A program made the position numbers and the translations under genes. The notes under the pieces were generated by a model. That model made no database searches, was not told the DNA's origin, and saw only the letters and a program-made list of their open reading frames with translations. From positions 5,067-69,066 of the forward strand of contig CALBTS010000588.1 in NCBI GenBank assembly GCA_937968035.1: a stretch of DNA of 64,000 bases. Direction: 5' to 3'. The stretch comes from an uncultured Methanomethylovorans sp. Lineage in GTDB: Archaea; Halobacteriota; Methanosarcinia; Methanosarcinales; Methanosarcinaceae. This document shows, piece by piece, positions 1-64,000 of the stretch. Numbering within the stretch: position 1 is the stretch's first letter; every line of letters starts with the position of its first letter.

Positions 1-1
1 C

Positions 2-1288
2 AACAAAGCAAAGATTGCATACTATGAAAGCAGTGCAACGGGAAGCATCACAGCAACGGGAGATACCAGGGCAAACGTAGGCACAGTAAGCAGCGGATCC
101 GTGACGGTGGACAACCGTACAAACACTGGTACACCTGGTGTAAGATCAACAACCACTGAACCACAGAAAGAAGAACCAGAAGAGCAGCCAGTGGAAACAC
201 CAACCGATCCAGAAAATACTACAAACAGTCCTGAGATGATAAAGGCAACTGTCAGGGTAACCCTTCCAGACGGTGCCCAGGTGGACAAGACCTTTGACAT
301 GGAAAGCAAGCCGTCCACACCATCAAAACAAGACACAACTGTAACCTGCAAGTTCCTCATGCCGGACAACAGTTATGCCAACCGGACTTTCACAATGAAA
401 GTAACCCCCGAACCTGGCACTGTGGCAGAGCCAGAAGGTACGGCCCCGACAGAAGGCAATATGCTTGCCCAGGTGAAGATCCGCAGGGCAAACAGTGACT
501 ATGGAGAGGCAACACTCCTCATACCAACCACGGTATCCCAGGGAGGCAAAGAGGGGGTCATCCAGACAACCTTCAAGGCAAGAACTCCAGACGGGCTGTA
601 TGTAGAAGAGTATTTCGATCTGGAACTATCTGGCTCCACCGAACCACAGGAAGAACAACCAGAAGAAGAACCAGAACCAATCCCAGAACCCACACCAGAA
701 CCTGAACCGGAGACTACACCTGAACCAGAACCAGAGACTACGCCAGAACCTGAACCAGAACAAACACCTGAGCCTGAACCAGAGCCGACTCCGGACCCAA
801 TTGAAAACACAACACCTGGACCAGTAGTAGAACCTGATCCGACTGAGACAGAGCCCACCGTAACCGCAGGGGAGCTTGTGAAAGTCACATTCAGGCTGTG
901 GCGCGAAGACAACAAAGTAGGTGCTACCACATTCTCGATGCAAATGAATCCAGAGGCATCAAAGACGGTGGGTACAAAAGTAACCTGCAGACTGGATACT
1001 CCGGATGGACTGCACGCAGAACAGACATTTGCACTCAATGTCAATTTCACAGTGGACACAGTTGTACCAACAAAAGTGATTCCAACAGCAGTAAAAGATG
1101 CCACCGGAGAAAAAATAAAGGTACAGGTCAAACTGAGGAGAAAGGACGGCACCTACGGAGAAACAACATTCGAACTGCCAACAACAGCAGTAAAGGCATA
1201 CGCACAGAAGAAAACAACAACCGTAGAGTTCAAAGCAAGAACTGCAACTCTCTACGCAGATAGGAAGTTTGAGCTTCTAGTCAGATGA
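2..1288 (+). CDS. Repeat-rich acidic surface/virion protein (5' partial)
   Basis: The frame is open from base 2, so the start lies upstream of the window. Four copies of a beta-rich module of about 55 residues are visible. Each has a pattern like VxVxxRxxDGxYGExTFxLP followed by [22 protein letters not shown]. The modules are joined by a long PEPEPT-type linker (about residues 185-240) rich in Pro, Glu and Thr. No enzyme motif or membrane segment is seen in the visible part, and the protein ends directly after the last module. Such modular, acidic-linker proteins are usually extracellular or virion fibres; that role is inferred. The family is not recognised. Confidence 0.75.
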
Positions 1289-1298
1289 AACAGACAAT

Positions 1299-1327
1299 AG
1301 GTGGGTATCCACCTACATCCTTTTTTA
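1299..1327 (+). terminator. Hairpin plus T-run terminator
   Basis: AGGTGG (1299-1304) pairs with CCACCT (1309-1314) around a 4-nt loop, and a run of T follows. It sits just after the stop of the acidic-repeat gene. Confidence 0.6.
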
Positions 1328-1437
1328 TAGTTAGGGGATTATAATCAGTTTGTGTGTAAAAGAGCGTGTGGCAGCTGTGCATATATTCAGCAATGCTCAC
1401 CGGATCTTGCAACACAACAATATAAAAAGAGGTCCAC
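1321..1437 (+). promoter_or_regulatory. Promoter and leader of the 1343-aa surface protein
   Basis: A TATA-like stretch (1321-1329) is followed about 25-40 bp later by two copies of the element common to this genome, TTTGTGTGTAA (1348-1358) and GAGCGTGTGG (1362-1371). A second TATA-like sequence (1421-1429) lies only 9 bp from the start codon and overlaps the GAGGT ribosome binding site, so the upstream one is the better promoter. Confidence 0.45.
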
Positions 1438-4400
1438 ATGAGCAACAGAGCAATTTTACTTGCAGTGCTCTCATGCATCTTGGCTGCACTGGTGTTCTCA
1501 TCAACAGTTATAGATGCTGGAGAAACAAAACCAATACTGACAGGCAACGAAGACAAATCATTATTTGGGAACAATCCAAACATTCCGGAAGATGTACGTT
1601 CTCACGTAAAAGAAAAAATATCGAATGCACCTATAGGCCTACGAGGTAAGTTCAAAGTTACAGACAGTGCAAGGGACTACACTATCAAAAGGAATCCGGA
1701 CAAAACATTATCTATCACAAAAGCCGAAGAAACCGGTAAAAGCACCATAGCTACCATATCATTTCCGGAAGCAGAGCTAAACACCCTACCTGGATACGAT
1801 GGTGATACCTTTGCCATAGCTCACGTAGTAAACGGCACAGTGGAATCATTCAAAAAAGTAAAAACTAAATCCGTATCAAAAAATGGAATAATATCACTCG
1901 ACGTTGAATTTTCAGAAGTGATCATTGGCGGAGCAACTGGATATTATGAGGTCACATACCAAGATGTTAGCCTGATGGACACCACGCTTCCGTTCAACGC
2001 AGTAACAAATGGTGGCCTGTACATAAACATAGTAAATCTACCTACTTACACAGCATTTGATCAGACCAACATCTCAACATATCCAGATCCATCAAAATGG
2101 TTGGCAGCATACCCCTTCAATGGGAATGGTGAAGATATAAGTGGAAACAATCGAGATTTAACTGTATATGGATCGAAGGTATATAGACCTGGCAGAAATG
2201 GTGTAGCATCAAATTCATTGTACTTCGACGGAGACGGTGATTACGTCGGATATGAATATCCAAATACCCTGTACACATCGGCTGAAATGGTATGGCTATT
2301 CAACACGACTTCTACAGCACAGGGTGTCACTGGTGAATTCAGAGAAGCCGACGGCAGCGGACGCACGGCAATGTATAATTCAGAAGCAGCAAACATGCTC
2401 AACAATAGTACATCCCAGACACAAAAATGGACAGAAGTAGCAGACGGTACTTGGAATTGGGCTTTTTATCCATTTAGTCCGGCTCAGATAGACTACATAC
2501 AGATTGGCAGAAGGTACACTTCGACCTATTATTATCTGAATGCTTACTTAGACATGGCAGCTCTCCACGAGGGTTCACTAACAGCTGAACAAAGGCGTGT
2601 ATTCACATACGGGTACAGTGGTATAAAAGCAAAGGTCTTACCAGGCAGCACATGGATCCCGATCACATCTAACAATCAGTCAATAACGACAGGATCTTCA
2701 ACAACGTCAGTACAATTCATGTCTCCAAGCGATACACAAAGAGATGTGACTCTAAAAGGTCTATTCCAGTTAAATTACACAAAAGTCAGGGACTGGACAG
2801 AATCGCCAACCACCAAAAGAATTGACATGACCTTTGCACCAGCTGAGAACATCACGTCGGGCACACTAAACCACTCGATAACGAAATCATACCTATACGG
2901 GACACCAACCGTCACAAGTGATGACACAAGTGCATCGGTGGAACTCAATGGAAATTACATCTTAGTAACAACTGGTGCAATCACTGCAGACACAACAAAG
3001 TACTATAATGTGAGCTTGCCGATCAAACAATTCTCACTAGGCAGCCCATCACCCGCAAGCACCCCGGTAAACCTTATAGAAACGGATGAACAGGAATTCC
3101 AGACAACTGCAAATGCAACAACTGACATAGTATGGGCACTGAACGGATCGACACTGGAAACAGACGAATTCACCACATCAGGTACCTATACATTTGTAGC
3201 CAACACGCCAGGTACTTATGAATTAACAGCCACAGTTCCAGGCGACACAGAATCGTGGATAATTAACGTAGAACCAATATCTATTACGTCTTACTATCCA
3301 CTGGGAACTTCGATAACAGTCACTGCTGGAACATCAACCCCAATCTTTAACGTCACTGTAGACAGATCAACAGACATAGAATGGTGGGTGGACGGAGTAT
3401 TAAAGGAAACCGACACTGGAACCTCAGCAAACTACAGCTTTGTACCCGTTACAGCAGGAACATCCAACGTAACCGTAGATGTTGGAAGTGCAACACACTC
3501 GTGGGAGCTATCCATAACAGAGCCCGGACTAACGCCGTACTCGTGGTATGCATTCAATACAGGGTCGGGCAGCACAGTGTACGATTCAATCGGTGGCTAC
3601 AACGGTACATTAAGCAACGGTGAATGGATACCCAAAGGAAGCGGATATGCAGCAAAAATAACAGATGCAGCAAATTCCCACATTGTAATTCCGGACAATG
3701 ATAAGAACGATCACGTGAACGAATCGTGGACCATGTACATGGAAGTATGCCCACTTGAGGACTGGGACGAAGCATCAACATACCAAAAAACAATGATCAC
3801 TCACATGTCCTCATACTACGGGACAGGATCTGGCTGGGCATGGATCAAGAACAAAGACGTGAATACAGGTAAATTCGGATTCCGGTCTACCGCCGCCGGT
3901 GCAGGTGCATGGGTCTCAGGCACGGTGGTGTCATGGGAGCCATATCAATGGTATAGGATTGGGGTAACCTTTGACATTACGGATAAGCGTGTGAAGTTCT
4001 ACAGGGATGGCACTTACATAGGAGGATCTTACTACGGCCTGTCATACCCACTGAACCCAGCAACCACATTCCCACTTTACATAGGCGGTGCAATGTCAAC
4101 ATCTTCCTCAGCACCAAAGATGTATGTGGACAACATCAAATTCTACGACGGTGCGATCTCTCAGAGCAACATGGAATACTTGACAACATGGACATCCACA
4201 GGACCTACAGTGTATGTGGCAACCACAGGCAATGACTCTTTTGGAACAGGCGCAGAGGGCGCACCCTACGCAACAGTAGGCAAGGCATTGTCCGCGAGCC
4301 TCAACGAAGTGGTAATGATCAAAGGAGGAAACTACTCAGAACACGTAATCATCAATCGTGACAACGTAACCCTCCACGGTTACGGTGGTGTTGTAAATTT

Positions 4401-5469
4401 CGATGGATTTGACGACACTGGAATTGCAATCAATGCTTCCAACCGTAGCAACATCACACTGGAAAACCTGAATATAATGAACTATGAAACCGGTATGTAT
4501 GCAGCAGGTACACTGAACAATCTGCAGATCTCCAATTGCTCAATAACAAGCTCTGGTCATGGAATGTACATAAATGACTGCGAAGTGGACGGGCTAACAA
4601 TATCTGACAGTGAAATAGGGGACAACCAGTATACAGCAATATATCTTGCAACCGCTGGAACTGCAAATAGTATAGCCAACGTGATACTAACTAACAACGA
4701 ACTGTTCGATTGTGGAAGCTCCTTACTGGACTTATATTCAGGCATTTCAAACGTAATTGCAACCGGCAATACGTACAGCTTCGAGAATTCAACCACTCAG
4801 GATTCTGCAGTGAAGATCCGCGGAAGCAACGTAGATGGAATAGTTTTCACAGGTGAACAATTTACGAACTGTGATGCGCCGTTCACAAATCTGAACGGAC
4901 AAAACATCATGCTCAGAGACTGTACCTTCGAATCGACCAATGACCATGTATATATCATAGGTGGAGAAAGTGGCGCATCTCCGTTAGGAACCTTTAATTT
5001 CACCGGAGAGAACAACACTTATTCAAACATGGGTAATGCCACAGTCTACACATTTTCTTCAACAGCTACAAGTACTCCAGGTAGCATGCGGGACCACAAT
5101 GCTACTTTCAGTGGACCTAACATAATGTTTGGCAATATGCAGGCAAATGTAGACGAAGATGTAGTAGTCACAACGAATAACCCCGCGCGTGCTGCATATT
5201 TCGGAATGAACACCACCCAAGCAATGACATGGGAATGGTACAAGAATAGTGCACTGGTAGAAACAGACAACTCGACAACATACCCACAGTATATGGGCAC
5301 CGGCCTGGTAAATGGTGACAACATCACAGCAATATATCAAGCCGGATCAGACACGCTACAAGTATCGTGGATAACGGCGATCAGTGGGAATAACAATGCA
5401 TTCCTGGGAATTGCAGTATTCCTAAGTTTCTTTGGTGTAATATTCGGAACCATGTACCGCAGGAGGTGA
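1438..5469 (+). CDS. Secreted membrane-anchored LamG / beta-helix protein
   Basis: This 1343-aa protein begins with a signal peptide (AILLAVLSCILAALVFSS) and ends with one membrane helix (about 1317-1338) followed by RRR, so it is probably exposed outside the cell or on the virion with a C-terminal anchor. Two concanavalin/LamG-like jelly-roll segments are suggested (about 215-400, with YFDGDGDYVG, and about 690-910, ending MYVDNIKFYDG). Ig-like repeats lie between them (about 520-690). A right-handed parallel beta-helix follows (about 920-1210), opening with VYVATTGNDSFGTG...APYATVGKAL as in NosD/pectate-lyase proteins. It is probably a receptor, adhesin or carbohydrate-binding protein; no catalytic residues could be assigned. 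A GAGGT site lies 5 bp before the ATG. Confidence 0.8.
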   Translation: MSNRAILLAVLSCILAALVFSSTVIDAGETKPILTGNEDKSLFGNNPNIPEDVRSHVKEKISNAPIGLRGKFKVTDSARDYTIKRNPDKTLSITKAEETGKSTIATISFPEAELNTLPGYDGDTFAIAHVVNGTVESFKKVKTKSVSKNGIISLDVEFSEVIIGGATGYYEVTYQDVSLMDTTLPFNAVTNGGLYINIVNLPTYTAFDQTNISTYPDPSKWLAAYPFNGNGEDISGNNRDLTVYGSKVYRPGRNGVASNSLYFDGDGDYVGYEYPNTLYTSAEMVWLFNTTSTAQGVTGEFREADGSGRTAMYNSEAANMLNNSTSQTQKWTEVADGTWNWAFYPFSPAQIDYIQIGRRYTSTYYYLNAYLDMAALHEGSLTAEQRRVFTYGYSGIKAKVLPGSTWIPITSNNQSITTGSSTTSVQFMSPSDTQRDVTLKGLFQLNYTKVRDWTESPTTKRIDMTFAPAENITSGTLNHSITKSYLYGTPTVTSDDTSASVELNGNYILVTTGAITADTTKYYNVSLPIKQFSLGSPSPASTPVNLIETDEQEFQTTANATTDIVWALNGSTLETDEFTTSGTYTFVANTPGTYELTATVPGDTESWIINVEPISITSYYPLGTSITVTAGTSTPIFNVTVDRSTDIEWWVDGVLKETDTGTSANYSFVPVTAGTSNVTVDVGSATHSWELSITEPGLTPYSWYAFNTGSGSTVYDSIGGYNGTLSNGEWIPKGSGYAAKITDAANSHIVIPDNDKNDHVNESWTMYMEVCPLEDWDEASTYQKTMITHMSSYYGTGSGWAWIKNKDVNTGKFGFRSTAAGAGAWVSGTVVSWEPYQWYRIGVTFDITDKRVKFYRDGTYIGGSYYGLSYPLNPATTFPLYIGGAMSTSSSAPKMYVDNIKFYDGAISQSNMEYLTTWTSTGPTVYVATTGNDSFGTGAEGAPYATVGKALSASLNEVVMIKGGNYSEHVIINRDNVTLHGYGGVVNFDGFDDTGIAINASNRSNITLENLNIMNYETGMYAAGTLNNLQISNCSITSSGHGMYINDCEVDGLTISDSEIGDNQYTAIYLATAGTANSIANVILTNNELFDCGSSLLDLYSGISNVIATGNTYSFENSTTQDSAVKIRGSNVDGIVFTGEQFTNCDAPFTNLNGQNIMLRDCTFESTNDHVYIIGGESGASPLGTFNFTGENNTYSNMGNATVYTFSSTATSTPGSMRDHNATFSGPNIMFGNMQANVDEDVVVTTNNPARAAYFGMNTTQAMTWEWYKNSALVETDNSTTYPQYMGTGLVNGDNITAIYQAGSDTLQVSWITAISGNNNAFLGIAVFLSFFGVIFGTMYRRR

Positions 5470-5489
5470 TAAAACCTCCAATCTTTTTA
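5462..5489 (+). terminator. Hairpin terminator overlapping the stop codon
   Basis: GGAGGT (5462-5467) pairs with ACCTCC (5474-5479), followed by CTTTTT. The 5' arm also contains the end of the upstream coding sequence. Confidence 0.55.
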
Positions 5490-5605
5490 TATAGAAATAA
5501 AGACGTACTTATTCATGTGTGAGCGTGTTAGACGTAGTGATAGTTTTAAACATCAGATGATGTAGACATCACTCTGCTCATGCCAGATCATAAAGAAGTG
5601 ATATC
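5484..5605 (+). promoter_or_regulatory. Promoter with TATA box and GTGTGAGCGTGTT element
   Basis: A TATA-like box at about 5485-5494 is followed 25-35 bp later by GTGTGAGCGTGTT (5517-5529), where a transcript would be expected to start. The remaining leader contains an imperfect inverted repeat (TGATGTAGACATCA, 5557-5570). Confidence 0.45.
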
Positions 5606-6022
5606 GTGGCAGCAAGTAACAGAATAGTGTCAATAAAACTGAGGAACACTGACAACAGTGTGATCGACTCAGATACAGATTTACCTTCCATGCACGTCCT
5701 TGAATGTACCGGAGCAGACACACTGGAATTCTACACCAATCCAGACAAATCATTCCAGCCATTTTTCCTGGACACCATCTCTATAAAAGCCGACGATGCT
5801 GTGGCCCTCACTGTAGGATTCTATTGGAAATCCATGGGTGTGTGGGGTACAAAATATCCATATGTAATGAATCTCACAGGACTACAGGCACTACAGGGTG
5901 TCAACGTAGCATACGCTGCAGGTGAACCAATTGCACCGTTCACGGAAGCAAAAATAGAAGTCGTAACAGCGGGAGCATGCAAAGTAGGTGCAATGATCCT
6001 TGGGAGGCCAGGAAATGTCTAA
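5606..6022 (+). CDS. Small conserved beta-rich protein, unknown
   Basis: This 138-aa protein has a GTG start. It has no signal peptide or membrane segment. The sequence is rich in short beta strands (for example SFQPFFLDTISIKADDAVALTVGFYW) and resembles small virion decoration or fibre-tip proteins in composition only. It overlaps the next gene by 8 bp, so the two are probably co-translated. Function unknown. Confidence 0.7.
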   Translation: MAASNRIVSIKLRNTDNSVIDSDTDLPSMHVLECTGADTLEFYTNPDKSFQPFFLDTISIKADDAVALTVGFYWKSMGVWGTKYPYVMNLTGLQALQGVNVAYAAGEPIAPFTEAKIEVVTAGACKVGAMILGRPGNV

Positions 6023-6362
6023 AAAAGCATCTTTAACACCGACCCTTGACATGGTCAAAGAAATGGGCAAGGTCTGGCCCGCAGTAGCAGGGGATTCCTT
6101 ACACCCTAACTCACTGGACGAATACACCAAAACTACAATCGAGTGGTGCAGACAAGAACTCATCTTAGTACAATTGGTGGAACTAAACAAGAAATTCGAT
6201 CAACTGATAGACATCGTATCCGCAAAGGGTAACCCAGCAATTCCTACAAACACGCCAGGTGACAAAACAGCATCCCCAAAACGTGAACAAAAGACTACCC
6301 AAAAAACAACAGGCACTGGAACTACTGGGACAGAAAAACCACAGAGATCATACAAAAAGTAA
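6015..6362 (+). CDS. Small protein with a low-complexity tail
   Basis: This 115-aa protein starts at the ATG behind GGGAGGCCAGGAA, which is a better start than an upstream in-frame one at 6000. The N-terminal 75 residues look helical. The tail is rich in Thr, Lys and Gly (QKTTQKTTGTGTTGTEK) and probably disordered. It lies between the small beta protein and the SGNH esterase, so a link to the surface module is inferred. The dispersed 20-bp motif occurs in degenerate form at 6212-6230, at the start of the tail. Confidence 0.65.
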   Translation: MSKKASLTPTLDMVKEMGKVWPAVAGDSLHPNSLDEYTKTTIEWCRQELILVQLVELNKKFDQLIDIVSAKGNPAIPTNTPGDKTASPKREQKTTQKTTGTGTTGTEKPQRSYKK

Positions 6363-6376
6363 AGAAGGTGTAACAC

Positions 6377-8416
6377 ATGAAACACACCTTCTACACACTA
6401 CTATTGTTATTTTTTTTGATAATGCCCGCCTGTGCAATAGTAACAATACCAGCAGGAAGCATTAATAACTACAACATGAATACTGCCAACGAAACATATG
6501 TACTTGCAGGAAATGTCGTAGCCGGAACCACCGCATTAACGGCGGGTGCAAACAATATCACTCTCGACGGGATGGGACACAACATAGCATTCGGTACGAC
6601 AGGTGCAGGATATGCGGTATACTCACAGGGAAAAAATGAAATCAGGTTAATGAATTTCACTGCACATGCAAATGCAACTTATTCCAACTGTTATGGACTA
6701 TACATATACAGCTGCACAGGTGCAAACATTACAAATGTTGACGTATCCACAAATGGATCATCGGCCATCTACCTAAGAAGTGCTACGGGTAACACTTTAT
6801 CGAACAGCACATTTACATCCACAACTGGGATAGCAAGCTACAACAACCTAGCAGCCAACAACGCATTCTACAACTGTGAAATAAGTACTGGTAGCAATTA
6901 TGCAGTATATGATCAGAGTTCTGACAAATCCGCATACGAACTATGTACTATTACATCGGAAACAAGTTCAGCTATTCAACTACCAGCCACTAGCACTAAT
7001 TTCACAATCGAGGGGTGCACTGTTCAATCATCAGCAACAAGTAAGCCAGCTATTAATATGCTAGACGCTTACATGGCAAACATCCTAAACAGCACTATCA
7101 TTACCAATTCCAACATAGGATTATATGTAACCAGAACAACAGCAGGTAGTATAGGTACAAGACTGTGTAACATCAAAAACAATACTATCATAGCAAGCGG
7201 TTCAAATCCAGCCCTCTACGTGTATGGTGGCAGGAACAACACTATCAGCGACAATATGTGTACAGGCAACACTGGAAACGGTGCATATTTCAGAGAAGCA
7301 CACAACAATACCATGAATGGTAACAATTATCATTCAGAAACGAACGACGGACTCCTTGTAGCATATAAAACATATAACAATGAATTCGACAATGAAACAT
7401 GCTCATCAAATGGTACAATGGGCATATTTGTCTACAACGCATCCGGCAACGATTTCTCAAATATGACCATAGTTGGTGATTATGCATCCGCACCGCACAC
7501 AGGAACTCATGTACTAATGGTGGGCGACTCAATAACAGAAGGAGGCCAGGGTGGAACACAATACAGCCAGTTGCAATCACTACTTGCAAACATGGTTAGT
7601 CCAAAGGGATGGAATGTAAGCAACCAGGGTTTCAGTGGAGAAAGGGCAAATTATGGGAGGGAACGATTTACCCAGGAACTGGACATATTTGAGCCCACAA
7701 TGGTTACCATCATGTACGGAACCAACGATCTGATTGACGACAGGCCACAACAGGATATAATAGATGACATCTTGTGGATGGCCAATACCTCAAAAAACAG
7801 AAACATAACACCTTATGTGATGCTGACTCCGTGCATATACACCAATAACACTAAGAGAATCTGGCTAGACCAAAATCTAAGCGCACAGGCAAAAGCCAAT
7901 GGATTCAGTGTAATAAACGTATACGATTCGGTAGACACGGTACCAAACAACACACTGTTCGATGGGTACAACAGCTCAAATTTTGCAGATGGCATACACC
8001 CCAACACTGCAGGAAACCAACTGATTGCCAATCGTATGTACCTTTACATTGCACCCAAATTGGACTGGGTGAACGATTGGAGGACCAGCAATGGATCCAG
8101 GAGGATTGACACAAAGTTCAGCACACTGGATGCAAGATCTAACACAACACTACCATACTATGTAGGTTTCATTCAAAATACTTCATCCATTGCACTTGAT
8201 TCGAACAACACAAATGCAAGTGTCTACTGGGATGACAATAACATCCTTATCAGCACAGGTGTCCTGAAAGAAGGCGATTATTTCTACTATAATGTAAGCA
8301 TGACCCAGGATCCAGACACATTCATTAACCCATGGTTATACCCCGGACTCTCACTAATAGGCACAACCGGAGTATTCGTAATAGTCAGCTTCATAAACAG
8401 ACGTAGAAGACAGTGA
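6377..8416 (+). CDS. Membrane-anchored beta-helix / SGNH (GDSL) esterase
   Basis: This 679-aa protein has a signal peptide (LLLLFFLIMPACA). A NosD-type right-handed beta-helix follows (about 25-370, with many NNTI/NST turns), then an SGNH hydrolase domain (about 375-560). A C-terminal membrane helix ends in RRRR. The SGNH blocks are intact: GDSIT (nucleophile Ser, about residue 380), the GTND block (about 452) and DGIHPN with the Asp/His pair (about 538). SGNH enzymes remove acetyl or acyl groups from polysaccharides, and the beta-helix suggests glycan binding. An enzyme that trims a host surface polysaccharide during attachment or release is the likely role, but the substrate is unknown. GAAGGTG precedes the ATG. 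Confidence 0.85.
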   Translation: MKHTFYTLLLLFFLIMPACAIVTIPAGSINNYNMNTANETYVLAGNVVAGTTALTAGANNITLDGMGHNIAFGTTGAGYAVYSQGKNEIRLMNFTAHANATYSNCYGLYIYSCTGANITNVDVSTNGSSAIYLRSATGNTLSNSTFTSTTGIASYNNLAANNAFYNCEISTGSNYAVYDQSSDKSAYELCTITSETSSAIQLPATSTNFTIEGCTVQSSATSKPAINMLDAYMANILNSTIITNSNIGLYVTRTTAGSIGTRLCNIKNNTIIASGSNPALYVYGGRNNTISDNMCTGNTGNGAYFREAHNNTMNGNNYHSETNDGLLVAYKTYNNEFDNETCSSNGTMGIFVYNASGNDFSNMTIVGDYASAPHTGTHVLMVGDSITEGGQGGTQYSQLQSLLANMVSPKGWNVSNQGFSGERANYGRERFTQELDIFEPTMVTIMYGTNDLIDDRPQQDIIDDILWMANTSKNRNITPYVMLTPCIYTNNTKRIWLDQNLSAQAKANGFSVINVYDSVDTVPNNTLFDGYNSSNFADGIHPNTAGNQLIANRMYLYIAPKLDWVNDWRTSNGSRRIDTKFSTLDARSNTTLPYYVGFIQNTSSIALDSNNTNASVYWDDNNILISTGVLKEGDYFYYNVSMTQDPDTFINPWLYPGLSLIGTTGVFVIVSFINRRRRQ

Positions 8417-8450
8417 ACATAATCAGACAAAGAACAACAGGTGTGTGTAG

Positions 8451-8510
8451 ATGAGCAACGTGAAACGCAGGAAGTGTAAAAGCAGAGCCAAAAGGAGTAG
8501 GTATCAATGA
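8451..8510 (+). CDS. Tiny basic peptide (19 aa) in operon leader
   Basis: A 19-aa reading frame, two thirds polar-basic (KRRKCKSRAKRSR), starts 1 bp after the GGTGTGTGTAG element. Its stop overlaps the start of the next gene (ATGA-type overlap). It may be a translational coupler or leader peptide rather than a functional protein. Confidence 0.4.
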   Translation: MSNVKRRKCKSRAKRSRYQ

Positions 8511-8734
8511 CACCTACTCACATCTCAACAATAGATTTCGACAACTATGAGATGAAATGCCCATACTACGTGTCAAACCAGGGCGCAAGATGTCCATTCC
8601 CAAGGTGCGAACACCCCAGGCAAACAGGGATATACTGCACCTGTCTCGAACACTGCCCATTGAGCAACCGAGACTGGGACAGCTTAGTAATGCACAAGTC
8701 AGTTGAATTTAGACCTTATGTGGAACTGGTATAA
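8507..8734 (+). CDS. Small cysteine-rich protein
   Basis: This 75-aa protein has Cys/His in the order KCPYY, ARCPFPRCEHP, YCTCLEHC, enough for one or two zinc sites. It overlaps both neighbours by a few bases and has the ribosome site AGGAGTAGGT. Not recognised further. Confidence 0.65.
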   Translation: MTPTHISTIDFDNYEMKCPYYVSNQGARCPFPRCEHPRQTGIYCTCLEHCPLSNRDWDSLVMHKSVEFRPYVELV

Positions 8735-9069
8735 TGGAATTCACAAGGAAACACATACAGGCCCTGAAAGATGTCAGAGATGTACAGGGCATGAAAGGGA
8801 ACTATGATACAAGTCCATACATGCTGGGACTGTACAATGGAATGGAATGCATGATAGCACTACTGGAGAGAAGAGAACCCATATACAGATCGTGTAAAAA
8901 CTTCGATGCAAAAACAGAGCCAATAATCCCAATTGGATGCTACGCGGTCACGGAGCCACCTATAACTGAGCAAGAGCAACCATCGGATCCGCCGGACGAG
9001 CCTGCGCTAAAACCAATTGCTCCACCAGTTGTAATGAACGAAGCGTTCTGCACACTGACAATTATATAA
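8734..9069 (+). CDS. Small phage-type protein of unknown function
   Basis: This 111-aa protein contains an N-terminal segment (HIQALKDVRDVQGMKGNYDTSPYMLGLYNGMECMIALLE, here broken off) that matches my memory of a small helical protein common in tailed phages. Its hallmark is the YMLGLYNGMEC-type motif before ERREP. The C-terminal 45 residues are a Pro-rich tail. Its start overlaps the previous stop by one base. Confidence 0.65.
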   Translation: MEFTRKHIQALKDVRDVQGMKGNYDTSPYMLGLYNGMECMIALLERREPIYRSCKNFDAKTEPIIPIGCYAVTEPPITEQEQPSDPPDEPALKPIAPPVVMNEAFCTLTII

Positions 9070-9072
9070 ATT

Positions 9073-9097
9073 TTCAGGGGTTTCTTTCTCCCCTGAA
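9073..9097. terminator. Bidirectional terminator between convergent genes
   Basis: TTCAGGGG (9073-9080) pairs with CCCCTGAA (9090-9097). It separates convergent genes ending at 9069 (+) and 9074 (-), so the minus-strand gene's stop lies within the stem. Confidence 0.6.
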
Positions 9098-9328
9098 CAT
9101 AAAATAAACCATAAAACATATTGCTATAAATGCAAAAGAGATGTACAGTGCCAACAAAACATATTCATCAGATGTGATGATCCCCGGAGATCCACGGACA
9201 ACAAGATCCACCCCTGCGGTTGCGTTGGTCATTGTCTCATTAGCAGCTTGGTGAACTGCAGCAGCCTGCAGATTTCTCATTGTATTCATGTTAGAAACCT
9301 GCATGGCAGAATATGCATTAAAAGCCAT
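9074..9328 (-). CDS. Small single-pass membrane protein
   Basis: This 84-aa protein has one strong membrane helix near the C-terminus (VLLALYISFAFIAICFMVYFMF), then RGERNP. The N-terminal 45 residues are Ala/Asn/Met-rich and probably helical. I chose the ATG that overlaps the TGA of the upstream gene (TGATG) rather than a longer frame. Size and topology fit a holin or virion membrane component, but there is no family match. Confidence 0.65.
   Translation of the reverse strand: MAFNAYSAMQVSNMNTMRNLQAAAVHQAANETMTNATAGVDLVVRGSPGIITSDEYVLLALYISFAFIAICFMVYFMFRGERNP
9209..9228 (-). repeat. Copy of the dispersed 20-bp motif
   Basis: Read on the minus strand this is CCAACGCAACCGCAGGGGTG, one mismatch from the consensus. 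It lies in the coding sequence of the small membrane protein, in the linker before the hydrophobic segment. Confidence 0.6.
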
Positions 9329-9816
9329 CACCAACACCCGGCATCCTTCGCACAAGACTTACACATAATCAGTCTGTCCGGATCAACAGTAAACTTGGTA
9401 CCTGGCACAAGCGGGGTACGGCATTTACCACACAGCACTATTTTATCAATGTTCATCACGTCAAGCTCGACACGCGCGAGTTCATCACGAGTAGTACGAA
9501 GGGCACCACGAAGTTCAGCAAGTTCTCCATTATGAGCAACTGCAAGCTGTTCAACGGAAAGTAACCTGTGTTCAAGCTCTGCAGTATATTCTTTCTGTTC
9601 CCTGAGTTCTCTTGCAACATCAATAGTACCAAGTACAAGGTTTAAATGCCTGCGGGTGGAATAATCAAGTGGCTGACCAGTGCAGGGATCAGTATCAAAT
9701 CTGTTTTCAACAACATCCGTTTCTTCCATCACAAACATTTCACTGAACGACTTTTTCTTACATGCATCGCGATTAATTCCGATCCTACTATCGGCATCTA
9801 CAAGATCTACGCCCAT
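9328..9816 (-). CDS. Coiled-coil protein with C-terminal zinc ribbon
   Basis: This 162-aa protein has a long helical/coiled-coil middle (about 65-130) and a C-terminal four-cysteine ribbon (CGKC near 136 and CKSC near 155). It is the first gene of a two-gene minus-strand unit and is preceded by GAGGTGTGTAA, the same leader element used on the plus strand. Function unknown; a DNA-binding or scaffolding role is possible. Confidence 0.65.
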   Translation of the reverse strand: MGVDLVDADSRIGINRDACKKKSFSEMFVMEETDVVENRFDTDPCTGQPLDYSTRRHLNLVLGTIDVARELREQKEYTAELEHRLLSVEQLAVAHNGELAELRGALRTTRDELARVELDVMNIDKIVLCGKCRTPLVPGTKFTVDPDRLIMCKSCAKDAGCW

Positions 9817-9850
9817 TTACACACCTCATTTTTATAAGCCTATGTCGATA
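9817..9850 (-). promoter_or_regulatory. Minus-strand promoter
   Basis: On the minus strand CTTATAAAAATG is followed by GAGGTGTGTAA and the ATG. This couples a TATA-like box to the genome's GTGTGT element on this strand too. Confidence 0.4.
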
Positions 9851-10020
9851 AATATGTTTTTGATACGTTTAATAGTGGGGTTGCAGTTGAGATTGCCCAT
9901 ATTCACAAAGACTATGGAATAATCCATTGAACTAAAACATATCACAGTGTTAGAGAATAACGATTCGTAACATGCAAAGACCACACGACTAAACACACAC
10001 CATATTATCGATACACTATT

Positions 10021-10134
10021 TGCCTAATTAGGCAATAAACCTATGGGCAACACAGTATATAAGTACACCGGTATACAGATAAACCAACAGATTTAATTAC
10101 AAGTTTACCAATATCAGTATATACGGAGGTATAT
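10021..10134 (+). promoter_or_regulatory. parA promoter/operator region with palindromes
   Basis: The roughly 300 bp before parA hold a perfect 14-bp palindrome, TGCCTAATTAGGCA (10021-10034). A TATA-like AGTATATAAG (10054-10063) and an imperfect palindrome GTACACCGGTATAC (10063-10076) follow, then a strong GGAGGT site 5 bp before the ATG. Palindromes beside a partition operon are typical of autorepressor or centromere sites. Nothing gene-like was seen between 9850 and 10020. Confidence 0.5.
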
Positions 10135-10887
10135 ATGACTCGGATCATCAGTATAGCTAATCAAAAAGGCGGGGTTGGCAAGACGACAACAGCCGTCAAC
10201 TTAGCATCTGCACTTGGCAGATCACAGAAAAGGGTACTGCTCATTGACTTGGATCCACACGCTGCAAGTACATCACATGTATGGGACGGTGAACCCGCAG
10301 CAACAATTGTAGATTACATGGAAAACAGGCAATTGCTAGAAGATTGTATTTTCAGAACAGATGACGGGTATGTAGACTACATCGCATCTTCACAGGACCT
10401 GCAGGATTATATCAGCAAAATGAAAAACATTCACACACTGCCTGAGAAAATGTTAAGCATTGTGAAAATGTGCGAATCCAAGTACGACTTTATAGTTATT
10501 GATACCCCACCAGATTTTGGGGTACTACAGGTGAACGCAGTCTTGGTTTCAGCAGAAATAATAGTACCGATCTATGAATATCTATCTGTTCCCGGACTGG
10601 TAGCCCTAAAAGATATGATAACAGCATGTGACCAGGTCATCAATCTGGGCAAGGGTCGAATACTCAGGATGCTGGCTGTAAAGGCAGACTGCAGAACAAA
10701 ACTGTCAAGAAACATAGTTCAAGTTGTCCATGATAACGAGAACTCACTACACACAGTAATCCCCTACAACATCAAACTGGCAGAGGCACCAGCAGAACAC
10801 AAAACGATATTTGAGTATGAACCAACTTCAAAAGGAGCAATGGCGTACATGCAGCTTGCAAAAGAACTGATTAACATAGGAGCATAA
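10135..10887 (+). CDS. parA: ParA-type partition ATPase
   Basis: This 250-aa protein is a complete ParA/Soj ATPase of normal length. The deviant Walker A motif KGGVGKTT lies at residues 11-18, the switch I aspartate in LIDLDPHAAS near 38-46, and Walker B-like FIVIDTPPDFG near 120. ParA binds DNA non-specifically and moves centromere-bound partner complexes, which ensures inheritance of a plasmid or episomal provirus. It is followed 2 bp later by a small likely partner. Its presence suggests a low-copy extrachromosomal stage. Confidence 0.9.
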   Translation: MTRIISIANQKGGVGKTTTAVNLASALGRSQKRVLLIDLDPHAASTSHVWDGEPAATIVDYMENRQLLEDCIFRTDDGYVDYIASSQDLQDYISKMKNIHTLPEKMLSIVKMCESKYDFIVIDTPPDFGVLQVNAVLVSAEIIVPIYEYLSVPGLVALKDMITACDQVINLGKGRILRMLAVKADCRTKLSRNIVQVVHDNENSLHTVIPYNIKLAEAPAEHKTIFEYEPTSKGAMAYMQLAKELINIGA

Positions 10888-10889
10888 AC

Positions 10890-11198
10890 ATGACAAAGGA
10901 TCTATACAACAAAATAGCCGGAATGGTGGAGTCAGCAGCAACTCCATCCGGAAACACCAGCGTAACCGCAGGCGAGAAAGCAAACACCCCTGCGGATGCG
11001 GTGGTAGACATTAGCTTAGTAGCACGATCTGTCAAACTCACACCGTTGGAAGACGGATGGGTACAAACAGTAAAAGATGCACTCGGCACAAAAAACACCT
11101 CTGACGCGATCCGTTGGCTCATTTCAAAGGGATGGGCTGCAGCTGGGGAGGAAGCCTCAGAAGCTGCACGAAAAGTGAGGGAAAACAAGCTGGGATAA
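10890..11198 (+). CDS. Putative ParA partner / centromere-binding protein
   Basis: This 102-aa protein is encoded 2 bp downstream of parA. The N-terminal half is low-complexity. The C-terminal part (VKLTPLEDGWVQTVKDALG, then TSDAIRWLISKGW) looks like a beta strand plus two helices of ribbon-helix-helix type. Two degenerate copies of the dispersed 20-bp motif (10957-10976 plus, 10985-11004 minus) lie inside this gene in the linker. The partner role rests mainly on position. Confidence 0.6.
   Translation: MTKDLYNKIAGMVESAATPSGNTSVTAGEKANTPADAVVDISLVARSVKLTPLEDGWVQTVKDALGTKNTSDAIRWLISKGWAAAGEEASEAARKVRENKLG
10985..11004 (-). repeat. Copy of the dispersed 20-bp motif
   Basis: Minus strand reads CCACCGCATCCGCAGGGGTG, one base from consensus. 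It encodes part of a disordered linker in the ParA partner. Confidence 0.6.
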
Positions 11199-11377
11199 CG
11201 AAGAACTTTTTATACTTCAAAGTATATTAGAAGGTGGATCTGGAAGTTGGAAGCTGCCAGAGATATACCCTTTTTGTGAATCAGTGTTCGGGATGTCTAC
11301 CAGACATCCTGTACACCACGCTACTAAAAAATTAGTCTACCGATTTTTTAATATACCACGCATTAGCAGAGCCTCTT
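11199..11377 (+). other. Non-coding gap with hairpins and portal promoter
   Basis: No gene is seen here. A T-rich stretch with an inverted repeat (TATACTTCAAAGTATA) starts the gap. A perfect 7-bp hairpin GGATGTC/GACATCC lies at 11291-11309 and a palindrome ACTAAAAAATTAGT at 11322-11335. A TATA-like TTTTTTAATATACC ends about 20 bp before the portal ATG. There is no ribosome site before that ATG, so the portal mRNA may be nearly leaderless. Confidence 0.45.
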
Positions 11378-12778
11378 ATGAGGCCAATACGTCAAATGAT
11401 ACGTGACACTGCACACGCAATAGTTGTAAGGATGGATAGTAGCGTGTATGGTGAAACTGCATTCCCATACGGTGGAGTGACAGACACAACAGCAGCCTCT
11501 GTCACCGAGTATGATAAATCAGTAAGTTTGTTCCAGCGGACAATTTCGGATTCTGAACTCCACGAAACTTTTGAACGCAATCCACTGGCAAGCGTAATAG
11601 TATCAGACGTGGCAGAAGACACTTTTACCAGAGGATTCACAGTACATAAAATAGATTACAACAGTTCAACTGGAGAGTACGAAGAGAAAAAGGACAAGAG
11701 CTTCAACACAAAGGTCCAGTTACTTCACGAGCATTCATTAAAGCGAGAAGTATTGAAAAGCTACAAACTGGCACGTTTGTTTGGATACAGCCTACTCCTT
11801 CTTGGATACGACGACGGCTTAGACCTGTCACTACCACCAAACCCAGGCGCAGAGATCAAGTTCGTACAGGCGATCTCAAAACGATGGATAGAAGAAATCG
11901 AATACGACAAAAATTCCCAGGGAGAAGTATACCTTCCGATAAGAATAAAAAGATATAAGATTCGCGCAGGCAGTGCAGCGACAAAGTTTATTCATCCACA
12001 AAGAGTAATCCACATAGAAAACCCCGGTATAAACAGCATGATGACGGGTGTATCCGCCATACTGCCATGTTATGACGACCTACTTGTCCTGAAACATGTA
12101 ACATGGGGTGCTGGGCAAACAATGTGGAGATCTGGTAACCAGCTGGTATCAGTAATTGCACCACCAAGAGCTGATCCTGCTCAGATAGCACTGATAGACG
12201 GTGCATTAAAAAACCTAAATGCTCAAAGTGCAATCACCCTGCCGTATGGTGCTATAATGAATGCATACGCACCATCGGGCCTAAATCCAGAACCGTATGC
12301 AAAGATCCCTCTCAACAACATTGCAGCTGCTACAAGGATCCCAATTTCTATATTGATTGGTTCCCAAGCAGGCGCATTATCTGCATCCCTCACAGATCAG
12401 AGAGACTACGCAGGCACGCTTGCGAGCATTCAGACAAACGTGCTTACCCCCATCCTCACCAAGCTATTCAAAAAGTTCATGCACACAGGTCAGCTTGAAT
12501 CAACAGCATTCAAGATCGAATGGGCATCAACACTAACAATGTCCGAGGCAGAAAGGACACTCTCTGAATACAGGCAGGCACTCACAAAGAGGATCAACAA
12601 CCAGACAGATGCAGAAGCTGCACAGGCAAGCGAGGAACGCAGTGTAAACGGATACACTGGCGCATACCCACAGGTAAAGGAATCTGAGTACACAAGCACC
12701 CAGAGCACACTCAACAATATGCAGACAAATGATCCTGGCACCGGTGCAACATATACCACGGTGCAGGCGGTGGTCTAA
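11378..12778 (+). CDS. Portal protein (DUF1073-like)
   Basis: This 466-aa protein has the order and motifs of DUF1073/phage portal proteins. The N-terminal region has NPLASVIVSDVAEDTFTRGF, then SYKLARLFGYSLLLLGYDDG near 130. The core follows with PQRVIHIENPG near 205, MWRSGNQ near 250 and RIPISILIGSQAGALSAS near 315, and ends with a C-terminal helical stem and a disordered tail. Portals form the dodecameric ring at one capsid vertex through which DNA is packaged. It heads the virion gene block, which supports a tailed-virus assignment. No terminase is seen beside it. Confidence 0.85.
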   Translation: MRPIRQMIRDTAHAIVVRMDSSVYGETAFPYGGVTDTTAASVTEYDKSVSLFQRTISDSELHETFERNPLASVIVSDVAEDTFTRGFTVHKIDYNSSTGEYEEKKDKSFNTKVQLLHEHSLKREVLKSYKLARLFGYSLLLLGYDDGLDLSLPPNPGAEIKFVQAISKRWIEEIEYDKNSQGEVYLPIRIKRYKIRAGSAATKFIHPQRVIHIENPGINSMMTGVSAILPCYDDLLVLKHVTWGAGQTMWRSGNQLVSVIAPPRADPAQIALIDGALKNLNAQSAITLPYGAIMNAYAPSGLNPEPYAKIPLNNIAAATRIPISILIGSQAGALSASLTDQRDYAGTLASIQTNVLTPILTKLFKKFMHTGQLESTAFKIEWASTLTMSEAERTLSEYRQALTKRINNQTDAEAAQASEERSVNGYTGAYPQVKESEYTSTQSTLNNMQTNDPGTGATYTTVQAVV

Positions 12779-13362
12779 TGGTAATACCAACAGTGAATTT
12801 TAACCTTACAGGCGGTGCTGCCCTTACGGGCATCAAAGCCACCAGGACAAGCGGTACAAACATCAAGGTTTCATGGGACCCGTCAACAGATGAATACCAT
12901 AAACGATATGCCCTATACAGGTCCGATGACAATTTTGTAGCAAACTCCACGAAAATTGTCTCTACAACCAAAACAGAGTATGTAGATAAAGACACAGGAG
13001 TAGGCACATGGTCATATATGGTGAGAGATGTAGACGAATTCGCCCAGGAATCCCCAGACTCTGACATAGTATCGGTTACAATGGCAGCACTGCTGCCTTA
13101 TACTAACACCATGGACATCACCAGCGCAACCACGATCAATTTTATAACTGAACTGGAACGACTGGCAAGCTCCGGATCGATAGAGAATCAGGGCCCAGAA
13201 GATCTGCTGGTAGAGTTCTCCTATGACGGTACAACATATCCCAGGTCTATTACTCTTAGAATGCTTGACATGATCAACATCTCCGATTCAAAGAACCGGA
13301 TAGCCATACACTCCATAAAACTGACAAGCACTGACTCTAAAGTAAACGTGGTGGCGGTCTAA
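12778..13362 (+). CDS. FN3-like virion protein
   Basis: This 194-aa protein has an N-terminal fibronectin type III-like domain (about 18-100, IKVSWDPSTDEYHKRYALYRS ... WSYMVRDVDEFAQES, abridged). A second beta domain (about 105-194) ends in IRLTSTD-like strands. Its start overlaps the portal stop by one base, and the next gene overlaps its stop likewise. A structural or head-fibre role is inferred from position. Confidence 0.7.
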   Translation: MVIPTVNFNLTGGAALTGIKATRTSGTNIKVSWDPSTDEYHKRYALYRSDDNFVANSTKIVSTTKTEYVDKDTGVGTWSYMVRDVDEFAQESPDSDIVSVTMAALLPYTNTMDITSATTINFITELERLASSGSIENQGPEDLLVEFSYDGTTYPRSITLRMLDMINISDSKNRIAIHSIKLTSTDSKVNVVAV

Positions 13363-14291
13363 TGGAGCAACAGCGCAGCGCACTAACAGTACTCGGCAGA
13401 GATAGCAACGGAACGCCACGAACACTTGCAGTAGATTCAGACGGGCAATTACTTGCATCTATGAAAGGCAATTACGGAGGAGCCAGCAAAACAATAGCAG
13501 TCGATGAAAATGGAAGGATGCTGGCTGATGCACTCCTCATGAACACGATGGAATTTGACTTTATGAAATACTACACTGGTTGCGATATGCGATTTTGTGT
13601 AGGAAACGACACTTTAACTAATTTTATATACCGAATAAAATCGTTGAACTCTGCACTGAACGTGATCAGGTTCATAAGTGCATTCGGTTCATCATCCAGT
13701 GGATACTATCTAGTGTCAATGGGCGATGAAGGCGAACTATGCAGAAGTATAGGTATAAACGAAGCAGTAGTGGACAGACACGTACTCAAATTCGGAAACA
13801 TTGGATCTGATTTCAACATATCGTTCGCAGACAGCACTGTAAGAGGTATCATAACAGACATAAAGACACCTTCAAACAGAGTATTAATTGACGAAGTAAC
13901 ATTTGTAGTAGGAGATGAAACAGACGAGGGATACAAAACACTTGACTTCGACGGCGCAACCTATATCTCAAAAGTAATAACCGGTGATACTACAGTACTT
14001 GAATTCACGTTCCCCGAAACAGACGTAGATTCTATTTGTTCACTTGGGGATATACTGATCGACACGCCATCAACTACAGGTGCATCTGCATACATGGAAT
14101 ATTATGCAGACGGCGCATGGACCCAAGCCCTCATGCTCTCTTTAAACTCTTCTCCAGGTGCAACATGGAAATACTATGATTACGTACCAAAAACAGGAGT
14201 ATCAAAATGTAGGATCACTATAATAAGAGGTAATGCTGGGACAGTAACAGTCAACGTAAGAGATGTGTGTATACTAAAAACAGTGGCCTGA
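13362..14291 (+). CDS. Virion structural protein, beta-rich
   Basis: This 309-aa protein opens with two repeated segments (VLGRDSNGTPRTLAVDSDGQ and KTIAVDENGRM), a pattern frequent in phage head-fibre and decoration proteins. The rest is predicted beta-rich with no signal peptide. Co-translated with the FN3-like gene. The assignment rests on composition and position. Confidence 0.65.
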   Translation: MEQQRSALTVLGRDSNGTPRTLAVDSDGQLLASMKGNYGGASKTIAVDENGRMLADALLMNTMEFDFMKYYTGCDMRFCVGNDTLTNFIYRIKSLNSALNVIRFISAFGSSSSGYYLVSMGDEGELCRSIGINEAVVDRHVLKFGNIGSDFNISFADSTVRGIITDIKTPSNRVLIDEVTFVVGDETDEGYKTLDFDGATYISKVITGDTTVLEFTFPETDVDSICSLGDILIDTPSTTGASAYMEYYADGAWTQALMLSLNSSPGATWKYYDYVPKTGVSKCRITIIRGNAGTVTVNVRDVCILKTVA

Positions 14292-14304
14292 ACAATTTAA
14301 TGCA

Positions 14305-14351
14305 TACATTAATATAACTTAAAGTGATTGGTTATATTGCGTGTGTGAAGT
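14305..14351 (+). promoter_or_regulatory. Internal virion-module promoter
   Basis: TTAATATAACTT (about 14309-14320) resembles a TATA box, and 20-25 bp downstream lies GCGTGTGTG (14339-14347) immediately before the ATG at 14352. The same spacing is seen at other operon heads. Confidence 0.5.
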
Positions 14352-14819
14352 ATGATCAGTGACAACTATATTTCTTCTCAAAACGGGTTTAGCCCGGTGC
14401 AGGACATCAATGGACTATTGGACGGTAGGATAACAAAGATTGTCCACGTCCGGAAACTGCCCGCAAAGGGCAACACCTATACGTTGTGTGATAACGAATT
14501 TGCATACGGTAACATAACATTTAACACAGCTGCTAAACGTATCAAAAAGGCAGACCTTGTGACGGTGGCCGATCAAATCGGCATTACTCAGGACATGTTA
14601 GAAAGCATGTGGCCTAGACGCAGATACTACTATTTATACGATGTTTCAACAGCCAGATTCGGCAGACGAAGACCAATATCGGTCGTAACAAACGACGCGC
14701 CCTTTTTAAGAATCTCTAACACACCGCAAAAGAAACATCTTGTTATCGATTCCACAAACGCAGAAGATATTGACAGGCTGCCATATCCTCTTAAACTGAA
14801 ATTGGTGTCGATGGAGTGA
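14352..14819 (+). CDS. Hypothetical virion-module protein
   Basis: This 155-aa protein mixes alpha and beta, has no signal or membrane segment and carries a basic stretch (MWPRRRYYYLYDVSTARFGRRR, about 90-115). It is the first gene after a promoter inside the structural block. Not recognised; a connector or adaptor would fit the position. Confidence 0.6.
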   Translation: MISDNYISSQNGFSPVQDINGLLDGRITKIVHVRKLPAKGNTYTLCDNEFAYGNITFNTAAKRIKKADLVTVADQIGITQDMLESMWPRRRYYYLYDVSTARFGRRRPISVVTNDAPFLRISNTPQKKHLVIDSTNAEDIDRLPYPLKLKLVSME

Positions 14820-14823
14820 AACA

Positions 14824-15468
14824 ATGGTTACGAAAGGAGCAGAAGCAACTGTACCGTTCAAGATGATAGATGCAGTCACGTATGAGCCAAAACCGCTGCT
14901 CACAGTGACAGTACAAATATCCAAGGATGGTGGCAGTTTCACTACTACAACCAATTCCCCGGTAGAAATAGGAGATGGGTGGTACTATGTTGTACTCACA
15001 GCAGATGAAACCAACTGCGGTGAACTAATAATTAAAGCAACCTCTCCAGGTGCACTGCAGTCAGACGGCACATTGTCCCCTACAGTGCCAACTGAACAAA
15101 TAACTTCTACCACTAACAACACCTATGAAACCAACACCATCACTGAATACACCACAAAAATGGGTGGAAGCAGTGGTAGAGCAGCTGCAATGTATAGCCA
15201 GTGTGCATGGATGGACAAGGACATCAAACTGGTAACTGGGCATTTCAAAGAATTTGACAAGAGAATGGACCAGGTAATGGCAGATCGTGATAAAATTGCA
15301 ACATTGTCCATGTCACTTGCTATGATGGAGTCGAAATTCGACACAGAAGTAAAAGAAATCAAAGACAGCGTAGCAGAACTGATCGATTCAGTGGATAAAC
15401 TCGTAAAACTAACGATGACGAGAGCAACTGCAGACGAACTGGAGGGCTTATTAAATGGTTCTAACTGA
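14824..15468 (+). CDS. Beta-sandwich plus coiled-coil structural protein
   Basis: In this 214-aa protein, residues 1-80 form a beta-sandwich-like domain (VPFKMIDAVTYEPKPLLTVTVQ ... GWYYVVLTADETNCGELIIKA, abridged), the kind found in phage distal-tail or fibre proteins. Residues 115-214 are a coiled coil. It overlaps the next gene by 14 bp. Confidence 0.65.
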   Translation: MVTKGAEATVPFKMIDAVTYEPKPLLTVTVQISKDGGSFTTTTNSPVEIGDGWYYVVLTADETNCGELIIKATSPGALQSDGTLSPTVPTEQITSTTNNTYETNTITEYTTKMGGSSGRAAAMYSQCAWMDKDIKLVTGHFKEFDKRMDQVMADRDKIATLSMSLAMMESKFDTEVKEIKDSVAELIDSVDKLVKLTMTRATADELEGLLNGSN

Positions 15469-17548
15469 CGAAGAGATCAGACAAGAGATCAGAAGGAAAA
15501 GAGACCAGGCTGTACAGCAGGCAACTGCAGATGCTATGCTGGTAGAGGAACTAAATAGAGAGCTGGAAGATACTAAACAAAAGATAGCAGTCACCAAAAA
15601 GATCCTAGCAGATGCAAATCTGGAACTAACTGACCGAAATGCCGAGCTAAGACACAGACAAGAGGTTTACGATTCCACTACAGGTGCTCTCTACAACGAA
15701 CTGACCTCCTCAGAAGCACACATGGCTGCTATAATGGACCAACTGGATGTAATAAAGTCAAAAAGTTACAATGCAAAGACAGAAATACACAGTACAGTAA
15801 CCGACCTCGCGGATACGCTGAGAGCTATCTCATTAGATGTAGCTGCTACCCTCAGATCCTTCGAAAAAGTAACGAACAGGTCACTAATTGTCAACGACAA
15901 GGTAGAATTAACAGCTATCATTCAACTAAACCCAGGTGTTGTAATACTTGCAGAAGACGAAAATGGACTTATTCACACTATAGACAACCGAGAATCACGC
16001 ACCAGGGCCATAAATGACGCAATTACAACTGAAAAACAGGGAAATGTACAACCTTTCCGCTTTGTCAGGCCACTAACACCCATATCAAGTATCAATGGTG
16101 GCACAATATGCACCGTAGAAGCACTGTCAGATGCTTTATCAAGCTATACAAGATGGGCAGAACAGATCCCAAAGGGAGTAATTATAAGCCCAGCACACGG
16201 CGGAGTGAGGTTACAGGTCCACAAACAAGGTCTAAAGGTAGCCATTTTTACAGAAGATATGGTAGATATAGCCAATAGCCTGCCAACAATAACTGAATCA
16301 ATCAGATTGGTACCACACGAGTTCGTAATAGATACCATCCTGGAGATAGGAACAGGGTCAAGAGCACTGAAAAAGTCAGAAATAATGGGTGTAATCCAAT
16401 TCAACGACTCGACACTGGAACAAAAATCAAACCTCATAGTGACAGATGTACTCTGGATGGATGGAAAAGACTGCCACGGAGATTCATTTGAAGAAAGAAT
16501 GAACAAAAGAGCAGTGTTCCTGGACAAATATCGCAATTTATCCCCTTCAAAACTGATGAAAGTATACTCAAAACACGATGCTATAGCTGCAATAAACAAC
16601 GCAAGCCATGTGCCAAACTCGGTGGGTGCAATGATCTACCACCCAGAACACATGTACAGCCTCACAGGATCAACCCCGATGGCAATGGAATACAGGCCAA
16701 AAAAGACACTGGTGGTAAAAGTCATACATTCAACGGAAGTAGGAAAGAACAGTGAAAAATGGGTACACGATTGTGCTGTAACAGACGAGAACGGCGTAGA
16801 ATATTTCGTAGGAAAAACAGATATCAACACATTTGCAGCCGGAACTGATGCACTAAGGGTAGAATTTGATAAACTCCTAAAGTACATCGACCCCACAACT
16901 GAGCAACCACACTTCAATTGGATAGGCGCAGTCACTAAAGACACTGCCAGACTCAAAGAAGTAAGCTCAATCGAAGAAGCAGAAATGTACTCGATGGTGG
17001 ACGGATGCAACGAAGTGCGTTATAGGGCCGTACCAGAACTGGGAGTACACATCGAAGAACTAGAACTGCCAATGGGTGAAGTGATAACAGCAGATTGTGC
17101 ATGTCACGCACGTAAAGAAGACGAATACATGGAGATGGAATTCAAGCTCAAAGAGCAATCCTATGTAATAACACTTGACGGAGATCAAAAAACACGCAGC
17201 AAGTATCACCTATTAGTGCAGCTACCAACAAAGATAGTGGATTTCGAGACAACGCTTAACCCATCAAATCAATACCCCTGCACTGCAAAGAAGCTGACAG
17301 CACAAAAACTACTCTGGGATACAGTTGGTGAACTCTCTCCGAGACACAAATTGAATGACGGCAACCGCCAAAAAAGCAGAATAGTCACAGTAGACCAGGG
17401 AATTTGTAGGATCTACACAGACGGTGACATGGACTATTCAATGAAAATGGTACTAACTGGTGAATTTATGAGTGGAAATTTCATCGCATCAAGACTGAAC
17501 AACTATACTGATACATGGGAAATTACTAAAGAAGAGGTGGTACAATGA
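15455..17548 (+). CDS. Large coiled-coil structural protein
   Basis: This 697-aa protein has an N-terminal coiled coil (about 5-150) followed by a long mixed alpha/beta region without recognisable catalytic motifs. A CxCHARKEDEYMEMEF-like segment (about 550) contains two cysteines and a histidine. The gene overlaps both neighbours (14 bp and 4 bp). A fibre, baseplate or injected virion protein is plausible. Confidence 0.65.
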   Translation: MVLTDEEIRQEIRRKRDQAVQQATADAMLVEELNRELEDTKQKIAVTKKILADANLELTDRNAELRHRQEVYDSTTGALYNELTSSEAHMAAIMDQLDVIKSKSYNAKTEIHSTVTDLADTLRAISLDVAATLRSFEKVTNRSLIVNDKVELTAIIQLNPGVVILAEDENGLIHTIDNRESRTRAINDAITTEKQGNVQPFRFVRPLTPISSINGGTICTVEALSDALSSYTRWAEQIPKGVIISPAHGGVRLQVHKQGLKVAIFTEDMVDIANSLPTITESIRLVPHEFVIDTILEIGTGSRALKKSEIMGVIQFNDSTLEQKSNLIVTDVLWMDGKDCHGDSFEERMNKRAVFLDKYRNLSPSKLMKVYSKHDAIAAINNASHVPNSVGAMIYHPEHMYSLTGSTPMAMEYRPKKTLVVKVIHSTEVGKNSEKWVHDCAVTDENGVEYFVGKTDINTFAAGTDALRVEFDKLLKYIDPTTEQPHFNWIGAVTKDTARLKEVSSIEEAEMYSMVDGCNEVRYRAVPELGVHIEELELPMGEVITADCACHARKEDEYMEMEFKLKEQSYVITLDGDQKTRSKYHLLVQLPTKIVDFETTLNPSNQYPCTAKKLTAQKLLWDTVGELSPRHKLNDGNRQKSRIVTVDQGICRIYTDGDMDYSMKMVLTGEFMSGNFIASRLNNYTDTWEITKEEVVQ

Positions 17549-20500
17549 CTATAAGATCCACCACTATAAACCTTCTCCAGACAAAAGAAATCGGGGATCT
17601 GAAAATACGATACCTGGCCGGTGTGGGCACAAACCGCGCCACGGTTACGCTGACCTTCTCTGACGGAAAGTCAGAACCCGCAGTACTCACGCTTAATCAG
17701 AAATACACTGTATCGCATGCAAATGGAATTCTCAGCTCACTGGGTCTCACGTCCAAACCAACCTATGGAATAACACTGCGAGAAGTGCAGATGAATGGAA
17801 CGTGGAGGTACATAAAAGTAGAAGTGGACGACGGGCGAACCGTAACCCAGTACGGTGCAATTAGATTCGTAACAAGCCCAACTGGTGCAAAAGTGTACAT
17901 AGACGGTCACCTAAGACCCGGAAAAACACCATGTACACAGAGTCATATAAAAGTGGGAACACATGACATAAAACTAGAGTACAACGGTGCAGTCTATAAC
18001 ACCAAAGTAACTGTAAACGAATATAACAACAATGATAACCCAGTCCCCGTCAGTTACAACTTTGCAAACCAACCAGGATCCATCTATGTAGTGTCCTCTC
18101 CAGGTGGTGCATACGTAAGCATAGACGGAGTAAGGCAGACAGGAACTACCCCAAGGGTATTCAACAATATAAAAACAGGATCGCGAAGAGTAAGAATAGA
18201 ACTGTCCGGTATGGCTGCCCAGGAACAAGTAGTCAATGTCGCAAGTGGTAAACAAACAAATGTTGCTTTCACATTCAAGACAACCGGCCAAATAGTATGT
18301 ACAAGTTCTCCCACAGGTGCAGACATATATCTGGACGGAATTCTACAAAAAGCAAAAACCCCAGCTACTATAACAGGTGTGAGGTATGGTAAACACACAG
18401 TAGAATTCAGGAGAGCTGGCTACCAATCAAAATCAGTGAGTGTTACTGTACCCGGAGGTGGATCAGTAACTGCCTCAACAACACTCATACAAGCCATATT
18501 AACAACCAAACTGACAATTGCACCATCAGTATCATCTGTGGCTGAAGGCACCCAGATGAAGTTCACTGGGAGACTACTGACAACGGACAACAAACCTATC
18601 GCCGGTGCACGGATCCTATTCTACAAAGACACAACCATTAACACACAACTAAAAAATAGCGGAACTGTAATACAGGCAACCACTGATAAGTTTGGTAATT
18701 ACACAGTGATCTGGAACGCTGACAATTCCAACCTGTTTGCGACAACAACTCATTATTTCTACGCAACATACGCAGGAGTGTCAGGCGGATATAAATCATG
18801 TAGATCTGACAACTGTAAGGTAACCATCACCCCACAAGCCAATCAGCCAACAAAGATAACATTAACAGTATCCCCTACATCGGCAAGAGCTGGTACAACC
18901 ATTAAGTTTGCAGGCGTAGTGAGACACGCTACAAAGAACACCCCAATTCCAGGTGCAAAATTAAAGTTCTACTGGGTAAGAACAGGATGGCCGGACTCAC
19001 CACTAAAAGACAACAATGTAGAAATAACAGCCACTACAAACAACCTCGGCCAGTTCACAGCAACGTGGATGGCGCAGGATCTGGACGGACAGCCGGACAC
19101 AGATTCGTATGGATTCAAAGCAGTAGTACAAAAAACCCCGATCTACGGCACATCAGAATCCAAACCACCAGTATATGTGTCGATATCCCCAGGAACAGGA
19201 TCGTTTGAATGCGTAACAACCCCATCGGGTGCAACAGTACTCATAGACGGAAAACAGCAATCCGGTGTAACACCCAGAACATATACTGGAATATCAGTAG
19301 GCAAGCATTCAATCGAATTCAGGTTACAGGGATACCAGAATTACAGTATTCCGGTAGCCACAATTGCCACTAATGGTGCAAAAACCACCGTATCCGCAAA
19401 GTTGATCGCAACTATAAAAGACACGGTATTGACACTAAACTCCCCCGGAGCAAGCACAACAGTCGGCACCAGGCTTCCCCTAACAGGCACATTAAGGGAT
19501 TCAACTGGAAAACCAGTGCCCAATGTAACTATAGAGTTCTACAAACAAAATTCCAGCGTGTTGCTAGACAAGCCGCTGATGAACGAAAACGTAGCTTTAA
19601 AAGCAACAACAAACTCAACTGGGCTGTTCACTGCATCATGGGTAGCAGCAGACATGAATCTTACGGGCACTGCATCCCACAAGATATATGCCAAGTTCGC
19701 AGGAAATTCACTGTACAAGGCTGACAATTCAAATATTCTGGACATTGCAGTGAATCCAAAAATAGCCGCAACAACAGTCTTGCAGTTAAAGGCATCCACC
19801 TCGGCTGCGTTGGTTGACACTCCAGTAGTGCTGAGTGGTACTCTCCGCGCAGCCAACGGACAAGCTGTGCCCAATGCAACAATACGGTTCTACGATCAAA
19901 CATATCCAGTAGCCGAAACTACACTAAAGAACGGATCAGCACAACTCACAGCAACAACGAATTCATTGGGTGCATTCTCAGTTCAATGGAATGCAAAAAT
20001 GATGTTGCCACTCGTCAGCTCAGACCCGCTGAACATAGTAGCGAAATATGCAGGATCTGTGGATTTCAAAGCGGCCACATCAAATGAAATATTGTTGACG
20101 GTATCATCAAAAGAAGCAGTGACTCCAACACTCTCACTGACTGTATCACCATCAACAGTTGAGGTAGACGGCACTGTAACCATGTCCGGATACTTATTGG
20201 ACCCTGTACAGAACAAAGGCATAGCAAATGCAAAGGTATCACTCCTGGACAAAGACGATGTACTAAACCTAACCAACGACACTTTGGCAACACTAACAAC
20301 AGATTCACGTGGCAATTTCACATACCAATGGAAAGCAGCACACGAGACATGGATGAACTCATCCAAATCCACGATAGAAGTGTATGCACGGTTCGATGGA
20401 ACACAGGAATACCGGAAAACCACATCAAATGTAAGAGTGGTTACAATACAGACAGTTGGCAAGGCAGTATTATTTGACTCTTCTCCAGTGGGTGCCAACG

Positions 20501-23500
20501 TAGACATTGATGGAACTCCAGCAAAAGATATATTCGGACCACGTACAGTAACACCATTGTCAGTAAGAATAAAAGACGGAAACCACACAGCAAAATTCTA
20601 TTTCACTGCTCAAAACTCTCCTGGAAGTGAGTACGAAAGTCCCATCACAGTACAGTTCAACGTATCCGCAAGTGGTGTAACAGTCAACGGCACAAAAACA
20701 AACGGGTCAGTAACAGCAATGTGGGAATCCGAATCAGTATGTACAAAACTAGGAATCCCACTTACAAACTGTACAAACAACCCGATAATTTTCATGCTCG
20801 ACCTGGTAATACCCCTGAGAAGTATTACAAAGATATTAACGGGCAAAGATGTGGACGGAAAACCGGCAACAGCTGGAAAACTCGACTACACATGTGCAGC
20901 ATTGTTCTTCTTGCCAGTTGGCAAGGTTACATCAATATTCGGTAAACTGGGACTAAAAGCAAGTTCAAAAGGATCAGCAATAGCAGAAGCAGTAACCAAG
21001 AATCCACGACTTGCTGACGTACTCAACGATGCTCTGTTCTTCAATAGAGTGGGTGCTATGACAGACTCACAAATAGATGAGTTCATGTCAATGATATCCA
21101 AAATAAGAAAAAAATCAGCAACACTTGCAGAGCTGGACGAAATTTCTGATTTGTTGGCAAAAGTCCCGGCAACAGAAGTTAGCATGGACGTACTGAACGC
21201 AATGAAAACACAGTTACTAAAAGTATTCCCAGATCAGCAAGCAGCAAGAGTACTCGAACTTATGAGAAGAACGGTGCCAACGACCGAGTATGGAAAAGAA
21301 ATAGCTGAACAATTCGGAGAATTCATAGCAGGGACAGCAGTACCCTCGGTAGATGACATGGCAAGACTAATGGATTACGCTAACACAAATCCAGACGATA
21401 TGATCACTCTGATGAGGAATTTGGGGAAAGCACAAGTAGATGTTGTAATAAAAAAGTTAAAACTGTTAGGCCCAACTGGAGATACAACTTCCACATTTTT
21501 GAACGTAGCAGCAGATGTAGTATTCAAAGACAATCAACTTATTTCGGATAGATTATTCCACAACTATGGGACAGTCTCAAACTTCGTAAGCAGTTTAGGG
21601 AAATTCCACCGAGCTGCACTCAACGATGCGACCATACAAAAATACGCAGTGTACCTCCCAGTATATCTTAAAAGGCTATCGGAAACACAATACGATGCAC
21701 TATATAGACTGGAACCAACCGTTGCGCAGGGAGTAGCAGAGGACATCATAAGAATGTTCAACAATGTCGCATACACTGGCTACAAGCCAGCCGAAGTGGT
21801 CAAATCCGGATTGGACAAAGCATGTGCTCACATCATATCCAAACCAGAATTACTGAGGACAGCAACATCAAAGATCCAGAATGTGTTGGATGCAACCCAA
21901 TCAATGGCAAAAGAAATCACCAACGTAGCCGACACCAGTACAATAACAACAGCAACAGAGATACTGGAAGACGGCCTAAATGTGATAAGATCAGCAGACT
22001 CAACGGTATCATATTCAGCACTTGGTAACACGTTCGAAGCATTCACTAAAGCATCCAGGTTCAAGTATTCAGCCGCAAAGACAGCAGCCACTTCAATAGC
22101 AGACATTAGTAAGTCAGCCCTGGACGAAATGGTAGAACTCCCCACAAACAAAGGCCAGTTGGTAAGTAAGTACAGTGGATTCACCCCGGAAGCAATAAGT
22201 GCAAGAGTAGCAGGAGTACTCGATGACATACCAGCCAGTGCATCCAACGCGGGTTCGATGGTAAAAGAGGGAATGGACGAGATATTAGCCTCACTACACA
22301 GTGCTGCAGAAGCACTGCGGAAAGGCGGAATCTTTGTAGACGAATCAACGCTACAGAAAGCATCAACAACTACAAAGAAAATACTATCAGCAGCAGACAA
22401 CATAGTGTCACCGACAACTCCGAGTGGACCAATTGTGACCCCGATCAAATCAGTGCTTGATAACCTATTCGGTGAACTAAACAAATTCAGCAAGGTAGAA
22501 CAACAGGGATCTCTTGCAGTACTCAACAACATAATAGATGCACTCGATGAAGCATCAAAAATGGTCACATCCGGCGGAACAAAGCTAACAACATTCATGG
22601 AATTCAGGCACAGCTATGTACTAAGCCGATTCGCAGATGAAATGGCAGAGCTGGCAACATCGCAGAAAACGGCCAAAGCTGTACAAGGAATAGCAGATGA
22701 CATAGTTGACAACATGGACGAAATGATATCGTTCCTAAAGTCGAAAGGAATTACCATCAAAGATGCAGGTTCAGTGAAATCTCCAATCCTGAAAGATATA
22801 TTCAAGAAACTCGACGATGTAGACGTGCCCACAACTCCAAAAGTCCCAGATATACCAACTGTTCCAGACGTACCAACCGTTCCCAAACCACCAGAAGCTG
22901 TATCAGATTTCGTGAAGAACGCAGTTGATTTCTTCAATAAGCTGGAAATGGGATACAGCCTGAAAATAAGCAGAGGAACAATCGACGAAATTATTGAAAG
23001 AACAATATCTGACCCAGGAGACATGATTAAAGTAGTGGACGAGATCTCTGTAAGCAGAGTAATGGACAACTTGATGAGGTACGGCAACGACGGGAAGTTT
23101 TTGTCCACTTACATAAGGACAATCAAAGGAATAACTGCCCACCAAACACAGTTAGGAGAATACTACCAGCCATTTGTAGCCGCAACCGGAAAAGCAGCAA
23201 AGCGGCTATTACAGGAAGGTGGAGATTACAAGCAGCTAGACACAATGTGGGATGCAATGTTCGATGGATTTGGTGCAATGAAAAAGTTCGACGAAATACT
23301 AGGAACAAAGTACTACAGAGAACTATATCTTACAGTGAACCAGCTCGGAGCGACCAGTCCAAAAGCATGGATGAACGTGCTAACAAACAATCTGATCACC
23401 AGATACTTAAAACGATTGACACCAAAAACAGCAGGTGGAAAGGCATGGATGTTATGGGCTGCTTATGAAATCACGTACCTATTACTAAAAACAGCAGGTA

Positions 23501-25452
23501 TAGCACCAGGCGACCAGAAATATACTGTCAAGGACAAAATATACGCAATACGCGAAGATGTGCGAGCCCTTGACAACCAGTGTACCTGGACAATGACACC
23601 CTCCTACGAGGCAGATCTGGAAGCACTCAGGTTAAAGATCGAAGACCTGGAGAAATACACGGAAGACCACAAGTGGGCACTTGCATGGAGTTCAGGAGCA
23701 GCAACACCAGACAGAGCAGACGCTGGCATATATTCCACAGCACAATACGCCATAAAAGGTGCAAAAGAAGACTACGATGCATTCCTAAAGAAAGAAGACT
23801 GCAAAAGCATGGGAGGATCATCGGGTACAACTCCTTCATCCCTGGAAGACCTGAAATACGAAGTCTCAGACCGAGTTTCAGATATGAAGGACTTCTACTT
23901 CCAAGCAAATTCATTCTGTACCAGCGGAGATACAGAAGGACTAAAGAAAGCAATAGAAGATTACAAAGGTATGCTCAACAGCCTGATAGCCTTCAACGCA
24001 AAACACACCAAAGAACTTGCAACTGGAGACGGATGGCTTGAAGGAAAAATGAAAGTTGCAAATGGATACCTGGCAGAACTCGAAGCATGTCTCAACGGAG
24101 AAGGTACAACAATCAACGCCGAGGACCTGAAATGGAAATTGAATGATTACAGAGACGAACTGAACGACCAGTACTGGTACTGTGACGACCTCTGCAAAGC
24201 TGGCGACAGTGGCCTGGAAGCCGCACTTGAAGATTTCAAGGACCTGGTAGATGAACTACAGGCAATAGCAGACGAAATGGCTGCTGATATCGAAGCTCTT
24301 GGATACACAGGACTTGTCGAAAAATCAATTGAAAGAGCAAGAGGCCAGATCGGATTACTGTCAGCCTGCACAGGCACTGGCAGTGGAGGATATACGTCAG
24401 GTGACATTCGATCACGTGTAGACGACCTAGTTAAGAACATGGAAACTATCAGTTACAAGTGCTGGGAACTCAGAGACAAGGGAATGGTTGACACTCTGAA
24501 CGAACTACTTGTAACCTATGAATCAATGATCTCCGAACTACAGTCCATCGCAACCGACAATGCTGATGACGTAGCAGCAATTGGATACACAGATTATGTA
24601 GATCAACAGCTTGGAATTCACAATGCATCGTACAAACTATACTCAGAAGGCACCTACCTCCCAGGTGACTCCTATGAATCAAATAACAGCCTAGCAGATA
24701 TCATAGACTCTGATATAGGAAGACTAAATGGATATTACTGGGACTGCGTGACATTCAAGAAAGCAGGCGACACTACGAATTTCAACGAATCAATGACCTC
24801 ATACGAAGAGATACTTGAACACCTGAAAGAGATTCTATCGTCCCAGGCATCTGAGGTAGAAGCAATTGGATATACTTATGAGATAAACCAAGCCATTAAA
24901 GAGCATACCTCAAAGATCAACTCACTGAACACCAGCACCCCCAGCGGTAGCGGTGGTTCCTCCAGTGGATCGAGCAGTAGCGGATCTAAGGATGACTCCG
25001 GCACAAGCGGCGGATATTACACCAACGAAACCTACGATTCTGCAATGTCGTTGATGGACAAAATCGAATCATCAAGCAGTCAGGGATGGGAACTGTGCAA
25101 AAGCGGCAAAAAGAGCGCACTGCAGCAGACACTTAAAACATACACTGCAAACCTTAATAGCTTAAAGAAGCTATACAGTAACCACAAAGCAGAGTTGGAC
25201 GCAGCAGGTATATCTGATTGGGTATCAAACGATATCACATATCACACAGGTGACCTGCAGAAACTAACCAATTGCGCATCATCTTCCTCATCCGGCGGAT
25301 CAACGACACCGACAGAAGACCCAACGGAGGAACCGACCGATACAGGTACAAGCGGCGACGTGATAGATGAAATAGATCAGTATCTATCAGAAATGGACGA
25401 CCTGTACTATCAGGGCCTTGATGCAGCGAACACAACAGACTACAGTGTGTGA
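17545..25452 (+). CDS. Giant PEGA / Ig-like / helical-repeat protein (2635 aa)
   Basis: Domain order: an N-terminal beta domain (1-105); three PEGA domains (about 110-310, marked SPTGAKVYIDG, SPGGAYVSIDG, SPTGADIYLDG); Ig-like repeats with a PEGA domain among them near 550; a further PEGA-like unit near 975. Next comes a hydrophobic segment (about 1080-1150, with DYTCAALFFLPVGKV) resembling the pre-toxin helical linker of polymorphic toxins. A very long helical region with a second hydrophobic stretch (WMLWAAYEITYLLLKTA, about 1975) follows. The end carries about six helical repeats of roughly 95 residues, each with a conserved Cys near helix A and Cys near the end. There is no signal peptide. 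It could be a tape-measure-like or tail-spike protein, or a surface adhesin. The last repeat is cut short at the stop. Confidence 0.8.
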   Translation: MTIRSTTINLLQTKEIGDLKIRYLAGVGTNRATVTLTFSDGKSEPAVLTLNQKYTVSHANGILSSLGLTSKPTYGITLREVQMNGTWRYIKVEVDDGRTVTQYGAIRFVTSPTGAKVYIDGHLRPGKTPCTQSHIKVGTHDIKLEYNGAVYNTKVTVNEYNNNDNPVPVSYNFANQPGSIYVVSSPGGAYVSIDGVRQTGTTPRVFNNIKTGSRRVRIELSGMAAQEQVVNVASGKQTNVAFTFKTTGQIVCTSSPTGADIYLDGILQKAKTPATITGVRYGKHTVEFRRAGYQSKSVSVTVPGGGSVTASTTLIQAILTTKLTIAPSVSSVAEGTQMKFTGRLLTTDNKPIAGARILFYKDTTINTQLKNSGTVIQATTDKFGNYTVIWNADNSNLFATTTHYFYATYAGVSGGYKSCRSDNCKVTITPQANQPTKITLTVSPTSARAGTTIKFAGVVRHATKNTPIPGAKLKFYWVRTGWPDSPLKDNNVEITATTNNLGQFTATWMAQDLDGQPDTDSYGFKAVVQKTPIYGTSESKPPVYVSISPGTGSFECVTTPSGATVLIDGKQQSGVTPRTYTGISVGKHSIEFRLQGYQNYSIPVATIATNGAKTTVSAKLIATIKDTVLTLNSPGASTTVGTRLPLTGTLRDSTGKPVPNVTIEFYKQNSSVLLDKPLMNENVALKATTNSTGLFTASWVAADMNLTGTASHKIYAKFAGNSLYKADNSNILDIAVNPKIAATTVLQLKASTSAALVDTPVVLSGTLRAANGQAVPNATIRFYDQTYPVAETTLKNGSAQLTATTNSLGAFSVQWNAKMMLPLVSSDPLNIVAKYAGSVDFKAATSNEILLTVSSKEAVTPTLSLTVSPSTVEVDGTVTMSGYLLDPVQNKGIANAKVSLLDKDDVLNLTNDTLATLTTDSRGNFTYQWKAAHETWMNSSKSTIEVYARFDGTQEYRKTTSNVRVVTIQTVGKAVLFDSSPVGANVDIDGTPAKDIFGPRTVTPLSVRIKDGNHTAKFYFTAQNSPGSEYESPITVQFNVSASGVTVNGTKTNGSVTAMWESESVCTKLGIPLTNCTNNPIIFMLDLVIPLRSITKILTGKDVDGKPATAGKLDYTCAALFFLPVGKVTSIFGKLGLKASSKGSAIAEAVTKNPRLADVLNDALFFNRVGAMTDSQIDEFMSMISKIRKKSATLAELDEISDLLAKVPATEVSMDVLNAMKTQLLKVFPDQQAARVLELMRRTVPTTEYGKEIAEQFGEFIAGTAVPSVDDMARLMDYANTNPDDMITLMRNLGKAQVDVVIKKLKLLGPTGDTTSTFLNVAADVVFKDNQLISDRLFHNYGTVSNFVSSLGKFHRAALNDATIQKYAVYLPVYLKRLSETQYDALYRLEPTVAQGVAEDIIRMFNNVAYTGYKPAEVVKSGLDKACAHIISKPELLRTATSKIQNVLDATQSMAKEITNVADTSTITTATEILEDGLNVIRSADSTVSYSALGNTFEAFTKASRFKYSAAKTAATSIADISKSALDEMVELPTNKGQLVSKYSGFTPEAISARVAGVLDDIPASASNAGSMVKEGMDEILASLHSAAEALRKGGIFVDESTLQKASTTTKKILSAADNIVSPTTPSGPIVTPIKSVLDNLFGELNKFSKVEQQGSLAVLNNIIDALDEASKMVTSGGTKLTTFMEFRHSYVLSRFADEMAELATSQKTAKAVQGIADDIVDNMDEMISFLKSKGITIKDAGSVKSPILKDIFKKLDDVDVPTTPKVPDIPTVPDVPTVPKPPEAVSDFVKNAVDFFNKLEMGYSLKISRGTIDEIIERTISDPGDMIKVVDEISVSRVMDNLMRYGNDGKFLSTYIRTIKGITAHQTQLGEYYQPFVAATGKAAKRLLQEGGDYKQLDTMWDAMFDGFGAMKKFDEILGTKYYRELYLTVNQLGATSPKAWMNVLTNNLITRYLKRLTPKTAGGKAWMLWAAYEITYLLLKTAGIAPGDQKYTVKDKIYAIREDVRALDNQCTWTMTPSYEADLEALRLKIEDLEKYTEDHKWALAWSSGAATPDRADAGIYSTAQYAIKGAKEDYDAFLKKEDCKSMGGSSGTTPSSLEDLKYEVSDRVSDMKDFYFQANSFCTSGDTEGLKKAIEDYKGMLNSLIAFNAKHTKELATGDGWLEGKMKVANGYLAELEACLNGEGTTINAEDLKWKLNDYRDELNDQYWYCDDLCKAGDSGLEAALEDFKDLVDELQAIADEMAADIEALGYTGLVEKSIERARGQIGLLSACTGTGSGGYTSGDIRSRVDDLVKNMETISYKCWELRDKGMVDTLNELLVTYESMISELQSIATDNADDVAAIGYTDYVDQQLGIHNASYKLYSEGTYLPGDSYESNNSLADIIDSDIGRLNGYYWDCVTFKKAGDTTNFNESMTSYEEILEHLKEILSSQASEVEAIGYTYEINQAIKEHTSKINSLNTSTPSGSGGSSSGSSSSGSKDDSGTSGGYYTNETYDSAMSLMDKIESSSSQGWELCKSGKKSALQQTLKTYTANLNSLKKLYSNHKAELDAAGISDWVSNDITYHTGDLQKLTNCASSSSSGGSTTPTEDPTEEPTDTGTSGDVIDEIDQYLSEMDDLYYQGLDAANTTDYSV

Positions 25453-25469
25453 AACAGGTGTGTGTAACC

Positions 25470-28334
25470 TTGACAAAAATAAGATCAAGCATATTAGACG
25501 ATCTCAGAGAGATAGACAGACTAATACTCGATGCAGGTGAAGATCTGGCGACAATCATCGCCAGATACGAGGAAATGCTTGCAGCATTCAAAGCAAAAGT
25601 AAATGCAAACAAAACACGCATTGCAGACGCAGGATATAATGAGATAGTACAAGCTGCAATAGCCGTACATGAATACCGGATTGCTGAACTAAAGAAAAAG
25701 CAGTCCGGCACAGTATCAGTTGAAGACGTATCATACCTAATAAGCCAGTATACAAGCCAGCTCGACTCATACGCATATTTAGGAAAACAGCTATGCACAG
25801 ACGGGTACATAGATGAACTGTCAACACTGCTCCCAAAATACAAAGCTATACTGGCTGCACTGGTGACACTGAACAGCACATCACGAGATTCGATCGAAGC
25901 TGCAGGATACGGCTCAATAGTTACAGGAGCTATAGAACTTCATACACTGGAACTCAAAACGCTAGGCTCGTGTATTCCCTCTGCCATAAACATACCAGAA
26001 ACAGGAATCATCCCAGGTGTAAGGGTAGATGCAACAGTAGATGGAGACACACTCACAGTAGTTATCCCAAACGAATACCTGGAAAGCGGTGCTGAATCAA
26101 AAATAAATATCAGGTTGGCTGGATGCAATGCACCAGAAAAACCAGATGGAACAACACAAGCAGGCAACTCTGTGGTGGAATACACAACAGATAACTATAG
26201 CAGTTTCATGTATGTAGAAAAGAAATACTACAGTGAAGCAACGATGAAACTCGGCTTACTGGTGGGCGGAAAAATGGTCACACTTAAAGTAAACCCAAGC
26301 AGACCATACGATTCTTATAACCGCCTTGTAGCCGTAATTGAAACAGCAGATGGAACAGTAGCAAATGAGGAAATGCTAAAAGCTGGACTATGCGCATATT
26401 TCCACAGATCTGAATGGACTGACTACCGCGACCCGGTAAACCATGATCAATACATTCAACTTGAATCATCTGCAAAAGCAGGAAAGCTCGGATTTTGGGC
26501 TTCGGCAACAGGATCAGTTGAAACGGGTCAGTGCATCATTACAGCCACAAGGCCCACCGCAACCGGTGGTGCTGTTTCTTCCTCAGCACTTGTCTACGTT
26601 GACGGAACCTACATGGGAATGACATCTACCACATATCCATACACACTACCAGTTGGACCGCATACTATCCGCGCAGTGAGCAGCCAGTATGGGTCCGGTA
26701 CAAAAGAAGTAGAGATTACTGCAAATTGTATGATCACTGCAAACATTGCAGTTGGCTCTTCATCATCTGGCGGTGAAAATGAATCGGAAGAGACTGGATT
26801 TGTTACATTCCAAGCACTCAGAAAAAGCTCAACAGGAGATTACCTTGGTACAACAGCAGAAGTGTGGGAAGGTGGAAAATACAAATTTATAGTACAGTCA
26901 ACAAAAGACAACGTACAAACCAGCACCGGAGACCACACTTACGTATTCAAAAAGGATGGTTACGAGAACGAAGAGGTTACTGTAACAGTAGAAAAAAACG
27001 AATCAGCGATAGCAAAAGCAATCCTCACAGAAAGTGACCAAGAATCTGAAACCGATCCAAGCACCGTGGGAACAGTAGATTTCATTTCAACACCAACTGG
27101 TGCTAAGATCTACCTGGGTGAGAACTATATAGGGCTCACCAAAAAGCTAAACCACCAACTTGCACCCGGTATTTATTATGTGTGGATAAAAAAAGCAGGA
27201 TGTACCGACTACACAGAACAGCTAGTGGTTGAAGCTGGTAAAAAAGCCATTGTGGATGCACAGATGGTCACAGGCACAGGAAGCGAAGAAACCCCTGGAA
27301 CAACAACTGAAACAGGATTACTCGATTTTATATCCAATCCCTCTGGAGCATACATATATGTGGACAATATCTACATCGGAATGACCAAAAAAGTAGGCTA
27401 CAAAGTATCAGCTGGGACTCATCTAATCTCGATCCGTAAAAACGGATACAATGAACACGAGGATACTGTGGAAGTAGTGGCTGGCGAAAGACTGCCGATC
27501 GAAATCACACTTACAAAATCAGACACTGGTGAGACAGAAGAAGAAGAGAAAGAAGAAGAGTCCTATAACATCCCAGCTGGGGGTATAAACTGGGTAACCT
27601 ATCCAGAACAAAGCTACCCCATATCCTCATATTCAGGCACAGGCTACACCCCAACGACAGAGCAACCAGCTCTCACCAGCACTTCGAGCACATCCATACC
27701 AGAAGAAACCCCTGCGGATACGTTGCCAGTCCAGATTATAGTAATGCAGGAAACCCCAGACACTGAAAAACTGGGGGACCAGTTCAAAGAATTGCGGAAA
27801 TTCTACAAAAAATACTGTGATACAGAGCTTTCTTTCAGTGCAACAAAGCATGCACCCATAGATCCCGACAAAGACGATGACAACAAAGACGTTTTTGATG
27901 ACATTGATCTCATAGAAGACCAGATAGACCTCGACAAAGTGCAGGATGAACAGGGAATAGTCATGTTATTGTGGGTTCCAACCGGAAAAAGCGCAGCATA
28001 CGATGGCACAGTATTGTCCAGGGACGAACTTCTGAACGGATCTGTTGTATGTTCAATGCCCCTAGACGGCTCGGAGAATCCGTTTAGCGAGGAAATTGAA
28101 GGGAAAGATAAGGATACCTTGGGGTTAACCACACAGGGGTCACTGACAATGGCTATTTGCCTTTCAAACGCACTCCTAGAGTGGTATAACAGTGACCATG
28201 AAGCAGAAGATGGGGACGAACTGCCAGAACTCGACAAAGTATACTGCGGATACGACGAAGATGAGAAGGCAAGACCACACGCAAAGTGCATAAAGAAATG
28301 GCTGCAGGAATATAACGAGAAAGTGGGTGAGTAA
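25470..28334 (+). CDS. Helical repeats + thermonuclease-like domain + PEGA domains
   Basis: This 954-aa protein starts at TTG behind GGTGTGTGTAACC; a GTG at 25449 overlapping the previous stop is the alternative. Residues 1-170 are two helical repeats of the same family as the end of the preceding giant protein. Residues about 180-345 form a staphylococcal-nuclease domain: VDGDTLTV, then IRLAGCNAPE and YDSYNRLVAVIET keep the Arg/Glu/Arg catalytic pattern. Three or four PEGA-like repeats follow (about 355-690), a Thr/Glu linker, and a C-terminal acidic domain (about 760-954) of unknown type. The nuclease could degrade host DNA at entry; this is inference. Confidence 0.8.
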   Translation: MTKIRSSILDDLREIDRLILDAGEDLATIIARYEEMLAAFKAKVNANKTRIADAGYNEIVQAAIAVHEYRIAELKKKQSGTVSVEDVSYLISQYTSQLDSYAYLGKQLCTDGYIDELSTLLPKYKAILAALVTLNSTSRDSIEAAGYGSIVTGAIELHTLELKTLGSCIPSAINIPETGIIPGVRVDATVDGDTLTVVIPNEYLESGAESKINIRLAGCNAPEKPDGTTQAGNSVVEYTTDNYSSFMYVEKKYYSEATMKLGLLVGGKMVTLKVNPSRPYDSYNRLVAVIETADGTVANEEMLKAGLCAYFHRSEWTDYRDPVNHDQYIQLESSAKAGKLGFWASATGSVETGQCIITATRPTATGGAVSSSALVYVDGTYMGMTSTTYPYTLPVGPHTIRAVSSQYGSGTKEVEITANCMITANIAVGSSSSGGENESEETGFVTFQALRKSSTGDYLGTTAEVWEGGKYKFIVQSTKDNVQTSTGDHTYVFKKDGYENEEVTVTVEKNESAIAKAILTESDQESETDPSTVGTVDFISTPTGAKIYLGENYIGLTKKLNHQLAPGIYYVWIKKAGCTDYTEQLVVEAGKKAIVDAQMVTGTGSEETPGTTTETGLLDFISNPSGAYIYVDNIYIGMTKKVGYKVSAGTHLISIRKNGYNEHEDTVEVVAGERLPIEITLTKSDTGETEEEEKEEESYNIPAGGINWVTYPEQSYPISSYSGTGYTPTTEQPALTSTSSTSIPEETPADTLPVQIIVMQETPDTEKLGDQFKELRKFYKKYCDTELSFSATKHAPIDPDKDDDNKDVFDDIDLIEDQIDLDKVQDEQGIVMLLWVPTGKSAAYDGTVLSRDELLNGSVVCSMPLDGSENPFSEEIEGKDKDTLGLTTQGSLTMAICLSNALLEWYNSDHEAEDGDELPELDKVYCGYDEDEKARPHAKCIKKWLQEYNEKVGE
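27708..27725 (-). repeat. Degenerate copy of the dispersed motif
   Basis: Minus strand reads CAACGTATCCGCAGGGGT, matching the core CCGCAGGGGT. It lies in the disordered Thr/Glu/Pro linker of the nuclease/PEGA protein. Confidence 0.45.
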
Positions 28335-28472
28335 ATGGGCCCAAAACTACCAGAAAAGATCCAAATGGATATATGGGAAGACTCCCGCCATTGCACAATA
28401 GGCCAAATAAGAAAGAAATATGGAATATCCCACCCAACAGCAAGAAAATACATGAATCCAAAATACATGTAA
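28335..28472 (+). CDS. Small helix-turn-helix protein (45 aa)
   Basis: An ATG directly after the TAA of the nuclease/PEGA gene opens a 45-aa frame. It holds a clear helix-turn-helix (CTIGQIRKKYGISHPTARKY), as in resolvase or sigma-like small regulators. GTGGGTGAGTAA provides a ribosome site. It could be an autoregulator of the virion operon or the DNA-binding part of a packaging component. Too short for most gene finders. Confidence 0.6.
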   Translation: MGPKLPEKIQMDIWEDSRHCTIGQIRKKYGISHPTARKYMNPKYM

Positions 28473-28563
28473 ATCCATATTTCTATTTTTTTATATACCA
28501 ATCACCCAGAACACCGATTTTTTAATAAACCCCGCACGCTCAATCGCCAATTGAGGTGTAAAA
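28473..28563 (+). promoter_or_regulatory. Terminator-like T tract and capsid operon promoter
   Basis: TTTCTATTTTTTTATATACC (28481-28500) combines a T run with a TATA-like box, and TTTTTTAATAAACC (28518-28531) is a second candidate. GAGGTG (28553-28558) is the ribosome site for the protease gene. Confidence 0.45.
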
Positions 28564-29631
28564 ATTCCAGTAGAAGATCCTTTAGCAACTAATCCAGACC
28601 TGGAAGAGACAGCACCTGATCTATCCCCAACAGAACCCGGTGAACCCAAAGAGTTTGTCGTAACGGAACCACTGAAAATAACAGGAAACTATACCCTGAT
28701 TATCCAGCCAGCTGATGACGTTGCAGAACAGACACCAGAAGACGTAGGTGAAACCGGAACCGAAGGAATGCCAGAAGACGAATTCGGTATGACTGGCGAT
28801 TCTAAAGGATTCAGGCGTGGATTTTTCAGCGATTCTATCTCCGTAAAACTGGATACAGCAACATCTGAGAGAACTCCCGGTGGATATACAAAATTCCCAG
28901 GGGTTGTCATAGCACGTGCAATGGTACAAACATACCAGGACGCAGATGGATCCTATAAACAGGTTCTCAAAGCTCCAAATGCACTGCAGGCAATGATTGA
29001 GTACGGCGAACTACGTCCAGTAACCGACGAACATCCCAAAGATGGGGTAGTGATGGACAGGGACGATACTCGTGGATACATCGAAAACCTGCTGTACAAT
29101 GACGGTGAAGTGAGCGCAGACGTAGTAATAAAATGTCCACACCTGCTGCAGAAAATCAATGATGGAAAGAACGAAGTTTCCATTGGATTCTATGCAACAA
29201 CGATCAACAAAGCAGGAATGTACAACGATTCCCCGTATCAGCAGATACAGGAAAGAATCTGGCTTGATCACGTAGCAATTGTCTCACGCGGACGCTGTTC
29301 ACTAAAACACGGTTGCGGAATCACAGACAACGTAAAGCAGAAAGTGATCGTGGTAAGAAAGGATTCAGCGGTAAAGACCACTGCAACCAAGAAACCGATC
29401 AAGCAGACAGACAGTGCAACTGACAATCACGAGAAAGCCCGCATACTTGGTGAAATCAACATCGTAACAGACTCCGAAATACCAGATATATTAATGGGAC
29501 TGAGCCTGGACCAAGTCAAAGCAGTGAGAAACCTCGTGAAAAGGACAAAAGGACCAACACTGAACATGGACAGCACCAGCGTATCCGCAAAGGAAAGAGT
29601 GGATAATGCTTATGCAAGAGCGTTCAAGTGA
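28564..29631 (+). CDS. Prohead protease (DUF2213), probable ATT start
   Basis: The frame is open upstream of the first ATG (28768). The segment before it encodes a Pro/Glu-rich N-terminus (VEDPLATNPDLEETAPDLSP), and GAGGTG lies 5 bp before an ATT codon at 28564, so I place the start there (355 aa). An ATG start would give 287 aa. The DUF2213 features are clear: GELRPVTDEHP with the putative catalytic His, then NEVSIGFYA, and LDHVAIVSRGRC. This family matures capsids. The C-terminal region may act as scaffold. It lies directly upstream of decoration and capsid genes, as in many phages. Confidence 0.8.
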   Translation: MPVEDPLATNPDLEETAPDLSPTEPGEPKEFVVTEPLKITGNYTLIIQPADDVAEQTPEDVGETGTEGMPEDEFGMTGDSKGFRRGFFSDSISVKLDTATSERTPGGYTKFPGVVIARAMVQTYQDADGSYKQVLKAPNALQAMIEYGELRPVTDEHPKDGVVMDRDDTRGYIENLLYNDGEVSADVVIKCPHLLQKINDGKNEVSIGFYATTINKAGMYNDSPYQQIQERIWLDHVAIVSRGRCSLKHGCGITDNVKQKVIVVRKDSAVKTTATKKPIKQTDSATDNHEKARILGEINIVTDSEIPDILMGLSLDQVKAVRNLVKRTKGPTLNMDSTSVSAKERVDNAYARAFK

Positions 29632-29656
29632 ACAAACCAAGCGTGTGTGAAAATAT

Positions 29657-30322
29657 ATGATACCAGTAAGACAGGATGGTAAAACAGTCGGCGACTTTGT
29701 TGCCGGTGCAAGAACCGCTTACGGCGCAGTTGTCGTAAGAACGGCAGCAGAGACTGCAAAAGGTGCAGCCGGTTCTGCAACAGGAATACTCGGCGTTGCA
29801 TGCGACAGGCAGCAGCCAGGAGCAACACCAGGATTCTACGAACAGTATGATCTAATGGATATCCAGATAGACGGAATTGCAATGTTCTGGCTCCTGGGTG
29901 GACTGACAATACAGAGTGGAAATTACTTCAAAGTAGGTACACTCGGAGCAGGTACTGAAAACCTGGGTATAATCATACCAGAGCCCTCTACACCTAACGC
30001 GAGAACAGTAGCCTCTATAGGAAGGGTAGTCGGCGGTGCAACATACGGCGATGTCGGAAACGCTGGATATGACCAGGTATTAGTGGCAAATGCTGCGATT
30101 GGTGACACTACACTGACACTCGACGCTGGCAAGATGACAGCACTCGGTCTCGTGGCCGGAGATTACATCGCAATAGGCGACACCGACAGTGCAGAGATCA
30201 ACATCGTAGAATCTGTGACATCAACGACAATCACGGTGCAGAACCCACTGACAGCAGCATTCACAACCGCTGCAACCGCAACAGTATACAAACTCACTCA
30301 GGTCAAAGGAGTGTTCATTTAA
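29657..30322 (+). CDS. Probable head decoration / DUF2190-like protein
   Basis: This 221-aa protein sits between protease and major capsid protein. Beta-rich with many small residues (AGARTAYGAVVVRTAAETAK; GGLTIQSGNYFKVGTLGAGT) and a hydrophobic repeat-like core, as in head decoration or DUF2190 proteins. GCGTGTGTG (29641-29649) lies 7 bp before the ATG, so it may be expressed from its own transcript start. Its stop overlaps the capsid start by one base. Confidence 0.65.
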   Translation: MIPVRQDGKTVGDFVAGARTAYGAVVVRTAAETAKGAAGSATGILGVACDRQQPGATPGFYEQYDLMDIQIDGIAMFWLLGGLTIQSGNYFKVGTLGAGTENLGIIIPEPSTPNARTVASIGRVVGGATYGDVGNAGYDQVLVANAAIGDTTLTLDAGKMTALGLVAGDYIAIGDTDSAEINIVESVTSTTITVQNPLTAAFTTAATATVYKLTQVKGVFI

Positions 30323-31203
30323 TGATACAGGGAGACGCTGACGTACTTTTCCCAGAACATATCTCCGTATGGAGCCATGTGATGGAAAACTATGTCGAAA
30401 AATACAAAGACAACATGACTTCCAGAAACGTCCTTGAACAGAGGAATCTCGGAAACAGCAACGACATCGATATTGTTACCAACTACGACAGAACTGGTCC
30501 CGGAGCACAGATAGTCGCCAAAGGATCCGCACCCGAAAAGAACTCGGTCAAGTCCAACAACACCACTCACAACATGTACCAGCTTGCCACGAGCTTCGAC
30601 ATCAACGCAAAAGACATGAAGCTGGACCCCAAGCTCAAATCCAGACTGATCGACATCTGCATGAGGGATATCCACAGGCTAGAAGACACTTTCGCCCTGT
30701 ATGGATCCAGCAAGCTAAACGTAAAAGGTATCATAGACGCTGCAGATGCAAACAAAAATGGATCCATCACCTCTTCAACGAACCACGGCTCCTGGGATGG
30801 CCTCGATACAACCATTGACATTTACGCTGATGTAAACGATGCCATTGCACTCATGGACGATGAGTTTGAGCCAGCATACATGGTAGGTACAAAGAAGGCC
30901 CTCAACAAGCTCAACAACATGAACTCTGAAAGAGTCCAGTTCTACAAAGAGGTAGCAGAGCTGTTCGGTGTCAAGAACGACCGTGACAAGAGCTGGATAT
31001 GGAAGACCAAAGCACTGACCTCCGATGACTATGTGTACATTGTGCCAAAGGATTTCATGGCTGCAGAATATGTAGTCAGTGAAAACCCAAGGATCGTACC
31101 ATACGGCCTGTACCCTGGTGAGAACTACCACTTCGAGATCATCAGCTGGTCTGCACCGGAAGTACACAACAACGAAGCATTCGTAAAGATCCAGATTACT
31201 TAA
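30322..31203 (+). CDS. HK97-fold major capsid protein
   Basis: This 293-aa protein has the length and layout of the shorter HK97/encapsulin-type capsid proteins. An N-terminal helix (about 10-40) is followed by an extended arm, the spine helix (about 85-125, LDPKLKSRLIDICMRDIHRLED) and an A domain with DVNDAIALMDDE. It ends with IVPYGLYPGENYHFEIISW strands. Codon use is slightly richer in C-ending codons than in neighbours, consistent with high expression. Position after protease and decoration gene supports the call. It would assemble the icosahedral head. Confidence 0.85.
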   Translation: MIQGDADVLFPEHISVWSHVMENYVEKYKDNMTSRNVLEQRNLGNSNDIDIVTNYDRTGPGAQIVAKGSAPEKNSVKSNNTTHNMYQLATSFDINAKDMKLDPKLKSRLIDICMRDIHRLEDTFALYGSSKLNVKGIIDAADANKNGSITSSTNHGSWDGLDTTIDIYADVNDAIALMDDEFEPAYMVGTKKALNKLNNMNSERVQFYKEVAELFGVKNDRDKSWIWKTKALTSDDYVYIVPKDFMAAEYVVSENPRIVPYGLYPGENYHFEIISWSAPEVHNNEAFVKIQIT

Positions 31204-31237
31204 TCTGGATTCAATACTTTTTTAGGCGGTAGATAAG

Positions 31238-31468
31238 ATGGCAGTTGATATACAGGGTGCCATGACTCTTTTCGGCATTGTAATTGGAGCAATGGGTACT
31301 CTTTTGGGATTAGTAGCACGGATGAACTACAAAAAACTCGAAGAAGCAGTAGCACAAATAGAAGAAGCAATGTCCCCAGACTCAATCGGTGGAGAAGAGG
31401 TGACTCCTACAGAAGCGATCCGCATTTTCGGCACAATAGCAGAGGTCCTGAAAAATGTCAGGAGATGA
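31238..31468 (+). CDS. Small membrane protein, holin-like
   Basis: This 76-aa protein has one N-terminal membrane helix (AMTLFGIVIGAMGTLLGLVA) followed by an amphipathic helix with many Glu. The ribosome site is AGGCGG. It overlaps the next small membrane protein by 14 bp. Paired small membrane proteins after the capsid gene could form a lysis or membrane-fusion unit; function inferred. Confidence 0.6.
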   Translation: MAVDIQGAMTLFGIVIGAMGTLLGLVARMNYKKLEEAVAQIEEAMSPDSIGGEEVTPTEAIRIFGTIAEVLKNVRR

Positions 31469-31646
31469 AGAATCCTGTGAAATATGCGACAATGCCGGTC
31501 TGTTCATGTACAAAGTTGACGGTCTGATGAAAGCAGTCGGTGAACTACAAAAAGATGTAAGATCACTGAACGACAACATCAAAAATGGTGCAATAGGTGC
31601 ATGTGCGTTGCTAATAGCAGCAATACTGGCATACATCTTTAAATGA
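31455..31646 (+). CDS. Small XhlA-like membrane protein
   Basis: In this 63-aa protein, a heptad-like segment (DGLMKAVGELQKDVRSLNDN) precedes a C-terminal membrane helix (GACALLIAAILAYIF), the layout of XhlA/hemolysin-type phage accessory proteins. An N-terminal CxxC (CEIC) is unusual for that family. Ends the virion operon before a strong terminator. Confidence 0.6.
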   Translation: MSGDEESCEICDNAGLFMYKVDGLMKAVGELQKDVRSLNDNIKNGAIGACALLIAAILAYIFK

Positions 31647-31650
31647 AACA

Positions 31651-31682
31651 TGCAGCCAGCAAATGGCTGCAGCTCTTTTTTA
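31651..31682 (+). terminator. Strong terminator of the virion operon
   Basis: TGCAGCCA (31651-31658) pairs perfectly with TGGCTGCA (31664-31671), loop GCAAA, followed by a run of T. It lies 5 bp after the last virion gene. Confidence 0.75.
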
Positions 31683-31710
31683 ATAAAAATCTTCCACTAA
31701 TGAGACAACA

Positions 31711-31729
31711 CCATCGCATCCGCGGGGGG
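31711..31729 (+). repeat. Non-coding copy of the dispersed motif
   Basis: CCATCGCATCCGCGGGGGG matches the core of the dispersed 20-bp motif and is one of the few copies outside genes. It is flanked by GACAAC and TTGTC, giving a possible hairpin. Confidence 0.45.
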
Positions 31730-31745
31730 TTGTCCCTTAATGTAA

Positions 31746-31856
31746 ACACACACAATTTATTTAAATGATCATAACCTTAACCACTCGACGCAATATAAAT
31801 GTGCCTGGCAAAGCCAGATCACATTTATAAGCGTCTTCGTTAAAAATTGTGTGTGT
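31746..31856. other. Long nested palindrome (candidate origin, operator or RNA)
   Basis: A 13-bp perfect inverted repeat (ACACACACAATTT at 31746-31758, AAATTGTGTGTGT at 31844-31856) encloses a nested hairpin centred at about 31811. Its stems are TTAAC/GTTAA, GACGC (31787-31791)/GCGTC (31831-31835), ATAAATGTG (31795-31803)/CACATTTAT (31820-31828) and CTGGC/GCCAG with loop AAA. The right part also contains a TATA-like CATTTATAAG about 25 bp before the GTGTGTGTAT element. It separates the virion and replication modules. It may be a replication origin, a divergent promoter/operator or a leader RNA; the sequence alone does not decide. Confidence 0.6.
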
Positions 31857-31881
31857 ATTTTCTTCGTGAGCGTGATGTAGA

Positions 31882-31932
31882 ATGGACACTGAGGAACAGA
31901 TAGTATACCATATTTATGGGTGGGCAGCATGA
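31882..31932 (+). CDS. 16-aa leader peptide
   Basis: A 16-codon frame begins after GAGCGTGATGTAGA and ends with an ATGA overlap onto the next gene's ATG (31929). Probably a translational coupler. Confidence 0.35.
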   Translation: MDTEEQIVYHIYGWAA

Positions 31933-32483
31933 AACTAGAATTCATCCCACACATAGAAAAATATTTAACGAAGCGCAAACAGGACACTTTTGTTTTTAAG
32001 ATGTCCTATATTTTTGATTCGTCAATGAAAAAATCCACTGAGTACAGAAGATTGGCAACACGGTGGATTAATTCAGAGATCGAAAAACACCAACTGGTCA
32101 TAGGTGGCTACCAGATCACTAAAACTCCTAACAAACTTTTATACAGAGCGACCAGCACTCGGATTTTATCAGGTGAAGAAATAATATTTCTTACATCTAC
32201 ATACCTGAAATGTGAAAAACATGAACTGGTTGATAAAGTCCGTGAACTTACAACTCATATACAGGACCACAGATCGGAGATTAAACACTTGAAAAAAGAA
32301 ATCTCCTCAAAAAGATCTATGATTACCAGTATGTGTGGGCGATGCGAATCACTTACAAGGGAACGGTGTTACAACTATAAGTGCCCACTGTGGAGTGCAT
32401 CGCCTTATTCACTACCAAATGTGGAGAACGAAAACAATGTGTGTGGAAGAAAAGAGCAAGACAATTCAACTGAAACTCCATGA
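31929..32483 (+). CDS. Protein with coiled coil and C-terminal cysteine motif
   Basis: In this 184-aa protein, residues 20-95 look like a winged-helix or small alpha/beta domain (STEYRRLATRWINSEIEKHQ). A coiled coil lies at 100-135 and a CGRCxSLTRERCYNYKCPLW zinc-type motif at about 138-160. It heads the replication module; a DNA-binding regulator is plausible but unproven. A GTG at 31920 is an alternative start. Confidence 0.6.
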   Translation: MKLEFIPHIEKYLTKRKQDTFVFKMSYIFDSSMKKSTEYRRLATRWINSEIEKHQLVIGGYQITKTPNKLLYRATSTRILSGEEIIFLTSTYLKCEKHELVDKVRELTTHIQDHRSEIKHLKKEISSKRSMITSMCGRCESLTRERCYNYKCPLWSASPYSLPNVENENNVCGRKEQDNSTETP

Positions 32484-32534
32484 AATAAAATGGGAAAAAT
32501 ACCCCCTGGACCTCGAAAAAGAATGGTGGATAAG

Positions 32535-33299
32535 ATGACAGAAACAGTTAACATTGTTGCAAAATCGATAAGTAACGCATGGTTCCAGCTATTGCACTAC
32601 CTGTACTGGTCAGGAACACACCACCAGCCGGATTACAACACATCTACCAAGAGAGCACATGCCACGGTACATATAAAAAATGTACATGATGAACAGCATG
32701 TAGATGCAATGCCGTTCGGACCGCAGGCACTTGAACGGTACAAAAGCGAACTTACCCAGGAATACGCAGAATGGTACATTAGTCTACCAGCAGACGACAA
32801 AAGAAAGTTCGACTACTGCTACGCAAAGCAACTAATGATGTACGGACCTGAGTACTTCAACACTCTCAGGGAAAACATTAGGTATCTAAGAGAAGGGTCA
32901 AGAAGGCATGTGGGAGTACTATGGGAAAACGATGTACATATCCGGAAATTTGAGGATCAACCGTGCTGGATAGCATACAAACTCGAACAGGTCAATGACA
33001 ATGATCTGATCCTGTATATCCTATACAGGTCATGGGATATTTATGGAGGTTTCCCGGCAAATCTGCCTGCAATAGTGTACGGAATCGAAAAGGTGCTCAA
33101 AGAAGAGGGATCACCACTAAAGATATCAGAACTCATCGCAACCGGCTGGGATGCACACTACTACTCCACCGATGCGGATGCGGTGAGAGCTGTGGTAGTA
33201 GCAAATGCGATCTGCGGTAAATGTGGTAAAGTCATGGACAAGCGACAGATGATCTTGAACGGACCCACGTTCAAATGTGCAAAATGTATGGGAGAATAA
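32535..33299 (+). CDS. Thymidylate synthase-like enzyme with zinc ribbon tail
   Basis: This protein of about 254 aa (start chosen behind GGTGGATAAG; in-frame ATGs at 32490 and 32523 are alternatives) keeps the ThyA-superfamily signature. It shows an Arg-rich RRHVGVLWENDVH strand, PCWIAYKLE with the nucleophilic Cys, then RSWDIYGGFPANLPAI, and a late DAHYYSTD motif. These enzymes make dTMP or hydroxymethyl-pyrimidine nucleotides. The C-terminus carries an added four-Cys ribbon (CGKCGK ... CAKC). With the Nmad1-type protein at 46.6 kb, modified viral DNA is possible but unproven; plain dTMP supply is the simpler role. Confidence 0.75.
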   Translation: MTETVNIVAKSISNAWFQLLHYLYWSGTHHQPDYNTSTKRAHATVHIKNVHDEQHVDAMPFGPQALERYKSELTQEYAEWYISLPADDKRKFDYCYAKQLMMYGPEYFNTLRENIRYLREGSRRHVGVLWENDVHIRKFEDQPCWIAYKLEQVNDNDLILYILYRSWDIYGGFPANLPAIVYGIEKVLKEEGSPLKISELIATGWDAHYYSTDADAVRAVVVANAICGKCGKVMDKRQMILNGPTFKCAKCMGE

Positions 33300-33312
33300 A
33301 AGGAGTAATGTA

Positions 33313-34578
33313 ATGGATACAAAGAAGAAATCAAGCTGTGTAAAAACACTTACAGCAGAAGGGTTTGAACAGCACTCACTCAATAAAAATCTATTCCTAA
33401 AAAATATTGGAGAAATCCAATACGGAGTAGATTTAAAAGGCTATGAAGCAGTGATTTTCAAGATAAAAGGAGGATCTGAAAGAGATCCAGACCCATCCGA
33501 TCCTGTAATTATAGACCTTGCAAACAAACTGGACACACAGCCGGGAAAAGAGAGAGCTGCACCAATGAGGGATTCTCTAACAGAGGAAGAAACCGATGCA
33601 TACGACAACGCCGGAGATGATCACAGCGAACCAGAAGAGTATGAAGCAGAATTCTCAGAAGAACCGATTGAAACCATCGATCCGATTGTAGAAGAACCCG
33701 AAAAAGAATCTAAAAAAAAAGATAATACTCTTCCTCCGGAAGACGGTGTCCAGTATATGTACACTATACAAAACATGGAGCCGCGACTGCCGGAAGTGGG
33801 TAAGATCAAGATCGGGCAAAAGGGAGAAACTATAGAATCATCTGGTAGAAAAACCTTCAAAAAACCGGTAAAGCTCAGTTATTTCAGAGTAGTAACGAAC
33901 GAAAGAGAAAACGGCAACGGCAACTTTGTGCTGGACCAGGCAGTGATGGACAGACTCGGCCCGGAACCCACCGAGATTCCAATAGTCCTACCCTACGACG
34001 ACATTGCTTTAAATTTCCAGAGCAGCTATGCATGGTTCAATGCATCGGTCTGTAAATGTAGAGGCAACGGGAAGACTGCCACAAGAGACCTGGAAGGAAT
34101 CATCCCATGTAACCCAGAAACCTGCCCACAATTCGCCGATAAGCTGTGCAAACCATCCGGTGTATTGTCAGTGATGATAATGGATGCTCCGAGAATAGGA
34201 GGAGTCTACAAGTTCCGGACGACCGGATGGAACTCAATACGGAACATAATGTCCTCTCTGATGTTCCTGTCCACCATGAACGGCGGTACACTGGCCGGAA
34301 TCCCTTTGCTGCTGAAATTATACCCCAAAAAAGTAACATTGAAAACGGGCATGAACACTACGATCTACATGGTGAACGTCGAATACCAGGGAAGCCTGAA
34401 CGAACTGAGAACAAAAGCCAAGGACGAGCTATTGCTCAGAAGCGCATTGAGACAAAACCTACCAGCTCTCGAAGCAGCAGCCGTAGAAAACCTGAAAAAA
34501 CCCATTACTCAGGAAGAAGTAAGGGAAATAACCGAAGAGTTCTACCCGGAACTTTACACAAAACAAGGAGGTAATTAA
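33313..34578 (+). CDS. Gp3-like (RDF-family) protein
   Basis: This 421-aa protein has a start chosen behind AGGAG. The first 170 residues include an acidic disordered part (EEPIETIDPIVEEPEKESKK). The core (about 165-390) matches my memory of the phage Gp3/recombination-directionality-factor-like family. It has LPEVGKIKIGQKG, VLPYDDIALNFQSSYAWF, a cysteine cluster (CKCRGNGKTATR ... CNPETCPQ ... CKPSGVLS) and YKFRTTGWNSIRNIMSSLMF. The cysteine cluster probably binds metal. In phiC31 the namesake controls integrase direction, but most relatives have no tested function and no integrase is visible here. Confidence 0.7.
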   Translation: MDTKKKSSCVKTLTAEGFEQHSLNKNLFLKNIGEIQYGVDLKGYEAVIFKIKGGSERDPDPSDPVIIDLANKLDTQPGKERAAPMRDSLTEEETDAYDNAGDDHSEPEEYEAEFSEEPIETIDPIVEEPEKESKKKDNTLPPEDGVQYMYTIQNMEPRLPEVGKIKIGQKGETIESSGRKTFKKPVKLSYFRVVTNERENGNGNFVLDQAVMDRLGPEPTEIPIVLPYDDIALNFQSSYAWFNASVCKCRGNGKTATRDLEGIIPCNPETCPQFADKLCKPSGVLSVMIMDAPRIGGVYKFRTTGWNSIRNIMSSLMFLSTMNGGTLAGIPLLLKLYPKKVTLKTGMNTTIYMVNVEYQGSLNELRTKAKDELLLRSALRQNLPALEAAAVENLKKPITQEEVREITEEFYPELYTKQGGN

Positions 34579-34579
34579 C

Positions 34580-34936
34580 GTGAGTCAAACACTTGAAGCA
34601 GAATTAATAGCATTAAAGAAATGCAAAGCAGAGATGAATGAAACAACCAGGCCACTAACCGAGATGATCGCAAAATTGTCAGAAGAAGTGGAACTACTGA
34701 GCAAACCATTTAGAGAAGAGATCGCCAAACATGAAGAAACCATACGAAATGCTGCACTGGTTATGGAGAAATCATATACCGTAGACGGTGTGGGCAAGGT
34801 TACATACAGACGAGGATACGAAAGAGTGTCCTGGGACGATGCAGCTCTGCAGGGGTATATGACAGGTGGACATCCGGAACTTGAACAGTACAGGAAAACC
34901 ACATTCGTAAAGCCAACAGTAATGATATCAGTGTGA
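34580..34936 (+). CDS. Coiled-coil protein, phage-type
   Basis: This 118-aa protein uses GTG behind a strong GGAGGT. An N-terminal coiled coil (1-65) precedes a small domain with GKVTYRRGYERVSWDDAALQ near 80. It resembles small helical phage proteins encoded next to recombination genes. It directly follows the Gp3-like gene. Confidence 0.6.
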   Translation: MSQTLEAELIALKKCKAEMNETTRPLTEMIAKLSEEVELLSKPFREEIAKHEETIRNAALVMEKSYTVDGVGKVTYRRGYERVSWDDAALQGYMTGGHPELEQYRKTTFVKPTVMISV

Positions 34937-34994
34937 TAACACTGTGCAGGGTATCCAGCAATGGACCCCACACACTTTATACAGGGGAAATGCA

Positions 34995-35720
34995 ATGAAA
35001 ATAATTATAGACCCAACCTTGTTTACACATGCACTCAAAGCATTGAAAGAAATGAACAATGACTGTGTGATCTCATTTGAAGAGGATAAACTGTTTGCAG
35101 TACTGGCAGATCCATCGTTCGCAAGTCTTGTAGTATTGAAAATATCCAAAGATGACTTCATACAATATGACATTGAAGAACCAGTGGACATTGGTATAGA
35201 TATAAGCAAACTACTGAGCTTTGTAGCTACACTAAAAGAACCCGTTGAAATAGAGCAGGAAGACGGCAAATTAATTATCACATCGGGTAAGTTCGGTGCG
35301 AACATGTCCACAGTATCGGTCAGCGAATGCCCAAACAGACCACGAAAATGCGTATTTGATGACCATGTATCACTGCTATCAATACCAGTGCAAGACCTGA
35401 AACTTGCAATAAAGCAAGCAACCAATTCAAGCGAAATACTGCTTAAAACAACAGAGAAAGACGGAACTTTTGAAGTAATAATTGAAGACGGAACAGACCT
35501 ATACCCAACAACTTTCTCAAAAAACGAGCTGACAGACGCAGTGATCGGCGATGCAGAAGTAAACGCATCACTCAACCTACTAGAACCGATACTGAAAGTG
35601 ATTCCAAGCAAAAACGTGACAATAGGAGTAGCAACTGAATATGTGATCAAATTCGCAGCAGAGCTGGGTAAAAAAAGTTCAACTATATTTTACCTGGCAC
35701 CAAGAATAGTAAAAGAATAA
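34995..35720 (+). CDS. pcn: PCNA sliding clamp
   Basis: This 241-aa protein is close to the usual 245 aa. It shows the two-domain clamp pattern: MKIIIDPTLFTHALKAL at the start and DPSFASLVVLKISKDDFI near 38 (usual DPSHVSLV). VDIGIDISKLLSFVATL lies near 64, an interdomain connector near 118-125, and the C-terminal KFAAELGKKSSTIFYLAPRI matches archaeal PCNAs. It encircles DNA and tethers polymerase and repair enzymes. Start chosen by alignment and by GGGGAAATGCA upstream. Neighbours are the ERCC4 nuclease and prim-pol. Confidence 0.9.
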   Translation: MKIIIDPTLFTHALKALKEMNNDCVISFEEDKLFAVLADPSFASLVVLKISKDDFIQYDIEEPVDIGIDISKLLSFVATLKEPVEIEQEDGKLIITSGKFGANMSTVSVSECPNRPRKCVFDDHVSLLSIPVQDLKLAIKQATNSSEILLKTTEKDGTFEVIIEDGTDLYPTTFSKNELTDAVIGDAEVNASLNLLEPILKVIPSKNVTIGVATEYVIKFAAELGKKSSTIFYLAPRIVKE

Positions 35721-35744
35721 AATTCCAAAGGCGTGTGTGTATTA

Positions 35745-36452
35745 TTGGCAAAATCAAGAACAGAGCGTATTTTAGAATATGATGATAGGATAGCAGCCGA
35801 TCCAAACGACAAGAATGCAAGGAATAACCGCAGAGAGCTGCTTAACAAATGGTACGAGCAGGACATTGAGATTGTCGTGCAGGTGGCGAACAACGAGCAA
35901 CTGCCATGGACAGAAGGCGAGATTGGACTACCGACGGAAAAAATGAAAGTGAAACAAAGCACTGGACATGATCAAGTTGGGGACTACAATTTCACTATAA
36001 CATGCCAGGACATCGAAACCACAGGAGGGTTGGTAGCAGAACGCAAGTCACTCCCTGACCTCCTTCATACTCTCGGACAACCTGAGAGATGGGTTAATCT
36101 GAACGAAGAACTGCAAAGGTTCCACGCAGATGACAGATTCGATGTGTTCACCATTTTCGCAGAATGTACCCGACACCAAGCAGTGTACAGCAAACCACCA
36201 CCGGTAGTACACCACGTCAAAAGAAAAAAGAACCCAGATTATAAACCGATTGACGAGAAAACCCGTTTACAGAAACACATGAATTCCACAATGGGGAAAA
36301 TCTGGTCTCTGGCTGTAAGGGGTGCTCCAATCTCTTGGGAAGGTACGAGAGAAGACGCTGCACTGTCATACAACACTGCAGTAAGGCATTGGTGTACAAA
36401 AAACCATAGAAAAATAATGGGGATCAAAGATGAAATACATAACAGACTGTGA
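35745..36452 (+). CDS. ERCC4-type nuclease
   Basis: This protein of about 235 aa starts at a TTG located 5 bp after GCGTGTGTGT, or at the in-frame GTG 35733 inside the motif. It contains the ERCC4 nuclease core GDYNFTITCQDIETTGGLVAERKSLPDLL (broken here), with the catalytic GDY ... ERKS near 80-105 and helices after it. No C-terminal helix-hairpin-helix was recognised. Such enzymes cut branched or flap DNA in recombination or replication. Encoded directly after PCNA, a common partner. Confidence 0.8.
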   Translation: MAKSRTERILEYDDRIAADPNDKNARNNRRELLNKWYEQDIEIVVQVANNEQLPWTEGEIGLPTEKMKVKQSTGHDQVGDYNFTITCQDIETTGGLVAERKSLPDLLHTLGQPERWVNLNEELQRFHADDRFDVFTIFAECTRHQAVYSKPPPVVHHVKRKKNPDYKPIDEKTRLQKHMNSTMGKIWSLAVRGAPISWEGTREDAALSYNTAVRHWCTKNHRKIMGIKDEIHNRL

Positions 36453-36774
36453 AGCAGAGTGTTATTCCAGGGAAGAGTACGACATGCAAATAGTGCTTGG
36501 CCTGCAAACTTGTGACACTTTAGAACAACTACTCGAACTCCTGAAAGAAGTGCGAGAGGACGAAGTAAGACGGATCAGCAAAGGTGAAGATCCAATTACT
36601 TGCGATTGGATAGACACAGTGAAAAAAATAGTAGACGAACAAATGAGTGGACAGGTAGACAAATCAACTGCGTTCAGCCTGTTCAACTGCCAAACAAAGG
36701 GAGACGCAATGAGCCTGTTAACCAATCTGAGAACCGATGAATCAATCCGAAGACAAAGGAGTACAAAAAAATGA
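36430..36774 (+). CDS. Hypothetical helical protein
   Basis: This acidic, helical 114-aa protein overlaps the nuclease gene by 23 bp and the next gene by 4 bp. No known motif. Confidence 0.55.
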   Translation: MKYITDCEAECYSREEYDMQIVLGLQTCDTLEQLLELLKEVREDEVRRISKGEDPITCDWIDTVKKIVDEQMSGQVDKSTAFSLFNCQTKGDAMSLLTNLRTDESIRRQRSTKK

Positions 36775-37091
36775 GCCATGACATAATGTGGGCCTTTGTT
36801 ACAGCTGGATTCATAACAGGTATACTGTTTTATAAAACAACATCACGCCTCGTGGGTGCGATGGCACATGCATTAGGATATGGAATTTTCCTACTGCACT
36901 GCATTAATGTAAAATTCTTCCTATCTCACCCGTTCAAAGGATCCGCTGTAATCATCAAAGACATGTCAATGCAGGCAATTAAATGGTCAAATGGGATCAG
37001 AATGGATACTGCAAGGATAGATAATCTGGAATATAGACCCTTTTTCCACTACAGGAGGTTAAACAAAAATGCAGAATATGAAACCGAGTGA
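36771..37091 (+). CDS. Two-helix membrane protein
   Basis: This 106-aa protein has two hydrophobic segments (IMWAFVTAGFITGILFY; AHALGYGIFLLHCINVKFF) and a basic C-terminal domain. It overlaps its neighbours by 4 and 23 bp. A membrane anchor for the replication machinery is one possibility; function unknown. Confidence 0.55.
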   Translation: MSHDIMWAFVTAGFITGILFYKTTSRLVGAMAHALGYGIFLLHCINVKFFLSHPFKGSAVIIKDMSMQAIKWSNGIRMDTARIDNLEYRPFFHYRRLNKNAEYETE

Positions 37092-38220
37092 ATGTACCCC
37101 GGATTCAAACGAATTCCTTAGATTCCACAGACTATTAACAGCTAAAACAGACAATTACGATCCATGGTACTTCGCACTCGAAAAGAAAAACAAAGATCCA
37201 GTGAAAAGTAAGAGAGGGTGGAAACACCCCTCATCGAAGCTCACAGCAGGACAGGCTGCCAGATGGATGGATCACGGATATAACATAGGAATTGCAGGCA
37301 CACCAAAAGACAAGCTGGTAATTGTGGATGTAGACAGCGAGCACAGCGTCCCAATAGACCAGATCAAACCAACTCTGTCTGTACGGTCCAGATCACGAGA
37401 AGGCCGTCACCATTTCTATTTTACAGATGATGAACCAGTGAAGAGAGACTACATAGGAGTACCCATAAGAACGGCAAAAATGAACCTGCCATGCGACACA
37501 GCGGGTGAAATACGCTCATACTGGCAATATGTAGTAGCACCTGGTAGTTTTGTACCCTGCAGCCAGGAAGCAATCGACAGAATGCCTCCTGAACAGCAAC
37601 AGTTTGCTGGGTATTACACTATCGAAGATCCACGGATGCCTGCACAAATAACCTATGATGAATTGCCACAAGCATACAAGGATCAACTGGAGGCCAATAT
37701 TAAGCGATTCGAGGAAACACCATCGCAACCGCGAGAGGAATATGATAATCCAACGAAATCCGGTATTTTTGAGCTAACCATCGCCGACATACTTGGTGTC
37801 CTACCGACTGATAGGAGGTTCCCATGCCCGTTCCATGGCTCTGAAACTGGCTCAAATGCATCTTTTGACGGCAATTTATTACACTGCTGGAGGCACGACG
37901 TGTCCCACAACGCATTGACCACTCTTGCAGTGGTATCGGGGACAGAAACATGCGTAGACGCAGGGAAAGGCCACAGGAATAGCTCAGTGGGACCATCGGT
38001 GGTAAGCGACAGGAATGGAAAACAGATGTTTGCACTATGGAAATATGCAAAAGAGAACAGACTGATCGAAGAGGATAGCCAAATGCCAGCCTCAGCACTT
38101 GCCTGGTTTGCACAAACATGTGGAATATGCAGTGAAAACGACCTAAATAACGGTCTTCTGAAAGTAGAACATTACAAAGCAGCAAAGGATCTAGCAAGAG
38201 CTGCAGGAATTTTAACATGA
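37069..38220 (+). CDS. Primase-polymerase (AEP prim-pol)
   Basis: This 383-aa protein carries an N-terminal prim-pol domain: KRGWKHPSSKLTAGQAARWM near 46, NIGIAGTPKDKLVIVDVDSE with the DxD metal pair near 80, SREGRHHFYF near 117 and SYWQYVVAPGS near 163. A later zinc-binding segment (RRFPCPFHGSETGSNASFDG ... LHCWRH, near 245-275) resembles primase zinc ribbons. It probably lays down primers and may copy DNA. No replicative helicase or B-family polymerase is in the window, so host or out-of-window enzymes would be needed. One copy of the dispersed motif lies at 37720-37735 in an interdomain linker. Confidence 0.8.
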   Translation: MQNMKPSECTPDSNEFLRFHRLLTAKTDNYDPWYFALEKKNKDPVKSKRGWKHPSSKLTAGQAARWMDHGYNIGIAGTPKDKLVIVDVDSEHSVPIDQIKPTLSVRSRSREGRHHFYFTDDEPVKRDYIGVPIRTAKMNLPCDTAGEIRSYWQYVVAPGSFVPCSQEAIDRMPPEQQQFAGYYTIEDPRMPAQITYDELPQAYKDQLEANIKRFEETPSQPREEYDNPTKSGIFELTIADILGVLPTDRRFPCPFHGSETGSNASFDGNLLHCWRHDVSHNALTTLAVVSGTETCVDAGKGHRNSSVGPSVVSDRNGKQMFALWKYAKENRLIEEDSQMPASALAWFAQTCGICSENDLNNGLLKVEHYKAAKDLARAAGILT

Positions 38221-38552
38221 AAAAAACATATTATTGCATGCAATGTACCAGGAGAACAAAATGGCTAGTCATGGCAGAACTACACCGCTTATTCACTGGA
38301 CATGTCATGGGATGCCACATACAACACCCCGGTATAGAGGAAGATGTTACTGAGAAAATATCTGATGCAAAAAACGCATTCAGAAAAGAAAGAGGCATCG
38401 GGGAATACTTTGAAAGATCTAATCAGACATGGTATACATGCAAGATCTACAAGTACCCAAAAACACCTGGGGAAAGAGTTGCACTAATACCATTGGATGG
38501 CCCCCGCGCGGGGAGAATAATAGACTTACCACACGAGATGGTGGTTTACTGA
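38217..38552 (+). CDS. Small basic protein with zinc motif
   Basis: This 111-aa protein starts with YYCMQCTRRTKWLVMAELHR and a later GCHIQHPG, a possible C2H2-type site. It overlaps prim-pol by 4 bp (ATGA). Unknown. Confidence 0.55.
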   Translation: MKKTYYCMQCTRRTKWLVMAELHRLFTGHVMGCHIQHPGIEEDVTEKISDAKNAFRKERGIGEYFERSNQTWYTCKIYKYPKTPGERVALIPLDGPRAGRIIDLPHEMVVY

Positions 38553-38571
38553 AATTGCGAGGTGTGTGTAA

Positions 38572-38970
38572 ATGAGCGAAGCAGTAGCGATAGAAACCCA
38601 AGACGAAATTGGTACAAAAGAGTGGTACACAAAGGAAGAATGTGATGCAGCCATCGCGGAAGCGGTGGAGCACACTGAAAATCGGATGAAATTGGAGAAA
38701 GAACAAGCAGTAAAATATGCATGGGATGACGCAAAACTGAGCGCAAGAGCCGACTACTTCATATTAAAAACCTCGTGGATAGAATTGTTAAAAGAAGTTA
38801 GAAGCTGGAAAGAATCGACCACCCAAGCAAGACAGTTATACAGAGGAGATGTCCTGAAACTGGACTTCACAGAAGCCCAGGAAACAGCTATAAAAACACA
38901 AATAAACGTACTGGCTGGGGTAGAAAGCTGGATGAAGGACAAAATGAAAGAACTCGATATAACTGAGTGA
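38572..38970 (+). CDS. Coiled-coil protein
   Basis: This almost entirely helical, charged 132-aa protein is preceded directly by GAGGTGTGTGTAA, the genome's leader element. Unknown function. Confidence 0.55.
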   Translation: MSEAVAIETQDEIGTKEWYTKEECDAAIAEAVEHTENRMKLEKEQAVKYAWDDAKLSARADYFILKTSWIELLKEVRSWKESTTQARQLYRGDVLKLDFTEAQETAIKTQINVLAGVESWMKDKMKELDITE

Positions 38971-38972
38971 CA

Positions 38973-39058
38973 TGTCGATCCTCACAACTTTGTCCTTTTT
39001 GGCTACCGCCTACAAAGGACAAGTGTTCGGACGACAAAAATACAAATTGTTTTTTTTT
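38973..39058 (+). ncRNA. Structured terminator or leader RNA
   Basis: TTGTCCTTT (38990-38998) pairs perfectly with AAAGGACAA (39014-39022), enclosed by TGTCG (38973-38977)/CGACA (39032-39036). A T9 run follows at 39050-39058. It may terminate the upstream operon or form a regulated leader of the 39089 gene. A TATA-like AAAAATACAAA lies between the structure and the T run. Confidence 0.5.
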
Positions 39059-39088
39059 AGTTATCAATAAATCGTCGAGGAACAAATC

Positions 39089-39643
39089 ATGGCAGAATAT
39101 AAAATATTGTTAGGGGACACTATCAACAAATCAATAGTGTTCGCAGAAATAACAGTTGATGATAACAGCGACAAACACTTTTCAGTGTGTTTCAGTGAAG
39201 TAGAGCCATTCATAGCAACTTATGAATTTTTAAAAGAGCGTGCAGAAGGATATGTAGAAAGCATGGACGTAGACTCTTTAAAAAGAACACTGCAATGGCA
39301 TGACTGTAAAATAGATCAACTGGCAGATGAATTGGTTGCAGGCGACATTGAAGAATTAATAGACATAAGCCTTTATCCAAACTGGTTCACAATCGAGGGT
39401 ATAGAAGATTCCATATACTTCGAATCGGTCACCGTCGGACAACATGATACAAGAGATATACTTGTACCAATTGATAAAGAGTTCTCAGACTGGATCCATA
39501 CCATGTGGGACGCATACCACCTTCAAAAACTACCGGAATTGCTCAAAATCGGTACCAGACAAAAAATTGAGGAATATGTAGCCAAGATAGGGGACGAAGA
39601 AGAACTCATAAAAGAATGGCTGAGAAAGATCTACCAGGAATAA
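39089..39643 (+). CDS. Hypothetical acidic protein
   Basis: This acidic mixed alpha/beta protein of 184 aa has no recognised motif. It begins 30 bp after a T-rich stretch with a weak GAGGAAC ribosome site. First gene after the structured RNA. Confidence 0.55.
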   Translation: MAEYKILLGDTINKSIVFAEITVDDNSDKHFSVCFSEVEPFIATYEFLKERAEGYVESMDVDSLKRTLQWHDCKIDQLADELVAGDIEELIDISLYPNWFTIEGIEDSIYFESVTVGQHDTRDILVPIDKEFSDWIHTMWDAYHLQKLPELLKIGTRQKIEEYVAKIGDEEELIKEWLRKIYQE

Positions 39644-39677
39644 CAGGCCAAATAGGAGTGTGTGTAAGATATCAAAA

Positions 39678-40001
39678 ATGCCTTATATAACAGCAAAGGC
39701 CCTGAAAAAAAAATTCAGGAACATGACACTGTGTCATGAATGTGGACACCTGGACGAATTTCAGGCGTGCTCATACAGTGGAAATGAACTGGATGAACAC
39801 GGTTTGAAAAAAATAGTATCAATATGCTGTGGATGTGGCAGCACAGATATTGTACGCAATCCGACAATAGAACTAGCTCAGGTATGGTACAGCGAAAAGA
39901 CCAAAGTAGGCACACCCTGGCCGGAAGGGGTCAGGAGAGCACTACTGCGGGAAGAACTTGAAAGGACCTGGAACGAAGGACAACCGGAGACACAAACATG
40001 A
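39678..40001 (+). CDS. Zinc-ribbon protein
   Basis: This 107-aa protein has CHECGH near 20 and CCGCGSTDI near 50, a classic four-Cys ribbon. The ATG lies 10 bp after GGAGTGTGTGTAAG; an in-frame GTG at 39660 inside the element is the alternative. Overlaps the next gene by 4 bp. Confidence 0.6.
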   Translation: MPYITAKALKKKFRNMTLCHECGHLDEFQACSYSGNELDEHGLKKIVSICCGCGSTDIVRNPTIELAQVWYSEKTKVGTPWPEGVRRALLREELERTWNEGQPETQT

Positions 40002-40279
40002 AAGAAGACGATAAAGAAATGACAAACAAATACGCCAATCTCAATTTAAACGATGCAATAAAGCTCTACGCTGACGTGATAGCCGGAGACAAAATATTAG
40101 GGAGGATCGAGTTACACGACCGCCTATGCGAACTCCTGGCCGTCTCAAAGGAAGAATTTAACCCATTCTTTCATAACATGGGGTGGTTTATACATAACCC
40201 ACTACACGCTGAACAGATTATAAGAAATGAAATAAAGAAAATACTCGAATCCAGATTGGAGATAAAACCACAGAGGTGA
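39998..40279 (+). CDS. Hypothetical helical protein
   Basis: This helical protein of 93 aa contains KILGRIELHDRLCELLAVSK; no motif recognised. Part of the 39.7-42.7 kb run of small overlapping genes. Confidence 0.5.
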   Translation: MKEDDKEMTNKYANLNLNDAIKLYADVIAGDKILGRIELHDRLCELLAVSKEEFNPFFHNMGWFIHNPLHAEQIIRNEIKKILESRLEIKPQR

Positions 40280-40286
40280 CAAAAAC

Positions 40287-40484
40287 ATGACACGAAAATA
40301 CTTAGTAACCTGGACAATGACTTACGATGCAGAAAATGCAATGGATGCAGCACTGCAGGCATTAGGCACATTACAGAATCCAGAGAACGAAGCCACGGTA
40401 TTCGAAGTAACCAACGATTTAGGGATCACCTGGTCAGTAGATGCAAAAGAAGAGCGTTTACTAAACTCCTACAAAAAGGAATAA
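40287..40484 (+). CDS. Small paralogous alpha/beta protein (family S1)
   Basis: This 65-aa protein has the layout strand (YLVTWTMTYDAENA), helix (DAALQALGTLQNP), then two strands ending ITWSVDA. The gene downstream (40497) and a 57-aa gene at 45432 share this layout and the DPLEA-helix-DNGNK pattern, so they appear to be diverged duplicates. Function unknown. Confidence 0.55.
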   Translation: MTRKYLVTWTMTYDAENAMDAALQALGTLQNPENEATVFEVTNDLGITWSVDAKEERLLNSYKKE

Positions 40485-40496
40485 GGAGATAAACAA

Positions 40497-40802
40497 ATGA
40501 CTGAAAAGAAATCAACACAGTACAAAGTGACATTTACACTTGATGGCGAACACGCAGAAGATCCACTGGAAGCAGTAATGAGTACCCTGGATTACATACA
40601 GGACAATCCGTACTCTACAATATGGGAAGTAGAAGACGACAACGGAAACAAAACCAGAATAGACCTGGAAACAGATATCCCGGAATGCCAGTATGCTGAT
40701 CAGTGTACAATGCGCGATATCAAAGACTATGCCTGCAGGCACAACGGTATATACGACAAAGACCATGCCTGTGACAGATGGCTGGTATTCCACAAGGAGT
40801 AA
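40497..40802 (+). CDS. Family S1 protein with cysteine-rich extension
   Basis: This 101-aa protein has the first 60 residues following the family S1 layout (YKVTFTLDGEHAEDPLEAVM ... DDNGNKTRIDLE). A Cys-rich tail is added (CQYADQCTMRDIKDYACRHN, near 64-85). Ribosome site AAGGAGAT. Confidence 0.55.
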   Translation: MTEKKSTQYKVTFTLDGEHAEDPLEAVMSTLDYIQDNPYSTIWEVEDDNGNKTRIDLETDIPECQYADQCTMRDIKDYACRHNGIYDKDHACDRWLVFHKE

Positions 40803-40808
40803 CCAAGT

Positions 40809-41174
40809 ATGCAAGAATACCAGATTCCCGATAAACCAGATTACCGGTCAGACATGGATAAATCAAATTGTGTAAGAAGGTTCCTGGAAATTGGAACCGG
40901 CCATATCACTGAAAAAGACAACGATTCTCTGGCTACGGAATTCCCCGATTATCACACAGATGGCCTAATCTGCAGACCCTACGAATATGGGTACTGGATT
41001 TGGGTACCGGATGAAGAAGAAGAATTTACACAATTTATTGAAAACCTCCGAGATGCCGAGTATTCAGAAGCTCTTGTGAAGATCTTCGAAAAGGCCAGGA
41101 GATTGGACTGTGATTATATCGTGATAGACCAATCTGGGCCCTATCACGATGACCTGGAGGAATTTGAATGGTAA
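40809..41174 (+). CDS. Hypothetical acidic protein
   Basis: This acidic 121-aa protein has short strand/helix elements (YEYGYWIWVPDEEEEFTQFI). Strong acidity and small size recall DNA-mimic anti-host proteins, but this is only compositional. Confidence 0.5.
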   Translation: MQEYQIPDKPDYRSDMDKSNCVRRFLEIGTGHITEKDNDSLATEFPDYHTDGLICRPYEYGYWIWVPDEEEEFTQFIENLRDAEYSEALVKIFEKARRLDCDYIVIDQSGPYHDDLEEFEW

Positions 41175-41205
41175 ACTCAAGTAAGAACCGTGAGGTGCTA
41201 AAACA

Positions 41206-41523
41206 GTGAGAATAGAAGGCCATACGATAATATTCAGCTCGTCGCCTGTCAACTGGCTGAAAGAGCAAGATGGTAGAAAACCAAATACAACAAGGTACAT
41301 CCCACTGCACGAAGTACACGAATACATGCTCCAAATGAATGAACCAGATGGAATAATGTATGCAGGGGATTCCCTCACAGAGATCAAAAACATCCGAATA
41401 ATCAACTCAGTATCAAAACAGCCATTTGAAAGACAACTAACAGATGTAACATTTGCAGACATCAACATGATGCCAGTATTCATTTTCTCGTGGAAACACG
41501 AAGCAAGCCTATTGAACAAATAA
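41206..41523 (+). CDS. Hypothetical protein
   Basis: This beta-rich protein of 105 aa has a GTG start behind GTGAGGTG. No recognised motif. Confidence 0.5.
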   Translation: MRIEGHTIIFSSSPVNWLKEQDGRKPNTTRYIPLHEVHEYMLQMNEPDGIMYAGDSLTEIKNIRIINSVSKQPFERQLTDVTFADINMMPVFIFSWKHEASLLNK

Positions 41524-41544
41524 AGTGTGTAAGAGGTGCGTAGT

Positions 41545-42444
41545 ATGCAGATAGAATATACAGCCAGCGGCTTCCAACATGCCGCAGACAGATTAGAACA
41601 GCTTGAAGAAATAAAAAAAAACATAGAGGGAACAAACAGGGAGGAAGAAAGAACACTATACATCAAATATTATGAACTCCAAGAAGAATTGGATAAAAAG
41701 AAAAGAGAAGAAGAACAAGTGATGAATGAGATACACAAGGAACGACTACAACCAACTATCAACGAACGAAATCAGCTTATGGACTATCGCAAGGAAGTTC
41801 AGCGAATCATCCACCTGATCGGAAAGAACTACGACGTGGAAAAAATAGAACCAGCAGCATATTTTACTGGGTATGGAATCGGACTTCACAACGCACTAAT
41901 GCAGGAACAACTCATAAGAAAACCATTCGCAGCACTGGATGTAGTGGTAGTAGAGAATGACAGACCAAGCAACAAATTCACTGTAGCTATAGTAGGCCAG
42001 TTCGCATTCAATAGCATGAGAGGAGCAAGTGCAAGGATATATACGACAAAATGGAAATCATACAACACCACTGTGCCACTTGCATACGAACCATCGTTAA
42101 AATGTGCAATTCAATGGTATGAGAAAAACCTTAAAACGACATGGAACACCAAGGCCAAGATCATACGCGAGCTGATAGAGCACATTAAAGAAGAGGAAGC
42201 ACGGTACGAAGAACACCTCAACCTAAAAAAAAAATACAATGTGCTCGATTTCGCACCACTAATAGACTCCAGGTGTATAGTATGCAAAAAAGAACTATAT
42301 CTTGTAGGCGAAGTCAGTGAGGGATTCACAGATCGCCACCCAAACTGCACGTGGTGTGGAGCAAAACTTGCAAAACCAGCACTGGATATCCAAAACGCAA
42401 CTAATGAGACAGAACCCATCGCAACCGCCGAGGTGATACCTTGA
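41545..42444 (+). CDS. Coiled-coil protein with C-terminal zinc ribbon
   Basis: This protein of 299 aa starts at the ATG behind AAGAGGTG. Residues 10-95 and 205-230 are coiled coil. A globular centre lies at 95-190, and a treble-clef-like CIVCKKELYLVG ... HPNCTWCGAKL ends at about 285. The dispersed motif (42416-42435) forms the last codons and also carries the GAGGTGATA ribosome site of the next gene. Confidence 0.6.
   Translation: MQIEYTASGFQHAADRLEQLEEIKKNIEGTNREEERTLYIKYYELQEELDKKKREEEQVMNEIHKERLQPTINERNQLMDYRKEVQRIIHLIGKNYDVEKIEPAAYFTGYGIGLHNALMQEQLIRKPFAALDVVVVENDRPSNKFTVAIVGQFAFNSMRGASARIYTTKWKSYNTTVPLAYEPSLKCAIQWYEKNLKTTWNTKAKIIRELIEHIKEEEARYEEHLNLKKKYNVLDFAPLIDSRCIVCKKELYLVGEVSEGFTDRHPNCTWCGAKLAKPALDIQNATNETEPIATAEVIP
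42416..42435 (+). repeat. Copy of the dispersed 20-bp motif at a gene end
   Basis: CCATCGCAACCGCCGAGGTG differs from consensus by two bases and supplies the GAGGTG ribosome site for the gene at 42441. Confidence 0.6.
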
Positions 42445-42680
42445 AAAAACACCTCACTTGCCAAGACATTGAAGTGATCAAATATGCTTTACTCAACCAA
42501 GCATTAGGGCCCGACGGAATAGAAAGACCAAACGCAGAAAAGCTGTATGACCTATTCTGTGAAGCAGAAGACATCCAGATCATCCTCGAAATTGAGGAAG
42601 AGGACGGAGGAGAACAAAGTGCCCTGGATGCGATGGAGACCATGATTAGTAGAGCTGAACGAAATTATGGCGATGACTGA
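42441..42680 (+). CDS. Hypothetical acidic helical protein
   Basis: This acidic and helical 79-aa protein overlaps the previous gene by 4 bp and ends the operon before the candidate origin. Unknown. Confidence 0.5.
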   Translation: MKKHLTCQDIEVIKYALLNQALGPDGIERPNAEKLYDLFCEAEDIQIILEIEEEDGGEQSALDAMETMISRAERNYGDD

Positions 42681-43048
42681 CCAGGACTATATATAGAGCA
42701 TTTTTTCCGCTGTATTCTTTATTTATATACACACATTTTTCCAATGTAAAACCAATTGCAGTACCCATGTGTAGAAAAAACTGGAAAACACCCACAGTGT
42801 ATTTCCTAAACCAAAACACCCATGCACGTTGTTAATATGCATTCAACGTATATAATACAAGCGGTCGAATATGCTGCAAAATAACGCGAAAACAGCGTGT
42901 CCACAGAGAATCCACAAATAAAAATACATTGGAAAAACGTGTGTGTACACAAAGGAATCCCAATGATAAAAACACAAACAGACGGAACAATTGATACATT
43001 GGAAACCTATATATAGATTCCAACCAATGTATAACCGAGCGTGTGATC
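42681..43048. other. Candidate replication origin beside orc1/cdc6
   Basis: This 368-bp AT-rich gap contains no gene. It has four copies of a box: TTCCAATGTA (42739-42748), TACATTGGAA (42925-42934), TACATTGGAA (42995-43004) and CCAATGTA (43024-43031). Two point each way, as archaeal origin recognition boxes do, and the two distal copies lie beside the orc1 promoter. ACGTGTGTGTACAC (42937-42950) and a TATA box CCTATATATAG (43006-43016) precede GAGCGTGTGATC and the start codon. An Orc1-bound origin with autoregulation is inferred. Confidence 0.6.
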
Positions 43049-44227
43049 ATGAATTTTGAACAGAAAAATCCAATCATTAAGAACATCGAAATCTTGAAAA
43101 CTGGAAATGCACCAGAATCGTCCAATGACTTACTCCACCGTGAAAACGAAATAAATAAAATGGAGTATCATTTTAGCCATGTTATCCAAAACATTGTCCC
43201 ATCGAACATGTTGATGTTCGGGGAAATTGGATCAGGAAAAACAGCTATGATCAAAATAACAGCAAATGAACTAAAAAAAGAAGCTGAAAAAAGAAACATA
43301 AATCTCACTATTCATTATATAAATTGCAATTCAGAACCAACTGAAATGGGCATATTGCAGCAATTGGTGGCTCAGTACAATATGCACCACTCAATAAAAC
43401 CACAGAAAATTGCAAATTCAACAAGCCAGTACTTCCACCACTATATAAAAAAAATCAATGAAACCAATGGAATTATTATAATAATACTCGATGAAATTGA
43501 TAAAATGAAGCCAAGTAACCTGTTATATAACCTATCACGAGTGAAAGAAAACGGATTCACTGATTTCAACGTATGTGTAGTAGGCATTTCAAACAATTTT
43601 CTATTCGAAAAAGAAAGAGATCCCAGAGAGTTGTCATCATTCAGGCCAACGAGAATAACAGTACCACCATATAACACAGAACAACTAATAGATATCCTTA
43701 TTAATAAAGCTGAAAAAGCACTGAAACCAAACACATGGGACATTGGAACAATTACAATGTGCGCCACACGATTATCAGCATGTAAAGGAGATGCAAGATC
43801 TGCAATCGAACTTCTAAAAACAACCGCTGAAATCGCAGAAAAAACGGGAAAAACAGCACTTACTGAAAACGATGTGCTAATTGCTGAAAAAGAACTGCAG
43901 CACGGAACAATATCAACCCTGCTTTCAAACCTGCCTCCTCAAAAAACACTCATGCTTCTGGCATGCATGCACAACATGTATAGTAATGACGAAACCACGA
44001 CCACGAAAACTGCATATCAACAGTATGCTAAACTATGCGATGCATACGGGCATGAAACCTACACAGATCGGAGTTTCAGGACAGTACTAAACGAATTTGA
44101 AATCGAGGGGTTAATCAATATCAACAAAACTTCACGAGGTAGAGCAAGGGGTATACAGAACCAAATATCGACCGAATTAAGTATTGAATCAACAATCGAT
44201 ATCTTAACCAATGCGCTCGAATCATAA
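43049..44227 (+). CDS. cdc6: Orc1/Cdc6 replication initiator
   Basis: This 392-aa protein is of usual length. The AAA+ Walker A is GEIGSGKTAM (near 60, with Glu-Ile in place of the usual Thr-Gly). Walker B is IIIILDEIDK near 146, and sensor-1 VCVVGISNNF lies near 180. DPRELSSFRPTRITVPPY follows with the box VII arginine region. The C-terminal winged helix (about 300-370) includes TDRSFRTVLNEFEIEGLI. It would recognise boxes in the gap upstream and load a helicase. An in-frame GTG at 43043 overlaps the leader element, so I chose the ATG. Confidence 0.88.
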   Translation: MNFEQKNPIIKNIEILKTGNAPESSNDLLHRENEINKMEYHFSHVIQNIVPSNMLMFGEIGSGKTAMIKITANELKKEAEKRNINLTIHYINCNSEPTEMGILQQLVAQYNMHHSIKPQKIANSTSQYFHHYIKKINETNGIIIIILDEIDKMKPSNLLYNLSRVKENGFTDFNVCVVGISNNFLFEKERDPRELSSFRPTRITVPPYNTEQLIDILINKAEKALKPNTWDIGTITMCATRLSACKGDARSAIELLKTTAEIAEKTGKTALTENDVLIAEKELQHGTISTLLSNLPPQKTLMLLACMHNMYSNDETTTTKTAYQQYAKLCDAYGHETYTDRSFRTVLNEFEIEGLININKTSRGRARGIQNQISTELSIESTIDILTNALES

Positions 44228-44244
44228 CAAATGTGACACCGATA

Positions 44245-44304
44245 TCGTTCGGCAGCTCATAAATGCAGCGGCTATCGCCGACAGCAATTATGGCTGCCTC
44301 TCTC
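44245..44304 (+). ncRNA. Leader RNA family L2, copy A
   Basis: About 60 nt are nearly identical to 48195-48254. The fold is GGCAGC (44251-44256)/GCTGCC (44293-44298), then CATAA (44258-44262)/TTATG (44288-44292), then TGC/GCA, and CGGC/GCCG closing a TATC loop. In the other copy the GGCAGC/GCTGCC pair is GGTAGC/GCTACC, a compensatory C-G to T-A change. T-rich sequence follows before the GGAGGT of the 44353 gene. It may be a cis-regulatory leader or a shared terminator. Confidence 0.65.
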
Positions 44305-44352
44305 ATATATTTTTAATTGTTTTTTCTTCAAGTGAAATCAGGAGGTATAACA

Positions 44353-44718
44353 ATGACTTTAGAAGAAGACATGCCAGTGATATCTATATATCTATCAGAA
44401 GACGCGGTTACAGACGGTATACTTGTAGACATCACCCAGATCAATCCAGAATGGGAAAGAGGAATTTTCAAATATGTTACCACAAATCTGATGCAGCAAG
44501 GATACTTCACAGAAGACGGTTCTATCAACATCCCTAATCTACTGGACCTGCTCAATCAATCCAACGAGATGATAAGAAAAGCATCTCATGGATTCAAGGA
44601 TCCCAAAGAAACATTCTATTCGGGAAACATCGAGCTGCCAAATGGACATCAACAGCAGATCTTCATTGAAATGAATGAATTTGAAAAATACACGATCATG
44701 TTACCAGAGGATCACTAA
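44353..44718 (+). CDS. Hypothetical protein, possibly DUF6573-like
   Basis: This 121-aa protein has a start behind GGAGGTATAACA. The opening PVISIYLSEDAVTDGILVDI resembles a small phage/plasmid family whose members begin with an IxxYTRxxAxxDGxLVDV-like segment; the match is weak. It follows leader RNA copy A. Confidence 0.5.
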   Translation: MTLEEDMPVISIYLSEDAVTDGILVDITQINPEWERGIFKYVTTNLMQQGYFTEDGSINIPNLLDLLNQSNEMIRKASHGFKDPKETFYSGNIELPNGHQQQIFIEMNEFEKYTIMLPEDH

Positions 44719-44900
44719 TGTCAAGCGAAAAGATCCCGGAACTGATAAACACCTCCATCTCCACCTGCAGAGGCGAAGCCATTTACAGTCATACAGAACT
44801 GGAAGATGCAAACGGAAGATGGAACGACAACTGGTGGACGAACAATGGGGAATATGTAACCCATGAAGAGTTCAGACATCATGTATACATAGTAAGATAA
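44718..44900 (+). CDS. Small hypothetical protein
   Basis: This 60-aa protein has a Trp-rich middle (GRWNDNWWTNNGEYVTHEEF). Its start overlaps the previous stop by one base. Unknown. Confidence 0.5.
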   Translation: MSSEKIPELINTSISTCRGEAIYSHTELEDANGRWNDNWWTNNGEYVTHEEFRHHVYIVR

Positions 44901-44915
44901 AAGAAGGAATTCAAA

Positions 44916-45419
44916 ATGAGTAGAAAGAGCGTGTGTGTAATAGCCATAGCGGTAGCGATGGTGCTGCTGCTTGTAGGAACAGCTGCTGCGAATACTGCAA
45001 CATTCAAGGGAAAAACAGTAACTATCCACGGAGACAAATCTCCTGGTAAATGGGAATCCCCCTTCACTATCAATGACATTGCATGCAAAAACAATGTTGT
45101 CTACGTAGCAACTGATAAGATCATCAAAATAGTGGACATATCATCTGCCAGAACACCAGTTGGTATTCAGTCACTTCTCCCAGGTGGCAAGCAGATCGAA
45201 ATAAAACGGGACTACATGTACATCAGAACTACAGATGGAACTCTCCGGTTATATGATGTCAAGAACAAGTTCAAAGCACGTTTTGTCAAAGAATACAAGT
45301 TTGACAGCAGCCTGAAAATCTTCGAGATCCACGGTATTAATTTGTATACTTACCACTCAGATAAAACAAGCCGTGTGTACAAGATCAACTCCGGTGGAAT
45401 ACTAACTCTGAAAAAATAA
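44916..45419 (+). CDS. Secreted beta-propeller-fragment-like protein
   Basis: This 167-aa protein has a clear signal peptide (VIAIAVAMVLLLVGTAAA). The rest is blade-like beta repeats (NDIACKNNVVYVATDKIIKI; KRDYMYIRTTDGTLRLYDV) as in LVIVD/WD-type propellers, but with only about three blades. It is probably exported. Oddly, GAGCGTGTGTGTAA (44928-44941) lies inside the signal peptide codons, so a shorter start at 44958 is conceivable. Confidence 0.65.
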   Translation: MSRKSVCVIAIAVAMVLLLVGTAAANTATFKGKTVTIHGDKSPGKWESPFTINDIACKNNVVYVATDKIIKIVDISSARTPVGIQSLLPGGKQIEIKRDYMYIRTTDGTLRLYDVKNKFKARFVKEYKFDSSLKIFEIHGINLYTYHSDKTSRVYKINSGGILTLKK

Positions 45420-45431
45420 GGAGTAACAACC

Positions 45432-45605
45432 ATGGAAAAAATAACGATAATAATCAACACCGAAAACGCAGCATTTGAAGACGGACCACTATTCGAAGCT
45501 GCAGCAATACTCAGAAATCTTACACATAACTGGGGTTCAGGACATCAACCTGAATCACTTTATGACAGCAATGGAAACAAAACAGGAAGTGTTACTTATG
45601 AGTGA
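45432..45605 (+). CDS. Family S1 small protein (57 aa)
   Basis: This short gene has a Shine-Dalgarno-like AAGGAGTAACAACC and an ATGA overlap with the next gene. The sequence (ITIIINTENAAFEDGPLFEA ... YDSNGNKTGSVTY) parallels the genes at 40287 and 40497. Too short for default gene calling. Confidence 0.6.
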   Translation: MEKITIIINTENAAFEDGPLFEAAAILRNLTHNWGSGHQPESLYDSNGNKTGSVTYE

Positions 45606-46329
45606 ACAAAAAGTTTACTCTAACCATAAACTACCACCTTCATATCACCTGGGATCAATGGGTATAGGATGCGCATTTGAACCACCTGGTCACCCACGTT
45701 ATTTTGTAAGGTCGGTATACACCAGATTTGGGAATACCCCACCAAAAGGACCATGCTACATGCTCAATGGCACCGGGTTCACAGAACTCGAACAGGTTGA
45801 TAAATTATATGGAACTCCACAATTCCCAATACTGGATAAAAATCACCCTGCAACAATCGCATGGATGAAAGATATATATTCCCATTTTCACCGTTGCTAT
45901 CACGACGGATGCAGAAGATCCATACTGATCTACCCGGTACCATCCTATAAATTGAAAACATTTATAGATGATCCAAGATTCTCAGAAGAATGGAGAATAA
46001 TAACCAAGCAAACCATTGAAATGAAAAACGAAAAAATTAAAACCAATGCAAAAATAGTAGCAATCCCGGATAACCACATGGCCGTCAGGTACATCCGGAA
46101 ACATTACCCAGACCACCAACCAATACTGGAATGGATAGAAAAACCGCCAATGAAAGACGGAAACTGGTACGGGACACTAAAAGAAAGACCGGATCCGGAT
46201 AAATGCCCAGGCCAATGCGGTATGAAACACCCGGTCAACGGGACATGGTGCCAGTTCTGTGGGTGGCGCAAAGAAGAACCATCGCAACCGCAGGGAGGCG
46301 ATGCAGTCACAACTACACCATCAAACTGA
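45598..46329 (+). CDS. Zinc-ribbon protein, unknown
   Basis: This 243-aa protein starts at the ATG overlapping the 45432 gene's stop, which is better than the longer frame at 45475. The last third holds CPGQCGMKHPVNGTWCQFCG, a four-Cys ribbon. An N-terminal Pro/Gly-rich region (GIGCAFEPPGHPRYF) is of unknown fold. The dispersed motif lies at 46279-46296, encoding EPSQPQG near the C-terminus. Confidence 0.6.
   Translation: MSEQKVYSNHKLPPSYHLGSMGIGCAFEPPGHPRYFVRSVYTRFGNTPPKGPCYMLNGTGFTELEQVDKLYGTPQFPILDKNHPATIAWMKDIYSHFHRCYHDGCRRSILIYPVPSYKLKTFIDDPRFSEEWRIITKQTIEMKNEKIKTNAKIVAIPDNHMAVRYIRKHYPDHQPILEWIEKPPMKDGNWYGTLKERPDPDKCPGQCGMKHPVNGTWCQFCGWRKEEPSQPQGGDAVTTTPSN
46279..46296 (+). repeat. Copy of the dispersed motif
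   Basis: CCATCGCAACCGCAGGGA matches the first 17 consensus bases. It is read in a different frame (PSQPQG) from the copies at 49443 and 55323. Confidence 0.6.
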
Positions 46330-46348
46330 TATAGCATTGTGCTATATC
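46328..46348. promoter_or_regulatory. Perfect 9-bp hairpin/operator
   Basis: GATATAGCA (46328-46336) and TGCTATATC (46340-46348) flank a TTG loop, starting in the stop codon of the preceding gene and ending 5 bp before GAGCGTGTGATAG. It could be an operator over the transcript start or a terminator. Confidence 0.5.
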
Positions 46349-46358
46349 TCCAGAGCGT

Positions 46359-46607
46359 GTGATAGCCGTGTGTAAAGACGATAAGAGCCAGGAGGCTACG
46401 GTATACACCGACCCCTCCATGTTCATGTTAAAACATTCAAAGTACTGCTTTGGATTTTTTAAGTTACACGAAGAATTCGGAATAACCGAACGGTTTAGGT
46501 GTAAGCTATGTGGTTCTCATTACACAAAAGTGTGGAAAGTGAGAAATAAATTCCAGTTTCATGGTATACTGGAATATTTAGATCCCCGGAGACAAGTAAA
46601 TGATTGA
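46359..46607 (+). CDS. Small protein with CxxC motif
   Basis: This 82-aa protein has a GTG start within or just after GAGCGTGTGATAGCC. It contains FRCKLCGSHYTKVWKVRNKF, a half zinc site (upstream Cys residues at 5 and 30 could complete it). Overlaps the next gene by 8 bp. Confidence 0.5.
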   Translation: MIAVCKDDKSQEATVYTDPSMFMLKHSKYCFGFFKLHEEFGITERFRCKLCGSHYTKVWKVRNKFQFHGILEYLDPRRQVND

Positions 46608-47139
46608 AATGGACATAAACAATCTAAATGGAATACCTGTAGGAATGTTGAAAGAACTAGCGAATGGAGCAATGGAGGTACACCGAGAAATCCCAGAATG
46701 TGACTATAAAAACATGCTTGGGGAATTCATAGATGCGGTGATCGCAAAAATAGACGAAATTGAAGGAAAAAAGCCAGGGGTTAAACAAAACGAGAAAAGG
46801 CCATATCCAAAGTTCTCAGCGCGTGACAAACAGCCATCCCCAAGCGCGGATGTCAAACTGGCTTCAAACCAGGCGAAAATTGCAGCTGCTTGCGACTCCA
46901 TCAAAAAGTTCCTGTTAACCAAGAACAAAAACTATGGTGACAGTGCCCTGGAACCAACAAGAGTTTGCAGTAAAGCAAATTCAACCGAACAAATCCTAAT
47001 AAGAATGGATGACAAGATCAACCGGATTGCAAATTCCACCGAACCCAGGATGAACGACTACGTAGACCTGATAGGCTACGGAATGTTGCTCATTGTGAAC
47101 AAAGGGTGGACAGACGAAATAAACAAATTGATTGACTAA
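46600..47139 (+). CDS. Nmad1-type (nucleotide modification-associated) protein
   Basis: This 179-aa protein has a C-terminal half (about 95-179) with the DUF1599/Nmad1 pattern. It shows KNKNYGDSALEPTRVCSKAN, then ILIRMDDKINRIANS and NDYVDLIGYGMLLIV, helices known from dUTPase-like/MazG-like fold proteins found near DNA-modification genes. The N-terminal half is helical with a basic linker. With the thymidylate-synthase-like enzyme this hints at nucleotide-pool or DNA-base modification. Confidence 0.65.
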   Translation: MIEMDINNLNGIPVGMLKELANGAMEVHREIPECDYKNMLGEFIDAVIAKIDEIEGKKPGVKQNEKRPYPKFSARDKQPSPSADVKLASNQAKIAAACDSIKKFLLTKNKNYGDSALEPTRVCSKANSTEQILIRMDDKINRIANSTEPRMNDYVDLIGYGMLLIVNKGWTDEINKLID

Positions 47140-47141
47140 AC

Positions 47142-47162
47142 AGTGGAACTAACAATTCCACT
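47142..47162. promoter_or_regulatory. Hairpin before a GAGCGTG start
   Basis: AGTGGAA (47142-47148) pairs with TTCCACT (47156-47162). As at 46328, it lies between a stop codon and GAGCGTGGTGTAG (47170-47182). Confidence 0.45.
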
Positions 47163-47185
47163 ATTTTAAGAGCGTGGTGTAGACG

Positions 47186-47902
47186 ATGTCAACTATAACA
47201 GCAGTAAGTGCAACTATCAAACTTCTCAAAACGAATCCTCCAGAAGCATGTAAATTTCACTATGGGAAATACGTGGATACTACAAACCCGGTAGCAGGTG
47301 TTGGAAATGACACAGATGTAGGGGAAATCGCAGACTGTGTGTGGAAACACGGAATTGACCCGGATCTGGAGCAGTACTACGAAGAACACCCAGACGAAGA
47401 AATAGACGACTGGGAATGCCATACCAGATTTTACGGCTATAAAAAAGCAGCCGATGGCAAATATGACTACGACACTGACGTAAAATACAGTGCAATATGG
47501 CATGACTGGGCAGGTGGCACATATACTATCACAAGATCCCCATACGTCCAATTCAGTGCACTGTGCAGCCCATGTTGCCCAGGACAGGCTTCACTTAGCA
47601 CATCTGGACAATACCCTTGCTATTCCCCATCAATTGAAAGCCTTGGACTCCTATGGGTCACAAACTCTAACGTGCCAAAAGTGTGGGTATGGGACATTGA
47701 ACGCGAGATCAAAAATGTCACCAACAAAATTCACGCAGTTGCAAACAGAATCATCTTTAAAAAAAGCAGCAATCCTACACAGGATGCACTGTATAATCAC
47801 TATCTAAAAAAATATTTGAATACTCTCGAAGACGCAAGAGAATTCAACGAACTATCAAAAGTGAGCAGAATGGTAGTATCGCAAGTGAGGTTAGACGCAT
47901 GA
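47186..47902 (+). CDS. Phage-type protein with CSPCCPG motif
   Basis: In this 238-aa protein, SPYVQFSALCSPCCPGQASLST near 115-135 matches a motif I recall from a phage family of unknown function. The N-terminal third is rich in Asp/Glu and the C-terminal third helical. A cytoplasmic metal-binding protein is likely. Confidence 0.55.
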   Translation: MSTITAVSATIKLLKTNPPEACKFHYGKYVDTTNPVAGVGNDTDVGEIADCVWKHGIDPDLEQYYEEHPDEEIDDWECHTRFYGYKKAADGKYDYDTDVKYSAIWHDWAGGTYTITRSPYVQFSALCSPCCPGQASLSTSGQYPCYSPSIESLGLLWVTNSNVPKVWVWDIEREIKNVTNKIHAVANRIIFKKSSNPTQDALYNHYLKKYLNTLEDAREFNELSKVSRMVVSQVRLDA

Positions 47903-48192
47903 CAGATCAAAAACCGTACTATTCAGAAATACTGGAAGACGGGAGAGCCCTAGTGAACCACGATTCAATCAGCGTAAACACACAGCAGGATGACAGTGGC
48001 CTACTGATACACACCAAGCTCACCTATGTGCTGGTGGGTGGAGCAGGATACCTCCGCGGATACGATGGAGATCTTGCAGTATATTACGGAATTGGCTCAC
48101 CAACGTGGGTAGCAAACCACGGTTCAAAGGCAAACTATGAACTTGCCAAATGGTTCTTCCCGAATCTAACAGAGAACAGGTACAGACATTGA
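47899..48192 (+). CDS. Hypothetical protein
   Basis: This 97-aa protein is beta-rich with a Gly-rich stretch (YVLVGGAGYLRGYDGDLAVY). Overlaps the previous gene by 4 bp; leader RNA copy B follows its stop. Confidence 0.5.
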   Translation: MTDQKPYYSEILEDGRALVNHDSISVNTQQDDSGLLIHTKLTYVLVGGAGYLRGYDGDLAVYYGIGSPTWVANHGSKANYELAKWFFPNLTENRYRH

Positions 48193-48194
48193 AA

Positions 48195-48254
48195 TCGCTC
48201 GGTAGCTCATAAATGCAGCGGCTATCGCCGACAGCAATTATGGCTACCTCTCTC
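48195..48254 (+). ncRNA. Leader RNA family L2, copy B
   Basis: Same structure as the RNA at 44245-44304: GGTAGC (48201-48206) pairs with GCTACC (48243-48248), and CATAA with TTATG, leading to the conserved inner hairpin. Across about 60 nt only a few positions differ and two of them restore a base pair. It lies 38 bp before the 48292 gene. Confidence 0.65.
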
Positions 48255-48291
48255 AGAAATTATGAGTACTTTTAGTTAAGAGGTGTCGAAG

Positions 48292-48780
48292 ATGGTTAAC
48301 ATCGAATTAAGTGATTATGTAAGCGGTAAAGACAATGTGTATGAACCTGGAGATACTTTCTTTATCAACGGTGCTCAGTACACGCTAATGAAATCAGCAC
48401 AATACAGTGAATACAGACTGCTGGAATTGCCAGAATGGAAATACACATCCCCAATGGATCTGTCAGTGCCAATGACAAGACACTACATGCGGAAACTTGC
48501 AAAATTGTCAAACTATGAAGAAAATGTGTTCATTCCAAATTCAAAAGGCAGTCATCTGGGATCAGGTTCAGTATTGAAATTCAAGACAACTGGTGACTTG
48601 TTCATGCTATCGTGTGACCACCACAACATTGCAAGACTGATAGACCTGAACACTGGAAAACCAGCATTCGAAGAAACCACTACAAAAAAACAGTTCAAAG
48701 TAGATTTTGCAGAACTACATGAAATGATATGCAAATATCAACAATTCGAAGACTTTGAGATCACTACCCTTGTGAGATGA
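48292..48780 (+). CDS. Hypothetical protein
   Basis: This 162-aa protein follows leader RNA copy B; ribosome site AAGAGGTG. Mixed beta/alpha with no motif recognised. Its 44353 counterpart after copy A is not obviously homologous. Confidence 0.55.
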   Translation: MVNIELSDYVSGKDNVYEPGDTFFINGAQYTLMKSAQYSEYRLLELPEWKYTSPMDLSVPMTRHYMRKLAKLSNYEENVFIPNSKGSHLGSGSVLKFKTTGDLFMLSCDHHNIARLIDLNTGKPAFEETTTKKQFKVDFAELHEMICKYQQFEDFEITTLVR

Positions 48781-48784
48781 TACC

Positions 48785-49471
48785 ATGCAAAAAGTGTGTG
48801 TAGAAGCATACAGATTCGAAGAACTCGATGAAAATGCCAAACAAGCAGCGATCTCTGAACTCACCACAGGAGACTGGGATTATGAAGTGGTATTCGATGA
48901 TGCTATAGAAATGGGCAAGCTCATGGGCATCGACATTGACACATATCAGATCACTACCATGGGAGGCTATAAACGAGATAAACCGAGCATTTTTTTCTCA
49001 GGTTTCTGGTCACAGGGAGATGGTGCATGCTATGAATGCAACTACAGCTATAGATCAGGCAGTGTCAAAGCCATCATAGAAGCATGCGGGGACAGTGACA
49101 AAGAACTTATACGCATAGCTAAAGGGCTGCAGGATGTTCAAAAGAACTACTTTTATAAGCTATGTGCAAAAACCAAGCACCGTGGACACTATTACCACGA
49201 ATACTGCATGGACGTAGATGTGTTCCTGGACCACGACCCATACAGGCAAGTAACCACAGCAGAAAAGGATATCAGCGAATTACTTAGAGATTTCGCAAAA
49301 TGGATCTACAGAATGCTGGAGCTGCAATATAGGCACTGCACCAGCGAGGAATATGTCAAAGACATGTGTGATGCCAACGACTACCTGTTTAATAAATCAG
49401 GTGAACTGATCAATGTGCATGTATTGCAACCAGTGCAAGACACCACCGCAACCGCAGGGGTGATACTGTGA
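48785..49471 (+). CDS. Phage-type 'SGFWSQGDGA' family protein
   Basis: This 228-aa protein contains FEELDENAKQAAISEL at the N-terminus, IFFSGFWSQGDGACYECNYS near 75 and GLQDVQKNYFYKLCAKTKHR near 118. A WIYRMLELQYRHCTSEEYVK segment lies near 180. I know these as conserved in many phage and plasmid proteins, sometimes labelled antitoxin. The biochemical role is not established. The dispersed motif (49443-49462) encodes the last residues and the ribosome site of the next gene. Confidence 0.65.
   Translation: MQKVCVEAYRFEELDENAKQAAISELTTGDWDYEVVFDDAIEMGKLMGIDIDTYQITTMGGYKRDKPSIFFSGFWSQGDGACYECNYSYRSGSVKAIIEACGDSDKELIRIAKGLQDVQKNYFYKLCAKTKHRGHYYHEYCMDVDVFLDHDPYRQVTTAEKDISELLRDFAKWIYRMLELQYRHCTSEEYVKDMCDANDYLFNKSGELINVHVLQPVQDTTATAGVIL
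49443..49462 (+). repeat. Best-matching copy of the dispersed 20-bp motif
   Basis: CCACCGCAACCGCAGGGGTG equals the consensus. It ends a coding sequence and its GGGGTGATA acts as ribosome site of the following gene. Confidence 0.65.
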
Positions 49472-49908
49472 ATATTATAAAATGCCCTGACTGTGGAACA
49501 ATTCTTGACCATGTACTAGATGTTGTCCAGGAAACACACAAATACCCCGTTACGTTGGACAAATCTGGCAAATGGGATATATCAGATACAGAAGATTCGG
49601 GAATAGAAGATTCCGATACAATAGCATTCCAATGCCCAGTATGTGGTAGCAAAAAACATTTGCGTGACGAATTCATCGCGGAAGAAAAACAATATAAATT
49701 CATTTGCCCAATGTGTAAAAAACAAATAAACAACGTCAAAGCATTTGTCAAAGAATACCACACCTACCACTGGATTATCAACACCTGGGGTTCCCCAGAG
49801 ATGTCTCATTCTGAATTTAGAGATAATGAAACCGTTGGTTTCGACTGTCCGGAATGCGAGTATGAAGGGAAAACCCTTGAAGAATTTATTGTGGAGGTAG
49901 AACCATGA
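49468..49908 (+). CDS. Multi-zinc-ribbon protein
   Basis: This 146-aa protein has four CxxC pairs (CPDCGT, CPVCGS, CPMCKK, CPECEY) giving two or three treble-clef/ribbon sites. Overlaps both neighbours by 4 bp. DNA or RNA binding is plausible. Confidence 0.6.
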   Translation: MNIIKCPDCGTILDHVLDVVQETHKYPVTLDKSGKWDISDTEDSGIEDSDTIAFQCPVCGSKKHLRDEFIAEEKQYKFICPMCKKQINNVKAFVKEYHTYHWIINTWGSPEMSHSEFRDNETVGFDCPECEYEGKTLEEFIVEVEP

Positions 49909-50090
49909 GCCAATATTCCTGCGACTGTACAGATGTCTGCGACATAGTATTCCAAATGCTGTGTTGTTCCTGCCCACATGTAGAATCATGCCAAGACCAG
50001 CCAGAAGGCGACACCGAAGCCGAGCATCGCAGACTATGCGAATGTGCAAGCAAATACCTGAAAGTAGACAGGCAAGAGGTAAAACCATGA
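49905..50090 (+). CDS. Cysteine-rich small protein, family C1
   Basis: This 61-aa protein has the pattern CDCTDVCDIVFQMLCCSCPHVESC. It shares a CxxVxDxVxxxMCxxC layout with the genes at 50087 and 50658, suggesting local duplication. Likely one metal site. Confidence 0.55.
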   Translation: MSQYSCDCTDVCDIVFQMLCCSCPHVESCQDQPEGDTEAEHRRLCECASKYLKVDRQEVKP

Positions 50091-50302
50091 TGTGCAGTAA
50101 AGGCTACAAAGAATGCTACAGTGAATATGACATAGCAGAAGCTGTGATCGATACAATGTGTAGAAACTGCAGCCGCTTCGAAGAATGCAATGCATGTCCA
50201 GAAGACGAGGATTCCACCTGCATACCAAGCTGTGACAGGTACGAACAAATCGTGAAATGCCTCTACCTCAAATTTCCACCTGTTCAGGAAGAAACACCAT
50301 GA
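50087..50302 (+). CDS. Cysteine-rich small protein, family C1
   Basis: This 71-aa protein contains AEAVIDTMCRNCSRFEECNA and a later CIPSCDRYEQIVKC. It starts in an ATGA overlap. Its C-terminal QEETP plus overlapping ATG is repeated in the next gene (TGETP), a sign of duplicated junctions. Confidence 0.55.
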   Translation: MMCSKGYKECYSEYDIAEAVIDTMCRNCSRFEECNACPEDEDSTCIPSCDRYEQIVKCLYLKFPPVQEETP

Positions 50303-50661
50303 CAACTAAAGACGAATGGATCAAAGAGATGATAAAAGCCGGTGCAATTGATCCGAACAAAGTCAGCTCAAAAGTAAGCACCGTATACGCAGATACCTAT
50401 CTTGAACAATTCGAATTCATTGACATAGCATGGGTAATTTCAGGAAAAGAACCAATCGAAACCCAGGAACAACTGATCAAAGAGAACATGCGAACAAGAA
50501 ACAAGTTCGCCAGAAACATGAGAAAGGACAACTGGGAAGTTGCCTGTGCTTCAAGCTGGAACCCCTGGGACAATTTTGTAATCCAGTTAAGCGCACACCG
50601 ACCACACCAAAAAACAGCCACGAAACAAACCACCATAATCGCTACGGGGGAAACACCATGA
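50299..50661 (+). CDS. Hypothetical helical protein
   Basis: This 120-aa protein is helical in the first 90 residues, followed by a basic tail. ATGA overlaps on both sides. Unknown. Confidence 0.5.
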   Translation: MTTKDEWIKEMIKAGAIDPNKVSSKVSTVYADTYLEQFEFIDIAWVISGKEPIETQEQLIKENMRTRNKFARNMRKDNWEVACASSWNPWDNFVIQLSAHRPHQKTATKQTTIIATGETP

Positions 50662-50975
50662 ACAAAAGCTGTATCGATGTATGCGACAATGTCTATGACA
50701 TAATGTGCAGACCATGCCCGGACTGCAGATTATGCCATGGTCCAAAGGAAAAAGACCATGTGGACCACGAAAAGATGTTGGAATGCATGGAGTATTTTAT
50801 TCAAATACGAGAAGACATCGATGATGATTCCCCAAACATCCACGAATGTGATGCATGCGGAAATACCAGGTGCCTACAATTGGTATTGGTAGAAGTTAAC
50901 GGAGAACAAAAAGACATTTGTGGTAACTGCATCGAAAAACTCGAACAGGTACTCGGTTCACTCAACATCGAATAA
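50658..50975 (+). CDS. Cysteine-rich protein, family C1, with zinc ribbon
   Basis: This 105-aa protein has an N-terminal CIDVCDNVYDIMCRPCPDCRLC like the two genes upstream, then a separate four-Cys ribbon (CDACGNTRC ... CGNC). A fusion of the C1 unit with a ribbon. Confidence 0.55.
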   Translation: MNKSCIDVCDNVYDIMCRPCPDCRLCHGPKEKDHVDHEKMLECMEYFIQIREDIDDDSPNIHECDACGNTRCLQLVLVEVNGEQKDICGNCIEKLEQVLGSLNIE

Positions 50976-50988
50976 ACTGGGTGAAAAA

Positions 50989-51291
50989 GTGATACTTCAC
51001 CAAACAATACTAAAATGGAACTACTTAGGAATTGATTGCGAACAATACATTGAAAAACTGTATATAAGTGATAAAAAATTCAAATTTTTTATCATAGCAC
51101 AAATAGAAGGTGCAGGATATTGGCACCCAATATCACTAACTAACAACCCAAATGCTTCACTTGAAAGACTACGCAAATGTGAAAACCAACAGTATTCTTT
51201 CCTTTGTGATCTACAAGCACTTCCGGTTGAAACGTGGTATAGGTACTACAACACTGTATCAATTGACAAAAATGAAGATGCTATAGAATAA
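50989..51291 (+). CDS. Hypothetical protein
   Basis: This 100-aa protein starts at GTG behind ACTGGGTGAAAAA. Mixed beta/alpha, with two isolated cysteines. Unknown. Confidence 0.5.
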   Translation: MILHQTILKWNYLGIDCEQYIEKLYISDKKFKFFIIAQIEGAGYWHPISLTNNPNASLERLRKCENQQYSFLCDLQALPVETWYRYYNTVSIDKNEDAIE

Positions 51292-51304
51292 ACGAGATGG
51301 AACC

Positions 51305-51829
51305 ATGACTACTACAATGTACAGTAATCTAATTGAAAAAGTACCGCTGAAAAAATTTGTAAGCGATTGGATGAAGGACAAAAACAACAGCGGATATATC
51401 AGGTTATATGTAAAAGATGGCAAAATGGTAGTGTTCCGCAACATTGAACACCGACACAAAACGGGAACAATCATTTCCTATGAAATGACCGAACTCGATT
51501 ACATTGGTATTCGAGACCAATCGCACATATTCCACCTTCATTTCAGCGATGGATTCAACTTTATGAACATGCTGGCAATTCACGCACAGCAAAAGGACAC
51601 AAGCCTGAGTATAAGTTATTACCCAAACGACGTTTCCGAAATGCTCGAAAAAAAAGAACTTGGGCATGAATTCTTATACATAACTGTAATGAACAACAAA
51701 AAAGGAACAACTGTTACTATGTTCTCAGCAAACAAGGTGTATGAAAACCACCTGCAGATGATTGCAAGAGAATACCAGGAACCACCAATTCCAACCAATG
51801 TTGCACAATACGATGAGGTGGCTGCATAA
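51305..51829 (+). CDS. Hypothetical protein
   Basis: This 174-aa protein is an alpha/beta protein with YIRLYVKDGKMVVFRNIEHR; the overall shape recalls clamp-like or SSB-like beta proteins but no family is recognised. Overlaps the next gene by one base. Confidence 0.5.
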   Translation: MTTTMYSNLIEKVPLKKFVSDWMKDKNNSGYIRLYVKDGKMVVFRNIEHRHKTGTIISYEMTELDYIGIRDQSHIFHLHFSDGFNFMNMLAIHAQQKDTSLSISYYPNDVSEMLEKKELGHEFLYITVMNNKKGTTVTMFSANKVYENHLQMIAREYQEPPIPTNVAQYDEVAA

Positions 51830-52101
51830 TGTGGATCATTTTAATGGACCTGATCAACGGACCACTGGAACAATCAGAGATGGGCACATCCGACGTGCCA
51901 ATCTCCGAACAAATTTCAGAATACCCGTCAATGATGCCAATACCATTCAGACTATTAGATGGCGACGACAATGTGTATTTCATGGGAATCATAAGCAAAG
52001 ACGATGATCCGTTTGACCCATTGGATTTACTCGGAAGAGCATACGGCTGCACCAGTATCGAAACTTACGATCATGGAACAGAAGAGTGGATACCAACATG
52101 A
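51829..52101 (+). CDS. Hypothetical protein
   Basis: This 90-aa protein is acidic, with short beta strands (VYFMGIISKDDDPFDPLDLL). One-base overlap upstream, ATGA overlap downstream. Confidence 0.5.
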   Translation: MWIILMDLINGPLEQSEMGTSDVPISEQISEYPSMMPIPFRLLDGDDNVYFMGIISKDDDPFDPLDLLGRAYGCTSIETYDHGTEEWIPT

Positions 52102-52268
52102 CAAACTACTCAAAAATGACACAGGAAGAATTCGATGATATTCTGGTAGAACTACTGGAAACAGACGGAATCAGACACATATTAACAATAGACGGAATCT
52201 ACGAAATCCTGTCTGAAAACTACAACAATGATGTACTTGACGTGTATGAAAGGAGATACGAAAAATGA
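52098..52268 (+). CDS. Small acidic helical protein
   Basis: This 56-aa protein is acidic and helical; ATGA overlaps both sides. Unknown. Confidence 0.5.
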   Translation: MTNYSKMTQEEFDDILVELLETDGIRHILTIDGIYEILSENYNNDVLDVYERRYEK

Positions 52269-53023
52269 CAACTGAACCTCAAAACAAATGCCCGTATTGC
52301 TCAACCCCCTTTGAAGATCCAGGTAATAATGAAAACCAGATCATTAACTGCGAAAACTGCAAGAAACCGTTTGCAGTAATGATAAAAAGAATTGTAACCA
52401 TCCACGCTTTCACAAGCTATGTGATACCAATCGAAGCACCTGCCACGACAACGGCTAAAATACCTAACGTGTCAGATGGTTTTGAAATGCATAACAAAGG
52501 AACATATGTAATAACATGGTATTTCAATAGTAAACTACCGGTGACATGGGCTTTCCTAAAACATGCAGCTTCAAAACAAGATCTCAATGAATTTATAAAA
52601 AAGGTTGCACCATTCCTGGCAAAAGCTCATAAAAATGCATTGCTCAGAGCAATCACAGAATGTCAAAAAGGAAGACAGGAAATCCCATTGGCTGCAGCCA
52701 CACCAAGTCCAGTTATGTTATCACTTGGCCGCAGTGTAGCTATCCCAGGATACGAAGAAGTGACAGTACAACTAACATTGACTGGGATCGACATCAAATA
52801 CGGAACTAAGAATTATAAACTAACCAGCAACGAAATAGTTGAACTGTGCAAAACACGTACAAATAAGGAATTCAAGGAAAAATGCATAGCCATACTGGGA
52901 CCCACCGCAGGAAAATCACCACAGGGGATCTACAAAACGTGCTATGCACTCGTAACAGGGATAATTAAAGTACCAACGAAACCGCTGGAGGAACAGAAAT
53001 GCAACGGAATACAAGCTATTTAA
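52265..53023 (+). CDS. Zinc-ribbon protein, unknown
   Basis: This 252-aa protein has an N-terminal ribbon (CPYCSTPFEDPG ... CENCKK, residues 9-35) followed by an alpha/beta region. Possibly a nucleic-acid-binding protein. Overlaps the next gene by 25 bp. Confidence 0.55.
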   Translation: MTTEPQNKCPYCSTPFEDPGNNENQIINCENCKKPFAVMIKRIVTIHAFTSYVIPIEAPATTTAKIPNVSDGFEMHNKGTYVITWYFNSKLPVTWAFLKHAASKQDLNEFIKKVAPFLAKAHKNALLRAITECQKGRQEIPLAAATPSPVMLSLGRSVAIPGYEEVTVQLTLTGIDIKYGTKNYKLTSNEIVELCKTRTNKEFKEKCIAILGPTAGKSPQGIYKTCYALVTGIIKVPTKPLEEQKCNGIQAI

Positions 53024-53412
53024 CGGACCACATCGGACACCGAGTATCAATAATGCTCAATGGTAGAATCACACGATTGATGTGCCTCAGCTGTGGCGAA
53101 GAACTTGAACAATATGATGTAGACAATAAAACCTCGGTAGCAGTGACAGTATCACAGGACGATATGCGAAACATGCACGAGGACACACCCTGCGAAATCC
53201 AACAGATCAACACGTTTTCACAAGACCAAATCAACAACATAGCAGAAAACATTGCAGAAACCATGTGTGAGTATTCATACCATGAATACCTCACATTTGA
53301 ACTTGACAGGATCCTGGTAAGCTGCCCTGGAGAAGTATGCCCATATTGTAGAGAAGAACACGAAATTGAAGCTGCAGAAGCAGAAAGAAAAGAACGCAAA
53401 CTGGAGGTATGA
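52999..53412 (+). CDS. Protein with two CxxC pairs
   Basis: This 137-aa protein has CLSCGE near 30 and CPYCRE near 118, likely folding into one site. Ribosome site CTGGAGGAACAG. Unknown. Confidence 0.5.
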   Translation: MQRNTSYLTDHIGHRVSIMLNGRITRLMCLSCGEELEQYDVDNKTSVAVTVSQDDMRNMHEDTPCEIQQINTFSQDQINNIAENIAETMCEYSYHEYLTFELDRILVSCPGEVCPYCREEHEIEAAEAERKERKLEV

Positions 53413-53413
53413 A

Positions 53414-53755
53414 ATGTCACACGTAACCTGTATAGCAACTATAAAGCCAAAAGAAAATGAAACTATCAAGGAACTTGAAGACAGAGTAGAAAACTACCTG
53501 CTTGCCAACTGTTTCTTAGGCGGTGGCAGATACACATCATCTGCCTATGATTCTTTTGAAATAATGCACTCTGAAACCAGGCCAGTGACCGAAGAACTAT
53601 ACAACAATGAATTGCAGGAACATGAAGGTGAATGCGACGGAGAAGAACCCATTGTGTTTATGAGTATCATAACATTCACCGATATTGACGAAGAGCAGTG
53701 CTCTCCAGAATTCATCGGCACAAAATATGCCGTATACCTTGACTGTCACTACTAA
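53414..53755 (+). CDS. Hypothetical protein
   Basis: This 113-aa protein has a start behind GGAGGTATGAA, one base after the previous stop. Beta/alpha layout (VTCIATIKPKENETIKELED). Unknown. Confidence 0.5.
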   Translation: MSHVTCIATIKPKENETIKELEDRVENYLLANCFLGGGRYTSSAYDSFEIMHSETRPVTEELYNNELQEHEGECDGEEPIVFMSIITFTDIDEEQCSPEFIGTKYAVYLDCHY

Positions 53756-53766
53756 GGAGAATAAAC

Positions 53767-53991
53767 ATGGTAGAAATAGAAGATATCATTGAACAAGTAC
53801 AGAACCTGAAAAATTCGGGAGTAACAATAGAAATAAACTTCAAACTCCCCACGGTTGCGGTGGTGTATCCTGATGGTAAGACATGGTTTTTCCAGGGAGA
53901 CGAAGCTGAGGAATTAATAGACCGAGCAGATCAGGCAGACGAACTGACGTTTGAAGAATCAATACTATGGGAATCAACGGGGTGGACATAA
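53767..53991 (+). CDS. Small acidic protein
   Basis: This 74-aa protein is acidic and starts behind AAGGAGAATAAAC. A minus-strand copy of the dispersed motif (53845-53865) lies inside. Confidence 0.5.
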   Translation: MVEIEDIIEQVQNLKNSGVTIEINFKLPTVAVVYPDGKTWFFQGDEAEELIDRADQADELTFEESILWESTGWT

Positions 53992-54564
53992 ATGCAAGCC
54001 ATTACAATATATTCATTCCAGTACACAACGGGTGGAGTGCCATACCCCCCCGTCCTATCCACGGATCTGAGCTACATAGAAGCCCTTGAAAGACAGTGGA
54101 TGAAAGGACATGGGTTTAGTATAAACAAGGGAATACAAGCCGCTAGAGACGAGTATATTGACGTAGGAAAAGATGATGACTACCTTATATCAACCCATGA
54201 ACTTGAAATAGACATAAACCTATCAATCGGCGTAGGAAAATACTACGACCCAATTCATAGTGATACTGACGAAGCCATAACAGAAAACGACGAAGAATAT
54301 CGGATATGCACAGTATGTAAAAAGAAAATGAGGTCAGGATACGTAATCAACGGCGGCGAAGAGTACTACTGCTCAGATGAATGCCTGCATAGAAGATATT
54401 CCCCGGATCAATGGGATGAACTGTACGACAATGGCAACTCTGACTCATACTGGACGGAGTGGAAAGAAGGCAAACTGCCAGAAATAGAGGTAACCAAAAA
54501 ACCATCAAATGGAGAAAACAAAAGATACCATGACAACACGCCATTACTGGGAAATAAAATATGA
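53992..54564 (+). CDS. Protein with treble-clef zinc finger
   Basis: This 190-aa protein has, near 103-130, CTVCKKKMRSGYVINGGEEY (followed by YCSDECLHRR), a MYM/FCS-like treble clef. The N-terminal 90 residues are alpha/beta. Begins directly after the previous stop. Confidence 0.55.
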   Translation: MQAITIYSFQYTTGGVPYPPVLSTDLSYIEALERQWMKGHGFSINKGIQAARDEYIDVGKDDDYLISTHELEIDINLSIGVGKYYDPIHSDTDEAITENDEEYRICTVCKKKMRSGYVINGGEEYYCSDECLHRRYSPDQWDELYDNGNSDSYWTEWKEGKLPEIEVTKKPSNGENKRYHDNTPLLGNKI

Positions 54565-54991
54565 CCACAACGACCTTGACAAAGAAAAGTTCAAGAAATT
54601 CACTGAATATGTAGAACACCTACTCCGTGTAACCACCATACCAACAGCAGACTGGGAAGGTGCCGGAGAATCAGAGATCGACCAAGACTACATATCACTA
54701 AACGGATACGGGGAAGATGCATGCGAAACCCTTAGAATAGACAGGCTGCAGGCAATAGCCGGACTGAAATCAATATACAAGTGGAAAGACAGTTGCAACA
54801 CGCATAACAGGCCATACAATGAAGTAGTAACTGCAATCCTGCTTGTATTCAAACATGTTTTCAAAGACCAAGTAATGCTATCATCTGAAAGCTCTCATTA
54901 CAAATGGGGTGACGGATACAGGCTTGCACAACAGGTTATTGAAGATATAGAAGGTCCACATTACACAGTAACACAGGAAGTGACGAAATAA
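54530..54991 (+). CDS. Hypothetical protein
   Basis: This 153-aa protein has a start that overlaps the previous gene by 35 bp; frame agrees with good coding composition throughout. Mixed alpha/beta; GYGEDACETLRIDRLQ near 52. Unknown. Confidence 0.5.
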   Translation: MTTRHYWEIKYDHNDLDKEKFKKFTEYVEHLLRVTTIPTADWEGAGESEIDQDYISLNGYGEDACETLRIDRLQAIAGLKSIYKWKDSCNTHNRPYNEVVTAILLVFKHVFKDQVMLSSESSHYKWGDGYRLAQQVIEDIEGPHYTVTQEVTK

Positions 54992-55032
54992 CATCAAGAA
55001 CAAATATTGTAAACAATCCAAAGTGGAGTAGA

Positions 55033-55107
55033 TTGACAACAATCAGAACAGGAAAAATAGTCAAAAGGCAAACAACCGTACAGACTATGAGAGCACTGAG
55101 AAAATAA
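55033..55107 (+). CDS. Possible tiny basic protein (24 aa)
   Basis: A TTG start behind AGTGGAGTAGA opens a 24-codon basic frame ending in TAA. Low information; may be a leader peptide. Confidence 0.3.
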   Translation: MTTIRTGKIVKRQTTVQTMRALRK

Positions 55108-55148
55108 TATATAGGATAGGAACCTTACAATGTCAGGCGTGTGTGAAT
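55105..55148 (+). promoter_or_regulatory. Promoter with TATA and GCGTGTGTG
   Basis: TAATATATAGG (55105-55115) is followed about 22-30 bp later by GGCGTGTGTG (55136-55145), directly before the ATG at 55149. Confidence 0.5.
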
Positions 55149-55301
55149 ATGAGCAGATCGTTTAAACGTAGATGTCAATGCGGAGCAATTTTAATAATCG
55201 ATACGTCCCGCAAAGAAGACTCTGGAATTTTACAATGTCCAGAATGCCCCCGGCGACACAGAGTGGGATGGACACCCCATTTAATAGAGGTTGAACCATG
55301 A
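55149..55301 (+). CDS. Small zinc-ribbon protein (50 aa)
   Basis: A 50-aa frame with CQCGAILIIDTS and CPECPRRHRVGW forms a compact ribbon. ATGA overlap with the next gene and GCGTGTGTG upstream support it. Confidence 0.6.
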   Translation: MSRSFKRRCQCGAILIIDTSRKEDSGILQCPECPRRHRVGWTPHLIEVEP

Positions 55302-55573
55302 GTACCACTATTGAGACAAAGACCATCGCAACCGCAAGGGGTGTATCTTCTAATGGGCTACGGCTCACACAAATTGAATATGACAGGCTTCTCAAAGCCC
55401 AGGAAGAATCCAACAAAAGAGCTGTTAAAAACTGGAAAAAAGTTACCCCTGAAAAAAGACAGGAAATCATAAAACAGCGGAATATGGGAAAATCGCTGCG
55501 CTCAATAGCAGCAGATACACGATCAAGTGCTTTGACAATCCGAAAAATACTGGATGAAGAGGGTATAAGATAA
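55298..55573 (+). CDS. Resolvase-type HTH protein
   Basis: This 91-aa protein has a C-terminal helix-turn-helix (RQEIIKQRNMGKSLRSIAAD ... TIRKILDEEGI) like Hin/transposase DNA-binding domains. No catalytic domain is present. The N-terminal codons contain a dispersed-motif copy (55323-55343). A transcription regulator is likely. Confidence 0.65.
   Translation: MSTTIETKTIATARGVSSNGLRLTQIEYDRLLKAQEESNKRAVKNWKKVTPEKRQEIIKQRNMGKSLRSIAADTRSSALTIRKILDEEGIR
55323..55343 (+). repeat. Copy of the dispersed motif (1-nt insertion)
   Basis: CCATCGCAACCGCAAGGGGTG has one extra A relative to consensus. It is read as TIATARGV near the N-terminus of the HTH protein. Confidence 0.55.
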
Positions 55574-55590
55574 GGGGATTTCCCCCCTTT
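55572..55590 (+). terminator. Terminator after the small-gene operon
   Basis: AAGGGG (55572-55577) pairs with CCCCTT, then TTT; it starts at the stop codon of the HTH gene. Confidence 0.6.
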
Positions 55591-55597
55591 TACACCG

Positions 55598-55665
55598 TCC
55601 CTGTTTAACCAATGCAATTGTTGCCGACAATCACATTGGCCGTGGTTCAAATCCACAAACAGGGA
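55598..55665 (+). ncRNA. D-armless tRNA-like structure
   Basis: A 9-bp acceptor-like stem (TCCCTGTTT/AAACAGGGA) and a T-arm (GTGG TTCAAAT CCAC) give 9+4 stacking. The rest is one long arm, CCAATG/CATTGG then ATTG/CAAT, with loop TTGCCGA that would place GCC in anticodon position. No D arm and no encoded CCA. It may be a tRNA mimic or a decayed tRNA-Gly. Confidence 0.5.
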
Positions 55666-55725
55666 AAGCGAAAACCCGCTTTGTAATCCCAACCTATATA
55701 CAACTGCCAAGTAGGAGATGATATC

Positions 55726-55857
55726 TAAAGTATATAAAAATAATTGACATGTAGTCACTTACTTTTCCTTTTAACTAACGCGAAAAACGATGCTCGGAAA
55801 TAAAGTGAAACAAAGCCCGCTTGATCTGATGGCGGGCTAAACTACACATGGAGGACC
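55726..55857 (+). promoter_or_regulatory. Promoter and hairpin leader of 55858 gene
   Basis: AGTATATAAAAAT (55729-55741) is a good TATA box. The leader then holds AGCCCGC/GCGGGCT (about 55817-55840) shortly before GGAGGACC and the ATG. Confidence 0.5.
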
Positions 55858-56103
55858 ATGGAAACAAAAGTAATAATCATGCGCGATGTTGATCGTGAAA
55901 GCCTGGCAAACCCAGGTAAAAACAAAGCAAAAGTATACCACGAAGGCCGAGAAGTAGGCGAAGTGGACAATATAGAAGTGTCAGATAATGCGATCATTGC
56001 AACACTGAACATCACCGACAACGAAACCATAGAATTAATCAGTGCAGGCAAAATCAACAAAGCAGATACAAAGGTACAAACATGTCCAATATACCTAAAA
56101 TGA
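55858..56103 (+). CDS. Hypothetical protein
   Basis: This 81-aa beta-rich protein (VIIMRDVDRESLANPGKNKA; VGEVDNIEVSDNAIIATLNI) is probably a small barrel. It sits alone between RNA elements. Unknown. Confidence 0.55.
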   Translation: METKVIIMRDVDRESLANPGKNKAKVYHEGREVGEVDNIEVSDNAIIATLNITDNETIELISAGKINKADTKVQTCPIYLK

Positions 56104-56126
56104 CTCATACATTGAGCCAAACACCT

Positions 56127-56211
56127 TGCCATCACTGGCGTTATAAGTACTGGTTCGATTCCAGTTCCCGTTGGCACGGTATAGGGTGAGTTCAAATCTC
56201 ACCGATGGCAA
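56127..56211 (+). tRNA. tRNA-Ser(CGA)-like, class II, divergent
   Basis: TGCCATC (56127-56133) pairs with GATGGCA (56204-56210), followed by A. The anticodon arm ACTGG TTCGATT CCAGT has a normal U33 and anticodon CGA. A variable arm CCGT/ACGG and T-arm GTGAG TTCAAAT CTCAC follow. The D arm is weak and the U8-purine9 linker is missing, so it may be degraded or a mimic. Confidence 0.5.
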
Positions 56212-56233
56212 TTCACCAGGCATCGCCGTTGGG

Positions 56234-56334
56234 CGCACAGTACAGAGTGCGGGACAGGAAATCTCAATAACACCTTCATGGGCCTGTCCGAAATAGAAAG
56301 GTGTCGTGAAAGCCGATAGATCACTAAAAAGGCT
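56234..56334 (+). ncRNA. Pseudoknot RNA between tRNA-like elements
   Basis: After a hairpin CGCAC/GTGCG (56234-56251) there is an H-type pseudoknot. GGACAGG (56252-56258) pairs with CCTGTCC (56283-56289), and ACACCTT (56270-56276), inside that loop, pairs with AAGGTGT (56298-56304). A further AGCC/GGCT closes downstream. No open frame covers it. Confidence 0.5.
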
Positions 56335-56358
56335 TGACAATTGGAGAGACAATACCGC

Positions 56359-56396
56359 CCAGGCCGGTATATAAAACATACAGGAGTATGGCCTGG
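56359..56396 (+). promoter_or_regulatory. Hairpin with TATA box before the tRNA
   Basis: CCAGGCC (56359-56365) and GGCCTGG (56390-56396) are a perfect 7-bp inverted repeat. The loop holds TATATAAAAC (56368-56377), a TATA box some 35-40 bp upstream of the tRNA. Confidence 0.45.
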
Positions 56397-56409
56397 ATCC
56401 CCTCAAATT

Positions 56410-56482
56410 GCCTCAGTAGTTCAGTGGTTAGAATATGCGGCCTGTAACCGTAGGGTCAGGGGTTCGAATCCCTTCTGAGGCT
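56410..56482 (+). tRNA. tRNA-Thr (UGU), with unusual C33
   Basis: A full cloverleaf is visible. Acceptor GCCTCAG/CTGAGGC, D stem GTTC/GAAT, anticodon stem TGCGG/CCGTA with loop CCTGTAA (anticodon TGT) and T-arm AGGGG TTCGAAT CCCTT. The discriminator is T, as in archaeal tRNA-Thr. Position 33 is C, not the near-universal U. No CCA is encoded. Confidence 0.75.
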
Positions 56483-56534
56483 TTGGGTACGGAGTACCCA
56501 TCTCGGATGAAAGTTGACAGCTGGAAAGACAGCA

Positions 56535-56619
56535 GGCAGTGTTGCCAACTGGGATGGATAGGAACGCAAGGTTCCGAGGAAAGCAATTTCCTGGGTGGGT
56601 TCAATTCCCACCACTGCCA
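56535..56619 (+). tRNA. tRNA-Leu(CAA)-like, class II, divergent
   Basis: GGCAGTG (56535-56541) pairs perfectly with CACTGCC (56612-56618), discriminator A. A short D arm (CCA/TGG with GGG in the loop) is followed by an anticodon arm GGAAC GCAAG GTTCC, or GGAA/TTCC with loop CGCAAGG giving CAA with G33. The long variable arm is AGGAAA/TTTCCT and the T-arm GTGGG TTCAATT CCCAC. The non-U33 makes its function as an elongator doubtful. Confidence 0.55.
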
Positions 56620-56622
56620 TTG

Positions 56623-56674
56623 GGTGCAGCAAAACTAAAAAATAAGCATGTGATTTTTACTCGATAGCTGCACC
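56623..56674. terminator. Hairpin with T-rich loop, likely terminator
   Basis: GGTGCAGC (56623-56630) pairs with GCTGCACC (56667-56674). It lies between the tRNA-like gene and the convergent minus-strand peptide and could end both transcripts. Confidence 0.4.
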
Positions 56675-56678
56675 TACT

Positions 56679-56786
56679 TTAAAACCACCACAGGGAATGG
56701 CGAATCATAAACAAAGCAATGACGATCCAAGCCCACCACGGCCAGTTATCTTCCTGGAACAAATCATCATCATTTCTATCTGACAT
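56679..56786 (-). CDS. 35-aa single-pass membrane peptide
   Basis: A minus-strand frame encodes an acidic N-terminus (SDRNDDDLFQEDN) and a Trp-rich membrane helix (WPWWAWIVIALFMIRHSLWWF, one residue over broken at F). A TATA-like CGTATAAATATG lies about 30 bp upstream of the ATG on that strand. Below normal gene-calling size. Confidence 0.5.
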   Translation of the reverse strand: MSDRNDDDLFQEDNWPWWAWIVIALFMIRHSLWWF

Positions 56787-56831
56787 AATTAGAACTATCT
56801 CTGTTCACATATTTATACGATGCTACAACGG

Positions 56832-56915
56832 CGCATGTCTGCAGCCCAACTTAAACCCAAGCCCGCTAAAGCGGATATCGCAGCGGCGATAGGTTTAAGA
56901 GGCTACCGACATGCG
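56832..56915 (+). ncRNA. 84-nt three-way-junction leader RNA (family L1), copy 1
   Basis: Stems: P1 CGCATGTC/GACATGCG; P2 GCAGCC/GGCTAC with one mismatch; P3 TTAAACC/GGTTTAA. Then a three-way junction with P4 (CCGC/GCGG, loop TAAA) and P5 TATCGC/GCGATA with loop AGCG. It ends 45 nt before the DUF4326 start, and AAAGGAG and a T-rich stretch follow. Probable cis-regulatory leader. Confidence 0.75.
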
Positions 56916-56959
56916 AAAGGAGAATTTTACTTTTAATTGGAAAATAAAGGAGAAGTATC

Positions 56960-57313
56960 ATGTGTCAAGTAGTTCACTGCAAAAAGTCAAAGCACGACGT
57001 ATACATAGGACGGCCAAGCAAATGGGGTAACCCATTCACAATTGGAGTGCATGGAAACAGAGAGGAAGTCATTGCAAAATATGAAGAGTATTTGCTACAC
57101 AATGATTACTTACTGGAATCATTGCATGAGCTGCACAATAAAGTATTAGGGTGCTGGTGCGCACCAGCTGCATGCCACGGCGATGTACTTGCAAAGTATG
57201 CAAAGCTGGTAGAAGGCAGAACAGATCTGAATGCACGGCAAATACGACTGATGATAAAATCAAATGAAGCTGAAAAAGCAGGACCATTATACAAACTAAG
57301 GAGACATGCATAA
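56960..57313 (+). CDS. DUF4326 protein
   Basis: This 117-aa protein has the DUF4326 pattern YIGRPSKWGNPFTIG near 20, a middle helix with YEEYLL, and LGCWCAPAACHGDVLAKYA near 63-85. The family's chemistry is not settled; it is found in phages and beside NAD/ADP-ribose genes. It is the first gene after leader RNA copy 1, with ribosome site AAAGGAGAAG, and overlaps the next gene by one base. Confidence 0.8.
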   Translation: MCQVVHCKKSKHDVYIGRPSKWGNPFTIGVHGNREEVIAKYEEYLLHNDYLLESLHELHNKVLGCWCAPAACHGDVLAKYAKLVEGRTDLNARQIRLMIKSNEAEKAGPLYKLRRHA

Positions 57314-57522
57314 TGGCAAAAGCGGTAGTAACAATAAATATCAAAACTGAACTGAGCGAAGACAGAGCACAGTATTTGGCAAATAGAATAATCAAACAAT
57401 TTCTGGCTACGCTCAAAGACAGTGGCACTGAGTTAGAGCTTACAGCAGAAGACCACGAATGGCTATCTGGGTACATAATACGCACATTCGAACGAGCTGG
57501 AATCGAACTGATCAAACGATAA
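57313..57522 (+). CDS. Small helical protein
   Basis: This 69-aa protein has one strand followed by two helices (VVTINIKTELSEDRAQYLAN). Co-translated with DUF4326. Unknown. Confidence 0.55.
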   Translation: MAKAVVTINIKTELSEDRAQYLANRIIKQFLATLKDSGTELELTAEDHEWLSGYIIRTFERAGIELIKR

Positions 57523-57528
57523 CGAGAA

Positions 57529-57612
57529 CGCATATCTGCAGCCCAACTTAAACCCAAGCCCGCTGAGGCGGGTATCGCGGCGGCGATAGGTTTAAGAGGC
57601 TGCCGACATGCG
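57529..57612 (+). ncRNA. 84-nt leader RNA (family L1), copy 2
   Basis: Same length and fold as copy 1. P2 is perfect (GCAGCC/GGCTGC), P4 is 5 bp (CCCGC/GCGGG, loop TGAG) and P1 has one A-C mismatch. GGATTTTTTTG follows, a possible archaeal terminator-type U run, then AGTACAGGAGAA before the macro-domain gene. Confidence 0.78.
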
Positions 57613-57656
57613 AAAAGGATTTTTTTGTATTTCTTGTGAAGTACAGGAGAATTACT

Positions 57657-58085
57657 ATGAAGGAAGCCAAAGGTTCAATGTGGAAAGCATCTGCTACTCA
57701 CTACTGTGTTACTACGAACGGTATCGTCAAATCTAACGGGGATCTTGTCATGGGTGCAGGCATCGCTCTGCAGGCAAAGAATAAACACCCACACGTGCCC
57801 CACTGGTTCGGCCAGCATGTCCTGCGCCGTGGCAACACCCCATGTGCTGTGCGTGTAGCCAAAGATCGTTACTATGTAAGTTTCCCAACCAAGCACGATT
57901 ATCGGGATCCATCTGACCTGGACCTGATCATTAAATCAGCCAAGCTCATCGCCGCACATGTGCCAAAAGATGCAAAGGTTTCGATGTCAAGGCCCGGCTG
58001 CGGTAACGGTGGACTTTCCTGGGATATAGTAAAACCCGCGATCTCCAGTATACTGGATGACAGGTTTACGGTATATTCCTTTTAA
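57657..58085 (+). CDS. Macro-domain (ADP-ribose-binding) protein
   Basis: This 142-aa protein is a compact macro domain. It has TTNGIVKSNGDLVMGAGIAL (ADP-ribose loop) at about 18-37, VSFPTKHDYRDPSDLDLIIK near 80 and SRPGCGNGGLSWDIVKPAIS near 110, then a terminal strand. The motif set is like phage and DarG-type macro domains that remove ADP-ribose from DNA or proteins. The start is set by CAGGAGA. It lies 45 nt after leader RNA copy 2 and 22 bp before NADAR, so an ADP-ribose-reversal role, perhaps against host DarT-like toxins, is a reasonable inference. Confidence 0.85.
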   Translation: MKEAKGSMWKASATHYCVTTNGIVKSNGDLVMGAGIALQAKNKHPHVPHWFGQHVLRRGNTPCAVRVAKDRYYVSFPTKHDYRDPSDLDLIIKSAKLIAAHVPKDAKVSMSRPGCGNGGLSWDIVKPAISSILDDRFTVYSF

Positions 58086-58107
58086 CTTTTTTATGGAGGA
58101 TTAAACC

Positions 58108-58560
58108 ATGCAAGTAATTGATGAATTCAGAGGAAAATACGATTTCCTATCGAATATGTACGAGATCCAACTGGTTATTGATGGAGAAACCTACAGGTCA
58201 GTGGAAAATTATTTCCAGGCCATGAAATCAGATTCTCCTGGTACCCGCCGATGTATCGCCGCAGCTAACCCCATATCATCTAAAATGATGGGCAGGCGGG
58301 TAAAACTCACGAAAGACTGGAATATTAAAAAGATAGGTGTAATGGAAAAAGCACTTACTGCGAAATTTAATGATCCACTAATGAGACAGAAACTCATCGC
58401 AACCGCAGGCATGAAACTGGTCGAAGGAAATACCTGGAACGATACATTCTGGGGAATGTACAACGGTAAAGGTATGAATGTCCTGGGATGCATGCTGATG
58501 AGAATCAGAGATAAGATAATCTCTGAACTTACCAACATTAAACCAACTATGGAGGAATAA
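58108..58560 (+). CDS. NADAR/YbiA-family N-glycosidase
   Basis: This 150-aa protein is NADAR (DUF1768). It has FRGKYDFLSNMYEIQLVIDG at the start, YRSVENYFQAMKS near 32-44, NDPLMRQKLIATAGMKLVEG near 92 and TWNDTFWGMYNGKGMNVLG near 113. NADAR proteins hydrolyse N-glycosidic bonds and some remove ADP-ribose from guanine in DNA or counter DarT. Encoded right after the macro domain with site TGGAGGA. A copy of the dispersed 20-bp motif lies inside (58393-58409). Confidence 0.85.
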   Translation: MQVIDEFRGKYDFLSNMYEIQLVIDGETYRSVENYFQAMKSDSPGTRRCIAAANPISSKMMGRRVKLTKDWNIKKIGVMEKALTAKFNDPLMRQKLIATAGMKLVEGNTWNDTFWGMYNGKGMNVLGCMLMRIRDKIISELTNIKPTMEE

Positions 58561-58562
58561 CA

Positions 58563-58940
58563 ATGTCAGTATATTCATTTAAAGACCTTATCCAACACTA
58601 TGGTCACCATATAGACATAGTGACCCACGGACCTGAAAACGAAAACCCAGCTGACGTGGCTATAGTCTGCCTAGACTGCCAAGAGATCTTACTCTGCTAC
58701 GACAATGTCGAAGAACTGCCAACCACATGTTCCATCGACAAAGACACTGCAGTTGAATTCGCATTGGCAGTTATTGATGAAATAGAAGGATTACTCGAAG
58801 ACAAAGGTATAGTCATTCCAAATAATGAAAAATCAGATAATCCCGATGCCGCAAACGTATACGGTAGCGACTATTACAGTTTGGAAGACTCGATACTAGA
58901 ACTCATGGGATACATACTAAAAATTAAAATAGAAGAATAA
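58563..58940 (+). CDS. Hypothetical acidic protein with CxxC
   Basis: This 125-aa protein has CLDCQEILLCY near 36-46, otherwise acidic alpha/beta. Two bp after NADAR. Unknown, perhaps part of the same pathway. Confidence 0.55.
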   Translation: MSVYSFKDLIQHYGHHIDIVTHGPENENPADVAIVCLDCQEILLCYDNVEELPTTCSIDKDTAVEFALAVIDEIEGLLEDKGIVIPNNEKSDNPDAANVYGSDYYSLEDSILELMGYILKIKIEE

Positions 58941-58964
58941 AACCAGTACAGGAGCGTGTGTGAT

Positions 58965-59882
58965 TTGAACGAACAAACAGAACGCCGAGTCGAAGACTTG
59001 ACTCAGAAAGTCCTGGACATGCTTGTGAAACAAGACCCAGGAGAAGTGATAACGAAAACATATTTCCAGAAATTCAAATCGGATAAACCTCTCAACACCT
59101 GGAGCTTCGGCAATCAGATGATGTGCCTGGCAGCATACCTAACAGAACATCCGGAAGAAAGTGTGATGGAAGCCATCGAAAAAATAGATTACCGTGGTTT
59201 CAAACAGTGGCTAACCGCGAACAGATGCGTGAAGAAAGGAGAGCATGCTCATGCCTTTATCTTCAATCCACTGATTGCCAAATCTACTGACAAGAAAACA
59301 GGAGAGGAAAAGAAGTTCCTCAAAGGTTTCAAAACAACACCAGTGTTTGAAGTAAGCCAAACAGACGGCGAAGATCTACCAACGGCTTCCCAGGATCCAC
59401 GGATAGAAGTTGTCAGAAAATTCAACTTCATCACAGTTGCTGACAAACTGGGAATAACAGTCAGAGCTGGAACAACCAGCCAGGGTGAATATGGATACTA
59501 TAGCTCATGCAACCGTGTGATCCAAATATGTACTCCGGAGGAAATGACATTCTATCACGAACTCAGTCATGCAGTGGATGATCACCTGCTCAAACAGAAA
59601 GGCGGTAAGGGCCTGAAAGGAGGCCAGCAGGTAGACCAGGAGATCATTGCACAGTTCTGCAGCAACGTCCTTGCATATATAACCGGTAAAGAAGTGCATA
59701 GGACAACAGCCTACACAAAGCAATATATCATTTCATATCTGAAATCCGATAATATTGCAATGGCTGTCCTGGAACTCATGTCACGAATCAACAACATCAT
59801 CGACTACATCGTTACCAACAGCGAATATTCGGACCTCACAAAACAACCTGTAGACGTACCCCATGCATGCAGCCCAACTTGA
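58965..59882 (+). CDS. ArdC-like protein: ssDNA-binding plus zinc metallopeptidase
   Basis: This protein of about 305 aa starts at TTG behind GGAGCGTGTGTGA; an in-frame GTG at 58956 is possible. The N-terminal domain (1-150) follows the ArdC pattern: WSFGNQMMCLAAYL, GFKQWLTANRCVKKGEHAHA and FIFNPL. The C-terminal domain has the zinc motif HELSH (near 197) with surrounding TFYHELSHAVDDH. ArdC proteins counter restriction and protect incoming single-stranded DNA. The last codons overlap leader RNA copy 3. Confidence 0.8.
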   Translation: MNEQTERRVEDLTQKVLDMLVKQDPGEVITKTYFQKFKSDKPLNTWSFGNQMMCLAAYLTEHPEESVMEAIEKIDYRGFKQWLTANRCVKKGEHAHAFIFNPLIAKSTDKKTGEEKKFLKGFKTTPVFEVSQTDGEDLPTASQDPRIEVVRKFNFITVADKLGITVRAGTTSQGEYGYYSSCNRVIQICTPEEMTFYHELSHAVDDHLLKQKGGKGLKGGQQVDQEIIAQFCSNVLAYITGKEVHRTTAYTKQYIISYLKSDNIAMAVLELMSRINNIIDYIVTNSEYSDLTKQPVDVPHACSPT

Positions 59883-59943
59883 ACCCAAGCCCGCTGAGGC
59901 GGGTATCGCAGCGGCGATAGGTTCAAGAGACTGCCTGCATGGG
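59860..59943 (+). ncRNA. 84-nt leader RNA (family L1), copy 3
   Basis: Aligns without gaps to copies 1 and 2. P1 is CCCATGCA/TGCATGGG, with three pairs changed on both sides relative to copy 1. P3 is TTGAACC/GGTTCAA, one more compensatory pair. Its first 23 nt are the end of the ArdC-like gene. Followed by GGGGATTTTTG and GTACAGGAGAAG before the SLOG gene. Confidence 0.8.
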
Positions 59944-59988
59944 AAAGGGGATTTTTGTATTTCTTAGTAAGTACAGGAGAAGTTACAA

Positions 59989-60462
59989 ATGTCTGAATAC
60001 AGAGTAATGATCACTGGCAACCGGCCACACAAGCTGGCAGGCGCACCGATGGACGAAATAAAGGCACGCATGGAGAGGCACATTCTCAATCTCAAAAATA
60101 CCCATGGCAATGACCTTGTCATTCTCACTGGGATGGCACAGGGTCCGGACCAGTGGGCTGCAATCATCTGCACAAAGCATGGCATCAAGTTCGATGCATA
60201 TCTCCCATTCATGGGCCAGGAATGCAGGTGGAGCATCATCGAGCAGGGCAATTACCGCAATTTGCTCACACATGCTCACCAGATCTTCATCGCTTCATCA
60301 TGTCCATCAAAGATGGCGTTCCTTCGCAGGAACGATTACATGGTCGCTGATTGCATGGAAGCCATCGCAGTATTCAATGGCGATTATGCATCTGGGACCG
60401 GATACACTGTTCGCAGGATCAAAGCAGCTGACAAGCCGTATACCAATGTCTACGGCATTTAA
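59989..60462 (+). CDS. SLOG-superfamily (YspA/DUF1273-like) protein
   Basis: This 157-aa protein has a Rossmann-like SLOG pattern: MITGNRPHKLAG near 7, then LVILTGMAQGPDQWAAIICT near 38, FDAYLPFMGQECRW near 62 and FLRRNDYMVADCMEAIAVFN near 105, then GYTVRRIKAAD. SLOG domains bind or cleave nucleotides such as NAD or ADP-ribose derivatives and act as sensors in conflict systems. The third copy of leader RNA L1 lies 45 nt upstream. Codon use is richer in GC than the early module. Confidence 0.8.
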   Translation: MSEYRVMITGNRPHKLAGAPMDEIKARMERHILNLKNTHGNDLVILTGMAQGPDQWAAIICTKHGIKFDAYLPFMGQECRWSIIEQGNYRNLLTHAHQIFIASSCPSKMAFLRRNDYMVADCMEAIAVFNGDYASGTGYTVRRIKAADKPYTNVYGI

Positions 60463-60481
60463 TTTTCCGGAGCTGATACAA

Positions 60482-60619
60482 ATGCCAAAAAGAAACGGAA
60501 AATACTACTGTGCTCAGTGCGGAAAAGAACTGGACCCATATAGTCCATGGGACCTGAAAGACGACTACTACAGAGAACTATTCTGGAAATATGGCACCTG
60601 CCAGCAATGCAACGACTGA
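60482..60619 (+). CDS. Small zinc-ribbon protein (45 aa)
   Basis: A 45-aa frame with CAQCGK and CQQC forms a ribbon; GGAGCTGAT precedes the ATG. A longer overlapping frame in this phase has no support. Confidence 0.6.
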   Translation: MPKRNGKYYCAQCGKELDPYSPWDLKDDYYRELFWKYGTCQQCND

Positions 60620-60660
60620 CTTAAATACAATCGAGTCGTATCAGCAGGAAGCGTGTGTGT

Positions 60661-60852
60661 ATGAAGATATTAATTGAAACTTTATCACGGCCTACTCCAG
60701 AAGAGGTCTCGAAACGAATAGCAGCGATGCATGAACTGCACAAGCTGAACCCGTACTATACAACACGAGATTTCAGAATGGTGCTGGGAGAAACGGATAA
60801 GCTGATTGAAAAATACTTCAAACTGCTACGCAACGGAGAGCTGACGCTATGA
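60661..60852 (+). CDS. Hypothetical small protein
   Basis: This helical 63-aa protein starts 1 bp after GCGTGTGTG (60651-60659), which follows a TATA-like CTTAAATAC by about 25-30 bp. ATGA overlap with the next gene. Unknown. Confidence 0.55.
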   Translation: MKILIETLSRPTPEEVSKRIAAMHELHKLNPYYTTRDFRMVLGETDKLIEKYFKLLRNGELTL

Positions 60853-61028
60853 AGACAAACACTACTCACTACTTGGACAACACCAACGGAACCGTGTGGG
60901 AATGTCTTGCTTATAGGCTTGGATCTCGGTTCAAGTGGACACGCACGGAAACCAATGTTGTCGGACAGATTACCTTTCACGGTATTGCAGCTACGCTACT
61001 AGGTGCAATCTTCGAAAGTGAACTGTAA
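60849..61028 (+). CDS. Hypothetical small protein (59 aa)
   Basis: A 59-aa frame overlaps the previous stop (ATGA). WECLAYRLGSRFKWTRTETN in the middle; no known motif. Just below common length cut-offs. Confidence 0.5.
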   Translation: MKTNTTHYLDNTNGTVWECLAYRLGSRFKWTRTETNVVGQITFHGIAATLLGAIFESEL

Positions 61029-61036
61029 AACGACGG

Positions 61037-61125
61037 TGCAGGTTGTTCTTCTCACTTGAATCTTCCGGCACCCTGCGGGCTTCGGGCTTCGCCTGCCGTA
61101 AGAATCAAGGATCAGAAAACCTGCA
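61037..61125 (+). ncRNA. Structured RNA before the RPA operon
   Basis: TGCAGGTT (61037-61044) pairs with AACCTGCA (61118-61125). Inside, CTTGAATCTT pairs with AAGAATCAAG with one mismatch, then CGGCA/TGCCG and a GC-rich terminal part with GCGGGC/GCCTGC. About 88 nt and very stable compared with the surrounding DNA. Class unknown; different from L1 and L2. Confidence 0.6.
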
Positions 61126-61185
61126 AAAAGGAGTTAATTGTATTCTTTAAGAGTACAAATATAAAATTGTAAAGAGGAATGAACT

Positions 61186-61617
61186 ATGTCCTTCAAAGAA
61201 CTACCAACTGAACTACAGGACCTATATGCACAGATGTCAGACAAACAACAAAGCAAAGTACTCGATGTAGTGCTTGAACAGGAAATACCAATGGAAGCTG
61301 CTATAAGGCAAATAGCAGACGAGATCGAAGCCGAGAAGAAAGCTGAGAAGACCGGTAAACCTGTAAACGAGTCTACCCAGAAACCTGCAAACGGTGTCAA
61401 ACTTGACGCAGGGTGGGTTGTCACAGAAGAAATCCACATCGACAGAGAATACTTTGCTCAGATGGTGGCAGACTTCCTATCGGTCCACGGTCAAATGGAC
61501 GATTCAACCAAACTGATCCTTTCAAGATACGTCTCTTCCTCAAAGGGTCATGGATTCCAAACCGATTACTACGGTAAGAACATCCATTACCGCAAGGTAA
61601 AGAGGGTTGAACAGTAA
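61186..61617 (+). CDS. Hypothetical protein upstream of RPA
   Basis: In this 143-aa protein, the N-terminal 70 residues are helical with a charged linker (EAEKKAEKTGKPVNESTQK). The C-terminal part is alpha/beta. TATA-like AAATATAAAAT (61157-61167) precedes it and GAGGAA is the ribosome site. Possibly a single-strand-DNA partner, inferred only from position. Confidence 0.55.
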   Translation: MSFKELPTELQDLYAQMSDKQQSKVLDVVLEQEIPMEAAIRQIADEIEAEKKAEKTGKPVNESTQKPANGVKLDAGWVVTEEIHIDREYFAQMVADFLSVHGQMDDSTKLILSRYVSSSKGHGFQTDYYGKNIHYRKVKRVEQ

Positions 61618-61643
61618 CGACGATGATCAAAACTAAATCCATA

Positions 61644-61668
61644 GCCAGTGGCATCCTCCTCCACTGGC
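61644..61668 (+). promoter_or_regulatory. Hairpin leader before the RPA gene
   Basis: GCCAGTGG (61644-61651) pairs perfectly with CCACTGGC (61661-61668); it lies between two genes of the operon, 30 bp before the RPA ATG, and may modulate expression. Confidence 0.5.
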
Positions 61669-61698
61669 ACTTCTCCAATTTATAAAAGGTGATTAGAA

Positions 61699-62646
61699 AT
61701 GTCTCAAACAAAAGCAGAAATGATTGCAGAGATTATGAACATGTTCCAGAACCAGGGTATCGAACTGGACACAAAAGCAGTTGAAGACAGACTTGATAAA
61801 CTGACCTTAAAGTTCAAGGTGCCTGCAGACGAAGCAAAGAGAACGGTAATCAACTACTTCATCAAAGAAAATGGAATGAAGCAGGGCCAGTTCTACGCAT
61901 CAACTCAGGACCCTAAGATCCAGAAGATATCAGATGTAACCGAAGACGGCAAGTGGTACAACTTGAAAGCAAAGGTTGCACAGCTCTGGGATAACAACCA
62001 TGAATCTATTTCACAGGTTGGCCTGCTTGGTGACGAAACAGGAACTATCAAATTCATGTCCTGGACTTCTGCAAACGCTCCTGAGATGGAAGAAGGCAAA
62101 GTGTACCTCTTCAAGTCTGTGGTGTCAAAGCAGTGGAACGGTAAGATGGAATTGAACTTCAACAAGAAGACAACCGTTGAACTGTTACCAGACGAAGACA
62201 TCGAAGTAGGCTCAACTATAGTAGAGCTTACGGGTGCAGTGGTTGATATCCAGCAGGGTTCTGGACTTATCAAGCGTTGCCCAACATGCAACCGTGCAAT
62301 GTCCAAAGGCTCATGCTCTGAACACGGAAGAGTCGAAGGCAAGTACGACCTACGCTTGAAACTTGTCGTAGACAATGGCAAGGTTGCCCAGGACGTACTA
62401 CTGAGCCGTGAACTAACAGAAGAAATCACCGGTATCAAACTCGACACTGCTATCGCAATGGCAGCGGATGCGTTGGACCAGGGAGTAGTACTTGAAGAAA
62501 TGAAGAAAATGCTCACTGGCAGATACTACGAGGTCAAGGGTTCCTGCGTGGACAGGTACCTGTTGGCTGACAGTATCGAAAAACAGTTTAGTGTAGATGT
62601 TGAAAAGATTGCTGAACTTATTGCAGAAACAAAAGAGGTGGCTTAA
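61699..62646 (+). CDS. rpa: Replication protein A (OB-fold, zinc finger)
   Basis: This 315-aa protein has a helical N-terminus (1-70), then an OB fold (about 85-165, ISDVTEDGKWYNLKAKVAQLW ... GLLGDETGTIKFMSW, abridged). A second OB fold contains a zinc finger (CPTCNRAMSKGSCSEHG, about 195-215), and a helical C-terminus follows, as in euryarchaeal RPA. It coats single-stranded DNA during replication. Ribosome site AAAAGGTG. Forms an operon with the partner protein downstream. Confidence 0.85.
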   Translation: MSQTKAEMIAEIMNMFQNQGIELDTKAVEDRLDKLTLKFKVPADEAKRTVINYFIKENGMKQGQFYASTQDPKIQKISDVTEDGKWYNLKAKVAQLWDNNHESISQVGLLGDETGTIKFMSWTSANAPEMEEGKVYLFKSVVSKQWNGKMELNFNKKTTVELLPDEDIEVGSTIVELTGAVVDIQQGSGLIKRCPTCNRAMSKGSCSEHGRVEGKYDLRLKLVVDNGKVAQDVLLSRELTEEITGIKLDTAIAMAADALDQGVVLEEMKKMLTGRYYEVKGSCVDRYLLADSIEKQFSVDVEKIAELIAETKEVA

Positions 62647-63210
62647 ATGGTAGGAAATTACACACGTAGTATCGCTAAGAGAGTATTCGCACATGAGCTG
62701 GGAGAAACCTCCCTCTCATTCAAAGACGGTGACGACCAGTATTCACCTACCTATGCAATCACTCCAACCGGTGAGAAGGTCAACAGAATATTCATGGTAG
62801 CAACTCTCCTGGAGGCCGAGGACATCGGCAAGGACTCTGAATACTGGAGAGGACGCATTGCTGACCCAACTGGTACAATGCATGTATATGCTGGACAGTA
62901 CCAGCCAGCTGCAGCACAGTTCCTGGTAGAAGCAGAAGTACCGGCCTTTGTAGCTATCATAGGCAAGCCGAGCACATACCAGACTCCGGAAGGGCACACC
63001 AAGTCATCTATCCGCCCAGAAGCGATCTTTGAGGTAGATGCTGAAACACAGAACAAGTGGATAATGGAAACTGCAGCTGCTACCATCGAGAGGTTAAAAA
63101 CCCTCAACGCAGACGACGAGGTGAAGGCAAAAGCCAGAGAACACTACAAAGTGGACATCGGTGCATACAACACCATGGTACGCATTGCACTGAAATCAAT
63201 CGAGATTTAA
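62647..63210 (+). CDS. RPA-associated OB-fold protein (COG3390 type)
   Basis: This 187-aa protein starts directly after the RPA stop. It has RSIAKRVFAHELGETSLSFK then VNRIFMVATLLEAEDIGKDS, and ends with RLKTLNADDEVKAKAREHYK, the layout of the euryarchaeal RPA partner family. The start reuses GAGGTGGCTTAA as ribosome site. Together the pair forms the single-strand-binding complex. Confidence 0.8.
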   Translation: MVGNYTRSIAKRVFAHELGETSLSFKDGDDQYSPTYAITPTGEKVNRIFMVATLLEAEDIGKDSEYWRGRIADPTGTMHVYAGQYQPAAAQFLVEAEVPAFVAIIGKPSTYQTPEGHTKSSIRPEAIFEVDAETQNKWIMETAAATIERLKTLNADDEVKAKAREHYKVDIGAYNTMVRIALKSIEI

Positions 63211-63235
63211 GCAGGCAAATTGCCTGCATCTTTAT
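63211..63235 (+). terminator. Terminator of the RPA operon
   Basis: GCAGGCA and TGCCTGC pair around AAT (63211-63227), followed by ATCTTTATTT. Confidence 0.6.
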
Positions 63236-63273
63236 TTGAAAAGAGACTAAACACACATCGGAGAAACGATACA

Positions 63274-63624
63274 ATGGACGAAACACCAGAATTTATTTCA
63301 CTGAACGGAGTCGAATACCAGAAACTGCCAGACGCATCAACACTACCATACGTAATGGTAAGGACATACTCTGCCGGAGTATTCGCTGGATACTTAAAAC
63401 ACAGAGAAGGAAAGGAAGTAGAACTCCTGAACGCCCGCCGGATATGGTACTGGGATGGCGCAGCGTCTTTATCCCAGCTTGCAATGGAAGGCACAAAGAA
63501 GCCAGAAAACTGCAAGTTCCCTTGCCCTGTAAGCTCAGTGATCCTGACAGAAGCTGTAGAAATAATACCCATCACCGAAACAGCAAAGAAATCAATAGAA
63601 TCTGTAACGATATGGGAGGCTTGA
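63274..63624 (+). CDS. DUF6948-type phage protein
   Basis: This 116-aa protein has a start behind CGGAGAAACG. MVRTYSAGVFAGYLKHREGK then ELLNARRIWYWDGAASLSQL is a motif I recall from small phage proteins labelled DUF6948; function unknown. Overlaps the glycine-rich gene downstream by 13 bp. Confidence 0.65.
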   Translation: MDETPEFISLNGVEYQKLPDASTLPYVMVRTYSAGVFAGYLKHREGKEVELLNARRIWYWDGAASLSQLAMEGTKKPENCKFPCPVSSVILTEAVEIIPITETAKKSIESVTIWEA

Positions 63625-63902
63625 TTGCCATCCCATCACCACCCGGAGAAGGTCACGTATTCTCAGGTGTTGGCACAGAATACTGGACAGGACTAGGAAG
63701 TGGACACCTTCACACAGGAGATGGAACAGCTGGAAAAGATGGTCGTGGTCACGGAACCGCATCGGGTATGGGTAACAATTCGTCGCAGGGAACCTCAGGT
63801 GACTACAGGAACAACAATGGACACGGATACAGATTTAACTTTGGGTATGCCGGAGGCTCTGCAAACGGTGTAGGAGTACATAATAAAAGTGGCAAAGAGT
63901 GA
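63612..63902 (+). CDS. Glycine-rich protein
   Basis: This 96-aa protein is one third Gly with HGTASGMGNN- and GSANGVGVHN-like stretches; low complexity, probably disordered or a fibre-like coil. Overlaps the preceding gene in another frame; such a pairing occurs in phages next to the RIWYWDGA-type protein. Confidence 0.55.
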   Translation: MGGLIAIPSPPGEGHVFSGVGTEYWTGLGSGHLHTGDGTAGKDGRGHGTASGMGNNSSQGTSGDYRNNNGHGYRFNFGYAGGSANGVGVHNKSGKE

Positions 63903-63908
63903 CAGCAC

Positions 63909-64000
63909 ATGACCGAACCAGACAACACCACCGTATCCGCAAGTGGGGTATGGGAAAACAGCAACTCAGATGTTATTCGAGCAGGCAACGCAATGAACCG
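63909..64000 (+). CDS. Start of a gene cut by the window end
   Basis: Thirty codons from an ATG are open to the window edge (TEPDNTTVSASGVWENSNSD). A degenerate dispersed-motif copy (63928-63950) lies near its start. Confidence 0.45.
   Translation, partial: MTEPDNTTVSASGVWENSNSDVIRAGNAMN

Follow-up and report, generated by a model that had tools for sequence, protein, structure and literature searches.

Four copies (c1-c4) of a base-paired, covarying module were found on the + strand of a 64,000-nt stretch of DNA (the window), each ahead of a start codon, and behind the second copy a hairpin covers the ribosome site. We consider it moderately probable that the copies are a cis-acting + strand leader module by which the gene behind each of them is controlled at the level of translation. 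The window is probably the sequence of an archaeal head-tailed virus with methane-cycling archaea as host, and the genes behind the leaders have predicted roles in countering host defence (ADP-ribose-based immunity) and in DNA copying. The features are as follows.

56832..56915, + strand: leader copy c1 (P1-P5), 84 nt, at the head of the gene block
56916..56959, + strand: c1 tail with purine tract, T-rich tract and ribosome site AAAGGAGAAG
56960..57313, + strand: DUF4326 gene (PF14216, E 1.2e-27), behind c1
57529..57612, + strand: leader copy c2, 84 nt
57618..57653, + strand: c2 tail hairpin P6 of 16 pairs, in which ribosome site AGGAG lies opposite the T-rich strand
57657..58085, + strand: macro domain gene, DarG-like (below NCBIfam cut-off), behind c2
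58108..58560, + strand: NADAR gene (PF08719), 22 nt behind the macro gene
58956..59882, + strand: ArdC-like ORF (Pfam ArdcN just under cut-off; PHROG anti-restriction protein)
59860..59943, + strand: leader copy c3, 84 nt, holding the four compensated changes
59944..59988, + strand: c3 tail with T-rich tract and AAGTACAGGAGAAG
59989..60462, + strand: YspA/SLOG family gene (PF06908, E 2.1e-9), behind c3
61037..61125, + strand: diverged leader c4, 89 nt, ending 60 nt ahead of the orf143 ATG
61138..61158, + strand: c4 tail hairpin TTGTATTCT/AGAGTACAA, upstream of the ribosome site and not covering it
61186..61617, + strand: orf143, the gene behind c4
61699..62646, + strand: replication factor A (RPA; NF005553, above cut-off), followed by orf187

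The gene identities proposed in the first-pass annotation were borne out, for DUF4326, NADAR and YspA/SLOG by Pfam and for the macro gene by DarG models (NCBIfam below cut-off; PADLOC) together with solved macro domains. DUF4326 and/or NADAR genes also lie near a macro gene in loci L004, L012, L033 and L048, and the host-like RPA-orf187 pair recurs in 10 archaeal genome loci with about 52-58% identity. The nearest clear + strand gene ahead of c1 is a tRNA-Leu ending at 56619. The stop codon of orf69 lies 6 nt ahead of the start of c2, the TGA stop of the ArdC-like ORF forms positions 21-23 of c3, and c4 starts 8 nt past an upstream stop codon.

The three 84-nt copies c1-c3 align without gaps at the positions first assigned to them, and the distance of about 45 nt to the start codon was determined as 44 nt (DUF4326), 44 nt (macro) and 45 nt (SLOG) from RNA end to ATG. 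A folded domain is found on the same strand at a fixed place upstream of start codons (44-45 nt in c1-c3; 60 nt in c4). Folding z-scores of c1-c3 range from -5.1 to -6.3, and none of 200 dinucleotide shuffles per copy was as stable. The proposed fold with all of P1-P5 is reached at minimum energy by c2 and, nearly, by c3; c1 has a shorter P2 and P4, and its centroid fold is without P4/P5. In core columns 9-76, 61-64 of 68 bases are common among c1-c3, and in the 60 nt upstream of the copies just 13-20 of 60. In a coarse scan of 50-64 kb (100-nt windows, 20 shuffles each) c2 reached z -4.4 and c3 z -3.9; some windows elsewhere went further, such as 51041-51140 at z -6.8, which cautions against over-reading the stability of the copies. 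In a survey of gaps between genes, the c3 gap was truncated by the ArdC-like ORF end and scored z 0.0. Such leaders are unusual among the upstream regions of related genes: across the loci compared, z < -4 was reached by 2 of 98 regions, a count from which opposite-strand genes, genes with no usable start codon and those with under 140 nt of upstream sequence were excluded.

All four two-sided changes described at the outset were recovered, at columns 2-83, 7-78, 8-77 and 22-65, and all of them set c3 apart from c1 and c2; c1 and c2 differ in 6 columns with zero compensated pairs. When equally many bases were substituted at random, at least four compensated pairs arose in 0 of 300,000 trials for c2-c3 and in 12 of 300,000 for c1-c3. 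In the alignment of c1-c4, 94% of the cells pair and 7 pairs vary on both sides; in the control, no two-sided change was left after a shift of the partners by 1 or 2 columns, and no more than 1 after a shift by 3. These changes had been taken as direct evidence for RNA structure. A selected secondary structure in the copies is supported; the covariation, seen here in three or four sequences that all come from one genome, fits pairing on either strand.

The fourth copy, which was missed by the first-pass annotation, lies ahead of orf143 and the RPA gene pair. Its P1 has 8/8 pairs and its P3 7/8 pairs, P2 is mostly gone and the apical domain differs, while the distances from the ends to P3 are 18 and 16 nt, as in c1-c3. 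The fold of c4 has z -4.5 (1 of 200 shuffles as good); when just the 140 nt upstream of orf143 are taken, the c4 region scores z -2.7. A model built without c4 recovers it end to end with a rough E of 0.0052 in 64 kb, and 61037 is the sole match to P1 8/8 plus P3 at least 7/8 in that geometry among 63,900 + strand positions; with the 84-nt model R1, c4 was absent from the matches up to E 10.

Behind the copies, the tail of T-rich tract and ribosome site that had been described for all leaders is clearly common to c2, c3 and c4 but more diverged in c1. A search with the tail pattern hits c2, c3 and c4 plus a single further site, with 3 mismatches, and leaves c1 unmatched; the c1 tail is the least similar (c1 vs c4: 25 of 1000 shuffles as good). 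T runs comprise T7 after c2 and T5 after c3, with only T4 stretches in c1 and none in c4. Masking of the ribosome site is strong in c2 alone, where none of 1000 shuffles was as stable as P6, and weak or absent in c1, c3 and c4. The ribosome-site hairpins of c1 and c3 do not exceed shuffles, of which 194 and 85 of 1000, respectively, reached the same stability. Between the T-rich tract and the purine tract that follows P1 there is only weak pairing (-1.2 to -1.5 kcal/mol), and we therefore do not propose an anti-anti-SD switch. In the 70 nt upstream of c2, c3 and c4, nine TATA-like words were looked for and none was found. At c1 such a word lies at -20; these words occur in 13% of random windows, and with the usual archaeal TATA spacing the RNA would start inside P1.

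In the proposed mechanism, each copy would be a cis-acting regulatory RNA module in viral mRNA, made up of the compact domain P1-P5 (P1 variable, core near-constant in c1-c3) and the tail, whose T-rich strand could pair with the ribosome site, and domain and tail would jointly set the translation of the downstream gene. On the macro mRNA, the 16-bp hairpin would lock up the ribosome site, so that a bound partner or a change of the upstream domain would have to open or bypass the block. Copying may have spread the module over the accessory block (DUF4326, macro, SLOG) and also, with altered apical domain, to the orf143-RPA block. The copies, their pairing and covariation, their spacing and the c2 hairpin are observed; that the RNA is of the + strand, that control is translational and that the signal is a protein or a ligand is what we infer.

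It speaks partly against the suggested NAD/ADP-ribose regulon that c4 lies ahead of orf143 and the RPA gene pair and not of an NAD/ADP-ribose gene, and the case for such a ligand is weakened by this position ahead of replication genes. NADAR, counted in that regulon, follows the macro gene closely but has no leader copy of its own (upstream region z +1.0). It is possible that the module is a riboswitch, its strand, ligand and switching being presumed. A wider proposal, which we regard as distinctly improbable, is a new modular class of sensing leaders whose chassis (8-bp P1, P3 base, tail) carries exchangeable apical domains; with them an archaeal virus would turn on its ADP-ribose counter-defence genes through c1-c3 and its replication genes through c4, in response to two different infection signals, possibly NAD-derived.

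Searches for relatives were performed at the level of RNA families, models and DNA. With all 4227 families of Rfam 15 at the gathering threshold, the sole match in the window was a tRNA; up to E 10 zero matches overlapped c1-c3, and near c4 there were three sub-threshold matches (E 0.1-3). The wider regulon expected from a covariance-model search did not emerge: among the loci, the virus records and the archaeal genomes covered there was no credible homologue. Model R1 gave no match in 90 loci, 5 genomes, 237 genomes from the same class as a Methanoperedenaceae MAG, 49 whole virus records, or a set of 7 (6 genomes with a portal relative among 236 searched, and 1 virus record). It matched 1 of 35 further whole virus records at E 0.79, which is not credible, and 60 bases in a single one of 156 genomes of the G002 phylum (E 0.012, calculated for one genome), which was judged chance; this stretch has 81% GC and scores just 9.9 bits with model R2. 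R2 itself gave two matches in 100 loci and two in 16 (E 0.36 to 1.7; not credible) and two A/T-rich ones in 392 genomes (E 0.05 and 0.08; judged chance), the former with tail-like letters present but inside an ORF; a single R3 match in 40 genomes (E 0.03, 54 bases) was likewise judged chance. The genome sets of these searches overlap, and due to the strict filters applied above 40 genomes and a positive control only inside the window, the absence of relatives is weak evidence.

At the DNA level, two exact patterns retrieved 0 and 0 stretches from IMG/VR. Against phages, 14 kb gave no match by megablast, and 4.2 kb by blastn matched 3 records in stretches within the macro and NADAR genes and bases just behind, with no leader relative. 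Matches to c2 plus tail in 3 plasmid records (27 nt, E 0.3) and 3 phage records (21 nt of tail, E 0.4) are not credible. A repeat at the related macro gene of locus L085 reflects duplication of the start of that gene, and one in L064 lies within tRNA genes; neither is a repeated leader.

The folded molecule could instead belong to the - strand, as a small RNA or single-stranded DNA hairpin made at four loci antisense to the leaders, with the tail as promoter side. All four non-standard + strand cells of the 84-nt structure are A.C and become G.U on the - strand, where every pair of c1-c3 is intact, setting aside the invariant G30.U45, and the folding energy is lower in 4/4 copies; moreover, the P4 hairpin of c1 and c2 is terminator-like there (9 sites overall vs 5.4 +/- 2.4 in shuffles). 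However, four A.C cells out of four have a chance of 1/16 without strand bias, RNA can tolerate A.C pairs, and the invariant G30.U45 forms on the + strand only, as do five G.U pairs in the tail hairpin of c2. The ATG distance in c1-c3 and the common ribosome-site stretch would also be left unexplained. We consider the - strand unlikely.

Intercistronic punctuation without signal sensing (a structured terminator, or an element for processing or for stabilising the mRNA, the T tract terminating or marking cleavage) would agree with the position of c2 and c4 shortly past stop codons, with the overlap of c3 with one, and with the T tracts behind c2 and c3. It is made rather unlikely by the missing T run at c4 and the short ones at c1, by the tRNA-Leu as nearest + strand gene ahead of c1, and by the nine terminator-like sites in 56000-61700, which are all on the - strand; in this range no hairpin followed by a T run was found on the + strand. 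The near-constant core loops and the common tail would, in addition, go beyond the needs of a terminator. Three near-identical copies within 3.1 kb, one of them overlapping an ORF end, might also come from a repeat that spreads, as a mobile element or a recombination site, and regulates nothing. However, there is no further copy in the window (apart from one at E 0.84, the remaining R2 matches fall on the reverse strands of c1-c3), phages and plasmids gave no credible DNA counterpart, and the two exact patterns had none in IMG/VR. Constant orientation, near-constant ATG spacing in c1-c3 and two-sided changes rather than decay make such a repeat very improbable.

The translational leader remains the preferred reading. 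Since no convincing relative was found in the collections searched, the module could represent a previously undescribed control RNA of viruses. The claim of novelty may stand for the RNA, with no Rfam match and no report of such an element among the papers listed in the literature searches, but not for the gene grouping: DUF4326, macro, NADAR and SLOG neighbourhoods and fusions in DNA viruses are described as viral NAD+/ADP-ribose counter-defence sets in the available part of PMC9503650, where no such RNA element is named and 'riboswitch' occurs 0 times. All four genes occur together here. If the leader reading is true, a candidate cis-regulatory RNA family of a virus of methane-cycling archaea would be linked with genes whose predicted function is to disable ADP-ribose-based immunity, and it would offer a concrete handle on how such viruses time counter-defence, perhaps on a sensed cue.

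NAD+-I and NAD+-II riboswitches are the known NAD-sensing classes. The metabolic theme would be common to them and the present module, whereas the copies have no Rfam match and c4 precedes orf143-RPA. From translational riboswitches and protein-binding mRNA leaders as generally known, the copies differ in lacking an Rfam family match, in masking that is not general and in their occurrence in one genome only. The likeness, in kind and not in family, lies in the folded domain with variable closing stem and conserved core, the hairpin over the ribosome site at c2, and the placing of one module ahead of several genes.

In the window, four copies of a structured leader were located upstream of gene starts:

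56832-56915, + strand: copy c1, 84 nt, preceding the DUF4326 gene
57529-57612, + strand: copy c2, 84 nt, preceding the macro gene
59860-59943, + strand: copy c3, 84 nt, preceding the YspA/SLOG gene
61037-61125, + strand: copy c4, 89 nt, preceding the gene pair orf143 and RPA

The first three had been described in the first-pass annotation as gap-free copies, and this was confirmed (folding z −5.8, −5.1 and −6.3 for c1, c2 and c3, respectively). Moreover, the four two-sided pair changes claimed for them were found on the named structure, in which 96% of the cells are paired. When the partners in the c1-c3 alignment were slid by 1-3 columns, pairing fell to 27-40% and zero two-sided changes were left. 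All four changes distinguish c3 from c1 and c2, and under a substitution null four compensated pairs were reached in 0 of 300,000 trials for c2-c3 and in 12 of 300,000 for c1-c3. The core (columns 9-76) is nearly constant (61-64 of 68 positions identical), the 60 nt upstream of c1-c3 are unrelated (13-20 of 60 identical), and in stem P1 c3 shares 9-10 of 16 positions with the others as against 15 of 16 between c1 and c2. Fold strength by itself is unremarkable for the region because a coarse fold scan along the + strand from 50 to 64 kb contained 100-nt windows of lower z (extremes at 51041-51140, z −6.8, and 55881-55980, z −5.1, both inside ORFs) and other viral gaps are structured too; the distinguishing marks of the element are its repetition and its compensated change. 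The other structured gaps and the features neighbouring the leaders were as follows:

11199-11377: structured gap (z −3.2)
31647-31919: long gap between genes that folds very strongly (z −5.8), ACACACACAATTT/AAATTGTGTGTGT-type arms flanking an inner hairpin
38971-39088: structured gap (z −3.7), a hairpin domain followed by a T9 run capable of pairing with GAGGAACAA, the ribosome-site stretch for the ORF at 39089; the layout resembles the leaders, yet R2, a further covariance model, had no match there
48193-48282: structured gap (z −3.7)
55574-55857: structured gap (z −2.5), CATGTAGT/ACTACACATG immediately 5′ of the ribosome site of the ORF at 55858
56124-56212: tRNA-like, adjoining tRNA-Thr and tRNA-Leu, ends TTGCCATC/GATGGCAA, two GTTC T-loop-like segments; not called by ARAGORN, nor by Rfam at gathering
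56679-56786, − strand: 35-codon ORF, divergently oriented to c1, with one likely membrane helix
56810-56817: TATTTATA stretch between this ORF and c1

The fourth copy was not reported by R1, the covariance model of the 84-nt copies, at E up to 10. R3, a model built from c1-c3 plus their tails (the stretch up to the ATG) with P1, P2, P3 and the tail hairpin as structure, recovered c4 end to end at E 0.0052, a rough value from a short-calibrated model; its remaining extra matches were the reverse strands of c1-c3. The folding z of c4 is −4.5 (1 of 200 shuffles equally good), and a tail of the same kind stands behind it. Its local alignment with c2 (score 37) was matched by none of 1000 shuffles and none of 1500 window segments; the corresponding counts were 3 and 0 for c3, and 25 and 13 for c1. 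In c4, P3 is placed exactly as in c1-c3, 18 nt behind the 5′ end and 16 nt ahead of the 3′ end; its P1 is paired at 8 of 8 positions, and this geometry with at least 7 of 8 P3 pairs occurs once among 63,900 + strand positions. In the alignment of c1-c4, two-sided changes affect five of the eight pairs in P1 and two of the eight in P3, counts that are tilted towards the structure, which was selected with c4 already in view; the R3 search is the cleaner test. P2 is largely lost in c4 (2 of 6 pairs kept), and its apical domain is different and 5 nt longer.

The + reading meets contrary evidence, and the structure may also be read on the − strand. There, 97% of the cells pair, all four broken + strand cells of the 84-nt fold, each A.C, become G.U, the sole broken pair is the invariant G30.U45 of the + strand, and the folding energy is lower in four of four copies; by symmetry, however, four of four broken cells would favour that strand with a chance of 1/16. 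On the side of the + strand are the common ribosome-site stretch and the spacing to the start codon, which at 44, 44 and 45 nt for c1, c2 and c3 agrees with the approximately 45 nt noted before. Additionally, the tail hairpin of c2 includes five G.U pairs that are possible on the + strand only. In this hairpin the T-rich tract and the ribosome site form 16 pairs (57618-57653, −15.6 kcal/mol; 0 of 1000 shuffles), and the ribosome-site region is 99% paired, the joint highest value in a list of 83 gene starts that were set automatically and do not include the SLOG start. The c4 tail hairpin was unusually stable over its own short stretch, being equalled by 5 of 1000 shuffles; over the longer stretch up to the ATG, the tail had z −1.4 (15 of 200 shuffles). 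Translation control by masking of the ribosome site is well grounded for macro alone, since the hairpins of c1 and c3 were not significant (194 and 85 of 1000 shuffles as stable) and that of c4 leaves the ribosome site uncovered. In the preferred model, a + strand leader module would set translation through its folded domain, acting either unaided or together with a protein or ligand.

The window probably covers the greater part of a virus contig, since it encodes the phage portal listed below, Orc1/Cdc6 and RPA, both scoring above their respective NCBIfam cut-offs, as well as PCNA, primase and a recombination directionality factor-like protein.

6377-8416: possible tail fibre, in which a GDSL lipase/acylhydrolase domain is joined to a right-handed beta-helix
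11378-12778: phage portal (PF06381)
59989-60462: SLOG protein, 99% identical to protein P0121 on a 1,734-base public contig
61699-63210: RPA and orf187, with counterparts in identical order in ten archaeal genome loci (L091-L100)

A methanogen or methanotroph archaeon is the likely host, because the archaeal virus ANMV-1 was the first-ranked portal match in the phage collection (29.8% identity) and RPA-orf187 resembles a chromosomal gene pair (approximately 52-58% identity) in the ten loci, from genomes of a search covering the class of a Methanoperedenaceae MAG, which we take to be Methanosarcinia. This pair was likely acquired from the host. A 79,698-base public contig also carries proteins of the window, and the SLOG match implies further sampling, at another place or on another occasion, of this virus or a close relative.

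The proposal of a NAD/ADP-ribose regulon would fit DUF4326, macro and SLOG, which are led by c1-c3; NADAR has no leader copy of its own, and orf143 and RPA, behind c4, have no known link to the ADP-ribose counter-signal theme. The position of c4 and the lack of a NADAR leader argue against the view that one NAD-derived ligand is the sole signal. Covariance-model searches, expected to give matches before other NAD/ADP-ribose genes, yielded no credible relative in the fetched loci, virus records and archaeal genomes. Upstream of related genes in the fetched loci, z was below −3 in 6 of 98 regions and below −4 in 2 of 98; the same measure in the window gave −4.2 for DUF4326, −6.9 for macro and −5.0 for SLOG. 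The element is young, or fast-evolving, or limited to viruses scarce in accessible collections; such scarcity is indicated by the portal profile search of IMG/VR, which returned one distant relative (26%). Rfam had no match at c1-c4, and the excerpts of literature on riboswitches and archaeal viruses, ADP-ribose and phage, NADAR, structured RNA candidates and archaeal leaders contained no such element.

DUF4326, NADAR and YspA/SLOG were matched by Pfam, and the macro protein matched solved macro domains as well as DarG models from PADLOC and, under the curated cut-off, from NCBIfam. The gene block is of a known kind, because such genes are described in two papers: macro, NADAR, SLOG and DUF4326 are found together in DNA viruses, where phage versions are proposed to oppose small ADP-ribose signals (PMC9503650), and DarG antitoxins are described as working through either a NADAR or a macro domain, with a phage protein reported to bind and block DarT (PMC11481870). 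The element itself is rated as a structured leader module in which two or more apical forms share a common chassis.
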